The position numbers were made by a program, and so were the translations under genes. A stretch of DNA of 64,000 nt from Archaeoglobus veneficus SNP6 (lineage in GTDB: Archaea > Halobacteriota > Archaeoglobi > Archaeoglobales > Archaeoglobaceae): positions 1,348,612-1,412,611 of the forward strand of contig NC_015320.1 in the NCBI RefSeq assembly GCF_000194625.1, read 5' to 3'. The notes beneath the pieces were generated by a model. That model worked only from the letters and a program-made list of their open reading frames with translations. It was not told the origin of the DNA and made no database searches. Positions 1 through 64,000 of the stretch are shown here, piece after piece; positions within the stretch are counted from its first letter, which is position 1, and the number at the start of each line of letters is the position of its first letter.

Positions 1-1
1 T

Positions 2-472
2 CAGGAAAATCCTTGGCAAGATAATGTCTTTAAGGTTTACATCGATGCAAACACAGCTCCCGAAGCTTACAGAAGTGTTTATATTGATGCATTCAGAAAG
101 GCAATGCGTTGGTGGGAAGAGGGAGGTAACGGCGCACTAGCATATCAGCCGATTTTTGATGAAGTTTCAGACCCTACGGAAGCTGAAATACTTGTGTATT
201 GGGCACCGGATGTTGTTACGGGGATTGGAGAAGAACCGTTTGGACTGACAGACGTTAAGTATGTCACCTACTATAAAAACGGAAATAAGAAAGAATTGTT
301 TCTGAAAGCTGTAATAGCCTTACAGTATTTGGAGGAGGGAAAAGAAGAATATGTAGATTTTGCTACAATGTTAAAAGTTGCAAAGCATGAAATAGGACAT
401 GCGTTGGGTTTGGCACATTCATCAAACGTGAGTGATATTATGTATCCTCAATTAAGATGGTCTGAGCAGTAA
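2..472 (+). CDS. Matrixin-like zinc metalloprotease, C-terminal part
   Basis: The reading frame is open from base 2, so the N-terminus lies outside the window; the visible part is 156 residues. It contains the extended zinc site HEIGHALGLAH (bases 386-418), followed by a SDIMYP segment that fits the Met-turn of metzincins. Together these place it in the matrixin/astacin-like metzincin group, secreted or surface peptidases using three His ligands and a catalytic Glu. The part before the zinc site contains repeated acidic and aromatic residues typical of the matrixin beta-sheet. A T-rich tract follows the stop codon (477-490) and may end transcription. Substrate unknown. It is probably cargo of the adjacent element. 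Confidence 0.8.
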   Translation, partial: QENPWQDNVFKVYIDANTAPEAYRSVYIDAFRKAMRWWEEGGNGALAYQPIFDEVSDPTEAEILVYWAPDVVTGIGEEPFGLTDVKYVTYYKNGNKKELFLKAVIALQYLEEGKEEYVDFATMLKVAKHEIGHALGLAHSSNVSDIMYPQLRWSEQ

Positions 473-740
473 TAGCTTATTTTTTATTTTGTTTATATAA
501 ATATTTTCTAAAGCAAATCATAATTAATGCCAATAATACCTGAGCGGTACTATCTGGGTTTCACTTTTTAACGTGGAGTTAAACTTTTATCATTTTAATA
601 AAGTAAATATATTCTGGTGACATAAGTTTAAGTTTTGTTATCTTCTAAAATCGTCTTAATCTGACGATAAAGCCCTGAATCATTTTATTTTACTGCCAAA
701 TGATAATCAGAACTTTCACTTTTTTATTCAGGCAAAAAAT

Positions 741-770
741 TTAAATAACGTAATATATTACTCCACGTTA
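741..770 (+). promoter_or_regulatory. Leaderless promoter with palindromic operator before the RHH gene
   Basis: A TATA-like TTTAAATA lies at 740-747, about 25-30 bases before the ATG at 770. Between them is a perfect 12-base palindrome, GTAATATATTAC (750-761), nested within an outer inverted repeat TAACGT (746-751) / ACGTTA (765-770) that reaches the start codon. A copy of the right side in inverted orientation (TAACGTGGAGT, 569-579, against ACTCCACGTTA, 760-770) lies about 190 bases upstream. This geometry fits autoregulation by the ribbon-helix-helix protein that follows; that is inference. Confidence 0.5.
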
Positions 771-937
771 TGGAGACTTACACTTTCACGCTGGATAAAG
801 AAACTATTGAAACACTCGAAAAAATAGCAGAAGAGCTTAGGAGCAGCAGAAGTGCGGCTTTAAGGTACATTGTCAGCCAGTTCGCAAAGAAAGCTGATAA
901 CTCCGGCTCAGTAGTTCTCGACTGCTCCCACACTTAA
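770..937 (+). CDS. Ribbon-helix-helix (CopG/Arc-like) DNA-binding protein, 55 aa
   Basis: This short gene encodes 55 residues. The N-terminal TYTFTLDKETIETLEKIAE is a typical RHH beta-strand followed by helix A, then a SSRSAALRYIV turn and helix B, then a disordered tail with one Cys. Such proteins bind operators as dimers of dimers and in archaeal plasmids and viruses usually control copy number or early genes. The ATG at 770 is favoured because the TATA-like box lies about 25 bases upstream (leaderless) and no Shine-Dalgarno sequence is present. It is followed after 30 bases by the large helicase gene, with which it may be transcribed. Confidence 0.75.
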   Translation: METYTFTLDKETIETLEKIAEELRSSRSAALRYIVSQFAKKADNSGSVVLDCSHT

Positions 938-967
938 AAAATTAAAAACCCTTCGGAGATAACCAAC

Positions 968-3220
968 ATGAGCCAAACACAAAATAACGAGACAATATAT
1001 GAAGATTTCGGTAAGGTTAAAAGGACACCGCTAGTTAAAGCTTTGGAACCATTGAACCCACACCAAAATATTTGCGTTAAAGCACCAATCAGGGAAGGGA
1101 AAACCTTTGCTGTGTGTTATAAAATAAGCAAGACCAACCCGAAGGTGCTTTTCGTTGTTAGAACTCACGAGCAAGCGAAAGAAGTAATGAAGCGTTTAAC
1201 AGCTCTCGGTGTCTCCTGTGCTCATGTGGCTGGTGTTATGTGGAAGAACTTTAACTATAACTACACAGGAAATGCTATTAGCTGGACTCCTGCTGACCTC
1301 TGGAAACTTCTTAGCAAAAACAGACGCAAGGACATAGTGAAGTATACTACACAGATGATAAAGGACAACATGATCAATGCGGTTGTTACTGTTCCCGAGA
1401 TTGCTATTTGGTATGACCCTAAGATATTTGATCTGCTTGTGCTCGATGAAGAACAAACAGTTAGGTGGTTCAGACTACAAAGCTTGCTCGTGTTCAGTTA
1501 TGATAGAGATTTCGGCAAGTACACCGAGGATAGCCCACTTGAGCGTGCTTACAAGATGCTTGAAAGCCACAAGAACAAACACATTCAGGCTTGGTGCTCC
1601 TGGGCTAAGAAAGTGAATGAAGTAATTAAGTCTTATCGTCTCTATAAAGAACAATACAAAGCCATGAATGTGGATCAGCCAGAGAAGGAAGCATTAACCA
1701 GAATTAAAGCTGAGCTAAACGTGAAATATCTGCCCCATAAGTACTTTAATAACTATCATCCTGATCCAGAGAAGATCATAAGAATCATCGAATATTTCAA
1801 GAAGAAAGGGAAGCTAAACGATGACATGTATGAAGCATACAACATGCTTGCCAACACTCTCGCCACTATCTTCTTTGAAGTACTCTTCGTTAAGAGTGGA
1901 GCAAGAGTATGGAGCAAGATTGACACTGATCATGTGCTGTTTAAGGACTGGTTAAGCTGTTTTAAAGTCATCTGGCTCGTGCTTAACAGGACAAGCAAAG
2001 CGGACGAATGGCTATTCGGTAAGCTAAACAGAAATTACAAATTAATAAGCAAGGATAACTTCCGTTTCGAGCCATGGTTCATCAATGTCATAACCAGTGA
2101 ACCATTTGAGATAGCTAAATTTCTGTATGCTCATGGTGTCCCTTCTGCTTGGGTTACTGGACGTAAGAAAGACGCACGAAAACTTAAGGATGAGCTAAGA
2201 AAACACGGAGTTGCTGGTGTTATTGCAGAGGAACACACCAAAGAGGAGATTGAGAAGCTGTTGCTCGATGGTTATCAGATCATCCTTTACTTAAACAGCA
2301 GGGTGAGTAAGGGTATCGATCTTCCAATGATTAATGTTGTCTTTGTTTATAACTATACTTTCGCCGTACCTGATGGAGACGCAATGAAAGCAATGAGAGA
2401 CGAGCTTGAACAGGTTATCTTAAGGTGTTCTCCAATTGATGAAGATGATCCACTACCTCGTCTCATCGTGTGGTGTCATAAGAACGAGAGAAGCAAGCAG
2501 GAACAGGAATTTGTACTGAACGAGCTGCGTGGTAATCTCGACAGTAATACCAAAGAAATCATACTTAAGTCCAACTTCTTGCCACTTACAAACATCAGAA
2601 CGATGCCCACGAAAATAACAGCTCGAAAGATTAAGAAAAAATCGCCCTTTTTCGTTTCCGTTGAAAACGAGACTGAGACACGTTCATGGTCTGAAATAGT
2701 ACAGGGGCTTCGTAATCAAGATAGTGAATGTCTAATAACTAAGAATTTGGAGGTTCTGAAATTGACTAAGAACGCCTCATTACTGTGGCTCACATTGCTT
2801 AAGTATACAAATGATGAAAAAGAAAAAGGGGAATTTTTTGGCATTGATTCGAGTGCTCTCGATCAGTTCTGGGAGAAAACAAAGGGCAAGACACTAACAC
2901 CAACTGATGTCGATCGGTGGTTCAGAACTGTGGGTATTAGGCGGAATGTGGTAAAGTCTTTGCTTCTAAATCTCATGGTTCGTGCTGGTCTACTGAGAAA
3001 GGAAAGAGAAGGAAGGAAAGTAAAATACGAATTTGTAGATGTCCTACCTGATCCGCCAGAGACTGACGAAACTGTAGAGGTTAAGGATATAAGAATAATT
3101 GAGAAGCATGATCCAATCACTGGTATTGTTAAAATGCTGGCCGTTAGTGATGCCGAACGTAGAAATGATAGTAATAGTGGCTTTATAGTTGATGGATTTG
3201 ACTTAAGCCCTGAAGGGTAA
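968..3220 (+). CDS. XPD/DinG-like superfamily 2 helicase-type ATPase with C-terminal winged helix
   Basis: 750 residues. Visible motifs in order: Walker A-like APIREGKTF (39-47); an Ia-like VVRTHEQAKE (63-72), resembling the TRTHxQ segment of XPD/DinG helicases; a motif II-like LLVLDEEQTV (156-165), reading DEEQ rather than DEAH; a motif V-like SRVSKGIDLP (444-453); and a degenerate motif VI-like EQVILRCSP (481-489). The C-terminal ~100 residues (about 640-715) look like a winged-helix domain. The usual four-Cys FeS pattern of XPD is not evident. Expected role: DNA unwinding or replication initiation for the element. It stands between the RHH gene and a small orphan gene. I do not recognise a close named relative; the family assignment is by motif only. 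Confidence 0.6.
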   Translation: MSQTQNNETIYEDFGKVKRTPLVKALEPLNPHQNICVKAPIREGKTFAVCYKISKTNPKVLFVVRTHEQAKEVMKRLTALGVSCAHVAGVMWKNFNYNYTGNAISWTPADLWKLLSKNRRKDIVKYTTQMIKDNMINAVVTVPEIAIWYDPKIFDLLVLDEEQTVRWFRLQSLLVFSYDRDFGKYTEDSPLERAYKMLESHKNKHIQAWCSWAKKVNEVIKSYRLYKEQYKAMNVDQPEKEALTRIKAELNVKYLPHKYFNNYHPDPEKIIRIIEYFKKKGKLNDDMYEAYNMLANTLATIFFEVLFVKSGARVWSKIDTDHVLFKDWLSCFKVIWLVLNRTSKADEWLFGKLNRNYKLISKDNFRFEPWFINVITSEPFEIAKFLYAHGVPSAWVTGRKKDARKLKDELRKHGVAGVIAEEHTKEEIEKLLLDGYQIILYLNSRVSKGIDLPMINVVFVYNYTFAVPDGDAMKAMRDELEQVILRCSPIDEDDPLPRLIVWCHKNERSKQEQEFVLNELRGNLDSNTKEIILKSNFLPLTNIRTMPTKITARKIKKKSPFFVSVENETETRSWSEIVQGLRNQDSECLITKNLEVLKLTKNASLLWLTLLKYTNDEKEKGEFFGIDSSALDQFWEKTKGKTLTPTDVDRWFRTVGIRRNVVKSLLLNLMVRAGLLRKEREGRKVKYEFVDVLPDPPETDETVEVKDIRIIEKHDPITGIVKMLAVSDAERRNDSNSGFIVDGFDLSPEG

Positions 3221-3339
3221 AAGTGTGGATCATAAATAATACATAAAATAATATTATGAATACAGCATATATGAGTTTTCATAGTTGTTCATAATGGCTT
3301 CAACCAAACTATTAAATACTATCAATATTAACATAATCT

Positions 3340-3555
3340 ATGGCAGATAATATTGGAGAATTCAATTTGCCCGAAAAAGCTGGCTTAATTCGCTGCTTCG
3401 AGAATAGCGGAAAGTCAAAATGCATAGTGATCGCCAAGGATCCGGATGTGCTTAGAGAAATAGCTAATAACCTTAACAACAGCCCATGTATAAAGTACTT
3501 GGTAGAGGACAAGGAAAACAATGTTTTTCGAGATTTAAGGGATTTTGAGATTTAA
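3340..3555 (+). CDS. Small element-encoded protein of unknown function, 71 aa
   Basis: I do not recognise this protein. It is 71 residues, mixed charge, with no membrane segment. A possible alpha/beta fold is suggested by CIVIAKDPDVLREIANNL. The TATA-like TTAAATACT at 3312-3320 lies about 20-28 bases before the ATG, which supports a leaderless gene. A reading frame on the opposite strand covers the same bases but has no such promoter. The 226 bases after it (3556-3781) hold three copies of ATATAGT and a loose inverted repeat but no gene I can support. Confidence 0.5.
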   Translation: MADNIGEFNLPEKAGLIRCFENSGKSKCIVIAKDPDVLREIANNLNNSPCIKYLVEDKENNVFRDLRDFEI

Positions 3556-3781
3556 CAAAACCATATAGTCTCAGAGAGTTTGACTAAGGTAATCTATATA
3601 GTGTCATAGTCACTTAGTTAAAAGAAAGCAGGCCAAATTGTTATTGGAGTAAACAACCAGTAACTATCCAATAAATCAGTATTCAGGGTATATCCCTCCC
3701 CTCCCAATATAGTACCTGCTGGAGAACCGACCATAAAAACTTAACCAAAATTTTTATCACTGTTTAATTTAAAAATAATTT

Positions 3782-4417
3782 ATGCATGATTTCGTAGAGC
3801 AGGTAAAACAAAGATCACGGGAAATAGATCAAGCTATACTTAGTTCAGTAAGCAATGACCGATCTGTCTCGGTGGAAGAAATAGCTAAAAGATGGGGCAA
3901 ACCTTTAAACCTGATCACGCAAAGGCTGGAAATTCTTGCAGCATTTAGAGTTGTAGAAATCAATGGAGATAGAGTTAGCAAGGGAAGCTTGGCACTAACA
4001 GACATTACTCTGCCTCTAAACGCCAAGGATCTGGAGCTAACACCAAGGGAAAAGCTAGTCATCAGGGCATTAAACAATTTGCATATTGCCGATGTGGACA
4101 CAATCTTAGACTGGCTTAAAACCAACGGAGATCACGTAAGGAACAGATTAACAGTATATAAAGCCCTAAAAAAGCTTGTAAATCTGGGTGTTGTGGAAGA
4201 GACAAGAAAAGATAATCCTGTGTTCAGACTTAAGGGCAGGAAGAGATACTATATGCTTAAAGAACGTGTAGAAGTAACCGAGAGCACTGATCAGTTATTA
4301 AAGCAGTGTCAGGAATATTATGGAAGAGGCCTAAGGCAATATCAGGACAGCGTCAGAAAGGCATATACGACACCTCACGAACTTTATGCCACATCATCAT
4401 ATAATTATACCACATAA
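3782..4417 (+). CDS. Double winged-helix DNA-binding protein of the element
   Basis: 211 residues with two helix-turn-helix regions. The first, about residues 18-65, includes VSVEEIAKRWGKPLNLITQR. The second, about 88-165, begins LTPREKLVIRALNNL, has a wing-like VVEETRKDNPVFRLKG and ends in a basic KGRKRYYML. The tail (about 170-211) is rich in Tyr, Gln and Arg. The TATA-like TTTTTATC (3751-3758) lies about 25 bases before the ATG. It precedes the convergent integrase and is likely a regulator of element genes or a partitioning/replication protein. No closer function can be given. Confidence 0.6.
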   Translation: MHDFVEQVKQRSREIDQAILSSVSNDRSVSVEEIAKRWGKPLNLITQRLEILAAFRVVEINGDRVSKGSLALTDITLPLNAKDLELTPREKLVIRALNNLHIADVDTILDWLKTNGDHVRNRLTVYKALKKLVNLGVVEETRKDNPVFRLKGRKRYYMLKERVEVTESTDQLLKQCQEYYGRGLRQYQDSVRKAYTTPHELYATSSYNYTT

Positions 4418-4452
4418 AACAAAACACCACGAAAAGATAAGGGATGTAGAGA

Positions 4453-5724
4453 TTAAGCTAACTTAACCTTAGCTTTTCCTCCACTGTAGTGTTCTATCTC
4501 ACTTATCTTTATCACTCTCTCCGGCTGTTTAACAAGTCCAGCTACTCTGTCAATAAGCTCCTGTGCTTCCACCTTATTATCGCCTATATCTAAAACGCTC
4601 GTCATCAAAATCTCCACGAGTCTTCTCAATTCGTTTACTTCATTCTGCAACTCTGCTATGTCCTCTCTGTATGCTTTAAGCTTCTCCTCTACTCTCTTCT
4701 CAACAGGATGCATCGAGCTTATGCTTAGCTGTGGTTCAACCTCGGCATACATCTGCCTAACCTTCTCGGGTGGTGGAATAAGGTATGCTCCATTGTAGGG
4801 AATTCTATGTCCCTGCATGAAGTCAACCAATAGGGGATCGAAGCCATTTAGTCTTAGTATAGTAGAGAATGCTGCTCTCAATGCGTGTGGACGGCAGGGA
4901 TTTAAGTCGGCGTTCTCCAAGTCTTCTTCACTGATCAACCCTGCCTTCAGTGCTGTCTCTCTAAGCATATTCTGTATCAGGTTTGGTGTTATGCGTTCGT
5001 GCTTAAGTTTCTTAGCTCCTTCCTTGGCAAACAAAGGGGAATTAAGCCTCAATTCCTCCCCTTTTCTCTTTCTGTCATTTAGATAAGCTTTCAAAGCCTC
5101 AACAGCATCATAACCAACGAAAGTAAAGTACTCCACCTCGTCCTTCTCTCTGACGACCTCTATCAACAACGGTACTTCTCCTCTTTCCAGTCCCCTTTTA
5201 ACATCTCCGTAGTTAAGGCTGCATATCGTTGATGCATCGAAACCACCTTGGAACATAAACAAGATTATTGCTCTATCCCTTAGCGTTGGTGCATGGTCAA
5301 CTAACAGTTTTACTTCTCTCGGTGTAAGCATCATTTTTCGGTTCTCTTTCTTGGGTGCTGCCTTTGGTGTTTTGGTCATTATTGGAAAGCCGTTGCGTCT
5401 GTAGAATGATCTAATAGCTCCAACATATGTAGTTGCCATCATCTTACTTATGCCCTTCTTTCCCGATGGTTTTCTGTCCTTCCCTCTTGTCTTTACCTCG
5501 TATTCTGTTAAAAGCCACTTGTGGAACTCGGCCAATCTCTCTTCGGGTTTACCTTGCAGCCTTCTTGGCTTTCTTCTGTCCTCTTCTGCCTCATCAATCA
5601 GTTCCTTGGGGTTCAACCCCGTAAATTCTATGTATGCCTTCATTGCGGAAAGATAGGTTGCCTTGCTGCTATCTTTAACTTGTGTAATCCATTTCTTTAT
5701 TTCATCATATTCCTCTAAATGCAT
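4453..5724 (-). CDS. Tyrosine recombinase / integrase, archaeal type
   Basis: 423 residues from the ATG at 5724. The N-terminal SAM-like core-binding domain covers about 1-125, the catalytic domain about 130-335, and a predicted coiled coil with a basic tail follows (about 340-423). Catalytic box II is clear: HALR (H280, R283), QGH (H306) and the nucleophile in GAY (Y314). In box I, where most family members have TGLR, this protein reads GGFD (D163). The ATG at 5724 is chosen over one 27 codons upstream because a TATA-like TATAAATATTA lies 21-31 bases before it. It would integrate or excise the element at 1-5.8 kb. A neighbouring tRNA target is not seen. Confidence 0.85.
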   Translation of the reverse strand: MHLEEYDEIKKWITQVKDSSKATYLSAMKAYIEFTGLNPKELIDEAEEDRRKPRRLQGKPEERLAEFHKWLLTEYEVKTRGKDRKPSGKKGISKMMATTYVGAIRSFYRRNGFPIMTKTPKAAPKKENRKMMLTPREVKLLVDHAPTLRDRAIILFMFQGGFDASTICSLNYGDVKRGLERGEVPLLIEVVREKDEVEYFTFVGYDAVEALKAYLNDRKRKGEELRLNSPLFAKEGAKKLKHERITPNLIQNMLRETALKAGLISEEDLENADLNPCRPHALRAAFSTILRLNGFDPLLVDFMQGHRIPYNGAYLIPPPEKVRQMYAEVEPQLSISSMHPVEKRVEEKLKAYREDIAELQNEVNELRRLVEILMTSVLDIGDNKVEAQELIDRVAGLVKQPERVIKISEIEHYSGGKAKVKLA

Positions 5725-5841
5725 AATTAAAGTTTTAAATCCTTTAATATTTATACTTAACTGTAGATATAAGAAAAAAGATTTTTGATTACAATTTCTG
5801 GGCATGTTTTGTCCTAAAGCTTAATTCGTCGTTCGTCGAGC

Positions 5842-6258
5842 TTAAGGTTCAAGATTTTCTAAGACTTTCTTGGCGGCCTGGGAAACGATTTTCGAATTGT
5901 GTTCAGCAAGTCTTGAAAGTAATTCTATGGCTCTCCGAGAACGTATGATGGCGAGTGAATCAACTATCGCCATCAGGATAAACACATCTTCGGTATCAGC
6001 CATTTTCTCAAAATGAGGCAACACCTTCTCAGACTTCATATGCCCGAGCAGTCTGATAGTATTCATACGAACTTCCCTGACAGGATGGCCAAGAGAAATA
6101 ATAAGCCTGTCCTCGTATGGCAGCTTCTTGTATTCAGTGATATCATATCCACAGACAGGACACTTTCTAAAATCCTCTTTGAACTCGCTCCAGCATTTCG
6201 GGCAGAAGTACGTTGTCACAGATTTCACCCTACAGCAGCAATAAGATGAGAGTCTCAC
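5842..6258 (-). CDS. Zinc-ribbon plus HEAT-repeat protein
   Basis: 138 residues from a GTG at 6258. A zinc ribbon at about 18-40 has two CxxC pairs (FCPKCWSEF and KCPVCGYD). It is followed by two or three HEAT/Armadillo-like helical repeats (HPVREVRMNTIRLLG, ADTEDVFILMAIVDSLA, HNSKIVSQAAKKVLENL). Such proteins are usually scaffolds for protein interactions. The start overlaps the stop of the upstream prenyltransferase-like gene (GTGA), so the two are co-translated and lie behind the same fluoride riboswitch. In-frame GTG codons at residues 11 and 14 are alternative starts. Function is unknown; a link with fluoride stress is inferred only from the shared leader. Confidence 0.7.
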   Translation of the reverse strand: MRLSSYCCCRVKSVTTYFCPKCWSEFKEDFRKCPVCGYDITEYKKLPYEDRLIISLGHPVREVRMNTIRLLGHMKSEKVLPHFEKMADTEDVFILMAIVDSLAIIRSRRAIELLSRLAEHNSKIVSQAAKKVLENLEP

Positions 6259-7130
6259 TCCCGCAGGTTTCCGATAGATTCCTCAGGAAGTACCAGACTC
6301 GCGACTGCATAGTACGTGTACTCAAGGCTCGAAATACCCCCATGAATGCTCCTTCTAAAGCCGCCGTCCGGATTCTGGAGAGCCGAGATATACCTTGCTG
6401 TTTTCTCACTCGCGTAGTCATAGCCGAGCACACAAAAACACGACACTGCATAGTACGTGTCTTCGAGGTATGGCGGGTAGCCGTTCGGAACCTTCGTGAA
6501 GCCACCACCCTGACACTCATGTTCCCTGACGAAGGAAACAACACTGTTAGCCCTCTCAATCACATTGCCGAGAACGGAAACACAGTAGTACGTTTCCTGA
6601 AGGTTTGGCGATGCTATCCCGAATCCACCGTTTTTCCGGAACTTCATGATGAAGTCCTTCACCTCATCCGGAATCTCCTTTCCAAGTAACCTTAGAGAGC
6701 TTGTAAGGATATATACGCCCTTCAGAACGTTTGGCATGTCAAAAGAGTACGTTGCCGTAGTTCCAATTTCTGAGCCGAATTCCCTCGGTACGACTTTTGT
6801 GATCTTCTCAAGTCTGTTAAACAGAAGGTCACTCACGTCCAGCAGTTTTTCGCTGAGAAGGTTTAGTGAATTTAGAGTGTAAAATATCGAGTAGGGTTCT
6901 GTCCTGATGCTGTTTCTCAGAAATTCAACGAGTTTTTCTTTATCGGGCACCTCATCCCCAATCGAAGTAAGTATATATACTGCGTAGAAAGTCTCTGGAA
7001 GAGTGGATGGCAGCTGTTTGCAGAACGTAAATCCACCGTCGTCGTTCCTTCTACTTAGCACAAACTCTCTGAGCCTTTCGACGTTGATAATATCACAGAT
7101 ACGGGAGTTGTACACTGCCCGCGGGAACAA
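6255..7130 (-). CDS. Prenyltransferase-beta / terpene-cyclase-type alpha-alpha barrel repeat protein, fluoride-riboswitch controlled
   Basis: About 291 residues built of repeats with the signature DGGF/GGF and TYYAV (for example NDDGGFTF, NGGFGIAS, GGGFTKVP, PDGGFRRS; each followed by an ETFYAVYIL- or DTYYAVSCF-like helix). This is the alpha-alpha toroid shared by protein prenyltransferase beta subunits and squalene-hopene cyclases. The DXDD motif of hopene cyclases and the Zn ligands of prenyltransferases are not obvious, so enzyme activity is uncertain. The longest open frame would begin inside the riboswitch (ATG at 7157). I prefer TTG at 7130, four bases after a strong GGGGGTGG Shine-Dalgarno (7135-7142); GTG at 7115 is another option. 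First gene of a two-gene unit. Confidence 0.75.
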   Translation of the reverse strand: MFPRAVYNSRICDIINVERLREFVLSRRNDDGGFTFCKQLPSTLPETFYAVYILTSIGDEVPDKEKLVEFLRNSIRTEPYSIFYTLNSLNLLSEKLLDVSDLLFNRLEKITKVVPREFGSEIGTTATYSFDMPNVLKGVYILTSSLRLLGKEIPDEVKDFIMKFRKNGGFGIASPNLQETYYCVSVLGNVIERANSVVSFVREHECQGGGFTKVPNGYPPYLEDTYYAVSCFCVLGYDYASEKTARYISALQNPDGGFRRSIHGGISSLEYTYYAVASLVLPEESIGNLRE

Positions 7131-7134
7131 CGAA

Positions 7135-7142
7135 CCACCCCC
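7135..7142 (-). promoter_or_regulatory. Shine-Dalgarno sequence likely sequestered by the riboswitch
   Basis: On the minus strand this is GGGGGTGG, four bases before the TTG at 7130. Its GGGTGG part is the exact complement of CCACCC (7184 to 7179), the 3' side of aptamer stem P1. Pairing of the two would exclude P1, giving a translational ON switch with fluoride. Confidence 0.6.
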
Positions 7143-7149
7143 GAAAACA

Positions 7150-7196
7150 GGCGTCATCAGCCCTTGCCGGGCGGTTAAGGGTGGACGCCATCACCC
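7150..7196 (-). promoter_or_regulatory. Fluoride riboswitch (crcB RNA motif)
   Basis: Read on the minus strand, the sequence begins GGGTGATGGCGTCCACCC (7196 to 7179) and matches the fluoride aptamer. P1 pairs GGGTG with CACCC. The internal GATGG loop and the TTAACC linker (usually AAACU-like) are present. P2 pairs GCCC with GGGC around GGCAA. The conserved GCTGATGACGCC end follows. The pseudoknot pairs GGCGTC with GACGCC, six perfect pairs. Layout and length match the known Thermotoga aptamer closely. It lies 20 bases before the start of the prenyltransferase-like gene, not before crcB, which points the other way. Confidence 0.95.
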
Positions 7197-7242
7197 GCAT
7201 ACAGTAATCTCTATGTACTACGTTGAATGTAATTTCTGCTTC

Positions 7243-7251
7243 GTATTTAAC
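7243..7251 (-). promoter_or_regulatory. TATA-like promoter of the fluoride-riboswitch transcript
   Basis: On the minus strand the sequence is GTTAAATAC. A start about 25 bases downstream (near 7220) would place the whole aptamer in a leader of roughly 90 bases. The position fits transcription of the riboswitch and the two genes after it. Confidence 0.5.
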
Positions 7252-7326
7252 GGTTTCCTCAAACAATTCAGCTTTAAAGCCCACCATGGGGAAATGTATT
7301 AAAATCGGCAATGGTATGGCGCTGTA

Positions 7327-7707
7327 ATGTACACTTGGCTTGCAGTTGGTCTTGGTGGATTTGCCGGAGCAATTTTGAGATACTACATAAGTGGATGGAT
7401 GCAGAGCAGAACCTCCCTATTTCCCCTCGGTACCCTTTCAGTGAACTTCACTGGCTGTGTTCTTATTGGGCTGATAATGTATCTCTCCGAATACTGGGGG
7501 TTCTTCGACAGCGAGACGAGACTTTTCCTGACAATAGGTGTTCTCGGCTCATTCACGACAATGTCAACCTTCAGCTTTGAGACGTTCAAGATGCTGGAGA
7601 GTGGGGAATTCCTCCTGGCGCTTCTTTACACTTTCGGGACAATCAGTCTGTGTTTGCTCGGAGTGTATGTGGGCAAGCTTATTGCACTGAGTATATGGAG
7701 AACGTAA
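7327..7707 (+). CDS. crcB: Fluoride ion channel Fluc/CrcB
   Basis: 126 residues with four hydrophobic segments (about 1-18, 33-56, 64-86, 95-120), the normal size for a dual-topology Fluc monomer. The N-terminal VGLGGFAGAILRYYIS matches the family's GGxxGAxxRY, and GTLSVNFTGCVLIG contains the conserved GTLxxNxxG with the pore Asn. GVLGSFTTMSTFSFE carries the GxxGGfTTFSTF-type polar/phenylalanine track. It exports F- passively. TATTAAAAT (7297-7305) lies about 25 bases before the ATG, so the mRNA appears leaderless and without its own aptamer. Followed after 12 bases by a DUF190 gene. Confidence 0.92.
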   Translation: MYTWLAVGLGGFAGAILRYYISGWMQSRTSLFPLGTLSVNFTGCVLIGLIMYLSEYWGFFDSETRLFLTIGVLGSFTTMSTFSFETFKMLESGEFLLALLYTFGTISLCLLGVYVGKLIALSIWRT

Positions 7708-7719
7708 AGGGTGTCCGAT

Positions 7720-8052
7720 ATGAACGGAGAAGATGCCATCCTCCTGCGAATATACATAGGTGAATCGGACAGATACGGTGGAAAACCCCTGTACAAGTAT
7801 CTGGTGGAGTTCTTCAAGGAGCAGGGTCTTGCTGGAGCAACTGTTTTCAGAGGCATCATAGGTTTCGGAAAAACGAGCATAATTCACACAACCTCGGTTC
7901 TCAGGCTATCAACAGACCTCCCTGTGGTTGTAGAGGTTGTAGACAGAAAGGACAAAATAGAAAAGATAAAACCAAAACTTGCTGAAATCGTGAAGGAGGG
8001 GTTGATTACCGAGGAGAGAGTCAAGGTAGTTTTCTACGAAGGAAACGAGTGA
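7720..8052 (+). CDS. DUF190 (UPF0166) PII-like protein linked to CrcB
   Basis: 110 residues from ATG 7720, with AGGGTG as Shine-Dalgarno six bases upstream (a GTG at 7711 would add three residues). The sequence AILLRIYIGESDRYGGKPLYKYLVEF and GATVFRGIIGFGK is diagnostic of DUF190, a small ferredoxin-like/PII-like fold commonly next to crcB. Its biochemical role is not established; a regulatory or sensing role for the channel is suggested by conserved linkage. Confidence 0.85.
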   Translation: MNGEDAILLRIYIGESDRYGGKPLYKYLVEFFKEQGLAGATVFRGIIGFGKTSIIHTTSVLRLSTDLPVVVEVVDRKDKIEKIKPKLAEIVKEGLITEERVKVVFYEGNE

Positions 8053-8115
8053 AGAGTCTTTCGGCCTTGTCACTCTAAAGCAAAAGTTTATAATCTCACT
8101 ATTTTAGCTTGGGCG

Positions 8116-9687
8116 ATGAAAGTCCTTGTCACCGATCCGATACCAGATGAAGCGATACAACGAATGCGCAGCGAGGGGCTGGAAGTTGACGTCAGGACGG
8201 GCATAAGCGAGGATGAACTCGTTTCGATAATACCGGAATACGAGGCACTCGTTGTGAGGAGCGGCACAAAGGTAACGAGGCGAGTTATTGAGGCGGCAAA
8301 GAAGCTCAGGATAATCGGAAGGGCTGGCGTGGGCGTTGACAATATAGACGTTCAGGCTGCAACGCAGCACGGCATAATCGTCGTAAACGCCCCTGGCGGT
8401 AATTCTGTTTCCACGGCTGAGCATACACTTGCTCTGATCCTCGCAGTCGCAAGGAGGATCCCACAGGCAGATAGAAGCGTCAAGGAGGGTAGATGGGAAA
8501 GAAAGAAGTTCATAGGTATGGAACTTAGGGGCAAAACCATAGGCGTCATAGGTCTCGGCAAGGTCGGATTCGAAGTTGCGAAGCGTGCAAAGGCTCTGGA
8601 AATGAACGTGCTTGCATATGACCCCTACATAAGCGAGGAAAGAGCCAAGGAAATTGGAGCGAAACTCGTGGACCTCGACGAGCTTCTGAAGAGTTCTGAC
8701 ATCGTGACGATCCATGTACCAAAAACAAAGGAGACTGAGGGACTGATATCCCGCGAGAAGATTGCCATCATGAAGGATGGAGCATATCTAATAAACTGCG
8801 CGAGAGGGGGACTTGTTGACGAAAAAGCACTGTACGATGCCCTGAAAGAGGGCAAGCTCGCTGGAGCTGCCCTGGATGTTTACGAGAAAGAGCCGCCCGA
8901 TGCAAACAACCCGCTTTTCACCCTCGAAAATGTGGTTACCACTCCCCACCTCGGTGCATCGACGAAAGAGGCGCAGATAAGCGTCGGCATGACTGTTGCC
9001 AATGAAATCATCAACATGGCGAAAGGACTGCCCGTCAGAAATGCAGTAAACCTACCAAGTATGGATGCGAGAGAGTACGAGTACATCATGCCCTACCTCA
9101 AACTCGCGGAAAAAATGGGGAGGCTTGCAGCCTCCAGACTCAGGGCAGTTAGAAGCGTAAGAATTACATTCAGGGGGAGGCTCGCTGAAGTCAAGACGGA
9201 GTTCGTGACAAGGGCTCTGCTGAAGGGGCTTCTTGAGGGCATAGTGTCTAACATCAACCTCGTTTCTGCGCTTCCAGTAGCGAGAGAGCGTGGAATTGCT
9301 ATCGAGGAAACGAGGGGTGATGTCGAGAGTTACGAGAGCCTTCTCGAGGCTGAAATAAGTAACGGTGAGCGCAGCATCAGCATAGCAGGTACATGCTTCG
9401 GCAGCGAGTACCGCATAGTCAGAATTGACCGCTACAAGGTGGACTTCGTGCCGGAAGGCCACTATGTGATTTCTCTTCACGAAGATAAGCCGGGAGTTAT
9501 CGGCAGAGTTGGAACACTCTTCGGAAAGCACAACATAAACATCGCCGGTATGCTCGTAGGCAGGTACGGTGGGAGAGGTGGAGTGCAGCTAATGCTGCTT
9601 CTCGTTGATGACCCGCCAAGCGATGAAGTGCTCGACGAAATGGTCAAGCTCGATGGAATAATTGATGCCGTTTACGTCCACCTCTAA
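8116..9687 (+). CDS. serA: D-3-phosphoglycerate dehydrogenase
   Basis: 523 residues, the usual length of the long archaeal/bacterial form. Catalyses NAD-dependent oxidation of 3-phosphoglycerate to 3-phosphohydroxypyruvate, the first step of serine synthesis. Visible: N-terminal substrate domain with [19 protein letters not shown]-binding [20 protein letters not shown] (about 139-158); active-site [14 protein letters not shown] and [10 protein letters not shown] with the catalytic His of the Arg/Glu/His set; an intervening ASB-like domain (about 320-440); and a C-terminal ACT domain starting [18 protein letters not shown] (about 450-523), which in this family gives feedback by serine. TTTATAATC at 8087-8095 serves as TATA box. 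Confidence 0.95.
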
Positions 9688-9711
9688 TTTTTGTTTCATT
9701 TAATTTTTGTT
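9688..9711 (+). terminator. T-rich termination region after serA
   Basis: Two runs of T (TTTTTG at 9688 and again near 9701) follow directly on the serA stop codon, the usual form of an archaeal terminator. No hairpin is needed. Confidence 0.4.
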
Positions 9712-9786
9712 ATATGAATTATTCATGCACAATTCATTCCGGTCTATAATTCACAATTATCAACTCCATCACCACAGTTTTCTCAA

Positions 9787-9798
9787 AGTATATATACT
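9787..9798 (+). promoter_or_regulatory. Palindromic TATA region of the Lrp-like gene
   Basis: AGTATATATACT is a perfect 12-base palindrome containing the TATA box, about 21-32 bases before the ATG at 9819. Lrp-type proteins often repress themselves at palindromic sites overlapping the TATA box; this is a candidate. Confidence 0.45.
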
Positions 9799-9818
9799 AT
9801 CAAAATCAACTTAGTGTG

Positions 9819-10250
9819 ATGAGAAGAATCATAGATGCTAAAGATAGAAAGATTATCGAAATCCTGAAGGAGGATGCTCGAACCCCCTTCACAAGGATTG
9901 CGAAGGAGTTGGGTATTACCGAGGCTGCCGTGAGGAAGAGAGTCAAGAACCTCGAGGAGAGAGGAGTTATAAAAAAATACACGGTTGAAGTTGATGGCTC
10001 AAAGCTCGGGTACAATGTCACGGCTCTGACGGGCGTGGATACAGAGCCCGACAAATTTCTGGAAATAGCAAAGAAGCTCAAAGAGTATGATTTCACATAT
10101 AACGTTTACATTACGAGTGGAGACCACATGATAATGACCGAAATCTGGGCCAAGGACAGAGAGGGGCTTATGAAAATTCTGGCAGAGATTGGAGGGCTCG
10201 ATGGAGTTAAGAGAGTCTGCCCAGCCATCGTACTCGAGAAGATAAAGTAA
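9819..10250 (+). CDS. Lrp/AsnC-family transcriptional regulator
   Basis: 143 residues from ATG 9819 (a GTG immediately before is equally possible). The N-terminal HTH is [19 protein letters not shown] plus [20 protein letters not shown], canonical for Lrp/AsnC. It is followed by a RAM effector domain (about 65-143) with [19 protein letters not shown] and [18 protein letters not shown]. It likely forms dimers or octamers that sense an amino acid or related ligand. Position just after serA suggests amino-acid control, but the intergenic space and own promoter show separate transcription. Confidence 0.9.
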
Positions 10251-10281
10251 GTAGAAACATTCTTCATGTATTAGAGTCAAT

Positions 10282-10347
10282 AATTGCCAGTAGTAATACT
10301 GGCAATTGCAGTTAACATTTCGAGCCTGAGCGCTTCTGGTCGAAATG
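10282..10347. repeat. Two successive inverted repeats between the Lrp gene and IS6 element
   Basis: The first is perfect: AATTGCCAGTA (10282-10292), loop GTAA, TACTGGCAATT (10297-10307). The second has CATTTCGA (10316-10323) and TCGAAATG (10340-10347) with a 16-base loop. There is no T-run straight after either one. They may be a processed terminator, a structured RNA or an old element remnant. Confidence 0.4.
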
Positions 10348-10393
10348 CTGAATGGAGCGGACATACAGACTTTGAGCAGAAGATGATGTATGT

Positions 10394-11088
10394 GGCAGTG
10401 TCAAAATAACAAAAAATAAATAACTAAGATACAACTTATGCAGCCTGCGCTAAGCCAGTTGGTAGATTACGTCAAGTCTACAAAAGTCTTTCGAAGGAAC
10501 AGGAAAGATGTGGAACTTAAAATACTTGCAGCATTATTATACTTCTTTGGCCTTTCTTTGAGAAAAACAAGTGATTTTCTATCTTTATTCGAAGAAATAA
10601 GTCACGAATCTGTTAGGATTTACTACCATAGACTCAAAACAGTCTTAAAACAACCAGAAAAGAAGAAAAGAAGACTTGTTGCGATAGATGAAACAAAAAT
10701 AAAACTGGAAAAGAAACAAATCTTTGTTTGGGCTGCTATAGACGTTGATACCATGGAATGCCTAGCTATATGGGCTTCTGGAGGAAGAGGAAGCTTTGAA
10801 GCTTACGTTTTCCTTAGAGAAGTTCTCAAGCATTGCGAAAACAAGCCAGAGATCGTTGTTGATAGAGGTTTCTGGTATCTGTGGGCTTTGAAAAGGTTAG
10901 GGCTGAGATACAGGCATGAAACGTTTGGTAGAAGAAATGCTGTAGAAGGATTCTTTTCGAGGTTTAAAGAGAGAACGAAGAGGTTCTGGAACAGATTTCC
11001 ATTCAGGAGTTCTTTTGTCTCTGTACAGAGCTGGTTGGAGAGCTTTATGGCCTTCTACAACTACTGGAGGTGTTAACTTGACACTACC
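10394..11088 (+). mobile_element. IS6-family insertion sequence, 695 bp, intact ends
   Basis: Imperfect 18-base terminal inverted repeats: GGCAGTGTCAAAATAACA (10394-10411) against the complement of 11071-11088, which reads GGTAGTGTCAAGTTAACA, 15 of 18 equal. The GGCAnTGT start resembles IS26/IS6 ends. The element is flanked by a perfect 9-base direct repeat, GATGTATGT (10385-10393 and 11089-11097), matching the roughly 8-base target duplication of IS6. Size is normal. The perfect duplication and uninterrupted transposase suggest a recent insertion into the Lrp/phosphoribosyltransferase intergenic space. Confidence 0.85.
10438..11076 (+). CDS. IS6-family DDE transposase
   Basis: 212 residues. 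N-terminal HTH region (about 22-60: KILAALLYFFGLSLRKTSDFL). DDE core: first Asp in RLVAIDETKIK (about 83), second in IVVDRGFWYLWAL (about 141), Glu in RRNAVEGFFSRFKERTKRFWN (about 166). The C-terminal SFMAFYNYWR is typical of the archaeal IS6 branch. Start ATG at 10438 lies 26 bases after the left inverted repeat. It looks complete and functional. It would catalyse replicative transposition of the surrounding element. Confidence 0.9.
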   Translation: MQPALSQLVDYVKSTKVFRRNRKDVELKILAALLYFFGLSLRKTSDFLSLFEEISHESVRIYYHRLKTVLKQPEKKKRRLVAIDETKIKLEKKQIFVWAAIDVDTMECLAIWASGGRGSFEAYVFLREVLKHCENKPEIVVDRGFWYLWALKRLGLRYRHETFGRRNAVEGFFSRFKERTKRFWNRFPFRSSFVSVQSWLESFMAFYNYWRC

Positions 11089-11113
11089 GATGTATGTAGC
11101 CGGTACGTAATTT

Positions 11114-11746
11114 CTACATGACGTCAACATCTTCGAGAGCCCGTAGAACATCTTCATCGCTCAGTTCTCGGAAGTCGTAGTAGTATTCGGCTACTGCAAA
11201 GGGTGAATACGCCTGGACGTTCAAAACTACCACCTCGTCCGCGTAGTCCTCAAGCAGTTCTACCGTGGTCTCAGGAGCGCAGGGGGCCGCAGCTATTATT
11301 TTTCCGGCGTTTTTATTTCTCAAAAGTTCTATTGCCGCAATAGCTGTGTATCCAGTAGCAAAACCATCGTCAACAAGTAGCACGGTTTTTCCATCCAGAT
11401 CATGTATTTCACCCTCACCTTTTCTGTAAACGTTTACTCTCCTCTCTACTTCCTTCTTAACATTTTCAGCGATTCCCCATATCTCGTCATCGCTGAGACC
11501 GGTCCTGTTAACGATTTTCTTGTTGAGGTAAATGGAGCCGTCTTCTGCCACTGCCCCGAAGCCTGCTTCAGGGTTCAATGGTACCGGAAGCTTCCTAACG
11601 CCTACTATCAGAAGGGGTTTTCCCCTCTCTTTTGCAATTTCAGCTGCTACGATGACTCCACCCCGAGGTATCCCCGCAACGACATCGAAATCAACATCGA
11701 GCTTCGAAAGCTCTCTTCCCGCATGAGTTCTGTCACGATATATCAT
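11114..11746 (-). CDS. Predicted phosphoribosyltransferase (COG1926 type)
   Basis: 210 residues. The 13-residue PRPP-binding motif is plain: TVLLVDDGFATGYTA (about 120-134). An upstream VVAGIPRGGVIVA and a flexible loop with NPEAGFGAVAEDGSIYLN are typical of this COG, which is often found alone or with dienelactone-hydrolase domains. A C-terminal AYSPFAVAEYYYDFRELSDEDV is conserved in such proteins. The physiological base substrate is unknown. The IS6 element lies just beyond its 3' end, so it is not disrupted. Confidence 0.8.
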   Translation of the reverse strand: MIYRDRTHAGRELSKLDVDFDVVAGIPRGGVIVAAEIAKERGKPLLIVGVRKLPVPLNPEAGFGAVAEDGSIYLNKKIVNRTGLSDDEIWGIAENVKKEVERRVNVYRKGEGEIHDLDGKTVLLVDDGFATGYTAIAAIELLRNKNAGKIIAAAPCAPETTVELLEDYADEVVVLNVQAYSPFAVAEYYYDFRELSDEDVLRALEDVDVM

Positions 11747-11820
11747 AATTAACTACATTGTCGGCATCATATAACAGTCTTTGCCAAAGCTTTTTTAAAC
11801 CAGCTCCGAACATTAGTTCG

Positions 11821-11976
11821 ATGAAGGTTGCAGAGGGCATTGCAGTCATCCTCGGAATGCTCGTTCCATTTACCTTCAAAAGCTACAGCCTTGCAGCCTA
11901 CCTTTACTGGATAACCTTCACAACGGCGTATCTCATCTACGTGGCATTCACAACGAGGAGGTGGATCCGTGAATGA
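11821..11976 (+). CDS. Small membrane subunit paired with the sodium:solute symporter
   Basis: 51 residues from ATG 11821 with two hydrophobic stretches (about 4-22 and 24-44) and a basic tail TTRRWIRE. The TATA-like CTTTTTTAAACC (about 11790) lies roughly 26-30 bases before the start. It overlaps the next gene by eight bases, and the Shine-Dalgarno of the symporter lies in its last codons. Short two-helix partners of this kind precede some SSS-family symporters (DUF3311-like). The pairing is the main evidence; function is inferred. Confidence 0.65.
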   Translation: MKVAEGIAVILGMLVPFTFKSYSLAAYLYWITFTTAYLIYVAFTTRRWIRE

Positions 11977-13345
11977 GTTCCACGCTTTGCTCGCCGCCTA
12001 CGCCGTAGCAGGCACGGCAATAGCACTATACGCAAGGAAGTTAGGAGTAAAGGATCATGTTGATTTCTTCATAGCAGGGAGAAACGTCAGCGGAGTTATT
12101 TCCGCTTTAACATACGCGGCAACAACGTATTCCGCGTTCATGATGGTTGGTCTCGTAGGCTACACATATGCGAGCGGGGTTGGCGCGGCAGCATTCGAAC
12201 TTTTCTACCTCGTCGGTACACTCTTCCTTCTTTCGACCTTCGCTCGTAAAATATGGCAGATAGCAAAAGACTACGAAATTGTCTCACCCGCGGAGCTCAT
12301 AGGACACTTTCATGGTAGAAGTGCAGCCATCGCCGCAGCCCTCGTATCGCTTATCGCCCTCATACCTTACACATCCATTCAGATTATAGGCGTTTCTCTG
12401 CTTCTTGAAAAAACCGGAATCACATACACCAGCGCCGTCTTTGTAACTACTGCCCTTGTGGTGCTGTGGGCTCTGATAGGAGGTCTGAGAGGTGTTGCGT
12501 GGACTGATGCCGTGCAGGGAGGCGTTATGCTTTTTGCAGCAGTTGCAGCGGTACTCTGGGTATACCAGTGGGGCTTCTCGGACGTTTCCTTCATCTCAGA
12601 AGTTGAAAGGCTCGGTGAGCTTCTTGTGGTCCCCAACAGCTTCTGGACGCCCGCAAAATTCGCCGGCCTTACTGTTCCGTGGTTCTTCTTTGCCCTCACC
12701 AACCCACAGGTCGTGCAGCGCCTGTTCATCCCAAAAGACAGCAATGCCCTCAGAAAGATGATTCTGCTTTTCGGAGGCTTTGGACTCATCTACACCGTGC
12801 TCGTCACGTTCCTCGGATTAGAACTCAGGACGCTTACAGAGATAGGAAAATTCCCGCTCGTAAGCAATGCTGATGCGGTAACCCCAACCCTTCTAACGCT
12901 GATGCCCGGCTGGCTTTTCCTGCTCGTAGCGTTCAGCATACTCGCAGCAGCGATTACAACTGCGAACTCAATAGTACTGGCGCTGTCCTCCATCGTTTCG
13001 AGGGACATCGCAGGAGAAAAAGGCCTCGCTGTTGGTCAAGTAGCGGTTCTCGGCATCTCGATGGCTGTAGCTGTCTTCGCCCTGATGAGACCGGGCTACA
13101 TAGTCGAGCTTGCAGTGCTGTCGTCCACAATTCTGCTCAGCCTGCTTCCTCCGACTCTCGCCATTCTCGGAGTCTTGCCTCTCGGAAGGCGCGCCGGAGC
13201 AATCACAATTCTGATGGGTACCTTTACTGCAATAATGCTAATGGCATTGCACATTACTCCTGCAGGGATTCCTGCATCTCTGTGGGTTCTGTTTGTCTCA
13301 CTGGCCATCTATACAGCACTAACCTTCAAGCAGCGCTCTCGATAG
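11969..13345 (+). CDS. Sodium:solute symporter, SSS family
   Basis: 458 residues with about 12-13 hydrophobic helices. The N-terminal DFFIAGRNVSGVISALTYAA and TTYSAFMMVGLVGYTYASG match the SSS signature (family including PanF, PutP and MctP). GTG start at 11969, nine bases after GAGGAGGTGG (11955-11964), an excellent Shine-Dalgarno. Other family marks: WALIGGLRGVAWTDAVQGG and AAAITTANSIVLALSSIVSRDI, which contribute to Na+ binding. The substrate is not determinable; short monocarboxylates or amino acids are usual. Its 3' end overlaps the convergent prs gene by 27 bases. Confidence 0.88.
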   Translation: MNEFHALLAAYAVAGTAIALYARKLGVKDHVDFFIAGRNVSGVISALTYAATTYSAFMMVGLVGYTYASGVGAAAFELFYLVGTLFLLSTFARKIWQIAKDYEIVSPAELIGHFHGRSAAIAAALVSLIALIPYTSIQIIGVSLLLEKTGITYTSAVFVTTALVVLWALIGGLRGVAWTDAVQGGVMLFAAVAAVLWVYQWGFSDVSFISEVERLGELLVVPNSFWTPAKFAGLTVPWFFFALTNPQVVQRLFIPKDSNALRKMILLFGGFGLIYTVLVTFLGLELRTLTEIGKFPLVSNADAVTPTLLTLMPGWLFLLVAFSILAAAITTANSIVLALSSIVSRDIAGEKGLAVGQVAVLGISMAVAVFALMRPGYIVELAVLSSTILLSLLPPTLAILGVLPLGRRAGAITILMGTFTAIMLMALHITPAGIPASLWVLFVSLAIYTALTFKQRSR

Positions 13346-14173
13346 AAGAGGTGCAACGCTAACGTAGCTTATGGGGCTTGGAACCGTATCCGTACCAACG
13401 ACCTCTTCAGCTCCGTTTTCAAGTATTCTCCGGAGAGCGTCAGACGTCAAAACAGGATGCGTGCACATTACGTAGATTTTTCCGCAACCAGCCCTCTTCA
13501 GAACCTTGATTGCCTGCACGACGGTAGCGCCAGTGGAAATCATATCATCAACTATTATTACATCCCTCCCTTCGACATCTGCGGGAGCGGACTCGATTAT
13601 GACATTCTCTGCATCGACCCTTATCTTCCTCATGTACCGATAATCTGCTCCGAGTTTTTCGGCAACTATTGATGCCCACCTGACCGCCTCCTCGTCCGGC
13701 CCAATCACTACAGGATCGCTGACGTCAAAGTTTCTCGCGTACTCTGCAAGTTCCTCCATCGCAGTCAGGTTTACGACTTCAAAGGGAAATTCATCCACCA
13801 TCCTTTCAAGATGGAAATCAACGACGTACATACGGTCGATGCACGAGAAAATCCTTGCAATGATTCTGATAGGGAAAGCTTCGCCCCTAATCACTCTTTC
13901 CCTCGAGTAAGGAAAGTACGGAAACACGGCAAAAACTCTCTCTGCCCCATACTCCTTGAGCGTTTCCGCAAGGAATAAAGACTCCATTAACATCTCGTCG
14001 GGATTGTGGGCAAGAGAGTTCACAATTACTACATCCCCACGCACCTCGCCAGAGATCCTCACGTACTTTTCTCCGCTCGGCAATTTTTCGAGTTGTGCAT
14101 ATCCGAGCCTGAAGCCAGTGAGGCGAGACAGCTTTACCGCCATCAGACCCTGAGAACCAGGTATCAGCAGCAT
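13319..14173 (-). CDS. prs: Ribose-phosphate pyrophosphokinase (PRPP synthetase)
   Basis: 284 residues, the short archaeal form. Makes PRPP from ribose 5-phosphate and ATP. N-terminal half-domain contains LPSGEKYVRISGEVRGDVVIV and the catalytic flexible-loop region YFPYSRERVIRGEAFP; VVDFHLERMVDEF corresponds to the HDLH-type metal site. The PRPP-binding DVIIVDDMISTGATV lies at about 206-220. The C-terminus is slightly short and hydrophobic. PRPP feeds purC, carAB and the phosphoribosyltransferase nearby. Confidence 0.93.
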   Translation of the reverse strand: MLLIPGSQGLMAVKLSRLTGFRLGYAQLEKLPSGEKYVRISGEVRGDVVIVNSLAHNPDEMLMESLFLAETLKEYGAERVFAVFPYFPYSRERVIRGEAFPIRIIARIFSCIDRMYVVDFHLERMVDEFPFEVVNLTAMEELAEYARNFDVSDPVVIGPDEEAVRWASIVAEKLGADYRYMRKIRVDAENVIIESAPADVEGRDVIIVDDMISTGATVVQAIKVLKRAGCGKIYVMCTHPVLTSDALRRILENGAEEVVGTDTVPSPISYVSVAPLLSRALLEG

Positions 14174-14214
14174 CGAGACACATTACAAAAAAAGAGATAT
14201 TTAGTTTTTGTCAG

Positions 14215-14988
14215 TTAGTTTTTGTCAGTCTTGCGGGGAAAGTACTCGAGGAGTTCTACGGGTATGGGCAGAACGACTGTCGTACCCTGCTCCGAAGCAG
14301 CCTCGTTTATCGTTTGAAGAACTCTGAGCATCATTGCGCCCCTGCTTTGCGCCAGTATGTCTGCCGCTTCTCTGAGCTTAATTGCTGCTTGCAGTTCCGC
14401 ATCGGCCCTGATTATCTTCGCTCTTCTTTCTCTCTCTGCCTCGGCCTGCATTGCCATTGCACGCTGCATCTCCTTCGGTAGTTCGACGTCCTTTATTTCT
14501 ACGGCAGTAACCTTAATTCCCCACGGATTTGTCGCCTCATCGATAATCTGCTGGAGCTTGACGTTAAGCTTGTCCCTCTCCGAAAGCACCTCGTCGAGCT
14601 CAGCCTGACCTATCACGCTTCTGAGCGTTGTTTGAGCAATCTGGGCCGTGGCGAAGCGGTAGTCAAGGACTTCTGTTACAGCCTTTTCAGGATCGACGAC
14701 GCGGTAATAAACCACTGCGTTGACCCTGACGGTAACGTTATCCCTCGTAACCACTTCCTGCGATGGAACGTCATACGTTGCCGTTCTCAGATCGACTATG
14801 ACCATTGTTTCGAGGATTGGAATAACGAAGAAGAGTCCCGGCCCCCTCGCACCAACGAGTCTTCCAAGCCTGAAGATTACACCACGCTCGTACTCTTTCA
14901 CGACTCTTATCGCCGAAAGGAGAAAGAGAATTACGACTGCGACCAGCCCTACGAATATCAGATTTACGTTAGCCGGTATTAAATCCAT
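14215..14988 (-). CDS. Slipin / stomatin-like SPFH-domain membrane protein
   Basis: 257 residues from ATG 14988. A TATA-like box lies about 25 bases upstream and GAGGT eight bases upstream; a GTG at 15003 would add five residues. One N-terminal hydrophobic hairpin (about 8-30) is followed by the SPFH domain ([43 protein letters not shown]) and a charged helical coiled-coil region ([20 protein letters not shown]). Slipins organise membrane microdomains and often pair with an NfeD protease, which is not seen here. Confidence 0.9.
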
Positions 14989-15058
14989 ATCTCTACCTCG
15001 CACACGACCTATAAATACGTTTGGAGTGGTTCAAAAATGTAGATAGATCAGAGGAATG

Positions 15059-16534
15059 TTACTTGGCCATACTCTTTGCGTAGCAGAGGGCTGCAATCGT
15101 CGCAGCAACAACTTCCTCCTTTGTCAGCTCCTCTTCCCAGAATATCTCCGCTAGTTTCTTCTTCAAAGGCTGGAGCTCCTCTGTAATCTTCTTTATGCTC
15201 TCCTTTATGTTCTGCTCCTCTATGAACTTGGTGTGTGTTTCGCCTCTGACAAAAGCCTCGTTATGCATCACGGCCATGTGGAACGGTATATTCGTCTCAA
15301 CGCCGTCTATTATGTAACCGTGCAGTGCTCTCCGCATTCGCTGGATCGCTTCCATTCTGTCGTTGCCCCAAACCGAGAGCTTTGAAATCATGGGGTCGTA
15401 GTAGGGCGTTATCTCGCAGCCCATGTGGATGCCGCTATCAACCCTGACACCAATACCGCCGGGGCTGCGATAGTGGACGATTACGCCCGTTTTTGGAAGG
15501 AACGTGATGGGATCCTCAGCGTAAATTCTGCACTCTATCGCATGCCCTCTGAATTCGACGTCTTCCTGCTCGTGCTGCAGAGGTTCTCCGTCGGCAATCC
15601 GAATCTGGTACTTCACAATGTCGATGCCCGTAATTAACTCGGTAATTGGATGCTCAACCTGAACACGGGTGTTCATCTCGAGGAAGTAGAACTCTCCTTC
15701 GTAATAGAGAAACTCCATGGTACCGGCGTTCGTATAGCCTATGTGCCTAGCACCTTTAACCGCAAGTCTGCCAATCTTCTCCCTCGTTTCTTCGTCAACG
15801 ACTGGCGAGGGGGCCTCTTCTATAACCTTCTGGTGTCTGCGCTGAATGCTGCACTCCCTCTCGCCGAGATGTATGACGTTGCCGTGCTCATCTGCAAGAA
15901 CCTGAAACTCAATGTGTCTCGGTTTTGGCATGTACTTTTCGATATAAACTGCCGGATCTCTGAAGTATTTCTCACCCAGTGTTTTAGAGCGATGGTATGC
16001 GGCTTCAAGCTCTTCTTCGGTCCATGCTATGGATATGCCAATGCCACCCCCACCGCCAGATGCTTTTATTGCTACAGGATAGCCTATTTTTTCAGCCCAC
16101 TTGTACGCATCGTCGAGATTTCTTAATTCGGGGCTGCCAGGCACAACGGGCACGCCTGCCTCACTCATTAACTTCCTTGCGTTAAGCTTGGAGCCCATCG
16201 CTTCGATGACATCCGGCGACGGCCCTATGAACTTGATTCCTTCCTCCTCGCATCTCCTTGCGAACTCAGCATTCTCAGCGAGAAATCCATAACCAGGATG
16301 AATTGCTTCGCATTCTGCCTTCTTAGCGACCTCTATTATCTTGTCTATGTTGAGGTAGCTGTCCTTCGGCTCCGGCTTTCCTATCCAGTAAGCCTCATCA
16401 GCGTAAACACGATGGAACGACTTTTTGTCGGCGGTGCTATATACGGCAACCGTAGAAATGTCCAGCTCCTTGCAAGCGCGCATGATTCTTACCGCAATCT
16501 CACCCCTGTTGGCAACGAGTATCTTGCGGAACAT
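15059..16534 (-). CDS. pycA: Biotin carboxylase subunit (pyruvate carboxylase subunit A type)
   Basis: 491 residues. It carboxylates biotin on a partner protein with ATP and bicarbonate. Motifs: N-terminal [21 protein letters not shown]-grasp glycine loop [11 protein letters not shown] (about 157-167); [35 protein letters not shown] with catalytic Glu/Arg; and [13 protein letters not shown]. The extra C-terminal ~40 residues match the length of archaeal PycA rather than the bacterial AccC. The B subunit with the carboxyltransferase and biotin lysine is not in the window. TATA-like ATTTAAAT lies roughly 26-33 bases before the ATG. Confidence 0.92.
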
Positions 16535-16767
16535 CGCTGCTCGTTTGCCTCACAATTTAAATAATTTTTCAGGATTCATCACTCAGGGCAGAAGTTCTGG
16601 AAAGTGCATTAAAAGTAAGAGCAGGAATGTACTAACATAGGCACGGGCGTTGTGACAAGGAAGTACTAGACAATGATCCCCCAAAGAAGTGTTTTCAATT
16701 CGGCAACCATAACATACAAGAACTTAAGCGGATACCTTTTTAAGAGAACAGAGTAAGTGTTTGAGAG

Positions 16768-19128
16768 ATGGTTGTAGTTGAAGGCTGGCTGCTCGACGCA
16801 GACTATATAACTGAGAACGGAAAAGCCGTAATTAGGCTGTGGTGTAAGGACGAGAAAGGAATTTTTGTAGCTTATGATCGCTCGTTTCAGCCTTACTTTT
16901 ATGCAATAAAGGAGGAAGGAGTTACTGCCGAAGATATAATGAACTTAAAAATCCAGAAGAGAAAGGAAGTTATTTCTCCCGAGAGAGTTGAGGAAACTAC
17001 CGCAAAAAATCTCGGTAGAGAGGTTGAGGTTTTCAAAATCTATGCAAAACACCCTCAGCACGTCCCAAAGCTTCGCGAAGCTGTTGGAGAACTCCTCGAA
17101 GTCAGGGAAGCGGACATACCATTTGCCTACCGCTACCTAATCGACAAGGATCTTGCGTGTATGGATGGAATAACCATTGAATGTGTGGAACGTACAGGCT
17201 CCTTCAGAAGTTATGAGGTTAAGAACGTCAAGAGAAATCCAAAAGATGATTTCCCAGAGTTGAAGATTCTCGCATTCGACTGTGAGATGCTTTCAGCCGT
17301 GGGTATGCCTGACCCGGAAAAAGACCCGATAATTGTTATTTCTGTTAAATCCGGCGATTTTGAGGACATAATTAACGGTGACGACGAAAGGGAAGTCCTG
17401 AAAAGATTCGTGAAAGCTGTGAAAGACATAGATCCAGACGTAATCGTCGGATACAACCAAGATAGTTTCGACTGGCCATACATAAAGAAGAGAGCCGAAA
17501 AACTCAGCGTGAGGCTGGACATAGGAAGAGACAGAAGCGAGCTTGCAATGAGAGGTGGAAGGCCGAAGATTGCTGGCAGGCTGAATGTTGACCTCTACGA
17601 CATAGCGATGAGGAGCATCGATGTAAAGATAAAGAAGCTCGAGAACGTGGCCGAATTTCTGGGAACAAAGGTGGAGCTTGCAGACATAGAAGCGAAGGAC
17701 ATCTACAAGCACTGGACGAGGGGTGATAGAGAAGCCGTGCTGAGATACGCAAGGCAGGACGTGCTTAACACTTATTTCATAGCTGAAGAGCTACTGCCGA
17801 TGCACTACGAGCTGTCAAGAATGATACGCATCCCCCTCGACGACGTCACAAGATGTGGAAGGGGCAAGCAGGTGGAATGGCTACTTATGAGTGAGGCGTA
17901 CAAGCTTGGAGAACTCGCTCCGAATCCGAGAGAGGCTGGCGAAAAGTATGAAGGCGCGTTCGTGCTCGAGCCAGCAAGAGGATTGCACGAGAACGTAATC
18001 TGCCTCGACTTCGCCTCGATGTACCCCTCCATAATGATATCCTTCAACATAAGCCCCGATACCCTCGTAATAGGCAAGTGCGACGACTGCAATGTAGCTC
18101 CGGAAGTTGGGCATAAGTTCAGAAGAGAGCCCGACGGCTTCTTCAAGCGCATTCTGCGCATGCTGATAGAGAAGCGCAGGGAAATAAAGAAGATAATGAA
18201 GAAACTCGATAGAGAGAGCAACGAGTACAGGCTGCTCGACATTAAGCAGGCTACGCTCAAGGTTTTAACGAACTCATTCTACGGCTATACCGGCTGGAGT
18301 TTGGCGAGGTGGTACTGCAGAGAGTGCGCTGAAGCAACAACAGCGTGGGGGAGACATTTCATAAAGAAGTCTGCCCAGATCGCCAAAGAACTGGGTCTGG
18401 AAGTTTTGTATGGAGACACAGACAGTATATTCGTGAAGAAAAGCGGATTGAATCTTGAAGAGCTGAAGAAAGAAGTCAGAAAGCTCATAGGAAAGCTGAG
18501 AGAAGAGATGCCAATACTGATAGAGATAGACGAGTACTACAGCGCTATATTCTTCGTTGAAAAGAAGAGGTACGCAGGCCTGACGGCAGACGGAAGAATC
18601 GTCGTTAAAGGTCTGGAGGTAAGAAGGGGAGACTGGTGTGAGCTTGCAAAGAGGGTTCAGAAAAACGTTATTGAAATAATACTGAAGGATCGTGATCCAG
18701 AAAAAGCCGTAAACTACGTCAGAAAGGTTATCGAAGAGATAAAGAGTGGGAAGGTGCCGATAGAGGACTATATCATCTACAAAGGTCTCACGAGAAAACC
18801 GTCAAAGTACGAGAGTATGCAGGCTCACGTTAAGGCGGCAATGAAAGCTGCGAAAAAAGGGATCGTTTACACAATTGGTTCTAAAGTTGGTTTCGTCGTT
18901 TTAAAGGGGACGGGTAACATTGGAGACAGAGCTTTTCCGTCGGATCTGATAGAGGATTTCGACGGTGATAGCATTGTTGATGTTGACGGCAACCGCTACA
19001 AGCTTGACAAGGACTACTACATTGACAACCAGGTAATTCCAGTGGTGATGCGAATTCTCGAGAGATTTGGTTACAGCGAGTCGCAGATAAAAGGTAGAGA
19101 GCAGAAAACGCTTGATGCTTTCTGGTAG
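16768..19128 (+). CDS. polB: Family B DNA polymerase (PolB)
   Basis: 786 residues, replicative/repair polymerase with proofreading and no intein. Exonuclease motifs: Exo I FDCEM (D171, E173), Exo II VGYNQDSFDWPYI, Exo III YARQDVLNTYF. Polymerase motif A LDFASMYPSIMISFNISP, motif B KVLTNSFYGYTGW, motif C YGDTDSIF (D550, D552), and the thumb motif KGLTRKPSKY. The N-terminal EGWLLDADYITENGKAVIRLW closely resembles the Archaeoglobus fulgidus enzyme. Read-ahead uracil recognition is expected in archaeal family B. TTTTTAAGAG about 28 bases upstream is the likely TATA box. Confidence 0.96.
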   Translation: MVVVEGWLLDADYITENGKAVIRLWCKDEKGIFVAYDRSFQPYFYAIKEEGVTAEDIMNLKIQKRKEVISPERVEETTAKNLGREVEVFKIYAKHPQHVPKLREAVGELLEVREADIPFAYRYLIDKDLACMDGITIECVERTGSFRSYEVKNVKRNPKDDFPELKILAFDCEMLSAVGMPDPEKDPIIVISVKSGDFEDIINGDDEREVLKRFVKAVKDIDPDVIVGYNQDSFDWPYIKKRAEKLSVRLDIGRDRSELAMRGGRPKIAGRLNVDLYDIAMRSIDVKIKKLENVAEFLGTKVELADIEAKDIYKHWTRGDREAVLRYARQDVLNTYFIAEELLPMHYELSRMIRIPLDDVTRCGRGKQVEWLLMSEAYKLGELAPNPREAGEKYEGAFVLEPARGLHENVICLDFASMYPSIMISFNISPDTLVIGKCDDCNVAPEVGHKFRREPDGFFKRILRMLIEKRREIKKIMKKLDRESNEYRLLDIKQATLKVLTNSFYGYTGWSLARWYCRECAEATTAWGRHFIKKSAQIAKELGLEVLYGDTDSIFVKKSGLNLEELKKEVRKLIGKLREEMPILIEIDEYYSAIFFVEKKRYAGLTADGRIVVKGLEVRRGDWCELAKRVQKNVIEIILKDRDPEKAVNYVRKVIEEIKSGKVPIEDYIIYKGLTRKPSKYESMQAHVKAAMKAAKKGIVYTIGSKVGFVVLKGTGNIGDRAFPSDLIEDFDGDSIVDVDGNRYKLDKDYYIDNQVIPVVMRILERFGYSESQIKGREQKTLDAFW

Positions 19129-19368
19129 TAAGTTATCGCCAATTATCTAATTCTGTATCGACACAGAACCCATCTATCAAACAAATTTACTAACCACGAT
19201 CGGTAGTTAATCTGGATTAAAGTCGCCAGCAAACGCTCAAGAGTGCAAATCGAAGCTAAATTTAATATATTTTTTCATTAAAATCGAAATAAGCATTTTA
19301 AAATAATGCGTATGCTCCGTCAAAGCACGAAAAAAGTTTATTAACACACCACTGCCAAAGGCAGCAGG

Positions 19369-20388
19369 ATGGGCAGCGTAAAAGATTTGCAGGTTTTAAA
19401 AGAGCCTGAAAGGGATAACCTTGGGCTTGGGCGCTTCATTTTCTCCGATCGCTATTCAGTTTTCGATTATGGCGAGATGCCTGACAAAATAAACGGCAAG
19501 GGCGCGTCGCTCTGTCTGATTTCTGCCTACTTCTTCGAAAGACTTGAGAAAGAAAATGTAGCAAATCACTACGTTGGCATAGTTGAAGGCGATAAGGCGA
19601 AGAGGCTCGAAGAACTGGAAAGTCCAAGCAACATTATGGAAGTACAGCTTGTTAGGGTGATTAAACCACTAAAGGTAAACGGTTACGATTACAGCCCGAT
19701 TAAAGCTGAAAAGGCCAATTACCTCATCCCCCTTGAAGTTATCTACCGTAACGTACTACCTGAAGGTTCAAGCGTGTTCAGAAGGCTGGAAAAAGGATTG
19801 ATTACACCAGAGCAGCTTGGACTTGAAGGAATGCCAAAACCAGGACAAAAACTTGATAAGCCCATAATAGAGGCGAGTACGAAGCTTGAGAGCGAGGATC
19901 GCTACATTACCTGGGAAGAGGCAAAGGAAATCTCGGGATTGAGCGAAGAAGAAATCGAAGAGCTGAAGTCAATCACAATGAGTGTAAACGAGATTATCAC
20001 GAAAGTGGTCTCAAAGGTCGGAATCGTGAACGAAGACGGAAAGCTCGAGTTTGCCTTCGACGAAAAAAGAAGGCTGATGGTGGTGGATGCAATAGGTACA
20101 CCGGATGAGTGTCGCTTCAGTTTTGAAGGCATGCAGATAAGCAAGGAAGTTCTCAGGCACTACTACAGGAGAACGGACTGGTACAGAAGGGTTGAAGCTC
20201 TAAAAGGGCAGCCCGACTGGAGAGAGAAAGCTGGTACACCGCCCAGGCTTCCAGAGGAATTGAGGATGGCTGTGTCTGAAATGTACATGGCATGCTGCAA
20301 TGAAATAACAGGCATCAGGTTTTTCGATGTTGACAGCCTTAAGGAAGTTGTCAAGAAGCTGAAAGAGTTGATGCAGGTGTCGGCATGA
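19369..20388 (+). CDS. purC: SAICAR synthetase (phosphoribosylaminoimidazole-succinocarboxamide synthase)
   Basis: 339 residues, the longer archaeal form. It joins aspartate to CAIR in purine synthesis using ATP. RFIFSDRYSVFDYGEMPDKI and NGKGASLCLISAYFFERL are the family's N-terminal ATP-binding signatures. VIYRNVLPEGSSVFRRL and LDKPIIEASTKLESEDRYIT match the substrate-binding blocks; FDEKRRLMVVDAIGTPDECR is the C-terminal catalytic block. TTTATTAAC at about 19337-19345 is a TATA box. The stop overlaps the carA start by four bases (ATGA), so purine and pyrimidine/arginine precursors share one transcript. Confidence 0.92.
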   Translation: MGSVKDLQVLKEPERDNLGLGRFIFSDRYSVFDYGEMPDKINGKGASLCLISAYFFERLEKENVANHYVGIVEGDKAKRLEELESPSNIMEVQLVRVIKPLKVNGYDYSPIKAEKANYLIPLEVIYRNVLPEGSSVFRRLEKGLITPEQLGLEGMPKPGQKLDKPIIEASTKLESEDRYITWEEAKEISGLSEEEIEELKSITMSVNEIITKVVSKVGIVNEDGKLEFAFDEKRRLMVVDAIGTPDECRFSFEGMQISKEVLRHYYRRTDWYRRVEALKGQPDWREKAGTPPRLPEELRMAVSEMYMACCNEITGIRFFDVDSLKEVVKKLKELMQVSA

Positions 20389-21476
20389 AAGAGGAAAGAA
20401 TAAAGGCAGCCCTTGCAATAGAAGATGGAACATTCGTAGAAGGTTTTGGATTCGGAAGCGAAGGTGTGGCTGAAGGAGAGCTCGTTTTCAACACGTCAAT
20501 GACAGGCTACGTTGAAGCCTTGACGGATCCAAGCTACGCCGGACAGATTCTCATGATGACATATCCTCTTATAGGCAATTATGGTGTTTGCAGGGATGAT
20601 TTCGAGAGCGACGGAGTTAAGGTTGAGGGCTTTGTTGTGAGAGAGCTTTGCAAAAAACCCAGTAACTGGAGAAGTCAGCTGAGCGTTGACGAACTGCTGA
20701 AAGAGTATGGAGTACCAGGTATTGAAGGTGTCGATACGAGAATGCTGACGAAGAAGACGAGGATATACGGAGCGATGAAAGCTGTTCTTGCTGTTGGTGA
20801 CTACGATAAAGAAGAATTGCTTAAAAGGGCAGTCGAGCAGCCCTCTATAACGGAACTCGACCTCGTCGATAAGGTGTGTGTTAGAGAACCGAAACGCATG
20901 GAGGCTGAAAAGGGCAAATACGAGGTTGTTCTCGTTGATTGTGGAATTAAGCTCAGCATAGCGAGGCAACTCGTGAAGAGGGGCGTTAACGTCACTCTTG
21001 TCCCTTACAATTACCCTGCAGAGAAAATACTCGAAATGAACCCCGACGGTGTTTTCATCTCGAATGGCCCCGGTGATCCGGCAAGGGTTAAACCCACAAT
21101 CGAAACCATAAGAAAACTTGCAGGCAAGTTGCCAATGGCCGGAATATGCCTCGGCCACCAGCTTATTGGCTTAGCTATGGGGGCCAAGACTTTCAAGCTC
21201 AAATTCGGGCATCGTGGGGCGAACCAGCCGGTTAAGGACTTCGAGACTGGTAGGGTTTTCATATCGAGCCAGAATCATGGCTTTGCCGTAGATGACAAAT
21301 CGCTCCCACCCAACATGGAAGTTACGCAGATTAACCTCAACGACCACACCGTCGAAGGTCTGAGGCATAAAGAGTACCCGCTGATGTGCGTCCAGTACCA
21401 TCCCGAAGCTTCCCCAGGCCCGCACGATACGTACTTCTTCTTCGATCGGTTTGTGAAAATGCTCAGAGAGTATTAG
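20385..21476 (+). CDS. carA: Carbamoyl-phosphate synthase small subunit
   Basis: 363 residues. Class I glutamine amidotransferase that supplies ammonia to CarB. N-terminal small-subunit domain with LEDGTF-like [17 protein letters not shown] and [17 protein letters not shown]. The amidotransferase part begins near residue 180; catalytic Cys in [16 protein letters not shown], then [17 protein letters not shown], and His/Glu in [11 protein letters not shown]. Starts in an ATGA overlap with purC and is followed after ten bases by carB. Confidence 0.96.
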
Positions 21477-21486
21477 GGGTGAAGAA

Positions 21487-24400
21487 ATGCCTAAGCGTGA
21501 AGATATCAAAAAAATCATGGTCATAGGCTCCGGCCCGATAGTAATAGGGCAGGCTGCCGAGTTCGATTACTCTGGCAGTCAGGCGTGCAAGGCTCTGCGC
21601 GAAGAGGGCTACGAAGTTGTCCTCGTAAACTCGAACCCAGCGACGATAATGACTGATCCAGAGATGGCAGACAGAACGTACATCGAGCCGCTGACAGCCG
21701 ACGTGGTTGCAAGAATAATCGAGCGTGAAACGCCAGATGCGTTGCTTCCAACCCTTGGTGGGCAGACAGCACTCAACATTGCTGTCCAGCTTGGAGAAAT
21801 GGGCGTCCTCGATAAGTACGGCGTTGAGCTCATAGGAGCAAAGCTCGACGCAATAAAGAAGGCTGAAGACAGGGAGCTGTTCAAGGAATGCATGCATCGC
21901 ATTGGTCTCGAGGTTCCGAGGAGCGATATAGCCAACGACATAAGTGAAGCCCTATCAATTGCAGAGGAGATCGGATACCCCGTCGTTGTGAGGCCTGCAT
22001 TCACCCTTGGCGGGACTGGGGGAGGTATAGCGTACAACCGTGAAGAGCTGAAAGAAATCGCTGCTCATGGTCTTGAAATGTCCATGATAAACCAGGTTCT
22101 CATCGAAGAAGGTGTAATCGGCTGGAAGGAGTTCGAACTTGAAGTAATGAGAGATTTAGCCGATAACGTTGTGATAATCTGCTCAATTGAAAACTTCGAC
22201 CCGATGGGCGTTCATACGGGAGATAGCATAACCGTTGCTCCGGCTCAAACTCTTACAGACTGGGAATACCAGCGTTTGAGAGACGCTGCAATAGATATAA
22301 TCAGGGAGATTGGCGTAGAGACGGGAGGAAGTAACATACAGTTTGCCGTGCATCCTACAACCGAGCGCTTTGTTGCGATAGAGATGAATCCCCGTGTAAG
22401 CCGCTCATCTGCGCTGGCGTCTAAAGCTACTGGTTTTCCCATTGCAAAGATTGCTGCAAAGCTCGCAGTTGGCTATACTCTCGATGAAATACCCAACGAC
22501 ATAACGAAGGAGACGCCAGCGAGCTTCGAGCCAACGATTGACTACGTCGTCGTAAAGATTCCGCGCTTCGCCTTCGACAAGTTCCCCACAGCCGACCCGG
22601 TTCTCGGCAGCCAGATGAAGAGCGTCGGAGAAGTTATGGCAATAGGTAGAACGTTCGAGGAGGCTCTGCAGAAGGCGTTGAGAAGCCTCGAAATCGGACG
22701 CTACGGGCTTGGCAGCGACGGGAAGGATAAGGACGTTACGAGAGAGGAAATAATCAGAAAGCTTCGCTATCCGAATGCGCAGAGAGTGTTCTACATCCGC
22801 TATGCCTTACAGAAGGGGTTCAGTGTGGAGGAGATTTACGAGATAACAAAGATAGATCCCTGGTTTATCGAGAAAATCAAAAACATCGTAGAGATGGAAA
22901 AAGAACTGAAGGAGCTCGCTTCAAAGCATTCAATTGATGACGTTCCTCCTGAAATACTCAAAAAGGCGAAGAAGCTTGGATTTTCTGACGTGCAGCTTGC
23001 GAAGATATTCGGAGTTAGTGAGGTAGAAATCAGGAGAATAAGAAAGAGAGATGGGATTTCTGCGGTTTTCAAAATGGTCGATACGTGTGCAGCCGAATTC
23101 GAAGCAAAAACACCCTACTACTACTCAACGTACGAAGAGGAGAACGATGCAAAACCCACGGAGAAGCCAAAGGTAATGATCCTTGGCGGTGGGCCGAACA
23201 GAATAGGGCAGGGTATAGAGTTCGACTACTGCTGCTGTCACGCTGTCTTCAGCCTCAAGGAGGAAGGATACGAGACCATCATGGTGAACAACAATCCAGA
23301 GACTGTATCGACAGACTACGACACTTCTGACAGGCTCTACTTCGAGCCGATAACCCATGAAGACGTCATGAACATCTATGAGAATGAGAAACCAGAAGGC
23401 GTTATTGTTCAGTTTGGCGGGCAAACGCCGCTGAACATAGCTAAGCAGCTCGAAAGCAGCGGGGCAAAAATTCTCGGCACTTCGGTTGACTCGATAGACA
23501 TAGCCGAAGATAGAGAAAGGTTCGCAGAGCTGTGCAACAGGCTCGGCATCCCACAGCCTGAGAACGGTATAGCGCACAGCATAGAAGAAGCAAAGGAAAT
23601 CGCTGCGAGGATTGGCTACCCTGTTCTTGTCCGCCCGTCTTACGTTCTGGGCGGAAGGGCAATGGAGATAGTTTACGATGAGGAGACTCTGGAGCGCTAC
23701 ATAAGCGAGGCCCTCGAAGTCAGCCCGGAGAAGCCAATCCTCATAGACAAGTTCCTCGAGGACGCAATAGAGGTTGAAGTTGATGCGCTTTGTGATGGCG
23801 AAGAAGTTGTTATCGGAGGCATAATGGAGCATATAGAGGAGGCCGGTGTGCACAGCGGTGATTCTGCTTGTGTTTTACCGCCCGTATCGCTTTCTCAGGA
23901 CATAATAGACAGAATCGTGGACTACACAAGAAAAATGGCCCTCGAGCTGAACGTTGTAGGGCTTATAAACATACAGTATGCTGTCAAGGATAACATCGTC
24001 TATGTGCTTGAAGCAAATCCGAGGGCAAGCAGAACCGTCCCCTTCGTCAGCAAGGCTACGGGCATACCTCTCGCAAAGATAGCTGCAAAGCTTATGACAG
24101 GCAAAAAGCTGAAGGAGCTTGGCGTTAAGGAAAGACTCAACTTAAAGCATGTTGCAGTGAAAGAGGCAGTATTCCCGTTCATCAAGCTGCCGGGTGTCGA
24201 TCCCGTCCTCGGCCCGGAGATGAAATCAACTGGAGAGGTCATGGGAATAGACTATGATTTCGGCGTTGCGTACTACAAGGCCGAACTTGCTGCAGGCATG
24301 CGTTTACCAACTGAAGGGACGGTATTCATCAGTGTAAAGAAAGAAGACAGGGAAAGAGTCCTGCCCGTTGCGAAAAAGCTCGCAGAACTCGGATTTAAGA

Positions 24401-24717
24401 TCATCGCAACCAACGGAACCGCAAACTTCCTGAGGGCGAATGGAATCGATGCTGAGATAGTAAACAAGGTGAGTCAGGGCAGGCCCAATATACTGGATGT
24501 AATAATAAACAGGCAGGTAGACCTCATAATAAACACGCCAAGTGGTAAGAGGGGCAAAACTGAGGGCTATATGATACGCAGGGCAGCAGTTGATCACAAC
24601 ATACCATACATTACGACGGTTTCGGGAGCCATAGCAGCAGTGAAGGGCATCGAGGCGATAAAGAACGCGCAGATGACCATAAAGTCAATCCAAGAATACC
24701 ATGAAGAGGCCGTATGA
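21487..24717 (+). CDS. carB: Carbamoyl-phosphate synthase large subunit
   Basis: 1076 residues, full length, single chain. Two homologous ATP-grasp halves: the first (about 1-400) starting [20 protein letters not shown] and containing [20 protein letters not shown]; the second (about 555-930) starting [20 protein letters not shown]. An oligomerisation domain lies between. The C-terminal MGS-like allosteric domain (about 940-1076) includes [20 protein letters not shown]. It makes carbamoyl phosphate for arginine and pyrimidines. The last 17 bases overlap the larB gene. Confidence 0.97.
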
Positions 24718-25429
24718 GCGGCCAGGCAGAAACGAGCTGGAAGATATCGAGGAGTTCGCAAAGATAGACCACGGTAGACACTCGAGAGCCGGTAAGCCTG
24801 AAGCAGTTTTTGCAGAGTTCAAAACGCCGGAAGAAGTCGTCAGAATTGTGAAAGCCCAGATTGAAAGGTGTGGTGAGTCTCTCGTAACGAGGGCGAGCAG
24901 CGAGCACATCGAGGCCATCCTTAAGGAGTTCTCCGATTGCGACGTTAAGGTCAACAGGAAGGGTAGGGTCGTTGCAATAAGAAGACGTTTGAAGGAGTAT
25001 TCTGCAGAATCCAGACCAGTCGGAAAGGTGGCAATTCTAACTGCAGGAACGTCTGACATTCCCGTTGCAGAGGAGGCTGCCGCCACGGCAGAGTTTCTTG
25101 GCATGGAAGTGTTGAAGTTCTACGACGTCGGCGTTGCGGGTATCCACCGCCTCATCGAGCCTGTAAAGAAGATAAGAGAGGCGAAAGTAGATGCAGTTAT
25201 AGCCATTGCTGGAATGGAGGGTGCTTTGCCGTCAGTTGTTGCAGGGCTTGTTGACAGACCTGTAATTGCTGTCCCGACTTCTATTGGATATGGTGTGAAT
25301 CTAAACGGATTGACCACGCTCTTTGCAATGCTGCAGAGTTGCTCTTCAGGCGTGGCAGTCGTCAACATAGACAACGGGTTCGGTGCTGCCGTTTTCGCAT
25401 ACCTCATCGCGAGGACTGCGAGGCTTTAG
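24701..25429 (+). CDS. larB: LarB: pyridinium-3,5-biscarboxylic acid mononucleotide synthase
   Basis: 242 residues. The N-terminal [20 protein letters not shown] is the diagnostic LarB block, followed by a PurE-like alpha/beta domain with [18 protein letters not shown] and [17 protein letters not shown]-type segments and a glycine-rich [10 protein letters not shown]. LarB carboxylates nicotinic acid adenine dinucleotide in synthesis of the nickel-pincer nucleotide cofactor. LarC and LarE are not in the window. Overlap with carB (17 bases) puts it in the purC-carAB transcript, and its 3' end overlaps the convergent channel gene by 26 bases. Confidence 0.88.
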
Positions 25430-26390
25430 CCACGAGTTTTTCAAGCTTACCGAGATTCCCCTCCTTCCCCAGCACGTACAGCACGTCCTCAAGCTTAAGA
25501 ACCGTGTCCGGATCGGGGAAAATTACCTCTCCGTTTCTCTCTATGGCCACCACGATACACCCAGTCAGTTTTCTCAGATTCGTATCCCTCAAACTCTTCC
25601 CTGCAAACTCATTATTCCTGAGAACAATTTTCTCAAGCATGAGTGTACCCTGCCTTCCTATTATCTCTATGAAATCTGCTGCTGTAGGTCTCTGGACTGC
25701 TACGGCAACCTTTTTTGCAGCATCTCTATAGGGGGACAACAGCATGTCGACTCCAACCCTTCTCAACTTCTTCTCACTGGCAGGCGTTCTGAGGACAGAA
25801 ATTGTGAATATCTCAGGGTTCATGTCTTTTGCAACCATTACAGCAAAGGCATTTGCTGAATCTCGCTCCATGCATACCACTAAACACCTCGCCCGTCTAA
25901 CTCCTGCTTTCTCCAGAACTTCCTCTTCGGTGGCATCACCTTGAACAGCCAAAAATCCATTTTCCCTTGCTATGGTAACTTTGTTCGGGTCGAGGTCGAT
26001 TACAACGACTTTATCCTTTGAGAACTCCTTGGATATCTCCATACCCATCTTGCCGTAACCGCACACGATGACGTGATTTGAAATCTTTTCAAGCAATTTT
26101 TTCCACCTCTCACTTCTTCTTTCAATTAAAACTGGAATTACCGCGTCAATGGAGTAAAGAAAGAGACCAACACCAAAAACCATTAGAAACATCGAAAGTA
26201 CCCTTCCAGCAGCGCTGAGCTCACCAACTTCTCGATAACCAGTTGTCGTTATAGTAAGCACAGTCATGTACAGGCAGTCGAAGAGGGGCCACCCTTCAAT
26301 GAAATAATAACCAAGGGTGCCGAAAGTCGTAACGGCTATTAAGAGCAGAATCAGGATGACGATTCGTCTTTCAAGGTTGTTGTAGTTCAT
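25404..26390 (-). CDS. Two-helix potassium channel with RCK (TrkA-N/TrkA-C) domains
   Basis: 328 residues, an MthK-like layout: TM1 (about 9-30), pore helix and filter (about 40-58), TM2 (about 62-86), RCK Rossmann domain beginning HVIVCGYGKMGMEISKEF (about 105), and a TrkA-C domain (about 240-320). The filter segment reads TITTTGYREV, so the usual TVGYGD is changed to TTGYRE. K+ or a related cation, gated by a ligand on the RCK ring, is expected. Convergent overlap with larB; divergent from a small membrane protein. Confidence 0.88.
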   Translation of the reverse strand: MNYNNLERRIVILILLLIAVTTFGTLGYYFIEGWPLFDCLYMTVLTITTTGYREVGELSAAGRVLSMFLMVFGVGLFLYSIDAVIPVLIERRSERWKKLLEKISNHVIVCGYGKMGMEISKEFSKDKVVVIDLDPNKVTIARENGFLAVQGDATEEEVLEKAGVRRARCLVVCMERDSANAFAVMVAKDMNPEIFTISVLRTPASEKKLRRVGVDMLLSPYRDAAKKVAVAVQRPTAADFIEIIGRQGTLMLEKIVLRNNEFAGKSLRDTNLRKLTGCIVVAIERNGEVIFPDPDTVLKLEDVLYVLGKEGNLGKLEKLVAKASQSSR

Positions 26391-26442
26391 TAAACGAAGT
26401 TGGTTGCAAATAACTTAAAATTTTGGCGATTAAGATAATGAT

Positions 26443-26649
26443 GTGAAGTTTGATGCCGAAACGATTGCTATGCTGAGGGTGTTACTTGCTGGAATATGGA
26501 TAAAAACCATAGGATATATGACTGTAGGGGCAGGAATCTTCCTTGCCCCCGTGAGCAGAGCAGCCCAGTTGATTATTGCATTCGGGTTCGTTCTCGTTGC
26601 AGTTGGATGGAGTCTTGTTTACAGAGCACTTGTTATGTCGAGGCGGTAG
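26443..26649 (+). CDS. Small two-helix membrane protein of unknown function
   Basis: 68 residues from GTG 26443. Hydrophobic helices at about 15-33 and 40-60, short polar N-terminus, basic C-terminus. TTAAAATTTT about 25 bases before the GTG fits a leaderless promoter. It is divergent from the K+ channel gene, and its 3' end overlaps the convergent TPR gene by 17 bases. I do not recognise a family. Confidence 0.55.
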   Translation: MKFDAETIAMLRVLLAGIWIKTIGYMTVGAGIFLAPVSRAAQLIIAFGFVLVAVGWSLVYRALVMSRR

Positions 26650-27607
26650 ATTCCTTCGCCTTCTCCCTGTAAGACCTTTCAATTTTGTTGTAGAGGTCCT
26701 TCGCCATCTCGTAGTACTTCGCCGCTTCGTCAAACTTCATCATGTCGTTGTACATTGTTCCGAGGTAGCCGTAGGTGTCCGCAACGTACTTGAGCAGCTT
26801 TTCATCCTCACTCGACAGCTTCTCAAAGATTTCGAGAGCCTCCCTGTGGTACTTTTCAGCTTTATCAAACCTGCTCAGTTTTCTGTAGAGTACGCCCATG
26901 TTGTTAAGGAGTACGCCAAGCTGGGGTAGAAAGTTCTCGTTTTCCTTTGCGAGCTTTCTGAGAATATCTTCACCCTCTTTGTAGTACTTTTCAGCAATAT
27001 CGAGTCTCTTCGTCCTCGTGTAAAATACTCCGGCGTTATACAATGTTTCTGCAAGCTCCGCTTCGTTTCCAGCACTCTTTCTTATCTCAAGAGCCCACAC
27101 CAGATACTTCTCTGCCTCATCGTTCCTCTTCAAGTCCATATAGAGCACAGCAAGTTCATTGAGCACATCTGCAAGCATCGGAAGGTAACTTTCGTCCTTT
27201 TCTGAGAGTTCTTTGAGTATTTTTTCAGCCTCTTTGAAGATTTTCTCAGCCTTATCCTTCATTCTCATCTGGTAGATTGCTCTCCCTCCACTAATCAGGA
27301 ATCTTGCTTCGAGGTCGGGTATACCGAGTCTCCTGCAAAGCTTGGCAGCAGTAAGTGAAGAAACAGCCAGATTTGATATGTCCTCTTCGCCAGCCTTCCC
27401 CTCTGAGAGGTAGGAGAAGTGTGAGAAGTAAACGAGGAGAAGCAGATTCTTCCACTCTTCGTCAATGTTCGCAACGCACATCGGGTCGGCAAACAGATTT
27501 ACTGCAACCTTCCTAATCTCTTCCGGGGCGCTTGTTGTTATCACATCTATTGCACTCAGAGGTGTACCTTTCCTGACCATATCAATTATTTCACTCACAA
27601 CATCCAT
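26633..27607 (-). CDS. Tetratricopeptide-repeat protein
   Basis: 324 residues. After an N-terminal helical region (1-90) there are about five TPR units of 42 residues with the pattern LAxLYxxLxRxDEAEKYxxxALEI, for example DVLNELAVLYMDLKRNDEAE and NMGVLYRKLSRFDKAEKYHR. The 42-residue spacing and the A/G/Y positions resemble kinesin-light-chain-type TPRs. The role is presumably protein-protein interaction; no partner can be named. GTATTTAAAG lies about 25 bases before the ATG. Confidence 0.85.
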   Translation of the reverse strand: MDVVSEIIDMVRKGTPLSAIDVITTSAPEEIRKVAVNLFADPMCVANIDEEWKNLLLLVYFSHFSYLSEGKAGEEDISNLAVSSLTAAKLCRRLGIPDLEARFLISGGRAIYQMRMKDKAEKIFKEAEKILKELSEKDESYLPMLADVLNELAVLYMDLKRNDEAEKYLVWALEIRKSAGNEAELAETLYNAGVFYTRTKRLDIAEKYYKEGEDILRKLAKENENFLPQLGVLLNNMGVLYRKLSRFDKAEKYHREALEIFEKLSSEDEKLLKYVADTYGYLGTMYNDMMKFDEAAKYYEMAKDLYNKIERSYREKAKESTAST

Positions 27608-27798
27608 ACTCCGGACTTTGGAAGTAAGTATTTAAAGATAACCTTTTATTTTTTAACGATAAAACGTAGTGTTTTTCCCATGTTTATCGGTGTGAATTTC
27701 CAGTGTGACCAACCACCACCTGTGCTACGCCCTATCAAATTTATAATGGTAAATCTTTTAAAACCACAACTCGCTCAGAAGCCCTAAAAGGTGATAAC

Positions 27799-28332
27799 TT
27801 GCTGACAGAAGTGATGATTCTCAGTTTTGGAGGTCAGGGTGGTGTAACGGCTGCAAGAATTCTCGCTCTCGCTGCAGTAAGCGAGGGAATGTACGCACAG
27901 GCCATTCCACAGTTCGGAGCGGAGAGAAGAGGTTCCCTTGTCAGGAGCTATCTCAGACTATCTGACAGGCCAATAAGAAGGCATTCTTCCATAAAAAAGG
28001 CAGATGTGCTGGCCATATTTGCCGAGAAGATTCTTGGTATAGTTAATGCGAATGAGTTCATCAGGGATGGGGGAATTGCTATTCTGAACGCAAAGCAAGG
28101 CATTGCAGAGAAAAACTACTGCGTTAATGCTGCTGACATTGCTCTGAGCCTTAATCTTGTGGCTGCAGGCTGGCCAATCGTGAACACTGCAATGGCAGGG
28201 GCCATGGCAAAGCCCCTCGGGCTGTCAATAGACTCGGTGATAGAAGCCATAAAGTCAACGTTCCCCGGAGAACTCGCCGAAGTAAACGCAAAAGCAGCAG
28301 AAATTGCCTACAGGGAGGTGAGGCAGTGCTAA
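27799..28332 (+). CDS. porG: 2-oxoacid:ferredoxin oxidoreductase, gamma subunit
   Basis: 177 residues from a TTG at 27799, six bases after AAAGGTGAT. LSFGGQGGVTAARILALAA and QFGAERRGSLVRSYLRLSD are the gamma-subunit CoA-binding signatures. First gene of a tightly overlapping gamma-delta-alpha-beta set, the order typical of archaeal pyruvate- and 2-oxoisovalerate:ferredoxin oxidoreductases. AAATTTATAATGG (27737-27749) is a TATA box, giving a leader of about 35 bases. Overlaps the delta gene by seven bases. Confidence 0.92.
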   Translation: MLTEVMILSFGGQGGVTAARILALAAVSEGMYAQAIPQFGAERRGSLVRSYLRLSDRPIRRHSSIKKADVLAIFAEKILGIVNANEFIRDGGIAILNAKQGIAEKNYCVNAADIALSLNLVAAGWPIVNTAMAGAMAKPLGLSIDSVIEAIKSTFPGELAEVNAKAAEIAYREVRQC

Positions 28333-28580
28333 AGATAGACTGCTTGCTGGCAAAACCTTCAAAGGGGTCTGCAGGCAAAACCGGACTGTGGAGGACGTTC
28401 AAACCAATATACAACCCTGAAAAATGCAACCACTGTCTGCTCTGCTGGCTTTACTGTCCCGAAAACGCAATAGAGGTCAACGATGAAGAGGTAAAGATCG
28501 ACTATGAGTACTGTAAGGGCTGCGGAATATGTGCAAAGATATGTCCCAAGAAAGCATTAGAAATGGAGGAGGAAGAATGA
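28326..28580 (+). CDS. porD: 2-oxoacid:ferredoxin oxidoreductase, delta subunit (2[4Fe-4S] ferredoxin)
   Basis: 84 residues from GTG 28326. Two classical cluster motifs: CNHCLLCWLYCPENAI (about 35-50) and CKGCGICAKICPKKAL (about 64-79), each CxxCxxCxxxCP. It passes electrons from the TPP active site to external ferredoxin. The stop overlaps the alpha start (ATGA). Confidence 0.94.
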   Translation: MLKIDCLLAKPSKGSAGKTGLWRTFKPIYNPEKCNHCLLCWLYCPENAIEVNDEEVKIDYEYCKGCGICAKICPKKALEMEEEE

Positions 28581-29710
28581 GGACTCTTTTAACCGGAAAC
28601 TATGCAGTTGCTGAAGCTGTAAAGCTTTCAAGGGCGAAGGTCATTGCTGCTTATCCAATAACCCCCCAAACCACAATAGTCGAAAAGCTTGCGGAGATGG
28701 TTGAGAAGGGAGAGCTCGACGCAGAGTTTATACGTGTCGAATCGGAGCATTCAGCCCTTGCAGCCGTTTACGGAGCCGCTGCTGCCGGACTCCGCACATT
28801 CACCGCAACCTCGAGCCACGGGCTGCTCTACCTGTACGAAATGGTGTGGTGGGTTGCAAACGCCAGGCTGCCCCTTGTAATGGCAGTGGTAACGAGAACA
28901 ATAGGCCCACCGTGGAACATCCATACAGATCACACGGACCTGCTAACGATGCGCGATTCTGGCTGGATAATCTCGATGGCAGAAAACGTGCAGGAAGCTT
29001 TTGATTTGACTATACAGGGCTTCAGGATAAGTGAAGAAGCTGAACTTCCCTTCGTTGTGGGAATGGATGCTTTTCAGCTCAGCCACACCGCTGAAGTTAT
29101 TGATCTGCCGTCTCAGGAAGATGTCGATAAATGGCTGCCTGAAAGAAAGCAGTCTTACAAAATTGAGCCCAACAACCCCGTAACAGTCGGAAGCATCGGG
29201 CCAAACGAGTACACGGCAAAGCTGAGATACGACATGGCCAAAACCATAGAGAGCTCAAAAGAACTCATACGGAAAGCCGACGAAAGCTTCGGCAAGACCT
29301 TTGGCAGAAGCTACGGAGGGCTCGTTGAAAGCTACGAACTCGACGATGCTGAGTACGTGGTTGTGATGGCCGGAGCATGGTGCGGGGATGCGAAGGATGC
29401 GATAGACAGGCTCAGAGCCGAAGGTCTGCCAGTTGGTATGCTGAGGCTCAGATACTTCAGACCCTTCCCCAGAGAAGAACTGGAAGAACTCGAAGGAAGG
29501 AAAGTTCTCGTCGTTGACAGGGCGTTCTCCATGGGTCACATGGGCATTCTCGGCATGGAAGTCTCTTCAGTCATTAACAACGTAACCAACGTCATTGCGG
29601 GAATAGGCGGCGTGGACGTAGGAGTTGAGGATTTCGAGGCGATGTTCAGGAGGTTTGCGAAAGGAGAGCTTCAAAGGGTTGAGTGGTGGCCAAAGGAGGT
29701 GTTCTCATGA
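28577..29710 (+). CDS. porA: 2-oxoacid:ferredoxin oxidoreductase, alpha subunit
   Basis: 377 residues from ATG 28577, eight bases after GGAGGA and overlapping the delta stop. VIAAYPITPQTTIVEKLAEM and VESEHSALAAVYGAAAAGLRT are the alpha TPP-pyrimidine-binding blocks. RTIGPPWNIHTDHTDLLTMRDSG is the form usual in pyruvate enzymes. The substrate is therefore most likely pyruvate, but 2-oxoisovalerate cannot be excluded from sequence alone. Confidence 0.92.
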   Translation: MRTLLTGNYAVAEAVKLSRAKVIAAYPITPQTTIVEKLAEMVEKGELDAEFIRVESEHSALAAVYGAAAAGLRTFTATSSHGLLYLYEMVWWVANARLPLVMAVVTRTIGPPWNIHTDHTDLLTMRDSGWIISMAENVQEAFDLTIQGFRISEEAELPFVVGMDAFQLSHTAEVIDLPSQEDVDKWLPERKQSYKIEPNNPVTVGSIGPNEYTAKLRYDMAKTIESSKELIRKADESFGKTFGRSYGGLVESYELDDAEYVVVMAGAWCGDAKDAIDRLRAEGLPVGMLRLRYFRPFPREELEELEGRKVLVVDRAFSMGHMGILGMEVSSVINNVTNVIAGIGGVDVGVEDFEAMFRRFAKGELQRVEWWPKEVFS

Positions 29711-30591
29711 AAATCAGCGAGCTTCCAAGAGAGAGCATATTGCTGCCCGGAAATCCATCCTGTCAGGGCTGTCCGCATGGTCTTGGGCTGAGAGCTTTAG
29801 GAATGGCCCTCGAAAACATCGTCCTTGTTATACCCGCTGGCTGTACCACCATCATATCGGGAATACACCCGAAGGCGTCCTTTAACGTGCCTGTCCTGCA
29901 TGTCCCGTTTGCTTCAGCCGCTGCGGTAGCATCTGGTTTGGCAGCAGCATACAGGCAGGAAGGCATTGATGCGAACGTCGTCGTCTGGATGGGGGATGGC
30001 GGAGCAGACATAGGCTTCGCCACGCTGAGTGGGGCTGCTGTAAGGAACGAAGACATCATAGTCGTCGTGAGCGACAACGAAGCGTACATGAATACGGGAA
30101 TTCAGTCCAGCGGTACGACTTTCTGGAAGGCAAAAACCACAACTTCACCAGGAGGAAAGAGCGAAGAGAAGAAGGATCTCGCCACAATAATGCTCATGCA
30201 CCGCGTTCCTTACGTTGCAACTGCGAGTGTTGGCTACCTGCCGGATTTCATTGAGAAGCTGAGGAGGGCTTCGGAAATAAAGGGATTCAGATTCATACAT
30301 CTCCACAGTCCATGTCCGCCGGGCTGGCGATTTGACAGTTCGAGAACTGTTGAAATTGCGAGACTTGCAGTGAAGAGTGGAGCATGGGTGTTGTGGGAGT
30401 ACGACGGCAGGTTCAGCATTTCAACGCCAAGCAAGCCTTACAAGAACGAAGAAAGGGGGGCGCCGCTTGAAGAGTACATTAAAGCACAGGGGAGGTTCAA
30501 GGGCATAAAGCCAGAAGATATCGAAGAGATAAGGAGAAAAATCGAGAAGCAGTGGAGGCTGCTGCTATCTTTTGAGGAGACTTTTAGATAA
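29707..30591 (+). CDS. porB: 2-oxoacid:ferredoxin oxidoreductase, beta subunit
   Basis: 294 residues from ATG 29707 (ATGA overlap with alpha). TPP/Mg motif GDGGADIGFATLSGAAVRNE ending with DNEAYMNTG (about 98-130). Cluster-binding cysteines in SCQGCPHG, PAGCTTI and HSPCPPGW. Together the four genes encode the CoA-acylating oxidative decarboxylase that produces reduced ferredoxin, which could feed the Hdr/Mvh system encoded at 51-62 kb. Confidence 0.93.
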   Translation: MKISELPRESILLPGNPSCQGCPHGLGLRALGMALENIVLVIPAGCTTIISGIHPKASFNVPVLHVPFASAAAVASGLAAAYRQEGIDANVVVWMGDGGADIGFATLSGAAVRNEDIIVVVSDNEAYMNTGIQSSGTTFWKAKTTTSPGGKSEEKKDLATIMLMHRVPYVATASVGYLPDFIEKLRRASEIKGFRFIHLHSPCPPGWRFDSSRTVEIARLAVKSGAWVLWEYDGRFSISTPSKPYKNEERGAPLEEYIKAQGRFKGIKPEDIEEIRRKIEKQWRLLLSFEETFR

Positions 30592-30607
30592 ATAGTGCCT
30601 ATATTTT

Positions 30608-31951
30608 TTAGGATGTCAGAACCTCCACGTAGACAGGAGAGTCGCTGAGCTCTATCTCGCTTGCATCCATAACTTTCTCATTTCCGTAGATATTGGTAAC
30701 TTTAACAGTTCCCTTTATCTCCTCTGGAAGGGGAGCGTTTCCCCAGAGAACGTAAATGACCTTGTTTCCAACTGAGAACTTGTACTGCCCGACTTCTGTT
30801 TTCGCACCCTCGAAGGTTTCGTGGTACTCCTGCCTCAGAACCTCAACGCTATCGAAGTAGCTCAGCTTATTCACAAGGGTCTCGTAAGCCTTCTGCGTGC
30901 TGTCAGATTTCCAGTAAAGCCAATTGTCGATGTAAAACAGCTTCTCGGCTCCTAAAGCAATGGAGAACACAGAACTTCTCACTAAAAGCCTATCAATCGA
31001 ACTTATGTCTTCTGGAGGTTCTTCAAGACCCCCGTACTGCACTTCAGTTATCCATATGGGCTTGCTTTTCACTCCATGCTTTTCCAGAAACCGTTTGAAT
31101 TTAAGTACGTATAGGTCTTCTCTTTCCTCGTTGGTATCAATGGTATGGATGTTCGCAATGTCAAAATAATTTGCAGCTTCTCCGATTATCGGTTCCCAGA
31201 ACTCGACGAATTTATCCAGCATCCCGCTCATTCCACCCATTACAACTTTCGCCTCAGGGTCAGCCTCCTTTATAGTTTCGTAAGATACCTTCAGAATCTC
31301 GAGATAGTCTTCAGGTGTCCCTAAAAAGAATTTTAGATCCCATGGGTCTTTACCCTGCATGTCCGGCTCGTTCATTATTTCCCAGTACTTTATAGGATAC
31401 TTCAAGCCAGGCATGTCGTCCACGCCGTCTCCGTCGTATCTTTCGACGAGTCTTCTCAGAAATTCTCTGTAAGCTTCCATATCACATGGTTTTCCAACTT
31501 TAATCTTCTCCTTGCCTGAGGGAAGTGGCATCTTTCCCCAGTACTCATCTCCGTGGCATTTGTCCTGATCCCAGTTTGCGAATGGCTCTACTGTTATGAG
31601 AAGACAGAGGTTCTCATCCTGAGAATGCCTAACGACCTCATCCACAAAACTAAAATCGTATTTCCCTTCCTCCGGCTCTACTGCCTGCCATGTAACCCAG
31701 AATCTCACCCAGGTGGCGTTTTTGACGTTTCCAACCCTCGAAAAGTGCGACTTCTCAAGCTCTTGAAAGCTCTTGGAAGGAGACGTAACTTCTCCAATCT
31801 TTTTCCCAACCTTTTCAAAGTTACCAGAAGGGGTAGATTTCTCTCCAAGTTTCTCTTCAGTGCTGTCTTCTTTCATTTTCTCTGCGCACCCGCTTACAAG
31901 TGCTGCTACGGTTAGAATGGTCAAAATCACAATCAATACATTTACCTTCAT
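30608..31951 (-). CDS. Lipoprotein with clan GH-A glycoside hydrolase-like (GH39/GH5-type) domain
   Basis: 447 residues from ATG 31951 (a GTG nine codons upstream lacks a suitable promoter; CCAAAAATATT lies about 30 bases before the ATG). Signal peptide with lipobox VSGC at about 19-22, then a charged linker. A TIM-barrel region (about 75-370) includes WVRFWVTWQAVEPEEGKYDF, KYWEIMNEPD with the putative acid/base Glu, and PIWITEVQYGG with the putative nucleophile Glu. A small beta domain ends the protein. Likely a surface glycosidase or glycan-binding protein; its substrate is unknown. Confidence 0.75.
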   Translation of the reverse strand: MKVNVLIVILTILTVAALVSGCAEKMKEDSTEEKLGEKSTPSGNFEKVGKKIGEVTSPSKSFQELEKSHFSRVGNVKNATWVRFWVTWQAVEPEEGKYDFSFVDEVVRHSQDENLCLLITVEPFANWDQDKCHGDEYWGKMPLPSGKEKIKVGKPCDMEAYREFLRRLVERYDGDGVDDMPGLKYPIKYWEIMNEPDMQGKDPWDLKFFLGTPEDYLEILKVSYETIKEADPEAKVVMGGMSGMLDKFVEFWEPIIGEAANYFDIANIHTIDTNEEREDLYVLKFKRFLEKHGVKSKPIWITEVQYGGLEEPPEDISSIDRLLVRSSVFSIALGAEKLFYIDNWLYWKSDSTQKAYETLVNKLSYFDSVEVLRQEYHETFEGAKTEVGQYKFSVGNKVIYVLWGNAPLPEEIKGTVKVTNIYGNEKVMDASEIELSDSPVYVEVLTS

Positions 31952-32031
31952 AACAGCATTTTTCTGATCTAAACTCACATAATATTTTTGGCGTTAGTTG
32001 TTCATTCTAAATGATTTGGCAAAGTAGGTTT

Positions 32032-33609
32032 TTACTCATCCCAGAAAAGCCTTCTCTGCTTTTGTTTTATCCCCACTCCAGCTCCTGGCCCTTCTTCCCT
32101 GCTAAGGCTGAGCCACTTCTGCCATTCTTCGGGAGCGTTCTTGCTCATTCCTCCGTGGCTCGTAAGTCTTCTTCTTACTCTCACGAGCACGGGCGAATTT
32201 ATCGCAACTCCCGCAACCAGCGCCTGTCCCTTTGTAAGGCCGGGAAGCTCCTCTATTAGCTCCCTGCCAATGCTCTCGACGCTGCTCTTGATGTTTTCCT
32301 GATCAGCAGGATTGACAATGCGCATTATAATCTGGGTCATGCACTGGCTGAGGATGTCGGAATCTATCTTCGACGGGCGCTGGCTTATAAGACAGACACC
32401 AACTCCGAACTTTCGACCTTCAGCCAGAATTGTCTTCAAAACGTTATAGCTCTTGGCATCGCGGGAAGCAAAGCGGTGCGCTTCTTCAATGATGACGAAG
32501 ACAGGATACTCGAGCCTTTCTCCCATCAGGCCCTTCTCTGCGTTTATTCTTGCGTTAAGAATTCTGTTCAGCAGAACAGATGCAAGAATTTGCTGCTCTA
32601 TGTCGCTGAGCTCGGAAAGCTGCAGAATGCTCGCCTGCCCCGGCTTGAGCAGGTCTTTCAGCTCCATGTGGACATAGTCGTCTATGACCTCAACGCTCTG
32701 AATGTACCTCCTGATTCGCCACGTGAGCGCCTTTACCGTTACATCCTTTGGGTCTCCTGAAACTTCTGCAACCTTTGCTACGAGTTCATCTGATGTAAAC
32801 TTCGTGCCGGCAAGGCTGTCGTAGGCTTTCTTGAGTAAGGCTTCCATCTTGTCGGTTAAATCCGGCAGAAGGTTGATGAGTTCGTCGTACTCAAGTTCGC
32901 TCAGCCGGATCTTTATTTCGTCCTTGTCGAAAACCCTCACATATGGTCTATAGCCGTTGCCTGTAAATTCTTCGAGCCCCTCGACCTCCTTGAGTGTTGC
33001 ATACTCGCTGTGGGGGTCAAGTATCAGCAAAGCGGCGCAATTGTACGGCTTAAGCAGTTCCTCGGCAATAACGCCTGCAAGGTAGCTCTTTCCACTTCCC
33101 GTTGAAGCGAGGATGCACATGTGCTCACTCGTAACTAAAGCTGTATCGAGAACCACTGGAACGTCCTCATCCCTGTTCAGGAGATAGCCAACGTGAATTG
33201 AGCCCATCTCGCCTACCTTCTTCTTCATGAGGACTTCCTGAATCGTTTCCCCTTCTGCCAGAAAAACGGGCTGGCCCGGCTTTGGCGGGATGCGGGGATT
33301 CACAAAGCCAAGGTTTTCGTCGTAATAACCCATTATGCATGCTTTAACTTCAAAAAGCTCGAACTCACTTGTACTAATGCCGAGGGCTCTTACGATCCTT
33401 TCGGGGGCGATTTCGGGTTTTGAGAGGAAAACGTCAGGATAAAGGCGGAGAGGTGAGCGCTTCGTAACCCTGCATATGACCTTTCTACCGTTCAAGAGAT
33501 AGTAAACGAACTCGCCGCTTTTAAGGCGGGTTTTGTCGGGTGTGACGAAACGAAACTCGTGCTGGGACTCTGCGGGCCCTTTAACAAGGCCGATGGGCTT
33601 TGTGTCCAT
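32032..33609 (-). CDS. herA: HerA-type bipolar DNA translocase/helicase
   Basis: 525 residues. N-terminal HAS-barrel (about 1-95), then a RecA-like AAA core: Walker A ILASTGSGKSYLAG (about 165-178), LLILDPHSEYATL, Walker B FVIIEEAHRFAS (about 390), sensor LISQRPSKID, arginine-finger region. It acts with NurA in DNA end resection; nurA, mre11 and rad50 are not next to it here. Divergent from cobT with 111 bases between. Confidence 0.9.
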   Translation of the reverse strand: MDTKPIGLVKGPAESQHEFRFVTPDKTRLKSGEFVYYLLNGRKVICRVTKRSPLRLYPDVFLSKPEIAPERIVRALGISTSEFELFEVKACIMGYYDENLGFVNPRIPPKPGQPVFLAEGETIQEVLMKKKVGEMGSIHVGYLLNRDEDVPVVLDTALVTSEHMCILASTGSGKSYLAGVIAEELLKPYNCAALLILDPHSEYATLKEVEGLEEFTGNGYRPYVRVFDKDEIKIRLSELEYDELINLLPDLTDKMEALLKKAYDSLAGTKFTSDELVAKVAEVSGDPKDVTVKALTWRIRRYIQSVEVIDDYVHMELKDLLKPGQASILQLSELSDIEQQILASVLLNRILNARINAEKGLMGERLEYPVFVIIEEAHRFASRDAKSYNVLKTILAEGRKFGVGVCLISQRPSKIDSDILSQCMTQIIMRIVNPADQENIKSSVESIGRELIEELPGLTKGQALVAGVAINSPVLVRVRRRLTSHGGMSKNAPEEWQKWLSLSREEGPGAGVGIKQKQRRLFWDE

Positions 33610-33669
33610 GGCAACGCATTTGTAAGAGTGAACTTAAATGTTGCCAGTGGGGCGGAAGTTGCTCGCTTT

Positions 33670-33690
33670 CCTGTGCTTCACGTGAACAGG
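33670..33690 (+). promoter_or_regulatory. Palindromic site directly before the cobT TATA box
   Basis: CCTGT (33670-33674) and ACAGG (33686-33690) form an inverted repeat that encloses a perfect 10-base palindrome TTCACGTGAA (33677-33686). The TATA-like CTATAAAT follows at once (33691-33698). Candidate operator in the herA/cobT divergent region. Confidence 0.35.
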
Positions 33691-33720
33691 CTATAAATCA
33701 GGAGGCTGTCAAACATTGTC

Positions 33721-34758
33721 ATGAAGTGGAGGATTGTAAAGGGTGAGAAAGAAGACGCAATGAAGTTCTTCGAACTTCTAAAGGAGAATGTCGTTTTTCT
33801 CTTCACAATCGGCAACACAAAAACAGCCGAAATTCCAGGGATAACGGTTGCTGGAGCGAATCCTGAACTCATAAAGTACACGCCTCCCGCCGACGTGGAG
33901 TTATTATACTACGGCAAATGTAAGTCCATCGATGCGATTCCCGCAACACCCGATGGGAAACCAACTCCAGCTCTGATTACATACACATCCCTCCGCCTTA
34001 CTCAAGTGCCATTCTTCGTCGTTGATAGCGGGCTCATGGTCAAGCCAAAAACACCGTACATCTCGATAGGCGCTCCGGTTGGAGGAAATATAAAAGATGG
34101 GCAGGCGATGAGCGTCGAAGAGGTTAAAGAGAGCTTCGAGAGAGCGAAGAAACTTGGAGAGCATATGTCGAAGCTTGCAGACATCCTCGTCATAGGGGAG
34201 AGTATTCCCGCTGGCACGACAACTGCTGGGGCCGTGCTAAAGGCTTTCGGTGTGAAGGATGCAGTTTCGTCGAGCATGCCTTCAAATCCAGTGGAGCTGA
34301 AGAGGAGCGTTATAGAGGAGGCTGTTAAGAGAGTCAATAGCAGCGACGTGTTCGATGTCGTTGCTGAGGTTGGCGACCCGGTTATGGTCGGCGTTGCCGG
34401 AATCGCCGTTGGTTCGTCAAAGCCAGTTTTACTTGCAGGCGGAACGCAGATGGCAGCAATAGCTCACATTATAAAGAAGATAGACGAAAGCAAGGATATC
34501 GCCATTGCAACCACTGTTTACGTTGCGGACGATGACACGGCAGATATAGCAGGAATCTCGCCCGTTACAGTGATGGCCGCTGATCCAGGACTTGGTGATT
34601 CTGTTAAACCCGGGTTAAGGGCCTATGCAGAGGGCTTCGTTAAAGAGGGTGTTGGAGCTGGAGGGGCAACACTCCTATCTTATGCGAGGGGGTTCAGCAA
34701 GCAGGAGTTTCTGAAGGAGATTGAGAAGGACTACGAGTGTATTGTTGAGTTTGCTTAA
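33721..34758 (+). CDS. cobT: Archaeal nicotinate-nucleotide:base phosphoribosyltransferase (CobT-like, TIGR00303)
   Basis: 345 residues, leaderless behind CTATAAAT. Segments VVDSGLMVKPKTPYISIGAPVG, ILVIGESIPAGTTTAGAVLKAFG and KPVLLAGGTQMAAIAHI are typical of the archaeal CobT family, which activates the lower base as alpha-ribazole phosphate in cobamide assembly. The C-terminal YAEGFVKEGVGAGGATLLSY is the family's conserved glycine-rich end. It connects with the corrinoid-related cobN/ABC genes 12 kb away. Confidence 0.85.
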   Translation: MKWRIVKGEKEDAMKFFELLKENVVFLFTIGNTKTAEIPGITVAGANPELIKYTPPADVELLYYGKCKSIDAIPATPDGKPTPALITYTSLRLTQVPFFVVDSGLMVKPKTPYISIGAPVGGNIKDGQAMSVEEVKESFERAKKLGEHMSKLADILVIGESIPAGTTTAGAVLKAFGVKDAVSSSMPSNPVELKRSVIEEAVKRVNSSDVFDVVAEVGDPVMVGVAGIAVGSSKPVLLAGGTQMAAIAHIIKKIDESKDIAIATTVYVADDDTADIAGISPVTVMAADPGLGDSVKPGLRAYAEGFVKEGVGAGGATLLSYARGFSKQEFLKEIEKDYECIVEFA

Positions 34759-34789
34759 CAAGGCAGGAAAATTCATTTCATTTATAATA

Positions 34790-35098
34790 TTAGCCTGACT
34801 ATCTTCTTCCCTGAACGACTTCAAGAGCTTGGCTGCAGTAATCGACAGCAAAGTGGAGAGAACGGAGAGAACTGAGCAGCGACACGAGGATGCCACAGTT
34901 ATCGAGCTGCCAGCGACATCACGTTGTGAGCTGCATAATAGGAGGCGGACGGGCCCTTTGGAGTCAGCTTTGCTATGATATTTACAGAAGCTATTCCGGG
35001 AACTGAGGTGTATAACCCAACGTAAACAACGAGGAAGGGGAGCAGATGTGGGCTGCAAAAGAGACTGATGCAAAAAGCAAAGATAGAACCGCTGTTGA
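34790..35098 (-). pseudogene. Remnant: C-terminal part of an MFS transporter
   Basis: On the minus strand one frame gives ISLFCSPHLLPFLVVYVGLY, then VPGIASVNIIAKLTPKGP and SASYYAAHNVMSLAAR before a stop. This pattern is the TM10-TM11 region of MFS carriers of the SxYLAxYN type. Sense continues in the next frame as VLSVLSTLLSITAAKLLKSF, a plausible C-terminus. There is no intact start and at least one frameshift. It covers most of the 386-base space after cobT. The matching N-terminal piece lies at 39486-39905, on the same strand. Confidence 0.55.
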
Positions 35099-35144
35099 TA
35101 AGATAAATAATCTATTATTCTCCTTGTAAAAATATGACGCAAAA

Positions 35145-35669
35145 TTACAACCAGTATTTTTTGATACAGTATAGAGACATTACGGCACCCAGCGAGATTA
35201 AAGCTAAACCCACCAGCAAGTGTATTTCCGGATGAGTAGGAGCCGGAACTGGGGTCGGGGCTGGAGTCGGAACGGGTACAGGGGCTGGCGTTGGAGTTGG
35301 GGTTGGTACGGCTGACTTGATAACCATAAACTTATACAGTTCGAATGATCCAGCTGATATACTTGCTATGGCGGACGATAGCAGCAAAATAATTTTGGTC
35401 CTGCTCTCTGGGTGTAAAATTCTTCTACCCTTCCCCGTTAGTTCATAGTACATCCATTTCCTGCCCTCATCCACCTTTCTTATCAACCCTGCCTGTACGA
35501 GTTTGTCGAGGTGCTCTTTAACGGCGGTTTTTGATATGTTAAGCTCTTTTGATAGTTCGGTTAAAGTCATTCGTCTCTCATCGAGCTTCTTAAGTATTTC
35601 TATTCTCGTTTCGGATGCTAAGGCAAACAAATCTTTTCTACCAATGGTTATCTTATCTCCCCTATCCAT
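35145..35669 (-). CDS. Membrane-anchored ArsR-like winged-helix regulator
   Basis: 174 residues. N-terminal wHTH (about 12-85): ASETRIEILKKLDERRMTLTELSKELNISKTAVKEHLDKL with a wing YYELTGKGRRIL. Two hydrophobic helices follow (about 94-116 and 150-168), separated by a Pro/Thr/Val-rich linker of about 28 residues with PTPTPAP-type repeats (35238-35310 in the DNA). Topology suggests a cytoplasmic DNA-binding head tethered by a hairpin with an extracellular Pro-rich loop. Targets are unknown. Basic MDRGDK start with TATA-like box at about 35700. Confidence 0.75.
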   Translation of the reverse strand: MDRGDKITIGRKDLFALASETRIEILKKLDERRMTLTELSKELNISKTAVKEHLDKLVQAGLIRKVDEGRKWMYYELTGKGRRILHPESRTKIILLLSSAIASISAGSFELYKFMVIKSAVPTPTPTPAPVPVPTPAPTPVPAPTHPEIHLLVGLALISLGAVMSLYCIKKYWL

Positions 35670-35787
35670 CTACAACCCTCACACTCCGTAAGGCTTAGCT
35701 ACTGAATATATAGAGTGGTTTATTCATTCATTGTCGGCTAAGGATATATCATCCCAATAAATTTTAATTTAAATAAAGTTCCCAATT

Positions 35788-36015
35788 TCAATTTTTTGTG
35801 TTATTTAACCTTAACTTCAACATGCCATCCGGTCCATGAACGACTGTTGTTCCATCGGCAAAATGGTGAACTACTGAACCAAGCGGAATGTAGTAACCTG
35901 CAACTCCCTTCTCAAGGCGGAATTGTGCGCCAATCGCGTCGTTTTGGGCTGCAAGTACACCACTGCAAGCCAGCAGAACCATAGCACTTATCAGCCCGAT
36001 CCAAGCCTTTCTCAT
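35788..36015 (-). CDS. Small secreted protein of unknown function, 75 aa
   Basis: 75 residues with a Sec-type signal peptide (KAWIGLISAMVLLACSGVLA, cleavage probably after AAA/LAA near residue 23). The mature part includes YYIPLGSVVHHFADGTTVV and HGPDGMLKLRL. GGGAGGTGA lies just before the ATG, a strong Shine-Dalgarno. An AT-rich ATAATTTATTTATTA (about 36046-36060) could be the promoter. The mature part has a His pair and a beta-rich pattern. I do not recognise a family. Confidence 0.65.
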   Translation of the reverse strand: MRKAWIGLISAMVLLACSGVLAAQNDAIGAQFRLEKGVAGYYIPLGSVVHHFADGTTVVHGPDGMLKLRLNNTKN

Positions 36016-36076
36016 CTTTCACCTCCCTGCCGTTTTTAGTTAAATTAGCATAATAATAAATAAATTATCAAACCAG

Positions 36077-36392
36077 CGAAAACGTAAGGTTTTTACCTTA
36101 CAATTTCGGAATTTTTTAATTATCTGCACTGGTGGTTTAATAACTCAGCAGAACATGGATTGGTAACCTCTCATGTAGCACCGAGTTTCTGCCCAACACT
36201 CAATGCATCTGTTCAGTCTCAGATTTGGAAGCCCAGAGATAGACTGCAGAACTATCTGAAAGCAGCAAATGCTACCTTCTCTGCTACTTACAAGCCTTAA
36301 GTGGACTGCCGGAAGTTCGTTCGGTGGTTGGGGTGACGGTTGGAATGACGGCATGAGTTGATAAAAAATGTGTTAACGTCGAAGGTGGTGCG
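36077..36392. other. Hairpin and otherwise empty stretch before the DUF2298 gene
   Basis: A compound hairpin occurs at 36077-36108: CGAAA outer arm with TTTCG, inner perfect stem GTAAGGT-TTTT-ACCTTAC (36084-36101), followed on the plus strand by a T-run (36112-36117). The remaining bases to 36392 contain an open frame of about 75 codons without a good start codon (ending at 36298), which I cannot identify. There is no other gene. GGTGGTG at 36385-36391 is the Shine-Dalgarno of the next gene. Confidence 0.45.
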
Positions 36393-36479
36393 ATGGACTT
36401 CTTGCCATTCTTGGTAATCGTAGAAGCGATCGGATTTATTGCATTTCCGCTTGTAGCATTTCTGTTCGGGAATTTATGG

Positions 36480-37019
36480 TTAGGTGCAAAACATCTTAAA
36501 CTTATCTCCCAAGAACTTCTCAATCCAAGCCGTTGCAAAGGAGATTGATTCAGTTAACTTTCTGAAAGCCTTGGAAATCGTTTCCTTCAGCTCCTCTATA
36601 TTCAGCGGAGATACTTCAGAAACAAACCTTTTAACGCTCTTCCAAACGTTCTCAATCGGATTCAAGTCGGGAGAGTAGGGAGGGAGATAAACCAGTGCAA
36701 TATCAAGCTTTTCAGCTTCCTCTCTCACTTTCTTTGCATGATGCGTCCTGAAATTATCGAGAACGATCACGATTCTTTTCCCAGGATTTGCTTCTCTAAT
36801 CTTTTTTAGAAATGCTATGAATTCTTCAGTCCTGTTTCTTTCTGGAAACTCTATTACGCTCTCTCCGTTCAAGCTATAGAATCCTGAAACCTTAGCTTTG
36901 ACGTACGTGGCAACTCTTTTAACCGGCTTTCCGAAACTCCACAGCCTTGCAGTATTTGCATTCGCTTCGACTGCCATCTCATCAATGAATCCTAGGATGT
37001 CTTGATCAATCTCAGCTTC
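36480..37019 (-). CDS. IS630 transposase, catalytic part (frame B)
   Basis: The frame is open from about 37019 and has an internal ATG at 36977. First catalytic Asp in GFIDEMAVEAN (only present when read from upstream of that ATG), second in IVIVLDNFRTHHAKKV, Glu in PPYSPDLNPIENVWKSVKR: the complete DDE set of IS630. It must be produced by fusion with frame A by a +1 (or -2) shift, because the first Asp lies before any AUG in this frame. Confidence 0.8.
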   Translation of the reverse strand, partial: EAEIDQDILGFIDEMAVEANANTARLWSFGKPVKRVATYVKAKVSGFYSLNGESVIEFPERNRTEEFIAFLKKIREANPGKRIVIVLDNFRTHHAKKVREEAEKLDIALVYLPPYSPDLNPIENVWKSVKRFVSEVSPLNIEELKETISKAFRKLTESISFATAWIEKFLGDKFKMFCT

Positions 37020-37503
37020 ATCCAGGTTTTTTTAAAGTGTCCTCAGCGTTATCGGGCTTTCTGTAATCCTTCTGATAAGGTTTAGCGTATTTCATGCCAA
37101 AAGATCTGAGAATTCTCCTGACCTGCCACGAAGAATACTTAACTCCAAACTCAGCTTCAATTAGCTCCTGAACTTCTTTCGTCGTCCACGAATCCCCTTC
37201 TTTTAGCATCTCTCTGAGTTTCTCTTTCTGCTCCTTCGTGAGTTTTGCTGGCCTTCCTCCTCCAAATTCCGGAATTAAGCCTTCGTAGCCTTTTGAGTTC
37301 CACCTTTTTAGCCATGCGTAGCCTGTTGCTTTGGTAATTCCTACGAGTTCGGCGGCTTCTTCAACGTTCATTCCTTTATAGAGGTATCTTATGAAGTAAA
37401 GTCTCTTAAGAACTCTCGTGTCTTTTTCAAGCCTTTTGATTCTTCTATCGAGTTCTTCTGCTGGCAGATGCTTCACTACTTCGTAGACGCGTTTTCTACC
37501 CAT
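37018..37503 (-). CDS. IS630 transposase, DNA-binding part (frame A)
   Basis: 161 residues starting MGRKRVYEVVKHL with two helix-turn-helix units (KGMNVEEAAELVGITKATGYAWLKRW and the GDSWTTKEVQELIEAEFGV winged helix). It ends DTLKKPG right at a run of seven A on the coding strand (complement of 37026-37032). Catalytic residues follow in another frame, so this is either the first half of a programmed-frameshift transposase or a mutated copy. Confidence 0.8.
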   Translation of the reverse strand: MGRKRVYEVVKHLPAEELDRRIKRLEKDTRVLKRLYFIRYLYKGMNVEEAAELVGITKATGYAWLKRWNSKGYEGLIPEFGGGRPAKLTKEQKEKLREMLKEGDSWTTKEVQELIEAEFGVKYSSWQVRRILRSFGMKYAKPYQKDYRKPDNAEDTLKKPG

Positions 37504-39485
37504 GGTTTTGGTTGTTATTTTTAGTATAAATAGTTTTGCTCAAGACCATAAAAGATTGCGGATATTCAGTTTCAAAACAGTTCGGCATAGTTACGATTGT
37601 TTATATTACTTGGATACTTTCAAGCCTCAGAGTGCTTAAATTTGATTTTAGTGTTATCCTTGCCCTATTCTCCCTGCTTGCTCTCTCATTGTTAACCTTA
37701 AAGCGCGTAAAGTTTAGCAGAGGAATCATCCTGCAGGAAGTCCTATTCGTCTCAACCTTTTTTATCTCACTGACATACTTAATGCACAAGCCCGAGATTT
37801 ACTTTGCGTATTCAGAGGATTTCATGGATTTTGCCTTTCTAAAGTCGATTTTAAGGTCGGATTACTTCCCTCCCCAGGACCCGTGGTTCGCCGGGGAGAA
37901 TCTGTCCTACTACTTCGGACATTTAATCGCTGCAATTCTCATCAAGATCTCGGGAGTTGAAGCTGAAGCTGGTTATAATCTGGCTGTTGCAGCCTTCTTC
38001 TCCATTGCCGTGCAGTCGGCCTTTGGGATTGGATACAACCTGAGTGGAAGAAAGCTGCATGGGCTGGCGACAGCAGTTCTTACCTGCTTTACGGGGTTCG
38101 TATCCGGATTATTCCAGCTTTTGGCGTACGTCACTGGAACAGGCATATTTAACTACAAACCGTTCAACGGTGGACTTACAGACTGGCTCCTATTGTTTGA
38201 CTTCTCTTCAGCCACGAGGATAATTCCCCACACGATCAACTTCTACCCGTTTTTCACCTTCCTGCAGGGAGACATGCATGCTCACTTCACGTCGATCCCC
38301 TTCCAGCTGGCATTCACTGGAATTTGCCTTGCCATATACCAGAGATTCAACGTGATTTCGTTCGCCTCAGCATTAGCCTTCGCTTTATTCTTTATCGGAA
38401 TTAACACATGGGACTTCCCCGCATACCTAATTCTGCTCATCGCAACCGCATATCTCGCCACAAAGAACCGGATGTTTTTAATTCCGGGTGTAGCAATCAC
38501 CATGGCATTTCTTTATTCACTTCTCAACGGCTATATTGGATTTGTCGATGAGAGGACGAATGCTGTGGACTTCCTCCAGATCTTCGCTGTGTTCACTTTT
38601 ATAACGCTCGCCTATCTTGCAGGGATCAAACTGAGGATGGCAGTAATTCTCCTATCCATCACCACCATCGGCTTCTTGTTGAACTTTCAACTGGCATTTT
38701 TGCTGGCTTTAATAGTCTTACTACTGCAGAACAGGAAGAAGGAAGCAGAATTTCCAGCTATCCTGGCGTTAACGGCCATGCTCCTACTCATCTTCTGCGA
38801 ACTGTTTTACATAGACGATGCTTACGAGGAACCGTATGAGAGAATGAATACGGTGATGAAGGTTTACATGGAAGTCTGGTTGCTCTGGGGCGTTTCGTCA
38901 GCTTTCTTTCTGACAAGGTTACGGAAAGCTGCGAAAGCGATTTCCGTAATCCTCATCGCTGCCTCGCTCATTCATCCGTTCGCATCTGCAGTATCGATGC
39001 CGAACAAAGCCTTTATGGGCGAAACAGAGGAGCTAACGCTAAACGGGATGAAGTGGCTCGAAGAGTGCAAGCCTGAAGAATACAGAGCGATAAGATGGCT
39101 TGAAAATAAAAGTGGAGTGGTTCTGGAGGCTCCCGGAGAGGCTTACAGGTACTCTTCGAGAGTATCAACATTCACGGGACTGCCCACGGTTATTGGCTGG
39201 GTTAGCCATGAGGTCATGTGGGGCAGGGGATGGGATGCTGTAAATGAGAGTGTAAGGGATGTTGATTCGATCTATCTGAACGCACCTAAAGATTTGGTCG
39301 AGAAGTACAAGATCAGGTACATCTTCGTTGGAGAGGTTGAAAAGAAGAGGTATGGAAAAATAAGGCTGGATGAGTGCGAGTGGTTGAGGAAGGCTTACGA
39401 GGATTGTGGAGTCGTTGTGTATGAGGTGTTGGAGAACTGAGCCTGAGATTTACTGCAAAAAATGGCCGCTGGCTTGAGGAAATTC

Positions 39486-39905
39486 TTACCGCAGAGAGTC
39501 CGATGCAAAGTGGAAAATCGCTGCAACCGCAAGAACTACCATCAATGAGGCAAACTTGCCGTAGGCTACTCTCTTTGCATAAAACTCACCTCTGATGTTC
39601 AATGGCAGCAGATCCCTCATCCACGAACTCCAGGCAACTGCTGAGATTTCCTTGAATACGCTGTAGATTACGAAGATCACCACGAACCACGTAATGGAAC
39701 CCGTCAAGCAAGCCCCAGCAATTAGCAGCAGAGAGATGCGTGAAATTAAGTTGGCAACAAAAGACACCTTCTTTCTGCCGAAGTTCTCGGCAAGAGCGGC
39801 AAATGGAATCTGGACTAGCTGCGAAACAAATGGAATGGCTGCAACGAGACCCCTATTAAGGCAGGATCGCCACATTGAGTATTTAATGCTGGGTGGTGAA
39901 ACACA
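39486..39905 (-). pseudogene. Remnant: N-terminal part of an MFS transporter
   Basis: The minus-strand sequence includes GLVAAIPFVSQLVQIPFAAL and AENFGRKKVSFVANLISR, the TM2-loop 2-3 signature of MFS carriers (GRKK), followed by two more helices and NIRGEFYAKRVAYGKFASLM. The start is damaged: upstream residues DPALIG continue only after a frameshift at a G-run near 39856. The frame stops at 39486, after about four helices. It has no middle or end; the likely C-terminal piece is at 34790-35098. Confidence 0.65.
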
Positions 39906-39950
39906 TGATGAAACATGATGACGTAAAAAAAACCCACAAAAAACAACCAA

Positions 39951-42035
39951 TCAAAGGGAGCCAATCTTCGCAGCCAGCTTCGCCAGCACATCCTTCCTCT
40001 TCGCCGGTATGAACTTTATCGAGCCGACGACGAGGTGGCCTCCGCCTTCAACGCCAGCGTTCGGCACTTCCTGCTGCAATTCCTTCACAAATCGCGGTAT
40101 GTCAAGTTCAACCCCTTCGCTCCTTATTACGGCAAAATCCGGGCCGTATCCGATTGTTACAATCTTTGGATGTTCCTTCTTGAGCCTGTCGTGAATCTCG
40201 CCTGTCAGCTTGCCAGGCGGAGGGAAGGTAAAGCGCTTTGCATAGTTCTCGACGTCGAAAGCTGCAAGGGCAATGCCATTTGGCAGCGTTTGCACCTTCA
40301 CGCCGGCCATTGCCGTGTCGAGCTGCTCTTCTATGGCTTTCTTTGCATAACCAGCAAGCATATCAACGAGCTTTCTCTGTCTGTCCTTCCTGCCGAATCC
40401 AAGGATTTCGTGGATTATGCCACTTGCAGACCTGAAGCGAAGGTAAAAACCCTCAAATTCAAGCGCAAGTCCAATATCGTACAGCTCCTCTCTTGTACAG
40501 CCGGATAGCTCTATGTACTTTTCCACCTCACCCTCGCTTCTATCACCTACAATGGACACTGCGGCGAGCAGTTCCAGTCCATCGACTTCGGGATTCACCA
40601 TCCTCGCAATCTCAACGCATAGCACACCGGAGGTGTAGTTGCTGTCCCCTCCCACCTTGTAGGGGTTTACGTGATAGAGAAGATAGCTATCAACCTCCTC
40701 GTCGGGGTAGTGGTGGTCTATGGTTATGACGTCCGCTCCGAATGCGAGGAACTGCCGTATTGCCGGCACATCCTCACTGCCAGAACCGTTATCCACAAGC
40801 ACGACAAGAGGTATCTTATCGCCGTGCTTTTCAACGTCCTCAAGAGCCTCATCCAAGTCTTTAACAACGTCTTCAAGCTCGTAGAACGGTGCTCTCGACA
40901 CCTTTCTTTTCACGAGATAGTACTTCGCCTCGCTATCTGCATTGGTCTTCTCAACAAGATCAACGAGTGCCTTTTCGAGGGCTACGCCCCCACAAACACC
41001 ATCAGCATCCCAGTGGTGCCTTATGATTATGGGTCTCGACTCAAAAACGGCTTTTCTTAGCTCTTTGGCAACGTTCATCATCTCTTCCTTAAGCCCTTTG
41101 AGAATCTCGCTTTCAATGAGGAATCCGGAAAAGATTGGCTCGCTCCTCCTCTCGAGCTCCTCCTGAATCATTCGATGTATTTCATATGCTTCTTCGCCAA
41201 GAAGTCTCTCCATCTCAAGGACTTCGAGCTGGGGCTTCGCGTCCCTTTTCTTAACGATTCCAATTGCCCTTACGACATCGTCAACCTTTATCTCTGGATA
41301 CGCTCTATCTCCACCTTCGAAGGCGGCAGCATTAACACTTCCCGTCTCATCGAGAATCGTAAAAATCGTTGGCCCGCCAGTCTGCCTAATGTGGGTAATC
41401 TTCCCCCTTATCTCAACCATTTTGCCCGCAAGACTCTCGAGTTCAGCAATCTTTACTGCTGGAGCCTCTTTAGAAATTTCCACAATAGCGTAGCCATCCA
41501 TAGGGTTGGGGACGAGGTCAATTTCACCAGTAGGTCTTATAGCAGAAACTTTGACAAGAATATCGTCGTTTTCCGAAACTTTGATGTTGCCGAGGTTCTT
41601 CTTGTGAATTAGTCCCCTGAGCCTCTTGTTGAGGCTTACGAACACACCTATGTCCGTTATGCTCGAAACCTTTCCTACATAAACTCTGTTCAGCCTTACG
41701 TCCTCTAAACCACAGCTATTCCTGAGAAGGTACGCGTGGGGCTTTCTTCTGCATTGCGGGCAAAGATCGGCATTTCCAAAAACCTTCGCCCCGCATAGCC
41801 TGCATTTTCCTGCTTTCCCACTACCATTGCAGTTTTTGCAAACTTCTGTTCTTTTTACGACTCCCGTCCCCTTGCAAACACCACAAATTCCTTTTGCAAA
41901 CATCTCGAGCTGTTCTGCGCTTAGTTCTGCAGTAATCTTTGGGTCGAAGCTCTTGGCCTTCCCGCTACCTCCGCAGATTCTGCAGGGCTCTTCGACTTCA
42001 ATGTATCCCTTGCCACCGCAGACATCGCATATCAT
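39951..42035 (-). CDS. DHH-family phosphoesterase with Zn-finger, S1 and OB domains (RecJ-like)
   Basis: 694 residues. Domains in order: DnaJ-type CxxCxGxG zinc repeats (CDVCGGKGYI, CRICGGSGKA, CGVCKGTGVV, CKNCNGSGKA; 1-75); a second zinc ribbon (CRLCGAKVFGNADLCPQC); an S1 domain (about 115-180, VGKVSSITDIGVFVSL); an OB-fold domain (about 200-270); a DHH domain with RHHWDADGVCGG (about 345) and ITIDHHYPD (about 435); and a DHHA1 end with EGGGHLVVGSIKF. Likely an archaeal RecJ-like nuclease or nucleotide phosphodiesterase acting on RNA/DNA ends. Starts in an ATGA overlap with truA. Confidence 0.85.
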   Translation of the reverse strand: MICDVCGGKGYIEVEEPCRICGGSGKAKSFDPKITAELSAEQLEMFAKGICGVCKGTGVVKRTEVCKNCNGSGKAGKCRLCGAKVFGNADLCPQCRRKPHAYLLRNSCGLEDVRLNRVYVGKVSSITDIGVFVSLNKRLRGLIHKKNLGNIKVSENDDILVKVSAIRPTGEIDLVPNPMDGYAIVEISKEAPAVKIAELESLAGKMVEIRGKITHIRQTGGPTIFTILDETGSVNAAAFEGGDRAYPEIKVDDVVRAIGIVKKRDAKPQLEVLEMERLLGEEAYEIHRMIQEELERRSEPIFSGFLIESEILKGLKEEMMNVAKELRKAVFESRPIIIRHHWDADGVCGGVALEKALVDLVEKTNADSEAKYYLVKRKVSRAPFYELEDVVKDLDEALEDVEKHGDKIPLVVLVDNGSGSEDVPAIRQFLAFGADVITIDHHYPDEEVDSYLLYHVNPYKVGGDSNYTSGVLCVEIARMVNPEVDGLELLAAVSIVGDRSEGEVEKYIELSGCTREELYDIGLALEFEGFYLRFRSASGIIHEILGFGRKDRQRKLVDMLAGYAKKAIEEQLDTAMAGVKVQTLPNGIALAAFDVENYAKRFTFPPPGKLTGEIHDRLKKEHPKIVTIGYGPDFAVIRSEGVELDIPRFVKELQQEVPNAGVEGGGHLVVGSIKFIPAKRKDVLAKLAAKIGSL

Positions 42036-42832
42036 GCTGAATCCCGGAATAATGAAAACAGCTTATAAATTGTTCCGTGATACATCACGAGTTTTTCGAG
42101 TTTCAACTGCAGGCTTCGCCAGGCGTAGTCGTCAACCTCAAATTCCACGCCGCTGTACTTTATATCCTTTAAAATCAGCCCGTAAGCTGGTGCGGGCTCG
42201 ATTCTCTCCCTGTGCTTTTCCGGGTTCAGCATTTCCTCAAACCACTCCACACTTCTGTGCCTGCTACCAACAGCTTCAAGCGCTGCGATTATGCAGCGTA
42301 CCATGTTCCACGTGAACGCGTTCCCTTCTATCTCAAAAATCAGAAAGTCTCCGTTCACACGAAGTTCGACGTTGTAGATTGTTCTTACGCAGCTCTGTCC
42401 CTCTCCAAACTTTTTCGTGAAGTTTGTGAAGTCGTGGGTGCCGAGCAATAGCTTTGCAGCTTTGCGCATCGCGGAAATGTCGTACTCTCTGGAGTAGAGG
42501 ACGTAAATGTACGTTCTACTTGTTGCGTAGCGGGGATTAAAGTCATCGGGAACCTTCGCCCACGCCCACACAACTATGTCGTCAGGAAGGTTCGCATTTA
42601 TGACCCTCGGCAAAACCTTCTTGGCATCGCTGACGTCCAGTGCAACAACCTGACTAAAAGCATGGACGCCTGCATCTGTCCTTCCGGCGCATTTGTAGTT
42701 GGATGCTTTTACGTTTATCCCCAAGCTCTCAAATGCTTTAAAGAGCTCTCCTTCAACCGTCCTCTCGTCCGGCTGGTATTGAAAGCCGGCAAAGTCCGTG
42801 CCGATATATGCAAGCTTTAAAGCGACCCTCAT
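42032..42832 (-). CDS. truA: tRNA pseudouridine synthase A
   Basis: About 266 residues from ATG 42832 (24 codons inside the longest frame, chosen because MRVALKLAYIGTDFAGFQYQ is the family's usual start). Catalytic Asp in CAGRTDAGVHAFSQVVALD (about residue 54). C-terminal block GNAFTWNMVRCIIAAL is conserved. It modifies U38-40 in tRNA anticodon stems. First gene of a two-gene operon with the DHH gene, which starts at the four-base overlap. Confidence 0.92.
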   Translation of the reverse strand: MRVALKLAYIGTDFAGFQYQPDERTVEGELFKAFESLGINVKASNYKCAGRTDAGVHAFSQVVALDVSDAKKVLPRVINANLPDDIVVWAWAKVPDDFNPRYATSRTYIYVLYSREYDISAMRKAAKLLLGTHDFTNFTKKFGEGQSCVRTIYNVELRVNGDFLIFEIEGNAFTWNMVRCIIAALEAVGSRHRSVEWFEEMLNPEKHRERIEPAPAYGLILKDIKYSGVEFEVDDYAWRSLQLKLEKLVMYHGTIYKLFSLFRDSA

Positions 42833-42920
42833 ATCCTCAGCAAAGAAGAACGAAACCGTCCATCGTATTAATCTTGCGTTTTGACATTTGCTTCCCCAGA
42901 TCATGGCAAGCTGGCAAAAA

Positions 42921-43077
42921 GTTAGTACTAAACAATCATTTAATATAATTTAACAATTTACTTAACTACAAATACAAAGTTAATTCGAAACACAACAGTA
43001 GGATTAGTCCCCATCGATTTTAAGAACAATCCTTGAAAAACTCTTAACTTTTTTAACATTTTCGCAAAGTTAGTAAC
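42921..43077 (+). promoter_or_regulatory. Palindromes before the ABC importer operon, DtxR-box-like
   Basis: GTTAGTACTAAAC (42921-42933) contains the perfect palindrome TTAGTACTAA. GTTAGTAAC (43069-43077), an inverted repeat around a central G, lies about 30 bases before the operon start at 43108. The shared TTAG half-site resembles sites of DtxR/MDR1-type metal repressors. The operon encodes a metal- or corrinoid-type importer, so metal control would make sense. The link is inference. Confidence 0.35.
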
Positions 43078-43107
43078 ACTTAAAAATCGAGTGTCAAACC
43101 CGCAGCC

Positions 43108-45075
43108 ATGAGAAAGAGCTCTCTCGCAACATTGCTGCTGCTGGCACTCGCCCTTACGCTTGCAGGCTGCATTCAGGAAAAGCCAAAAGTTCAGCAAGCC
43201 CCACAGGCAGGTATAACAATAACAGACATGGCTGGAAGAACGATTACGCTGAACGAGACGCCGGAGAGAGTAGTTGTTCTAACGAGCTACTGGGCTGAAA
43301 CGCTGCGATTGCTTGAGGTTGATGATAAAGTCGTTGGAGTTGGAAACTACGTTCCAGAATCCGATTATATTTCTGAAAGCATTAAAAACAAGCCGACAGT
43401 GGGGAGTACCTTCAAAGGTGTAAACTGGGAAGCCGTTGCGAGCTTAAACCCCGATTTAATAATAACGGACTGGTATGGCGGAAAATACAAGGATAAAGAA
43501 ATCATAGAGAAAGCAGAACAGCTTGGAATTCCCGTTATAGCTTTGCAGGCGAAGACAGTTGAAGACAACATAAAGTGCATTGAAATACTTGGAAAGGCGT
43601 TTGGAAAGGAGGACAAAGCGAAGGAAATCGTTGATTTCATGAACTCGAAGCTGGATGAGGTAAAAGAGATCTCGAAGCAGGTTCCAGAGAAAAAAGTTCT
43701 TGTGATTTCTGCTCCTAAGGACATATCCGGCCCCATCACAGTTTATGCGAAAGGAAGTGCCTGGGGAAGTATTCCTGAAATAGTCGGAGCTCACAACGTC
43801 GCTTTTGACAAGGAGTTCGACACGCAGTGGCCAAAGGTGGATTTGGAGAAGATCATAGCTTGGTGGAACGACACTGATGTGCTGATAGTAATCTCGTTTG
43901 ACGAGAAAAAGCTCGAAGAGGCAGTTAAGAAGATAAAAGAGGACGAAAGGTGGAAAGAAGTTAAGGCAGTAAAAGAGAGGCATGTGTACGGAATTCTCGC
44001 TGGGGGCAAGTTTGGACATTTCCTGGACTGGGGGCCAAGAATAGCTGTCGGAGTTTACCAGTTTGGCTGTGCAGTCTATCCAGAACAGTATCCGAGATGG
44101 CAGAAGGTTGCAGATGAGCTGCTGAGCTTTTACGACATGAGCTTTTACAGAACTGTCGTCGACACGGAGGGCAGAGAGGTAAAAGTTCCGCTTAAGGTTG
44201 AGAGAGCTGTTGTTCTCGCTGGCCAAGTTGCTGAACTGATGTACTGCTGGGGTGACTTCGATAAGGTTGTGGGTATAACGAGGTGGGCAGAAAAGAACCC
44301 CGTTCTTGCGAAATTCACGAATCTCAAAGAAATTCCAGCAGTTGGTGGAGGAAGAGATCCGAACGTTGAGGCGATAATATCGCTGAAGCCGGACATCGTT
44401 ATAACCTACGGTGGAGAATACGGCTATTCAACGCCCAGGAGTGTGATAGAACAGCTCGAAAAAGCTGGAATCCCGGTAGTCCTTGTAGAGCTTAGTAACC
44501 TCGACGAGGTGTACAGAACCATAGAAATCGTTGGAGAAATTCTGAATAAAGAGGACAAAGCCAGTGAAACGATAGACCAGATGAAAGAAGTGATTGCCCT
44601 GGTTAAGGATGAGGCAGGCAAGATACCTAAAGAAGAGAGAATTAAGGCAATATGGCTCTGGAGTAAGCCCACGAAGGTTACAGGCAATTCAGGAGTTACG
44701 AACGATTTAATCATTAATGCTGGAGCCATAAATCCCGCAAGCGAGCTCGAAGGGAAGTACGTGGAAGTCCCACTTGAAAAAATCGTTGCCTGGAATCCGG
44801 ACGTTATAATAATCTGGAGTTCTGCAAAGTATGGCCCTGAAGATCTGATAAATGACCCAAGATGGCAGGATATAAGCGCGATTAAGAATGAGAAGGTGTA
44901 CAAACAACCAAGGCTCCTGGCAGACACTTGGAGCATAAGGGTTGCAGTACTTCAGGCATGGATGTTCGACAAGTTCTATCCGGGCAGAATAGACTTCAAC
45001 AGCACAGCAAACGAATTCTTCGAGTACTTCTACGGAGTAAGTTACGAGGAATTCGAAAAGGAGTTTGAAGTATGA
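43108..45075 (+). CDS. ABC-transporter binding lipoprotein with two tandem periplasmic-binding domains
   Basis: 655 residues, about twice the usual length. Lipoprotein signal with lipobox LAGC at about 18-21. Domain 1 (about 35-340) begins ITDMAGRTITLNETPERVVVL; domain 2 (about 345-650) begins VVDTEGREVKVPLKVERAVV. Both are the TroA/BtuF/FecB-like class III fold (helical backbone), with AVASLNPDLIITD and AIISLKPDIVITYG as equivalent strands. The family carries iron chelates, cobalamin or metal. Its stop overlaps the permease start (ATGA). A fused tandem receptor may capture two ligands or increase avidity. Confidence 0.85.
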   Translation: MRKSSLATLLLLALALTLAGCIQEKPKVQQAPQAGITITDMAGRTITLNETPERVVVLTSYWAETLRLLEVDDKVVGVGNYVPESDYISESIKNKPTVGSTFKGVNWEAVASLNPDLIITDWYGGKYKDKEIIEKAEQLGIPVIALQAKTVEDNIKCIEILGKAFGKEDKAKEIVDFMNSKLDEVKEISKQVPEKKVLVISAPKDISGPITVYAKGSAWGSIPEIVGAHNVAFDKEFDTQWPKVDLEKIIAWWNDTDVLIVISFDEKKLEEAVKKIKEDERWKEVKAVKERHVYGILAGGKFGHFLDWGPRIAVGVYQFGCAVYPEQYPRWQKVADELLSFYDMSFYRTVVDTEGREVKVPLKVERAVVLAGQVAELMYCWGDFDKVVGITRWAEKNPVLAKFTNLKEIPAVGGGRDPNVEAIISLKPDIVITYGGEYGYSTPRSVIEQLEKAGIPVVLVELSNLDEVYRTIEIVGEILNKEDKASETIDQMKEVIALVKDEAGKIPKEERIKAIWLWSKPTKVTGNSGVTNDLIINAGAINPASELEGKYVEVPLEKIVAWNPDVIIIWSSAKYGPEDLINDPRWQDISAIKNEKVYKQPRLLADTWSIRVAVLQAWMFDKFYPGRIDFNSTANEFFEYFYGVSYEEFEKEFEV

Positions 45076-46094
45076 GCCGTAGAGTTATCTTGCTATTTTT
45101 TCTGATCTTTCCAGTTTTTTCTTTCTTCCTCAGTCTGTGTATTGGAGCTTATCACATACCCCTGTCAGCCATAATAAAGATGATTACCGCAAAAACTCTG
45201 GAAGCCATAACGTTTGGCAGATTCAGCCTGGAGCTGAACTACCCCTCCACGTACGAGACTATTCTGTTCCAGATCAGGCTTCCACGCGTAATCACTGCGA
45301 TGCTCGTTGGCTCTGCTCTGGCTGTTTCTGGAGCGGTACTGCAGGCCACTTTCAGGAATCCGCTCGTTGACTCGTACATAATAGGTATCTCTGCTGGAGC
45401 TGCGTTTGGAGCTGCTCTGGCTTTCGGATTCCTGCCAGCAAGCATAGAGGTTTCAGCTTTCGTTTTTTCAATGGTTGCGATGTTCCTGACATACACCCTT
45501 GCAAAGATAAGAGGAAGGGTTACCGTCATCTCGTTAATTCTGGCCGGGATAATAATGAATGCGTTCTTCTCAGCCTTAACGTCCATGTTGAAGTTTTTAA
45601 TGGAGCACGAGAAGCTTGCGGGCGTTGTTTACTGGCTGATGGGCAGTTTTGCCAGCGCAGACTGGAGCGTCGTATCCCGCATAACAATTCCGATAACTGC
45701 TGGTTGTATTGCCATATGCCTCATGAGATGGCACCTGAACGTCCTTTCCATGGGCGAGGAAGCGCAGATTCTTGGCATAGACGTTGGAAAGATGAGGTTT
45801 ATCTACGTCTCGATAGTTTCCTTCATGACCGCAATAGCCGTTGCGCACTGCGGTATAATCGGCTGGGTTGGTCTGATCATGCCTCACATCGTCAGAATGG
45901 CCTTTGGGCCTGACCATAAAACCCTGATTCCCCTGTCAATTGCTATAGGAGCGGGTTTTATGGTTCTGGCGGATGATGTGGCGAGAGCTTTAACTACGTT
46001 CGAAATACCCATTGGTATCGTAACTACAATCCTCGGTATTCCATTTTTCGTCTATTTGCTCAGGAAAACGGGAGGAGGGGAATGGTATGCTTGA
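45072..46094 (+). CDS. FecCD/BtuC-type ABC transporter permease
   Basis: 340 residues with about 9-10 hydrophobic helices. IRLPRVITAMLVGSALAVSGAVLQATFRNPL is the FecCD/BtuC signature; GWVGLIMPHIVRMAFGPDHKTLIPLS is the coupling-helix region that contacts the ATPase. Starts in an ATGA overlap with the binding-protein gene and ends overlapping the ATPase gene by eight bases, so the three form one operon. Confidence 0.92.
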   Translation: MSRRVILLFFLIFPVFSFFLSLCIGAYHIPLSAIIKMITAKTLEAITFGRFSLELNYPSTYETILFQIRLPRVITAMLVGSALAVSGAVLQATFRNPLVDSYIIGISAGAAFGAALAFGFLPASIEVSAFVFSMVAMFLTYTLAKIRGRVTVISLILAGIIMNAFFSALTSMLKFLMEHEKLAGVVYWLMGSFASADWSVVSRITIPITAGCIAICLMRWHLNVLSMGEEAQILGIDVGKMRFIYVSIVSFMTAIAVAHCGIIGWVGLIMPHIVRMAFGPDHKTLIPLSIAIGAGFMVLADDVARALTTFEIPIGIVTTILGIPFFVYLLRKTGGGEWYA

Positions 46095-46863
46095 GGTTAA
46101 AAATTTGAAGTTCAGATATAACGGTTTCGAAGTAAACGCAAGTCTGAACGTGAATAAAGGAGAAATCCTGACGCTCCTCGGCCCGAACGGATGTGGAAAG
46201 ACGACATTGCTCAGGTGTATATACGGAATCCTTAATCCCAAAACCCCGTGTGTTTACCTTGATGGCAAAGATGTTCATTCTATGGATTTGAGAGAAAGGG
46301 CTAAAAAAATGGGATATGTTCCTCAAACCCACCATCCAGGCTTTCCATATACGGTTCTGGAATTCGTCGTGATGGGGAGAGCTTCGCAAATATCCACATT
46401 TGAATCACCGGGTAGTGAAGATTACAGAATTGCTTTGGAGGCTTTGAAACTCGTTGGCATTGAAAATTTGGCAGATAAGCCGTACACGCAGATCAGCGGT
46501 GGGCAACTGCAATTAGCTTTAATAGCGAGGGCTCTCGTTCAAAACCCGAGAGCAATCCTGTTCGACGAGCCTACTGCGCATCTCGACTTCAAGAATCAGG
46601 TAAAGGTTCTTGAGATGATCAGAAGGATTACGGCTGAAAAGAAGGTTGCGACGATTTTAACTCTGCACGATCCGAACCTTGCTGGCATGTACTCGGATAA
46701 GATAGCTCTCATTAAAGGCGGAAAAATCCACGCAGTCGGAGAGCCTGAAGAGGTACTGACAGAAAATGAGTTAAGTCAGGTATATGAGATCAGTATTAAA
46801 GTTATCAACGCAGATTCTTTCAGGTTCGTAATCCCTGTTCTTAACGAACTCAAAAATCATTAG
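46087..46863 (+). CDS. FecE/BtuD-type ABC transporter ATPase
   Basis: 258 residues. Walker A LLGPNGCGKTTLLRC (about 32-46), Q-loop VPQTHH, signature ISGGQLQLALIARAL (about 137-151), Walker B AILFDEPTAHLDF, H-loop LTLHDPN. Drives the importer formed with the two preceding genes. A further cobN pair follows after 40 bases, behind its own TATA-like ACTTAAATAC. Confidence 0.95.
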   Translation: MLEVKNLKFRYNGFEVNASLNVNKGEILTLLGPNGCGKTTLLRCIYGILNPKTPCVYLDGKDVHSMDLRERAKKMGYVPQTHHPGFPYTVLEFVVMGRASQISTFESPGSEDYRIALEALKLVGIENLADKPYTQISGGQLQLALIARALVQNPRAILFDEPTAHLDFKNQVKVLEMIRRITAEKKVATILTLHDPNLAGMYSDKIALIKGGKIHAVGEPEEVLTENELSQVYEISIKVINADSFRFVIPVLNELKNH

Positions 46864-46902
46864 AAGTGATAATACTTAAATACAATCCAGCGTATAAGCT
46901 TC

Positions 46903-49257
46903 ATGCATCTTAGCCTTATAATGGGATACGGAGCTTCGATGCTTCCAATGCTCACGAGAATTCTCGAAGACGAATCAAAGCGCCTCGGCTTTAACTATCT
47001 CGCTGTGAGTGATTCTCTCTCGGCTGTTCATGTTGATGAAATAAAAAACAGTGATGCAATCTTTCTCTACACGTACCAGCTTCCGGAGGAAGTGGAAAAG
47101 GCCATCGAGGAATCAAAGGCAAAAATCGTTGTTTCCGCTTCAGAAAACTATTTCCACCTTTCGAGAGGTCGGTCGGGTTTTTTAGGCAAGGCTGTAGAGT
47201 ACTTTAAGACGGGTGGAGAGAATAATCTGAGAAACCTCGTGAGGTTCTTGCTCTGGGCTGCCGGAATGGACGTTAACGTCGGAGAGGTCGAAGAAGTCCC
47301 GTGGCACGCGATATACCACCCACGGATGGGTCTGTTTGAAAACACGAAGAAATATTTTAGAGATTACCCGTTCTCAAGCTTCCCCCTCGTTGGAGTGCTA
47401 ATTCACAGAACCTGCTGGCTTTACAGGAACATAAGACATTTTGAAGCTCTTATTGAGGCTTTCGAGCGTGAAAGGCTTGGTGTTCTTCCGGTTTTTACCC
47501 ACGGCTGGAGGGATGAACTGCTGAACACACCTTCGAAGGAGGACACGATAAGGGAGTTCTTCTTCGTTGATGGAAAGCCGGTGGTTGATGCTGTTGTTAA
47601 CCTCACGTACTTCTTCCTGCTCGATCATGGGAAGGAAAGGAGCGAAGAAGACAGATTTAAGGTTGTCGAAGGATTGGAGCTCCTGAGGGAGCTGAATGTC
47701 CCGATAATTCAGCCCTGCTTCTCATCATCGCAAAGTGTTAGCGAGTGGAAGGAGTCGGAACACGGAGTGGACTACCTTTCTCAGGTTTACACCGTTGTAA
47801 TGCCAGAAGTTGACGGGCTGATAGAACCGGTTTATCTGGCGGGAACGAAGGTAAGTGATAACGGAGTTAAGAAGTTCGAACCTTACAAGGAACACGCGAA
47901 GTACCTTGCAAAAAGGGTGAAAAAGTGGATTGAATTAAGGAAGAAGAAGCCGGAGGAACGAAGAATTGCAATCGTCCTCATAAATCCGCCGTGTAAAGGT
48001 TTAGAGGCAAGTGTCGCCGTTGGTTTTGGGCTCGATGTTCCCGAAAGCGTTGCAAGGCTGCTGAACAGGTTGAAGGACGAAGGCTACAGAATTGAAAATC
48101 CTCCTAAAAACGGAAAGGAGCTTGTAGATATTATACTCGAGAGGAAGGCGATAAGCGAGTTCCGCTGGACGAGTGTTGAGGAGATCGTAGAGAAAGGCGG
48201 GGCTGTTGATTTTGTAGATGCTGAAACGTACGTGGAGTGGTTTAACGAATTGCCTGCAAATGCAAGGGAGGCGATGGTAAGGGAGTGGAGTGAGCCAGAA
48301 GACGTTTTGTCTGGCAGTGTTGACAAGGAACTGGCTGGTATGGTTTATAACGGCAAATTCGTGATTCCCGGACTGCTCTTCGGCAACGTCTTCATAACAC
48401 CTCAGCCAAAGTTTGGGTGTGCAGGCAGCAGGTGCGACGGAAAGGTTTGCAGAATTCTCCATAATCCAACCATTCCTCCCCCGCATCAGTGGCTTGCAGT
48501 TTATCGCTGGATTACGAGAGTATTTAAGGCTGATGTGATCATTCACTTTGGCACGCACGGCTACTTGGAGTTCAGACCGGGTAAGGGTGTCGGCTTATCA
48601 CCATCCTGCTGGCCGGAGATAAGCATTGACGATGTTCCGCATTTGTACGTTTACAACGTTGCGAATCCAATGGAGGGGGTTATAGCGAAGAGAAGGAGCT
48701 ACGCAACCATCGTTGATCACGTTTATCTGCCAATGGCAATGGCTGATGTGCTTGAAGAACTGGAGGAGCTTTTAACGCAGTACTCCAAGGCTAAACAGCT
48801 TGGGGAGGAGGCAAGAGCGGAGAAGATTTACGAGGAAATAATTGCCAAAGCAAAGGAGAACAACGTGCCTGTAAGAGGTGAAGGTGAGAAAGCTATTGAG
48901 GAGATCCACCGCTACGTCGAGGCTGTTAGGGGAACTCAAATAGAGTCGGGGCTGCATATCTTTGCCCATCCAAACGTCGAAAAACTTGCCGAACACGTTG
49001 CGACGATTATGGCCTACGACAGTCACGAATTCCCCTCTATAAGGAGAGTGCTTGCGGAATACATCGGCCTTGACTACGACGAGATGAGGAGGAATCCTTC
49101 AGCTGTAAACAGTCTTGGAATGACGAACGCTGAAACCCTCGAACTCCTCCACAGAAAGGCAATTGCGATAATAGACGAGCTTCTAAAGCTTGAGTCGAAG
49201 GAATCGCACGACATTGCTGCAATTGTCAAGAAGCACGTTGGCAGTTTGAGGTGTTAG
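46903..49257 (+). CDS. cobN: CobN-like chelatase, N-terminal piece
   Basis: 784 residues, leaderless behind ACTTAAATAC (about 46873-46882). It covers the first two-thirds of CobN/ChlH: VLIHRTCWLYRNIRHFEALI (about 164), AIVLINPPCKGLEASVAVGFG, GNVFITPQPKFG, the hallmark IIHFGTHGYLEFRPGKGVGL (about 546) and NPMEGVIAKRRSYATIVDH. It ends KKHVGSLRC one base before the ATG of the next gene. CobN is the large ATP-dependent cobalt or metal chelatase subunit. ATPase partners (CobS/T, BchI/D) are not in the window. Confidence 0.88.
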   Translation: MHLSLIMGYGASMLPMLTRILEDESKRLGFNYLAVSDSLSAVHVDEIKNSDAIFLYTYQLPEEVEKAIEESKAKIVVSASENYFHLSRGRSGFLGKAVEYFKTGGENNLRNLVRFLLWAAGMDVNVGEVEEVPWHAIYHPRMGLFENTKKYFRDYPFSSFPLVGVLIHRTCWLYRNIRHFEALIEAFERERLGVLPVFTHGWRDELLNTPSKEDTIREFFFVDGKPVVDAVVNLTYFFLLDHGKERSEEDRFKVVEGLELLRELNVPIIQPCFSSSQSVSEWKESEHGVDYLSQVYTVVMPEVDGLIEPVYLAGTKVSDNGVKKFEPYKEHAKYLAKRVKKWIELRKKKPEERRIAIVLINPPCKGLEASVAVGFGLDVPESVARLLNRLKDEGYRIENPPKNGKELVDIILERKAISEFRWTSVEEIVEKGGAVDFVDAETYVEWFNELPANAREAMVREWSEPEDVLSGSVDKELAGMVYNGKFVIPGLLFGNVFITPQPKFGCAGSRCDGKVCRILHNPTIPPPHQWLAVYRWITRVFKADVIIHFGTHGYLEFRPGKGVGLSPSCWPEISIDDVPHLYVYNVANPMEGVIAKRRSYATIVDHVYLPMAMADVLEELEELLTQYSKAKQLGEEARAEKIYEEIIAKAKENNVPVRGEGEKAIEEIHRYVEAVRGTQIESGLHIFAHPNVEKLAEHVATIMAYDSHEFPSIRRVLAEYIGLDYDEMRRNPSAVNSLGMTNAETLELLHRKAIAIIDELLKLESKESHDIAAIVKKHVGSLRC

Positions 49258-49258
49258 T

Positions 49259-50752
49259 ATGCTTGAAGTCAAGAGGGCAGAAGAGGAGGAGAAAACCAAG
49301 AAGGTTGTTGAAGCTTTTTCCAGAGCCCTTGAAATAGCTGAGAAGATTAAGGAATGCAGAAGAGAGTACGATGGCTTTGTAAAGGGTCTCAGCGGAGAAT
49401 TTGTTGAACCCGGAGCTTCAGGCTCGCTAACGAGAGGTAAAACTGAAATCCTGCCTACAGGCAGGAATTTCTTTGCCGTCGATCCTACAGCCATTCCAAC
49501 GAAAGCAGCCTGGAAAATTGGAGTTGATACTGCTGAAAAGCTCATAGAGCACTACAAAGCCAAACATGGCAGGTATCCGGAGAGTGTCGGGGAATGGCTC
49601 TGGAGTATAGATGCCTACAAGGCCGACGGCGAGCAGATTGCCCAGATTCTCTATCTTCTCGGTGTAAAGCCAGTCTGGGAGTACGGAAAGGTCAGGGGGC
49701 TTGAAGTAATCCCCCTTGATGAGCTGAAGAGACCTCGTATCGACGTTGTTATTAGAATAACGGGAATTGTCCGCGATACACTGCCCAACTACATCTACAT
49801 GATTGATGAGGCTGTCTCAAAGGTTGCGTTGCTTGACGAGCCTGCCGAAATGAACTACGTGAGGAAGCACTACCTCGAGCACGTCTCAAAGCTCAGAGAG
49901 CTTGGAGTTGACGAAGATCTCGCTCTCTGCAGAGTTTTCTGCTCCCCTCCCGGAACCTATGGATCTGGTGTAAATTACGCCGTCGAAGCTTCAGCCTGGC
50001 AGGATGATGAAGACCTTGCAAAGACGTGGGTTCAGTGGAGCGGGTATGCTTATACGAGAAAGCACTTCGGAAAGGGGGCTGCTGAGAGCCTCATCCTCAA
50101 TCTCAAAAATGTAGATGTTGTAACTCGCAACCACATAAGCGACGAACATGACATATTCAACTGCTGCTGTTACTTCTCGTACCACGGTGGATTTTACAAT
50201 ACTGTGAAGACCCTCGGCGGAAGTCCAGAGATAGTTGTGGTAGATACAAAGGACGTCTCAGCAACATCCGTTAGAGAGATGAGAGATGAAATCGAGAGGA
50301 TTGTGAGAGCAAAGCTTCTCAATCCCGCGTGGATCGAGGGGATGAAGCAGCACGGATATAGGGGGGCGAGCGAATTCTCAAAGAAGATTCTGCACCTCTA
50401 CGGCTGGGCAGCAACGACAAAGCTCGTCGATAAATGGGTTTTTGATGAGATAGCAAATACCTACGTGCTCGATAATGAGATGCGGAAATGGTTCGAGGAG
50501 AACAACGTTTACGCCGTTGAGGAAATAGCAAGGAGACTCGTTGAGGCTGCCGAAAGAGGACTCTGGCAGGCGGACGAGGAGTTACTCGAGAAATTGAGAG
50601 AAGCCTATGGCGAGATCGAGGGTATTCTCGAAGAGTCGTTAAGCGGGGATGTGCAGGGAGGAGCTATTGACATACTTACGATGGACGACGTTGAAAACTG
50701 GGAGAAAAGCTCAAGAGATATTGTGAACGTATGGGAGAAGCTGAAAGGGTAA
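49259..50752 (+). CDS. cobN: CobN-like chelatase, C-terminal piece
   Basis: 497 residues that continue where the previous gene stops: ILPTGRNFFAVDPTAIPTKAA, IDVVIRITGIVRDTLPNYI, CRVFCSPPGTYGSGVNYAVE and NHISDEHDIFNCCCYFSYHGGF are the conserved C-terminal CobN blocks. Together the two parts are 1281 residues, the length of normal CobN. The ATG at 49259 has GAGGTG five bases upstream, inside the last codons of the first piece. That argues for a functional two-gene form rather than a sequencing or mutational break. Confidence 0.88.
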   Translation: MLEVKRAEEEEKTKKVVEAFSRALEIAEKIKECRREYDGFVKGLSGEFVEPGASGSLTRGKTEILPTGRNFFAVDPTAIPTKAAWKIGVDTAEKLIEHYKAKHGRYPESVGEWLWSIDAYKADGEQIAQILYLLGVKPVWEYGKVRGLEVIPLDELKRPRIDVVIRITGIVRDTLPNYIYMIDEAVSKVALLDEPAEMNYVRKHYLEHVSKLRELGVDEDLALCRVFCSPPGTYGSGVNYAVEASAWQDDEDLAKTWVQWSGYAYTRKHFGKGAAESLILNLKNVDVVTRNHISDEHDIFNCCCYFSYHGGFYNTVKTLGGSPEIVVVDTKDVSATSVREMRDEIERIVRAKLLNPAWIEGMKQHGYRGASEFSKKILHLYGWAATTKLVDKWVFDEIANTYVLDNEMRKWFEENNVYAVEEIARRLVEAAERGLWQADEELLEKLREAYGEIEGILEESLSGDVQGGAIDILTMDDVENWEKSSRDIVNVWEKLKG

Positions 50753-50977
50753 GGATTCTTATAATTTCACTTATTGTGAATAAAAATATACTTTTTGGGA
50801 GAGTTGTGAAAGTAAAATCTACTACCTCCCCTTGCATATCTCCTCGCTTTCGCAAGGTCTTGTAAGCAACCAGATGAGAAAACTCATGGACCAACCAGTT
50901 TTTTGTTCACAGCTAAGGGCTCGGGGTAGAGGTTGAAGGATTAGGAAACCGCAAAAGTTTTCAGGCGATGCCGACAG

Positions 50978-51433
50978 ATGACGTTGGTGGAAGCTGGATC
51001 TACCTTTAGTGTTGACTTCATGGAAAACTGTGAGGTCGAGGAAGTCATCCACCTCGAATACGACGTTCTTGGAACGAGTCCTTTTGCCAACCTTTCCCTG
51101 CTTCCAGTCAGAAAAAGAGCAGTTGTTGCAAAAGAGGAGGTAGATGCAGAGCATATTGTGGGATGTGCGACGGTTTGCTGGGCTGAACAGTTTGTTATCG
51201 CCTCTATTGCTGTCAGGGACGACTTCCGGGGAAAGGGAGTTGGAAAAGCAATCCTGAGGAAGTGCATTGAATTTGCCAGAGACATGGGTTACGATAGTGT
51301 CTGGCTTGAAACCCCTGCTGATGGGCCCGTAGACTTTTACCTGAAAGAGGGTTTCAGAGTTTCAACATTCTTAAGGAATTATTACGGGGATGGTATACAT
51401 GGCCTGAAACTTGTCTACACATTTCAGTTCTAA
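50978..51433 (+). CDS. GNAT-family N-acetyltransferase
   Basis: 151 residues. Acetyl-CoA binding motif A: IASIAVRDDFRGKGVGKAILRKCIEFARDMGYDSVWLET (RGKGVG pyrophosphate loop at about 88-93). Motif B-like PVDFYLKEGFRVSTF lies near the C-terminus. The N-terminal 55 residues are less typical. Substrate unknown. The 225 bases before it (50753-50977) contain only AT-rich sequence and no gene I can support. It precedes the Hdr/Etf locus but has no visible link to it. Confidence 0.78.
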   Translation: MTLVEAGSTFSVDFMENCEVEEVIHLEYDVLGTSPFANLSLLPVRKRAVVAKEEVDAEHIVGCATVCWAEQFVIASIAVRDDFRGKGVGKAILRKCIEFARDMGYDSVWLETPADGPVDFYLKEGFRVSTFLRNYYGDGIHGLKLVYTFQF

Positions 51434-51493
51434 ATGCTAACATATTCAAACTTATATTGTGATTGTCGAACTCTTTGAATAATTGGAGAATAT

Positions 51494-51508
51494 CAAAACA
51501 TTCAAATA
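51494..51508 (+). promoter_or_regulatory. Shared promoter-like motif, copy 1 (before the HdrA-MvhD fusion gene)
   Basis: CAAAACATTCAAATA. It is repeated with one change before the HdrD-like gene. Downstream, both genes share the leader ATAAATTGGGAGGC (51550-51563 here), which contains the Shine-Dalgarno. A third ATTCAAA occurs at 51444. Confidence 0.5.
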
Positions 51509-51572
51509 CCCACATTATTGACTGGGCACAACTTACCGGAAAAAGCATGATAAATTGGGAGGCAGTGTCCGC

Positions 51573-53915
51573 ATGAAGCGTGTTGGCGTTTACGTTTGTT
51601 CGGGATGCGGAATTGGCGAAGTAATAGACGTGGAAAAACTATCAGCCAAGTTCAACGCGAGAGTTCACCCCTTCCTCTGCAGCAGCGAAGGGGTTGAGAT
51701 GATAGAGAAAGACATAGACGAGGGAATCGACACAATCGTAATTGCCGCGTGTTCTCCCCGTGTAAACACTGACGTCTTCAGGTTCGAGGGTGTGGTCGTT
51801 GAGAGAGTGAACCTTCGTGAAGGCGTAGCATGGAGCCACGAGAGCAATGAAGAGACTCAAGCACTGGCAGAGGACTACGTTAGAATGGGCATAGTCAAGG
51901 CAGAGAAGACAGAACTCCCCGAGGGCGAGGAAAAAGTAGTATCAAGAACAATTCTCGTTGTTGGAGGGGGTATAGCAGGTATTACCGCTGCCGTTGAGGC
52001 TGCGGAAGTGGGCTACGAGGTAATTCTGGTAGAAAAAAACCCCTATCTTGGTGGAAGGGTAGCGCAGATGTACAAGTACTTCCCAAAGCTCTGCCCGCCG
52101 TACTGTGGGCTTGAAATCAACCTCAGGAGACTCAGAGAGAACAGGAAGATAACAGTCTTCACAAACGCAGAGGTCGAATCCATCAGCGGAGAACCTGGCA
52201 ACTTCGATGTTACGGTCAAAATCAACCCCCGCTACGTAACCGATGCATGCACAGCATGCGGAGAATGTGTCAAAGCCTGCCCGGCAGAGAGACCAAACGA
52301 GTTCAACTACGGAATGGACAAAACCAAGGCAATCTACCTTCCACATGAGATGTCCTTCCCCATGAAGTACGTAATAGATGCAGAGTACTGCCAGAAGAAT
52401 GAGGGCTGCAAGGCGTGCGTTGATGCATGCCCGTACGATGCGATAGACCTTGCGATGGAGCCAAAAACTCTGAACCTGAAGGCCGGAGCGATAGTTGTTG
52501 CGACTGGCTGGAAGCCGTACGACGCAGGCAGGCTGACAAACCTCGGTTTTGGAAAGTATCCCGACGTTATAACCAATGTGATGTTTGAGAGACTTGCGTC
52601 GCCAAACGGGCCTACGAAAGGTAAGATACTCACCCATGATGGTAAACCTGTAAAGAGAATTGCCTTCGTTCAGTGCGCAGGCAGTAGAGATGAAAACCAC
52701 CTGCCGTACTGCTCCGCTGTTTGTTGCCTTGCCTCGCTCAAGCAGGCGACGTATATTAAAGAGCAGTATCCCGACGCTGAAGTTTACATCTGCTACATAG
52801 ACGTGAGAACGCCCAGCCTGTACGAGGATTTCTACAGGAAAGTTATGAACGAGGGTGTTTACCTTGTCAGGGGCAAGGTTGCAGAGGTTACCGACATTGC
52901 GAAGAGTCCCGAAGAAGAAGGAAAGCTCATTGTAAGAGTTGAGGACACTCTCCTTGGCAAGGTTCGCAGAATTCCCGTTGACATGGTCGTGCTCGCCACA
53001 GGCATGCAGCCCAACAGTACTGGACTGAACCTGAAGTACAGGCAGGGAAGCGAACTACCAACGAACCAGTATGGCTTTGCGAATTCCAACTTCATATGCT
53101 TCCCCTACGAGAGCCAGCGGACTGGAATATACGCTGCTGGATGCGTTAGGCAGCCTATGGATGTAGCCACCGCTGTCGAGGATGCGAGCGGAGCCGTTAT
53201 GAAGGCAATACAGTGCATAGAACTTGTTTCGAAGGGCATGGCCACGTTCCCGAGAAGTGGAGACCTGTCACTGCCCATCTTCTTCCTCCAGCGCTGTACG
53301 CAGTGTAAGAGGTGTACGGAGGAATGTCCCTTCTCTGCACTTGAGGAGGATGAAAGAGGAACGCCGATACTCAATCCAGCGAGGTGCAGGAGGTGCGGTA
53401 CATGCTTTGGAGCGTGTCCAGAACGCATAATCTCGTTCAAGAACTACTCCATCGACATGATTTCGTCGATGATAAAGGCAATAGACGTGCCGGAGGAGGA
53501 AGGTAAATTCAGAATACTCGGCTTCTTCTGCGAGAACGACGCTTATCCGGCGCTGGACATGGCGGCCAGAAACGGATACAAAATAGACACAAGTCTGAGG
53601 GTCATCCCCGTCCGCTGTCTTGGTTCTGTGAACGTTGTCTTCATTGCTGATGCATTATCGAGAGGAATCGACGGCATCCTGCTTGCAGGCTGCAAGTATG
53701 GCGAGGACTACCAGTGCCACTTCATAAGAGGTAGTGAGCTTGCCAACAGGAGAATGGAGAACGTCCAGGAAACCCTGCAGCGATTGATGCTCGAACCAGA
53801 GAGAGTGAAGCTCGTAGAACTTGCCATATCTGACTACGACAAGATTCCGCAGATTATTGAGGAGTTCGTTGAGCAGATTAAGCAGATTGGACCAAATCCA
53901 TATAAAGGGTTCTGA
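51573..53915 (+). CDS. HdrA-MvhD fusion, QmoB-like
   Basis: 780 residues from ATG 51573, ten bases after GGGAGGC. N-terminal VGVYVCSGCGIGEVIDVEKL and AACSPRVNTDVFRF are of the QmoB type. FAD domain begins ILVVGGGIAGITAAVEAAE (about 128). Next come KYFPKLCPPYCGLEIN and ferredoxin motifs CTACGECVKACP and CKACVDACPYD, then C-terminal CTQCKRCTEECPFS (about 575) and CRRCGTCFGACPE (about 605). An MvhD-like domain follows (about 645-780: GFFCENDAYPA, IPVRCLGSV, LLAGCKYGEDYQC). This is a soluble electron-bifurcation-type flavoprotein that can pass electrons through its MvhD part. True qmoA and a membrane qmoC are absent; the next genes are HdrD-like and Etf. Confidence 0.88.
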   Translation: MKRVGVYVCSGCGIGEVIDVEKLSAKFNARVHPFLCSSEGVEMIEKDIDEGIDTIVIAACSPRVNTDVFRFEGVVVERVNLREGVAWSHESNEETQALAEDYVRMGIVKAEKTELPEGEEKVVSRTILVVGGGIAGITAAVEAAEVGYEVILVEKNPYLGGRVAQMYKYFPKLCPPYCGLEINLRRLRENRKITVFTNAEVESISGEPGNFDVTVKINPRYVTDACTACGECVKACPAERPNEFNYGMDKTKAIYLPHEMSFPMKYVIDAEYCQKNEGCKACVDACPYDAIDLAMEPKTLNLKAGAIVVATGWKPYDAGRLTNLGFGKYPDVITNVMFERLASPNGPTKGKILTHDGKPVKRIAFVQCAGSRDENHLPYCSAVCCLASLKQATYIKEQYPDAEVYICYIDVRTPSLYEDFYRKVMNEGVYLVRGKVAEVTDIAKSPEEEGKLIVRVEDTLLGKVRRIPVDMVVLATGMQPNSTGLNLKYRQGSELPTNQYGFANSNFICFPYESQRTGIYAAGCVRQPMDVATAVEDASGAVMKAIQCIELVSKGMATFPRSGDLSLPIFFLQRCTQCKRCTEECPFSALEEDERGTPILNPARCRRCGTCFGACPERIISFKNYSIDMISSMIKAIDVPEEEGKFRILGFFCENDAYPALDMAARNGYKIDTSLRVIPVRCLGSVNVVFIADALSRGIDGILLAGCKYGEDYQCHFIRGSELANRRMENVQETLQRLMLEPERVKLVELAISDYDKIPQIIEEFVEQIKQIGPNPYKGF

Positions 53916-53987
53916 GGTGGTGAACGAGATGCAAATTATATCGAAAAATAGTTATAGTCGGTGTGTCTTGCCTTGTCACAACAGTGG

Positions 53988-54002
53988 CAAAATATTCAAA
54001 TA
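53988..54002 (+). promoter_or_regulatory. Shared promoter-like motif, copy 2 (before the HdrD-like gene)
   Basis: CAAAATATTCAAATA, 14 of 15 positions equal to 51494-51508, followed by ATAAATTGGGAGGC at 54022-54035. Suggests common control of the two units. Confidence 0.5.
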
Positions 54003-54041
54003 TTTCATGATTAATGCAAACATAAATTGGGAGGCGGTTAA

Positions 54042-55223
54042 ATGGACGTAGGCGAGATGCTTGAAACGTACTTCGAAAGACTCTCGGAAGTGGCAGAATC
54101 TGAGAAGTACAAGCAGTGTCTTCAGTGCGGTACGTGCGGCGGTTCGTGTCCTTATGGTATTGCCTCACCTTTCACTCCGAGAAGGATGATTTTGGCTATC
54201 AGAGCAAAACTTGTTGATGAAATTCTCGAAAGTGGGGCTCACTGGCTGTGTACTTCCTGCTATACGTGCAGCTACAGATGCCCCAGTCAGATCCCCCTTA
54301 CCGACGGCATAATTCCGGCTCTGCGTGAGCTTTCGCTACTTGAAGGTAACCCGCCCGAGGAGCTTGCTGCAGCGCTGATGAACATAGCACGCTACGGTAA
54401 TCCCTTCAGAGAGTCTCCGAGAAAGAGGGACAACTGGACAAAGGAAGTGGAGTTTGAAGTACCTACACTATCAAAGAAGAAAAGTGCTGACGTTCTCTTT
54501 ATCCCTGAGTGCTTTGGGTCATACCACCGGAGGTGTAAGGAGATCACCAAAGCCTTCGCCGAGGTTATGTACCTCCTTGGAACAGACTTTGCAATTCTTG
54601 GCAACGAGGAGCGGTGCATTGGCGATTTAACCCGCCTCAGCGGAGAGTTTGGGTTGTTTGAAGACCTCGTGGAGAAGAACATAAAGACATTCGAGAAGTA
54701 CGAATTCAATAGAATTGTGACGCACGATGCGCATGCGTACAACGCGCTAAGGCGTGAATATCCGAAGTACGGCTTCGAGAAAGAAGTGCTGCATCACACA
54801 CAGTTCCTGTTTGAAAACCTCGACAAGTTGAAGGACATGTTCAACGAGCTGGATTACGTCGTAACCTACCACGACTCGTGCTATGTCGGGAGAAGGAACG
54901 GAATCTTTGATGAGCCCCGTCAGGTGATTCAGGCGATTCCCGGCATAAAGTTCGTGGAGATGAAGAGGACAAGAGAGAACGCACTCTGCTGTGGAGGTGG
55001 AGGTGGCGGGGTCTGGCTTGATAGCTTCATAAAAGAGTTTCTCAAAGAGAGACCTGCGGAAGACAGGGTTAGAGAGGCTGCTCTGGTTGGAGCGAACGTC
55101 ATTGTTACGGCGTGCACGCTTGATGTGCCCATGTTCGAAGATGCACTCAAAATGACAGGTCTCGAAGGTCAGATTGAGGTAAAGGACATCTCAGAACTCG
55201 TACTTGAAGCGATCAAGGGGTGA
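54042..55223 (+). CDS. Soluble HdrC-HdrB fusion (HdrD-like) iron-sulfur protein
   Basis: 393 residues. Two [4Fe-4S] motifs at the N-terminus: C26/C29/C32/C36 and C70/C73/C76/C80. Two CCG domains follow. The first is degenerate: C157 and a single C192 remain, and the CxxC at the end is replaced by THDAHAY. The second has C280, C316-C317 (ALCCGGGG) and C358 but Asp361 in place of the last Cys (ACTLD). No membrane helix. In HdrD/HdrB the complete CCG pair holds non-cubane clusters that reduce heterodisulfide. Placed between the HdrA-MvhD fusion and etfBA, it may link these flavoproteins. Confidence 0.85.
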   Translation: MDVGEMLETYFERLSEVAESEKYKQCLQCGTCGGSCPYGIASPFTPRRMILAIRAKLVDEILESGAHWLCTSCYTCSYRCPSQIPLTDGIIPALRELSLLEGNPPEELAAALMNIARYGNPFRESPRKRDNWTKEVEFEVPTLSKKKSADVLFIPECFGSYHRRCKEITKAFAEVMYLLGTDFAILGNEERCIGDLTRLSGEFGLFEDLVEKNIKTFEKYEFNRIVTHDAHAYNALRREYPKYGFEKEVLHHTQFLFENLDKLKDMFNELDYVVTYHDSCYVGRRNGIFDEPRQVIQAIPGIKFVEMKRTRENALCCGGGGGGVWLDSFIKEFLKERPAEDRVREAALVGANVIVTACTLDVPMFEDALKMTGLEGQIEVKDISELVLEAIKG

Positions 55224-55227
55224 TACG

Positions 55228-55983
55228 ATGAAGATATGCGCGATCCTAAGGCTGGTTCCAGACCTCGTAGAGGAGATTGAAATCAGCGAGACGGAGATAA
55301 CTCCCTTCGCATACATTGCAAACGAGAGAGATGAGCACGCAGTTGAGGAAGCGCTCGTTCTGAAAGAGAAAAGCGGTGCAACTGTTGATGTTTTAGGCAT
55401 TGTCGACGAAGACACAGAAACGGAGATAGACGAACCCCTTGCAATGGCGTATGCAAAGGGCGCTGACAACCTGATCAAGGCAATCCTATCAAGGAGTACG
55501 TACAGAAGAATAGAAGTTGCAAAGGGACTTGCAGAATTTCTGAAGGACAAGGAATACGATGTCATAATGGTAGGCATTCAGGCGATAGATGCATTTGCAG
55601 GAACTCTCGGTGGAATGCTCGCCCGATGCATGGGAATTCCCTACATCGGTGGAGTCGTTGAAGCAGATGTTCAGGATGGCAACTTGGTCGTTAAAAAAGA
55701 ACTTGGTGGTGGCCTGCTGGGAGAATACAAAGTGTCTCTGCCTGCGGTCGTTGGAGTGGTGTCTGCAGAACGCCCGCTTAAGTTCGTTCCGTTTGCAAAG
55801 CTGAGGCAGGCGATGAAGAAGGCAGAAATCGAGGAAGTCGAAATAGAGGTTCCTGAACTCGAGGGAGTAGAGGTTCTGAGGTACTACGAACCGCCAAAGC
55901 CAGAGATAACGCTGCTCGAGGGCGAGCCCGAGGAAATAGCAGACAAGCTTGTAGAAGTGCTGAAGGAACTTTCCGTGCTGTGA
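55228..55983 (+). CDS. etfB: Electron transfer flavoprotein beta subunit
   Basis: 251 residues from ATG 55228, seven bases after AGGGGTGAT. LRLVPDLVEEIEISETEITP replaces the usual VKxVPDT start; NERDEHAVEEALVLKE and YDVIMVGIQAIDAFAGTLGGMLA match the Etf beta AMP/FAD-binding region. The C-terminal arm (about 190-251) that wraps the alpha subunit is present. Five bases separate the HdrD-like stop from the start, so this is the same transcript. Confidence 0.9.
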   Translation: MKICAILRLVPDLVEEIEISETEITPFAYIANERDEHAVEEALVLKEKSGATVDVLGIVDEDTETEIDEPLAMAYAKGADNLIKAILSRSTYRRIEVAKGLAEFLKDKEYDVIMVGIQAIDAFAGTLGGMLARCMGIPYIGGVVEADVQDGNLVVKKELGGGLLGEYKVSLPAVVGVVSAERPLKFVPFAKLRQAMKKAEIEEVEIEVPELEGVEVLRYYEPPKPEITLLEGEPEEIADKLVEVLKELSVL

Positions 55984-55992
55984 GGTGGTACG

Positions 55993-56931
55993 ATGGACGT
56001 TCTCGTCTTTGCAGAAGTTATAGAAAATGAGGTTCAGGACATTACCTACGAGCTCGTTGGAAAAGCAAAGCAGCTTGCCAGCGAACTTGGGGGTAAAGCT
56101 GTAACCCTCGTTATCGGAAATCCAGACGTGAGCAACATCAACAGCGATGTGATTCAGGTTGATGCCGGCGATCCCTCGCCATGGCACTACGCAATCGTTG
56201 AGAAGGTATATGAAAGAGTAAAACCTGCAGCAATCCTCTTCGGCAATACATCCGCAAGTCTCGACGTTGCATCTCAGTTTGCAGCCCAGCTTGGCCTGCC
56301 CATTGCCACACTGGTTACCGAGATATCAGTCAGCGATGGCCAGTTCGTCGCAACTTCCATTGCATACGGTGGAAAGATAATGGTAGACCTTGCAGTAAAG
56401 AGTCCGGGAGTTTTCGTCGTTAACAGAGGTAGCTTCCAGGCAGAAGACGGAAAGGGAGAAGTTGGTTCTGTTGAGAAGCTCAGCCTTGACGAACTTGGAG
56501 TCAGCGATGGCGTGGAGTTCGTCGGATACATAAAGCCAGAAGTGGAAGACGTGGACATATCCAAGGCTGACATCGTTGTTTCTGTAGGCAGAGGTATTGG
56601 CGACGAAGCGAACATTGAGCTTGCAGAGGAGCTTGCAGAAGTCCTTGGAGGTGTTGTTGCAGGTTCCCGTCCGATCATAGATTCTGGATGGCTTCCAAAG
56701 ACAAGGCAGGTTGGAAGGAGCGGCAAAACCGTCGTTGGCAAACTCTACCTTGCTCTTGGTATAAGTGGGGCTACCGAGCACGTTGAGGGTGTAAAGGCCA
56801 AGAATGTGATTGCAATAAATACAGACAGAGACGCGCCAATCTTCAGAATTGCAAGGTGTGGGGCTGTTGCTGACGTGCTTGAGCTCGTGCCTGTGCTGAT
56901 AGACAAGATCAGAGAGATCAAGGGAGAGTAA
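55993..56931 (+). CDS. etfA: Electron transfer flavoprotein alpha subunit
   Basis: 312 residues. N-terminal domain (1-190) and the C-terminal FAD domain with GSRPIIDSGWLPKTRQVGRSGKTV, LYLALGISGATEHVEG and INTDRDAPIFRIARCG. These are the SR, GxSG, GISGxxxH and DxxAPIF elements that hold FAD. The Q usual in SGAIQH is E here. Downstream, 120 bases with a new promoter precede hdrA. Confidence 0.92.
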   Translation: MDVLVFAEVIENEVQDITYELVGKAKQLASELGGKAVTLVIGNPDVSNINSDVIQVDAGDPSPWHYAIVEKVYERVKPAAILFGNTSASLDVASQFAAQLGLPIATLVTEISVSDGQFVATSIAYGGKIMVDLAVKSPGVFVVNRGSFQAEDGKGEVGSVEKLSLDELGVSDGVEFVGYIKPEVEDVDISKADIVVSVGRGIGDEANIELAEELAEVLGGVVAGSRPIIDSGWLPKTRQVGRSGKTVVGKLYLALGISGATEHVEGVKAKNVIAINTDRDAPIFRIARCGAVADVLELVPVLIDKIREIKGE

Positions 56932-57051
56932 CATGCCCGGAAATGTAGATTATTGTTCATTATGTTTTTGTAAATTTTCATCTTTTATAATATCACGTTA
57001 CTCAGTTACACTTCTGGATGAAAAATCACTACATTTTAATAAGGTGATCAC

Positions 57052-59031
57052 ATGGGTGAGGACGACATAAAGATAGGTGTCTACGTTTGCCATTGTGGTA
57101 GAAATATCGCCGAAAAAGTCAGGATAGATGAGGTCGTGGAGTTTGCAAAAACACTCCCTAATGTCGCCGTTGTTAAAGACTACAAGTACATGTGCTCCGA
57201 CCCTGGCCAGGAACTCATCGTGAAGGATATACAGGAAATGGGTATAAACAGGGTTGTCGTTGCCGCTTGCAGCCCGACACTTCACGAACAGACATTCAGA
57301 AACGCCTGCAGGAGGGCTGGTCTTAACCCGTACCTCTTTCAGATGGCAAACATAAGAGAGCTTGACGCCTGGGTTACTGAAGATGTCAGAAGCGCGACGG
57401 AAAAAGCGAAAGCCTTCGTGAGAGCAGCTGTCAATCGCGTCGCAATTCACGAGGAGCTCGAAGTTGGTAGAGCAAGAATAAACCCAAACGTGCTGATTAT
57501 AGGTGGCGGTATTGCCGGTATTTCTGCTGCGCTCGTTCTCGCCGACGCGGGCGTAAAGGTGTATCTCGTTGAGAGAGAAGCTACAATAGGCGGCAACATG
57601 GCCAAGTTCGACAAAACGTTTCCAACTCTCGATTGCGCTGCGTGCATTCTGACCCCTAAGATGACTGCCGTCAAAGCCCATCCGAACATCGAGTTGCTGA
57701 CGTATGCAGAAGTTGAGGAGGTCAGCGGCTATATTGGCAACTTCAGGGTTAAAATAAGAAAGAAGCCGAGGTACGTGAAGGAGGATCTCTGTATAGGCTG
57801 CTATCAGTGTGTCGAAGACTGTCTGTTCGCTGAACCGCTATTTCCGTCTGAGTTTGATGCTGGTCTCGGGAAGAGGAAGCCAATCCACATCCCGTTTCCG
57901 CAGGCTGTCCCCCTCGTTCCCTTTATCGATCCAAACACCTGTATGTGGCTTACGAGCAAGAAGTGCCCTCAGTACTGCGTGGAAGCGTGTGAGCCAGATG
58001 CAATCGATTTCAGTATGAGTGATGAGTTCGTTGAAGTAGAAGTGGGGACAATAATAGTGGCTACCGGATATAAGACGTTCGATGCTTCGAGAATTCCGCA
58101 GTACGGCTACGGGAGGTACGAGAACGTTTACACATCCCTTCAGGTTGAGAGGATGCTCAACTCCACCGGCCCGACAGGTGGAGAAGTTCTGCTCGCCAAC
58201 GGCAAAAAGCCGGAGAGTGTTGCCATAATACACTGCGTCGGTAGCAGGGATGAGAACTACAACAAGTACTGCTCGAAAGTCTGCTGTATGTACTCCATCA
58301 AGCTTGCCCGCCTCGTAAAAGAGAGAACCGGTGCGGAGGTCTACAACTTCTATATTGACGTGAGGGCTGCAGGTAAGGCGTACGAGGAGTTCTACAAGCG
58401 AGTGATGAGCGAGGGCGTTTACTTCATCCGTGGCAGGGTTGCGGAAGTGACTGACATTGCAAAAAGCCCGGAGGAGGAGGGCAAACTCGTAGTCGTTGCT
58501 GAAGACACATTGCTCGGCAGGGTTCGCAGAATTCCCGTTGACATGGTCATACTCTCAGTCGGTCTCGAGCCTCAGAGCGATGCAGACAGAATAAGAAACA
58601 TGCTTAAGCTGTCGTGCTCACAGGACGGCTGGTTCTTGGAGCGACATCCGAAGCTTGCTCCCGTTGCGACTGCCACAGAGGGTATATTCGTTGCAGGCTG
58701 CTGTCAGGGGCCGAAGGACATACCCGAGACCGTTGCTCAGGCAGAAGCAGCTGCAGGAGAGGCGCTGTCACTCATACAGCGTGGTGAGGTTGAACTTGAG
58801 CCGAATATAGCTTTCATAAGAGAGGAGCGCTGCTCGGGCTGCAGAATATGCATAGGAATGTGCCCGTACGGAGCCATATCCTTTGACGAAGAGAAGGGTG
58901 TAGCTGTTGTAAATCCGGCCATGTGTAGAGGATGCGGCACATGTGTTGCTGCTTGCCCGTCAAAGGCGGCCCAGCAGTACCTGTTCAGAGACGAGCAGAT
59001 ATATGCTGAAATAGAAGGAGTTCTGCTGTAA
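57052..59031 (+). CDS. hdrA: Heterodisulfide reductase subunit A, classical form
   Basis: 659 residues, start ATG 57052 behind AAGGTGATCAC, an ideal Shine-Dalgarno. N-terminal GVYVCHCGRNIAEKV; FAD domain LIIGGGIAGISAALVLADAG (about 147); the HdrA hallmark KTFPTLDCAACILTPKM; central CIGCYQCVEDC; C-terminal ferredoxin motifs CSGCRICIGMCPYG (about 595) and CRGCGTCVAACPS (about 630). The flavin of HdrA bifurcates electrons between ferredoxin and the HdrBC side. HdrB and HdrC genes do not follow; MvhD does. Confidence 0.93.
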   Translation: MGEDDIKIGVYVCHCGRNIAEKVRIDEVVEFAKTLPNVAVVKDYKYMCSDPGQELIVKDIQEMGINRVVVAACSPTLHEQTFRNACRRAGLNPYLFQMANIRELDAWVTEDVRSATEKAKAFVRAAVNRVAIHEELEVGRARINPNVLIIGGGIAGISAALVLADAGVKVYLVEREATIGGNMAKFDKTFPTLDCAACILTPKMTAVKAHPNIELLTYAEVEEVSGYIGNFRVKIRKKPRYVKEDLCIGCYQCVEDCLFAEPLFPSEFDAGLGKRKPIHIPFPQAVPLVPFIDPNTCMWLTSKKCPQYCVEACEPDAIDFSMSDEFVEVEVGTIIVATGYKTFDASRIPQYGYGRYENVYTSLQVERMLNSTGPTGGEVLLANGKKPESVAIIHCVGSRDENYNKYCSKVCCMYSIKLARLVKERTGAEVYNFYIDVRAAGKAYEEFYKRVMSEGVYFIRGRVAEVTDIAKSPEEEGKLVVVAEDTLLGRVRRIPVDMVILSVGLEPQSDADRIRNMLKLSCSQDGWFLERHPKLAPVATATEGIFVAGCCQGPKDIPETVAQAEAAAGEALSLIQRGEVELEPNIAFIREERCSGCRICIGMCPYGAISFDEEKGVAVVNPAMCRGCGTCVAACPSKAAQQYLFRDEQIYAEIEGVLL

Positions 59032-59044
59032 GGGGGGTTCTGCT

Positions 59045-59458
59045 GTGAGTGAATTCGAGCCGAAGATAGTGGGGATATTCTGCAACTGGTGCTCTTATAT
59101 GGCCGCAAATCTTGCTGGAACTGCAAGAATGAAGTACCCTCCGAATCTGAGGGTTGTTAGAGTAATGTGTTCGGGCAGAATAGACCCCCAGTTCGTTTTC
59201 TATGCATTCAAAAATGGGGCCGACGGTGTTCTGCTTGCAGGCTGTCACCCACCAACGGACTGCCACTACATTGAGGGTAACGTCAAGTGTTTGAGGCGTT
59301 ACAGGCTTCTCAGGAAACTCCTTCCGCAGTTCGGAATAGAGCCTGAAAGACTCAGGCTTGAGTGGATTTCTGCAAGCGAGGCGGACAAACTGAAGAGGGT
59401 TGCGGAGGAGTTTGTTGAAGAACTCAGGAAGCTTGGACCCCTGGAGGCGAAAAGATGA
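59045..59458 (+). CDS. mvhD: Methyl-viologen-reducing hydrogenase delta subunit
   Basis: 137 residues from GTG 59045 with AGGGGGG upstream. VGIFCNWCSYMAANLAG, RVMCSGRIDPQFVFYAF and LLAGCHPPTDCHYIEGN are the conserved MvhD cysteines binding a [2Fe-2S] cluster. It connects the hydrogenase to HdrA. The stop overlaps the mvhG start. Confidence 0.94.
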   Translation: MSEFEPKIVGIFCNWCSYMAANLAGTARMKYPPNLRVVRVMCSGRIDPQFVFYAFKNGADGVLLAGCHPPTDCHYIEGNVKCLRRYRLLRKLLPQFGIEPERLRLEWISASEADKLKRVAEEFVEELRKLGPLEAKR

Positions 59459-60438
59459 AACCAAAGGTTGCTCTTTACTGGTGCGCAAGCTGTGGTGGTT
59501 GCGAGGAAGCTGTCGTGGATTTAGCAGAGGCAATACTCGATGTGGTTGAGAAGGTTGACATAGTGTTCTGGCCCGTTGCCATGGACTTCAAGAGAGAGGA
59601 TGTAGAGGCTCTGGAAGATGGAGAAATAGTTGCAAGTTTTATAAACGGAGCAATAAGGTTTTCCGAGCACGTCGAAATGGTAGAACTGCTCAGGAAGAAA
59701 TCCAAGCTCGTCTTTGCCTTTGGGGCATGTGCGTGCTTTGGCGGAATTCCAGGGCTTGCAAACTGCTGCAGCAGTGACGAGATATTTGATTACGTTTACC
59801 GCGATTCTCCAACTGTCGTGAATCCCGACGATGTCAGACCTACTCCCGGCTGCGAAGCTTGCAACGTCAGGCTCGACGTTCCAGAGTTCCTCGACGAGTG
59901 CAAGGCACTCGATGAAGTTATAGATGTCGATTACTACATTCCCGGTTGCCCCCCTTCAGTCAACATCATAGTCGATGCCTTCACAGCCCTTCTCGAAGGA
60001 AACCTCCCGCCCAAAGGCTCTGTTCTTGCATCCCAGAAGTCCGTTTGTCACGATTGCAGGCTTAACGAGACAAAGCCCGAAAAGATCCTCATTAAAGAGT
60101 TCAAACGCGTCTGGGAAGCTGAACCTGAGCCAGATAAATGTTTACTCGCTCAGGGCTTCCTCTGTCTTGGCCCAGTTACGAGGGGTGGATGTGGAGCGCT
60201 GTGTGTTGGCGGGAACATGCCATGCACGGGCTGTTTTGGCCCCCTCGACGGTGTTATGGACTACGGAGCCAAAGCACTGTCGTACATAGCATCCATCGTG
60301 GATTCCATGGATGAGGAGGAAATTGACAGAATTCTCGAGAAGATTCCAGATCCTCTTGGCCTATTTTACAAGTACTCCCTTCCAAAGTCCTTGCTTGGGG
60401 GCAGAATTCGAAGGGTTGCTGGAGGTGATGACGTTTGA
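59455..60438 (+). CDS. mvhG: F420-nonreducing [NiFe] hydrogenase small subunit
   Basis: 327 residues. ALYWCASCGGCEEAVVDLAE provides the proximal-cluster CxxC; FGACACFGGIPGLANCC and YIPGCPPSVNII follow. CDDCR-like CHDCR and CLGPVTRGGCGALCVGGNMPC-type segments bind the medial and distal [4Fe-4S] clusters. No twin-arginine signal, so it is cytoplasmic. Overlaps both neighbours by four bases. Confidence 0.93.
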   Translation: MKPKVALYWCASCGGCEEAVVDLAEAILDVVEKVDIVFWPVAMDFKREDVEALEDGEIVASFINGAIRFSEHVEMVELLRKKSKLVFAFGACACFGGIPGLANCCSSDEIFDYVYRDSPTVVNPDDVRPTPGCEACNVRLDVPEFLDECKALDEVIDVDYYIPGCPPSVNIIVDAFTALLEGNLPPKGSVLASQKSVCHDCRLNETKPEKILIKEFKRVWEAEPEPDKCLLAQGFLCLGPVTRGGCGALCVGGNMPCTGCFGPLDGVMDYGAKALSYIASIVDSMDEEEIDRILEKIPDPLGLFYKYSLPKSLLGGRIRRVAGGDDV

Positions 60439-61895
60439 GCACCAAAATCACAATTGATCCTGTTACGAGGCTCGAAGGACACGGAAAGATAGAGATTATA
60501 CTCAACGAGGAGGGAAACGTCGACAGGGCATACTTTGTCATCCCTGAACTGAGGGGATTTGAGAAGTTCTGTGTAGGAAGAGTTGCCGAGGACATGCCTC
60601 AGATAACCGAAAGAATCTGCGGTGTTTGTCCCACTGCCCACCACACTGCCTCGACAAAAGCTCTCGACGACCTCTTTGGTGTTGAGCCTCCTCCGGCAGC
60701 GAGGAAGATAAGAGAACTGATTTACTCCCTGTTCATGCTTGAGGATCATGCACTCCACTTTTACATTCTCGGTGGCCCTGACTTTATAGTGGGACCAAAC
60801 GCGCCGAAAGCGGAGAGGAACGTTGTCGGTGTCATAAAAAAAGTCGGAGTTGAAGTGGGCAAGAAGGTAATAGGGATGCGAAAAGAGATCAGAGCCCTTA
60901 TGACACACCTCGGCGGAAAGGTAGTCCATCCAGTGTTCGGGCTGCCAGGAGGAGTGGCAAAAGGAATAAAGGAGGAAGAAAGAGATGGGATTATAAAGCT
61001 CGCCGAGAAAGGCGTCGAATTTGCAAAGTTTACTCTCGAAGTATTCCATGATATAGTCCTCAAAAATCAGGAGTACGTTGATTTAATTCTGTCCGATGCA
61101 TACAGGCACGAGACATACTACATGGGTCTCGTTGACGAGAACAATTGTGTGAACTTCTACGATGGTATGGTGCGTGTTGTGTCGCCAGAAGGCAAGGAAT
61201 ACGCGAAGTTCCACTGCAGTGAGTATGCTGACTACATTGCCGAGCATGTTGAGCCCTGGACGTACATGCGCTTCCCTTACCTCAAAAACGTGGGGTGGAA
61301 GGGTTTCGTTGATGGAGCCGAAAGCGGAATCTACAGCGTTGCTCCACTCGCAAGGCTGAACGCCGCTGAGGGCATGGCCACTCCAGAAGCGAACGAGGCA
61401 TACAATGAGATGTACGAAACAGTTGGCGAGAAGCCCGTACATTACAGCCTCGCGAACCACTGGGCGAGAGTAATTGAGATGGTCTATGCTGCAGAACGCC
61501 TCTTGGAGCTCGCAATGGATGATGAGCTAACGGATGGCTACATCAGAAACATTCCCGATGGGGTCGCGAGAAAAGAGGGCTTTGGTGTTGTCGAAGCTCC
61601 TCGTGGGACGCTATTCCACCACTACTGCAGCGATGAGAACGGAGTTCTCACGAAAGTCAACCTGATAGTTGCAACACAGCAGAATGCCGCTCGTATGGCG
61701 ATGGACATAGACAGAGTTGCGAAAGCCCTGATAAAGAACGGAAACGTAAATGACGGCATTCTGAACATGATAGAGATGGCCTTCAGAGCCTACGACCCCT
61801 GCCACGCGTGTGCAACTCACGCCATTGGTGAAATGCCTCTCAGAATAAACATACGCGGCCCCGACGGAGAGATTCTAAGGGAAATTAAGGTATGA
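60435..61895 (+). CDS. mvhA: F420-nonreducing [NiFe] hydrogenase large subunit
   Basis: 486 residues from a TTG at 60435, behind GGAGGTGAT. Ni ligands: RICGVC (C62, C65) and DPCHACATH (C456, C459). The 24 residues after H462 are the C-terminal extension normally removed when the metal centre is complete. VTRLEGHGKIEI is the N-terminal family mark. With MvhG and MvhD it oxidises H2 and gives electrons to HdrA. Confidence 0.95.
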   Translation: MSTKITIDPVTRLEGHGKIEIILNEEGNVDRAYFVIPELRGFEKFCVGRVAEDMPQITERICGVCPTAHHTASTKALDDLFGVEPPPAARKIRELIYSLFMLEDHALHFYILGGPDFIVGPNAPKAERNVVGVIKKVGVEVGKKVIGMRKEIRALMTHLGGKVVHPVFGLPGGVAKGIKEEERDGIIKLAEKGVEFAKFTLEVFHDIVLKNQEYVDLILSDAYRHETYYMGLVDENNCVNFYDGMVRVVSPEGKEYAKFHCSEYADYIAEHVEPWTYMRFPYLKNVGWKGFVDGAESGIYSVAPLARLNAAEGMATPEANEAYNEMYETVGEKPVHYSLANHWARVIEMVYAAERLLELAMDDELTDGYIRNIPDGVARKEGFGVVEAPRGTLFHHYCSDENGVLTKVNLIVATQQNAARMAMDIDRVAKALIKNGNVNDGILNMIEMAFRAYDPCHACATHAIGEMPLRINIRGPDGEILREIKV

Positions 61896-62314
61896 ACCTC
61901 GTGGTGTGCATAGGCAGCGAGACTGGCAATGACAGCTTTGGCCTGAGAGTTGCCAGACTCATAAAGGGAAAAGTTAGCGCGAGAATAGAGGAGGCTACAA
62001 ACTACATAGACCTGCTTACCTTCCTCTACGACGCAAGCTACGAGAAGCTGATTGTTGTGGATGCTGTTAGAGGAAACGAGGACTACAAACTCGTTGAGTT
62101 CGACGTCAGGGCCGATGGAAAAGTGAAGGCCCCGATGACGCACTCAATAACATTTTTCGATGCCGTCAGACTTGCAAAGGCCCTTGGAATTCTTCCCGAT
62201 AGAGTTATCGTCGTTGGGATGGAGATTGCCAGTGTTGAAGTGGAGGATGAGGGCAGGCTGGAGGAAGTTGCCGCGAAGGCTGCGGAGAGAGTTGCCGAGC
62301 TTTGTTCTGAGTAA
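61892..62314 (+). CDS. Hydrogenase maturation protease (M52 family)
   Basis: 140 residues. N-terminal VVCIGSETGNDSFGLRVARL corresponds to the family's GNxLxxDDGxG, with the Ni-sensing acidic residue in GND. IVVDAVRG and MTHSITFFDAVRLAKALG are the other conserved blocks. It would cut the MvhA tail after H462. ATGA overlap with mvhA confirms the pairing. A T-rich stretch with GTTTTATTTTTAG (about 62323-62335) may end transcription. Confidence 0.85.
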   Translation: MNLVVCIGSETGNDSFGLRVARLIKGKVSARIEEATNYIDLLTFLYDASYEKLIVVDAVRGNEDYKLVEFDVRADGKVKAPMTHSITFFDAVRLAKALGILPDRVIVVGMEIASVEVEDEGRLEEVAAKAAERVAELCSE

Positions 62315-62458
62315 GTTCATTGTGTTTTATTTTTAGTAATACGTGGAAGGTTGGGAATACACTGACATCGTCGGTTTAGCAGACAAAAAGCGAAATCATA
62401 AATTAATGATATTCCATTGTAAATAGGATGGGTGAAAGTCCATTACGGAGGAGCTGAT

Positions 62459-62773
62459 ATGAGCAATTTACGGTGGAGCGAGTTTATTAGAAAAATCGAA
62501 GAGGATGAAGAGCTCCAGAATAAAATCAAGGAGGATCCTGTTGCGGCAATCAGAGAGGTTGCTGCGACAATACCTGAACCGCTCAGGCGCGATGTCTGGA
62601 TTTACCGCATAGTTGTTATAGCGCTCGGTCTGACGGTGCTTGCTGTTGTCATTGGAGCCATCGTAATAACCATGGTAGACAAGACGACTCCCGATGTACT
62701 TGTTGCTCTTGGCTCCGCTGCGGTGGGTGCTTTAGCTGGACTGCTTGCTCCCTCTCCAGCGGGCGAAGGATGA
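62459..62773 (+). CDS. Small two-helix membrane protein of unknown function
   Basis: 104 residues from ATG 62459 (a GTG nine codons earlier would ignore GGAGGAG, which sits seven bases before the ATG). Charged helical N-terminus (FIRKIEEDEELQNKIKED) followed by two helices (about 47-70 and 77-95) and a short PSPAGEG tail. No family recognised. CATAAATTA about 60 bases upstream could be a TATA box. Confidence 0.55.
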   Translation: MSNLRWSEFIRKIEEDEELQNKIKEDPVAAIREVAATIPEPLRRDVWIYRIVVIALGLTVLAVVIGAIVITMVDKTTPDVLVALGSAAVGALAGLLAPSPAGEG

Positions 62774-62840
62774 ATCAACAGAAAAAACACAAGCAAAATC
62801 GCAAAGTTTTATATAGTAAATCATACCTACTGTAAACTGG

Positions 62841-63785
62841 ATGCACGCAGCGGTGGTAGAATCGATACTCAGGATACTGGACAAGGCAGGTTTCAGAGTT
62901 ACGGACTTAGTTGAGACCAAACCCCGCTGCTTTGACATCGTTGCAAGAAAAGATGAAATAGTCATGCTCATAAAGGTGCTCTACAACGTCGATTCTCTCA
63001 AGGCTGAGATGGCCGAAGAGATGAAGCTTGTCGCCAAGCTGCTGAAAGCTTCGCCGGTAGTCGTCGGCGAGCGCTTCAAATTCGACTACCTTGAGAGAGG
63101 TGTAGTTTACAACCGCTACGGGTTGCCTGTGATAAACACCGCAACGTTCTACGATTTTGTTGTGGAAGGTATCCCGCCGATGGTCTATTCAGCTCCGGGT
63201 GGCTACTACGTCAGGCTCGACAGCGAGAGGATAAGAGAGGCGAGGCAAAGACTCGGTATATCCATTGGCGAACTTGCAAAGATGCTTGGCGTGTCGAGGA
63301 GAGCCATTAAGAAGTACGAAGAAGGTGTTGATACATCGGTGGAGAATGCAGTGAAGCTCGAAGAGTTCCTCGGCGAGTACGTGATCAAGGCAATAGACAT
63401 CCTGAACTTCGTTAAGGATGATGTCGAACCAAAGGAGGATGTTGAGCTGAGGAATGGTGAAGCGGAGATAGTGGAGCAGCTACGCTGCATAGGCGTGAAC
63501 GTTTACCCGATAAAGCATGCTCCTTTCGACGTTGTTTCTAAAACAGGTGACGAGGCTGTTTTAACAGGTGTTAAACAGGTCAGGGAGATCGAGAGGAGAG
63601 CCGCGATTATTGGTAAGGTCTCTGAAGTCCTCTCGACCAAAGCAGCATACATAGTTGAGAAAGAAGTTAAAAAGGGTATTTCATCTGTAGTATTCCTCAT
63701 GAAGGAGGAACTCGCGTGCGTCAGTTCGCCAAAAGATTTTATAACCCTCTTGAATGAAAAGAAATCGACCGAAAGAAATATATAG
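62841..63785 (+). CDS. Conserved archaeal HTH regulator (PRK04140 / MJ0586-like)
   Basis: 314 residues. The N-terminal domain (1-110) resembles a restriction-endonuclease-like fold (FDIVARKDEIVMLIKVLYNVDS). A Cro/CI-type HTH at about 128-185 (RIREARQRLGISIGELAKMLGVSRRAIKKYEEG) is followed by a second alpha/beta domain (about 210-300). This is a family broadly conserved in euryarchaeota with unknown targets. GTTTTATATAGT (62805-62816) lies about 25-30 bases before the ATG, so the mRNA is nearly leaderless. Confidence 0.85.
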   Translation: MHAAVVESILRILDKAGFRVTDLVETKPRCFDIVARKDEIVMLIKVLYNVDSLKAEMAEEMKLVAKLLKASPVVVGERFKFDYLERGVVYNRYGLPVINTATFYDFVVEGIPPMVYSAPGGYYVRLDSERIREARQRLGISIGELAKMLGVSRRAIKKYEEGVDTSVENAVKLEEFLGEYVIKAIDILNFVKDDVEPKEDVELRNGEAEIVEQLRCIGVNVYPIKHAPFDVVSKTGDEAVLTGVKQVREIERRAAIIGKVSEVLSTKAAYIVEKEVKKGISSVVFLMKEELACVSSPKDFITLLNEKKSTERNI

Positions 63786-63798
63786 AACTACTGTTCTA
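63774..63798 (+). promoter_or_regulatory. Thermosome promoter with inverted repeat after the TATA box
   Basis: AAATATATAGAA (about 63775-63787) is a strong TATA box. It overlaps an inverted repeat TAGAAC-TACT-GTTCTA (63783-63798). The position, at or just after TATA, fits a repressor site such as that of an archaeal heat-shock regulator (Phr/HSR1 type). Start codon at 63833 with GGGGGTGAG upstream. Confidence 0.4.
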
Positions 63799-63832
63799 CT
63801 AATTCCCAGCCCATAGGCGGGGGTGAGAAGAA

Positions 63833-64000
63833 ATGGCTACGCTGCAGGGGCAGCCTGTACTGATTTTGAAAGAGGGAACCCAGAGGACTGTTGGAAGAGA
63901 CGCCCAGAGACTCAACATAATGGCTGCAAGAGTTATTGCCGAGGCTGTTAGGACGACTCTTGGGCCGAAAGGAATGGATAAAATGCTCGTCGATAGCCTC
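63833..64000 (+). CDS. Thermosome (group II chaperonin) subunit, N-terminal part
   Basis: The first 56 residues, cut by the window end. [20 protein letters not shown] and [20 protein letters not shown] are the unmistakable N-terminal block of archaeal chaperonins, with the [13 protein letters not shown]-binding segment. ATG at 63833 follows GGGGGTGAG by about nine bases. Its expression is probably heat-controlled through the repeat at 63783-63798. Confidence 0.95.

Follow-up and report, generated by a model that had tools for sequence, protein, structure and literature searches.

The window, a stretch of 64,000 nucleotides of the Archaeoglobus veneficus SNP6 genome, carries on its minus strand a fluoride riboswitch aptamer within the 5' leader of a gene on that strand, which starts at 7130 and encodes an alpha-alpha toroid protein (Table 1). 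A cmscan search against Rfam matched this aptamer to RF01734 over the full model (1-64 of 64) with 54.1 bits and an E-value of 3.3e-12, far above the gathering cut-off of 34 bits. The sequence-only reading of this DNA was thus right to place a fluoride aptamer on the minus strand, although the extent that it gave, 7150-7196, holds for the core of the element and not for the full match. Our own covariance model R1 scored the element at 66.8 bits, but its training set included the window sequence itself. The aptamer is the only one of its class in the 1.9 Mb genome, and the scan of both strands of the window returned no Rfam family besides RF01734. Because this is the sole Rfam match, nothing lies on the side of the fluoride channel gene crcB, for which the same scan found no aptamer on the plus strand. 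As had been noted, crcB stands back-to-back with the toroid gene, running opposite to the aptamer and not downstream in its direction; it is the only copy in the genome and is plausibly leaderless, with a TATA-like TATTAAAA at about 7298-7305.

The toroid reading frame has its first ATG at 7157, inside the aptamer, and an open reading frame from there would span 6255-7157; the TTG at 7130, which is preceded by GGGGGTGG (7142-7135) and had been assumed earlier, is likely the true start as judged from the sequence. The product matches the Pfam Prenyltrans family PF00432 with an E-value of 1e-17, in agreement with the suggestion that a prenyltransferase/terpene-cyclase-type repeat protein follows the aptamer. 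The next gene begins with a GTG at 6258 that overlaps the toroid stop by 4 bases, and its product has the proposed HEAT repeats and a zinc-ribbon-like segment, for which the Pfam models stayed under their cut-off. Just downstream of it lies a tyrosine recombinase (Phage_integrase) gene at 4453-5805 (minus strand), with a 750 aa open reading frame beyond at 968-3220 (plus strand), and the two possibly mark the edge of an integrated element. On the far side of the locus, an open reading frame at 10438-11076 (plus strand) resembles by eye an IS6/IS26-type transposase and has an LrpA-like regulator gene on one side and an open reading frame of phosphoribosyltransferase type, by resemblance, on the other.

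Table 1. Features of the aptamer-toroid locus, in window coordinates.
Feature	Position	Strand	Evidence
Zinc-ribbon-like and HEAT-repeat protein, 138 aa	5842..6258	-	HEAT_2, E 1.8e-11; several relatives have it behind the toroid gene as well
Toroid protein (alpha-alpha) of 291 aa starting with TTG; homologous to the probable TK0513	6255..7130	-	PF00432, AlphaFold, Foldseek
Probable Shine-Dalgarno, GGGGGUGG	7135..7142	-	Sequence, MFE fold, inference
Fluoride riboswitch aptamer (RF01734)	7141..7204	-	cmscan; own model R1
P1 3' strand CACCC, complementary to the Shine-Dalgarno	7179..7183	-	RNAalifold consensus, sequence, MFE fold
P1 5' strand GGGUG	7192..7196	-	RNAalifold consensus, 32 archaeal aptamers
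CrcB/Fluc fluoride channel, divergent	7327..7707	+	PF02537, E 7.3e-29
DUF190 (COG1993) protein adjoining crcB	7711..8052	+	PF02641, E 2.8e-40

The pairing of this aptamer with a toroid gene recurs over many archaeal lineages, often with crcB in company, so the sequence-only reading withstood the second of the two tests that it had set itself, as it had withstood the first with the covariance-model score. Toroid homologues were found in 39 of 99 relatives, in many of them with an aptamer directly ahead. The 393 genomes drawn from the organism's own phylum contained 46 clear members of the family; for 24 of these an aptamer lies on the same strand at most 250 nt upstream and for a further 8 within 2 kb, where random placement would be expected to yield such adjacency at about 6e-5 per genome. 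The Thermococcaceae are the most uniform, with the toroid gene in 89 of 94 genomes and the aptamer in 88; it ends 37-74 nt upstream of the match for 88 of the 89 toroid genes, no genome of the family has an aptamer without a toroid gene, and all five genomes that lack the gene lack the aptamer. A GTDB species set gave 80 loci with relatives, six of them without upstream sequence, and in the 74 assessable loci a covariance model that we built on 32 archaeal aptamers placed an aptamer next to the toroid gene 47 times, with 5 further loci having one at a distance of about one gene. The remaining 22 loci, mostly from Archaeoglobaceae and including gene fragments, gave no aptamer. Archaeoglobi, Thermococci, Bathyarchaeota, Brockarchaeota, Micrarchaeota, Thaumarchaeota, Methanoperedens and several methanogen families all show the pairing; as these lineages share ancestry, the recurrences are not independent events. 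In several Archaeoglobaceae genera the toroid gene has no aptamer; some of these genera have only the HEAT gene beside it and not crcB, and toroid genes of this kind often still head a crcB-DUF190 operon. A search for diverged aptamers ahead of them found none in most cases even at E-values up to 10, with an 18-bit remnant-like match ahead of the toroid gene in one locus (L078).

Downstream of the pair, the gene content differs from genome to genome. A codirectional crcB and DUF190 follow in 25 of the 80 GTDB loci, HEAT/zinc-ribbon genes come next in several relatives as in the window, Thermococci commonly have a DUF6062 gene near the toroid gene, and enolase, a classic fluoride target, adjoins it in three genomes (G001, G075, G271). 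One genome (G096) has the order aptamer, toroid, HEAT, a gene of unknown function, crcB, crcB, DUF190. The aptamer and the toroid gene stay together while these neighbours change, so the two of them form the conserved unit. The earlier statement that the toroid gene and not crcB is under the aptamer is accurate for the window, but some close relatives (among them G014 and G025) have aptamer, toroid, crcB and DUF190 in one direction.

Other genes were also seen behind fluoride aptamers in these genomes. A genome of the same phylum (G373) has a cluster of seven aptamers, one of which (L289:11807-11870, minus strand) precedes a glutamine synthetase gene (L289:10371-11699) by about 108 nt, and another genome (G297) has eight aptamers in 18 kb, among them one (L290:14989-15053, minus strand) that precedes a thermosome (Cpn60/TCP-1) gene (L290:13288-14949) by 40 nt. 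Dynamin-like GTPase genes stand directly behind aptamers in several archaeal families (L093:6358-8211, L096:8667-10463, L100:3914-5773, L289:893-2689, L294:3470-5251). A second aptamer, present in 15 Thermococcaceae genomes, heads a NuoH-like operon, of the formate hydrogenlyase or hydrogenase type, in the five examined (L282:3418-3481 and L283-L286), and some Archaeoglobaceae aptamers (L063:6000-6062) head operons of the same kind. Genes for MFS transporters (L289:5021-6220, L096:11000-12211) and for an MFS-like protein (L290:11765-12970) follow aptamers in genomes without crcB or CLC, and are candidates for unrecognised fluoride exporters.

One instance of the pairing has been remarked on before. 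The genome that we take to be that of Thermococcus kodakarensis KOD1 (G420) holds aptamer, toroid gene (440585-441451), CrcB and DUF190 in exactly that order. A 2014 transcriptome of T. kodakarensis found that the aptamer RNA is transcribed and lies 'surprisingly' upstream of TK0513, not of the crcB gene TK0514, and remarked on the position of the riboswitch alone (PMC4247193). Since the gene order matches exactly, TK0513 is very probably a member of the toroid family. The two loci share the aptamer just upstream of this gene and differ in that crcB-DUF190 lies downstream and codirectional in T. kodakarensis, whereas crcB is divergent in the window. The earlier suggestion that a fluoride-controlled toroid protein would be unfamiliar therefore holds for the family, of which we found no description in the literature, but not for the TK0513 instance. 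Like other members of the RF01734/crcB motif, the window aptamer is a full match above the gathering score and lies 5' of a coding gene; the targets named in the reviews and the original fluoride motif paper that we consulted are exporters, Na+/H+ antiporters, enolase, pyrophosphatase, formate hydrogen lyase and mutS, and the toroid protein is not among them. The aptamer is thus a known kind of RNA and the novelty sits in the effector family, a finding that is broader than the window locus.

How the toroid gene relates to fluoride export can be addressed from the distribution of exporter genes. The order aptamer, toroid, crcB, DUF190 seen in some relatives might mean that the riboswitch serves the exporter and that the toroid gene, lying between the promoter and crcB, is carried along as a passenger. 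However, it is crcB that varies and the toroid gene that stays with the aptamer, TK0514 is served by a separate start site that lies downstream of TK0513 (PMC4247193), and crcB is on the opposite strand in the window; together with the counts from Thermococcaceae and the phylum and the existence of genomes without crcB, this largely refutes the passenger reading, and we reject it. The common operon could alternatively reflect a toroid protein that is an accessory of the CrcB/DUF190 channel, acting in its assembly or regulation, for which the 25 codirectional loci speak. The divergent crcB of the window argues against this, as do the many genomes that keep the aptamer-toroid unit with no crcB found, including the complete genomes G033 and G075. 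Eight such genomes, of 26 tested for CLC, lack CLC as well (G075, G133, G153, G286, G290, G297, G373 and G381), while the presence of CLC in other genomes does not show that it is of the fluoride type. Because aptamer-toroid genomes without crcB or CLC exist, a role solely as a channel helper is unlikely. These genomes raise the further idea that the toroid family is a dedicated, export-free intracellular fluoride-tolerance factor and a principal defence in archaea that have neither of the known exporter families, which we regard as tentative and would sooner doubt than assume.

A different role could be read from the fold. The AlphaFold model, a confident one (pLDDT 88.6), Foldseek and Pfam all support an alpha-alpha toroid, whose closest folds are the beta subunits of RabGGTase and GGTase III, with TM-scores to RabGGTase beta of up to about 0.6-0.7; NCBIfam offered no named family for the window protein. 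All 50 family members aligned match PF00432 and some match squalene-cyclase models weakly, archaeal lipids are isoprenoid, and HF enters cells by diffusion, all of which would suit an enzyme that modifies isoprenoids or lipids, such as a prenyltransferase or terpene cyclase of divergent type, and that changes the isoprenoid membrane so as to lower HF entry. Yet the window family, at about 290 aa, lacks the conserved zinc-ligand triad of the RabGGTase and FTase beta subunits with which it shares the toroid: no strongly conserved Cys/His triad was found among the 50 members, as judged from the sequence alignment and not from superposed coordinates, and the DVCY zinc motif of RabGGTase beta aligns in HMMER to toroid residues without Asp or Cys. 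Likewise, the family has toroid repeats in common with squalene-hopene and other class II terpene cyclases, but consists of one small domain alone and has the DxDD motif in 0 of 50 aligned members. Lipid genes are also not among the neighbours. Catalysis of either kind is therefore unlikely, and so is a membrane-modifying role. Most members have Cys or His at position 204, and the polar residues that are near-invariant are Q252, N253, R260, E223, S267, T47 and T180, with E205 at 89%.

As for how the aptamer may control the gene, the minimum free energy fold of the leader pairs the Shine-Dalgarno GGGGGUGG with CCACCCUU (7184-7177), the segment in which the 3' strand of P1 lies. When P1 and P3 are enforced the fold is weaker by 10.5 kcal/mol, a value that includes no pseudoknot or ligand terms. 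We prefer a translational ON switch, in which at low fluoride the P1 3' strand (CCACCC) would pair with the Shine-Dalgarno and hide the start region, and binding of fluoride and Mg would lock P1 and the pseudoknot, free the ribosome site and allow the toroid and HEAT proteins to be made. Against this model, the bound-like constrained fold likewise buries the Shine-Dalgarno in silico, in a downstream hairpin, and the complementarity may be fortuitous since the P1 3' strand resembles an anti-Shine-Dalgarno anyway. For the latter reason, and because two loci (L142 and L146) break the pattern, we dropped the apparent covariation of Shine-Dalgarno and P1 (GGTGG:CCACC in Archaeoglobi, GGCGG:CCGCC in Thermococci) as proof of such a switch. 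Control by transcription attenuation, the usual mode of bacterial fluoride riboswitches (PMC2864571), seems rather unlikely here: the gap of about 11 nt (by eye) between aptamer and start leaves little room for a terminator, and a hyperthermophilic archaeal fluoride riboswitch has been cited as translational (PMC11077080).

The observations proper are that the aptamer is present, where it lies, and that across many lineages it keeps turning up next to a single protein subfamily while the downstream genes change. We consider it probable, at roughly 0.7, that the element truly functions as a fluoride riboswitch, that such riboswitches chiefly serve the toroid gene across much of the archaeal domain, and that the protein is an intracellular effector of the fluoride stress response. 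It would act inside the cell alongside the exporter and not through it, perhaps as a ligand- or protein-binding ring that protects or replaces a fluoride-sensitive function, and not as a zinc prenyltransferase. Tools for gene deletion exist in T. kodakarensis. To our knowledge, fluoride resistance has been described almost wholly in terms of exporters and the replacement of inhibited enzymes. Among the partners of the fluoride riboswitch found here over many archaeal lineages the toroid family is the most constant, and its occurrence where no known exporter gene was found indicates that fluoride defence has a further layer; very probably, the protein contributes to fluoride survival in archaea in a way that has been overlooked.
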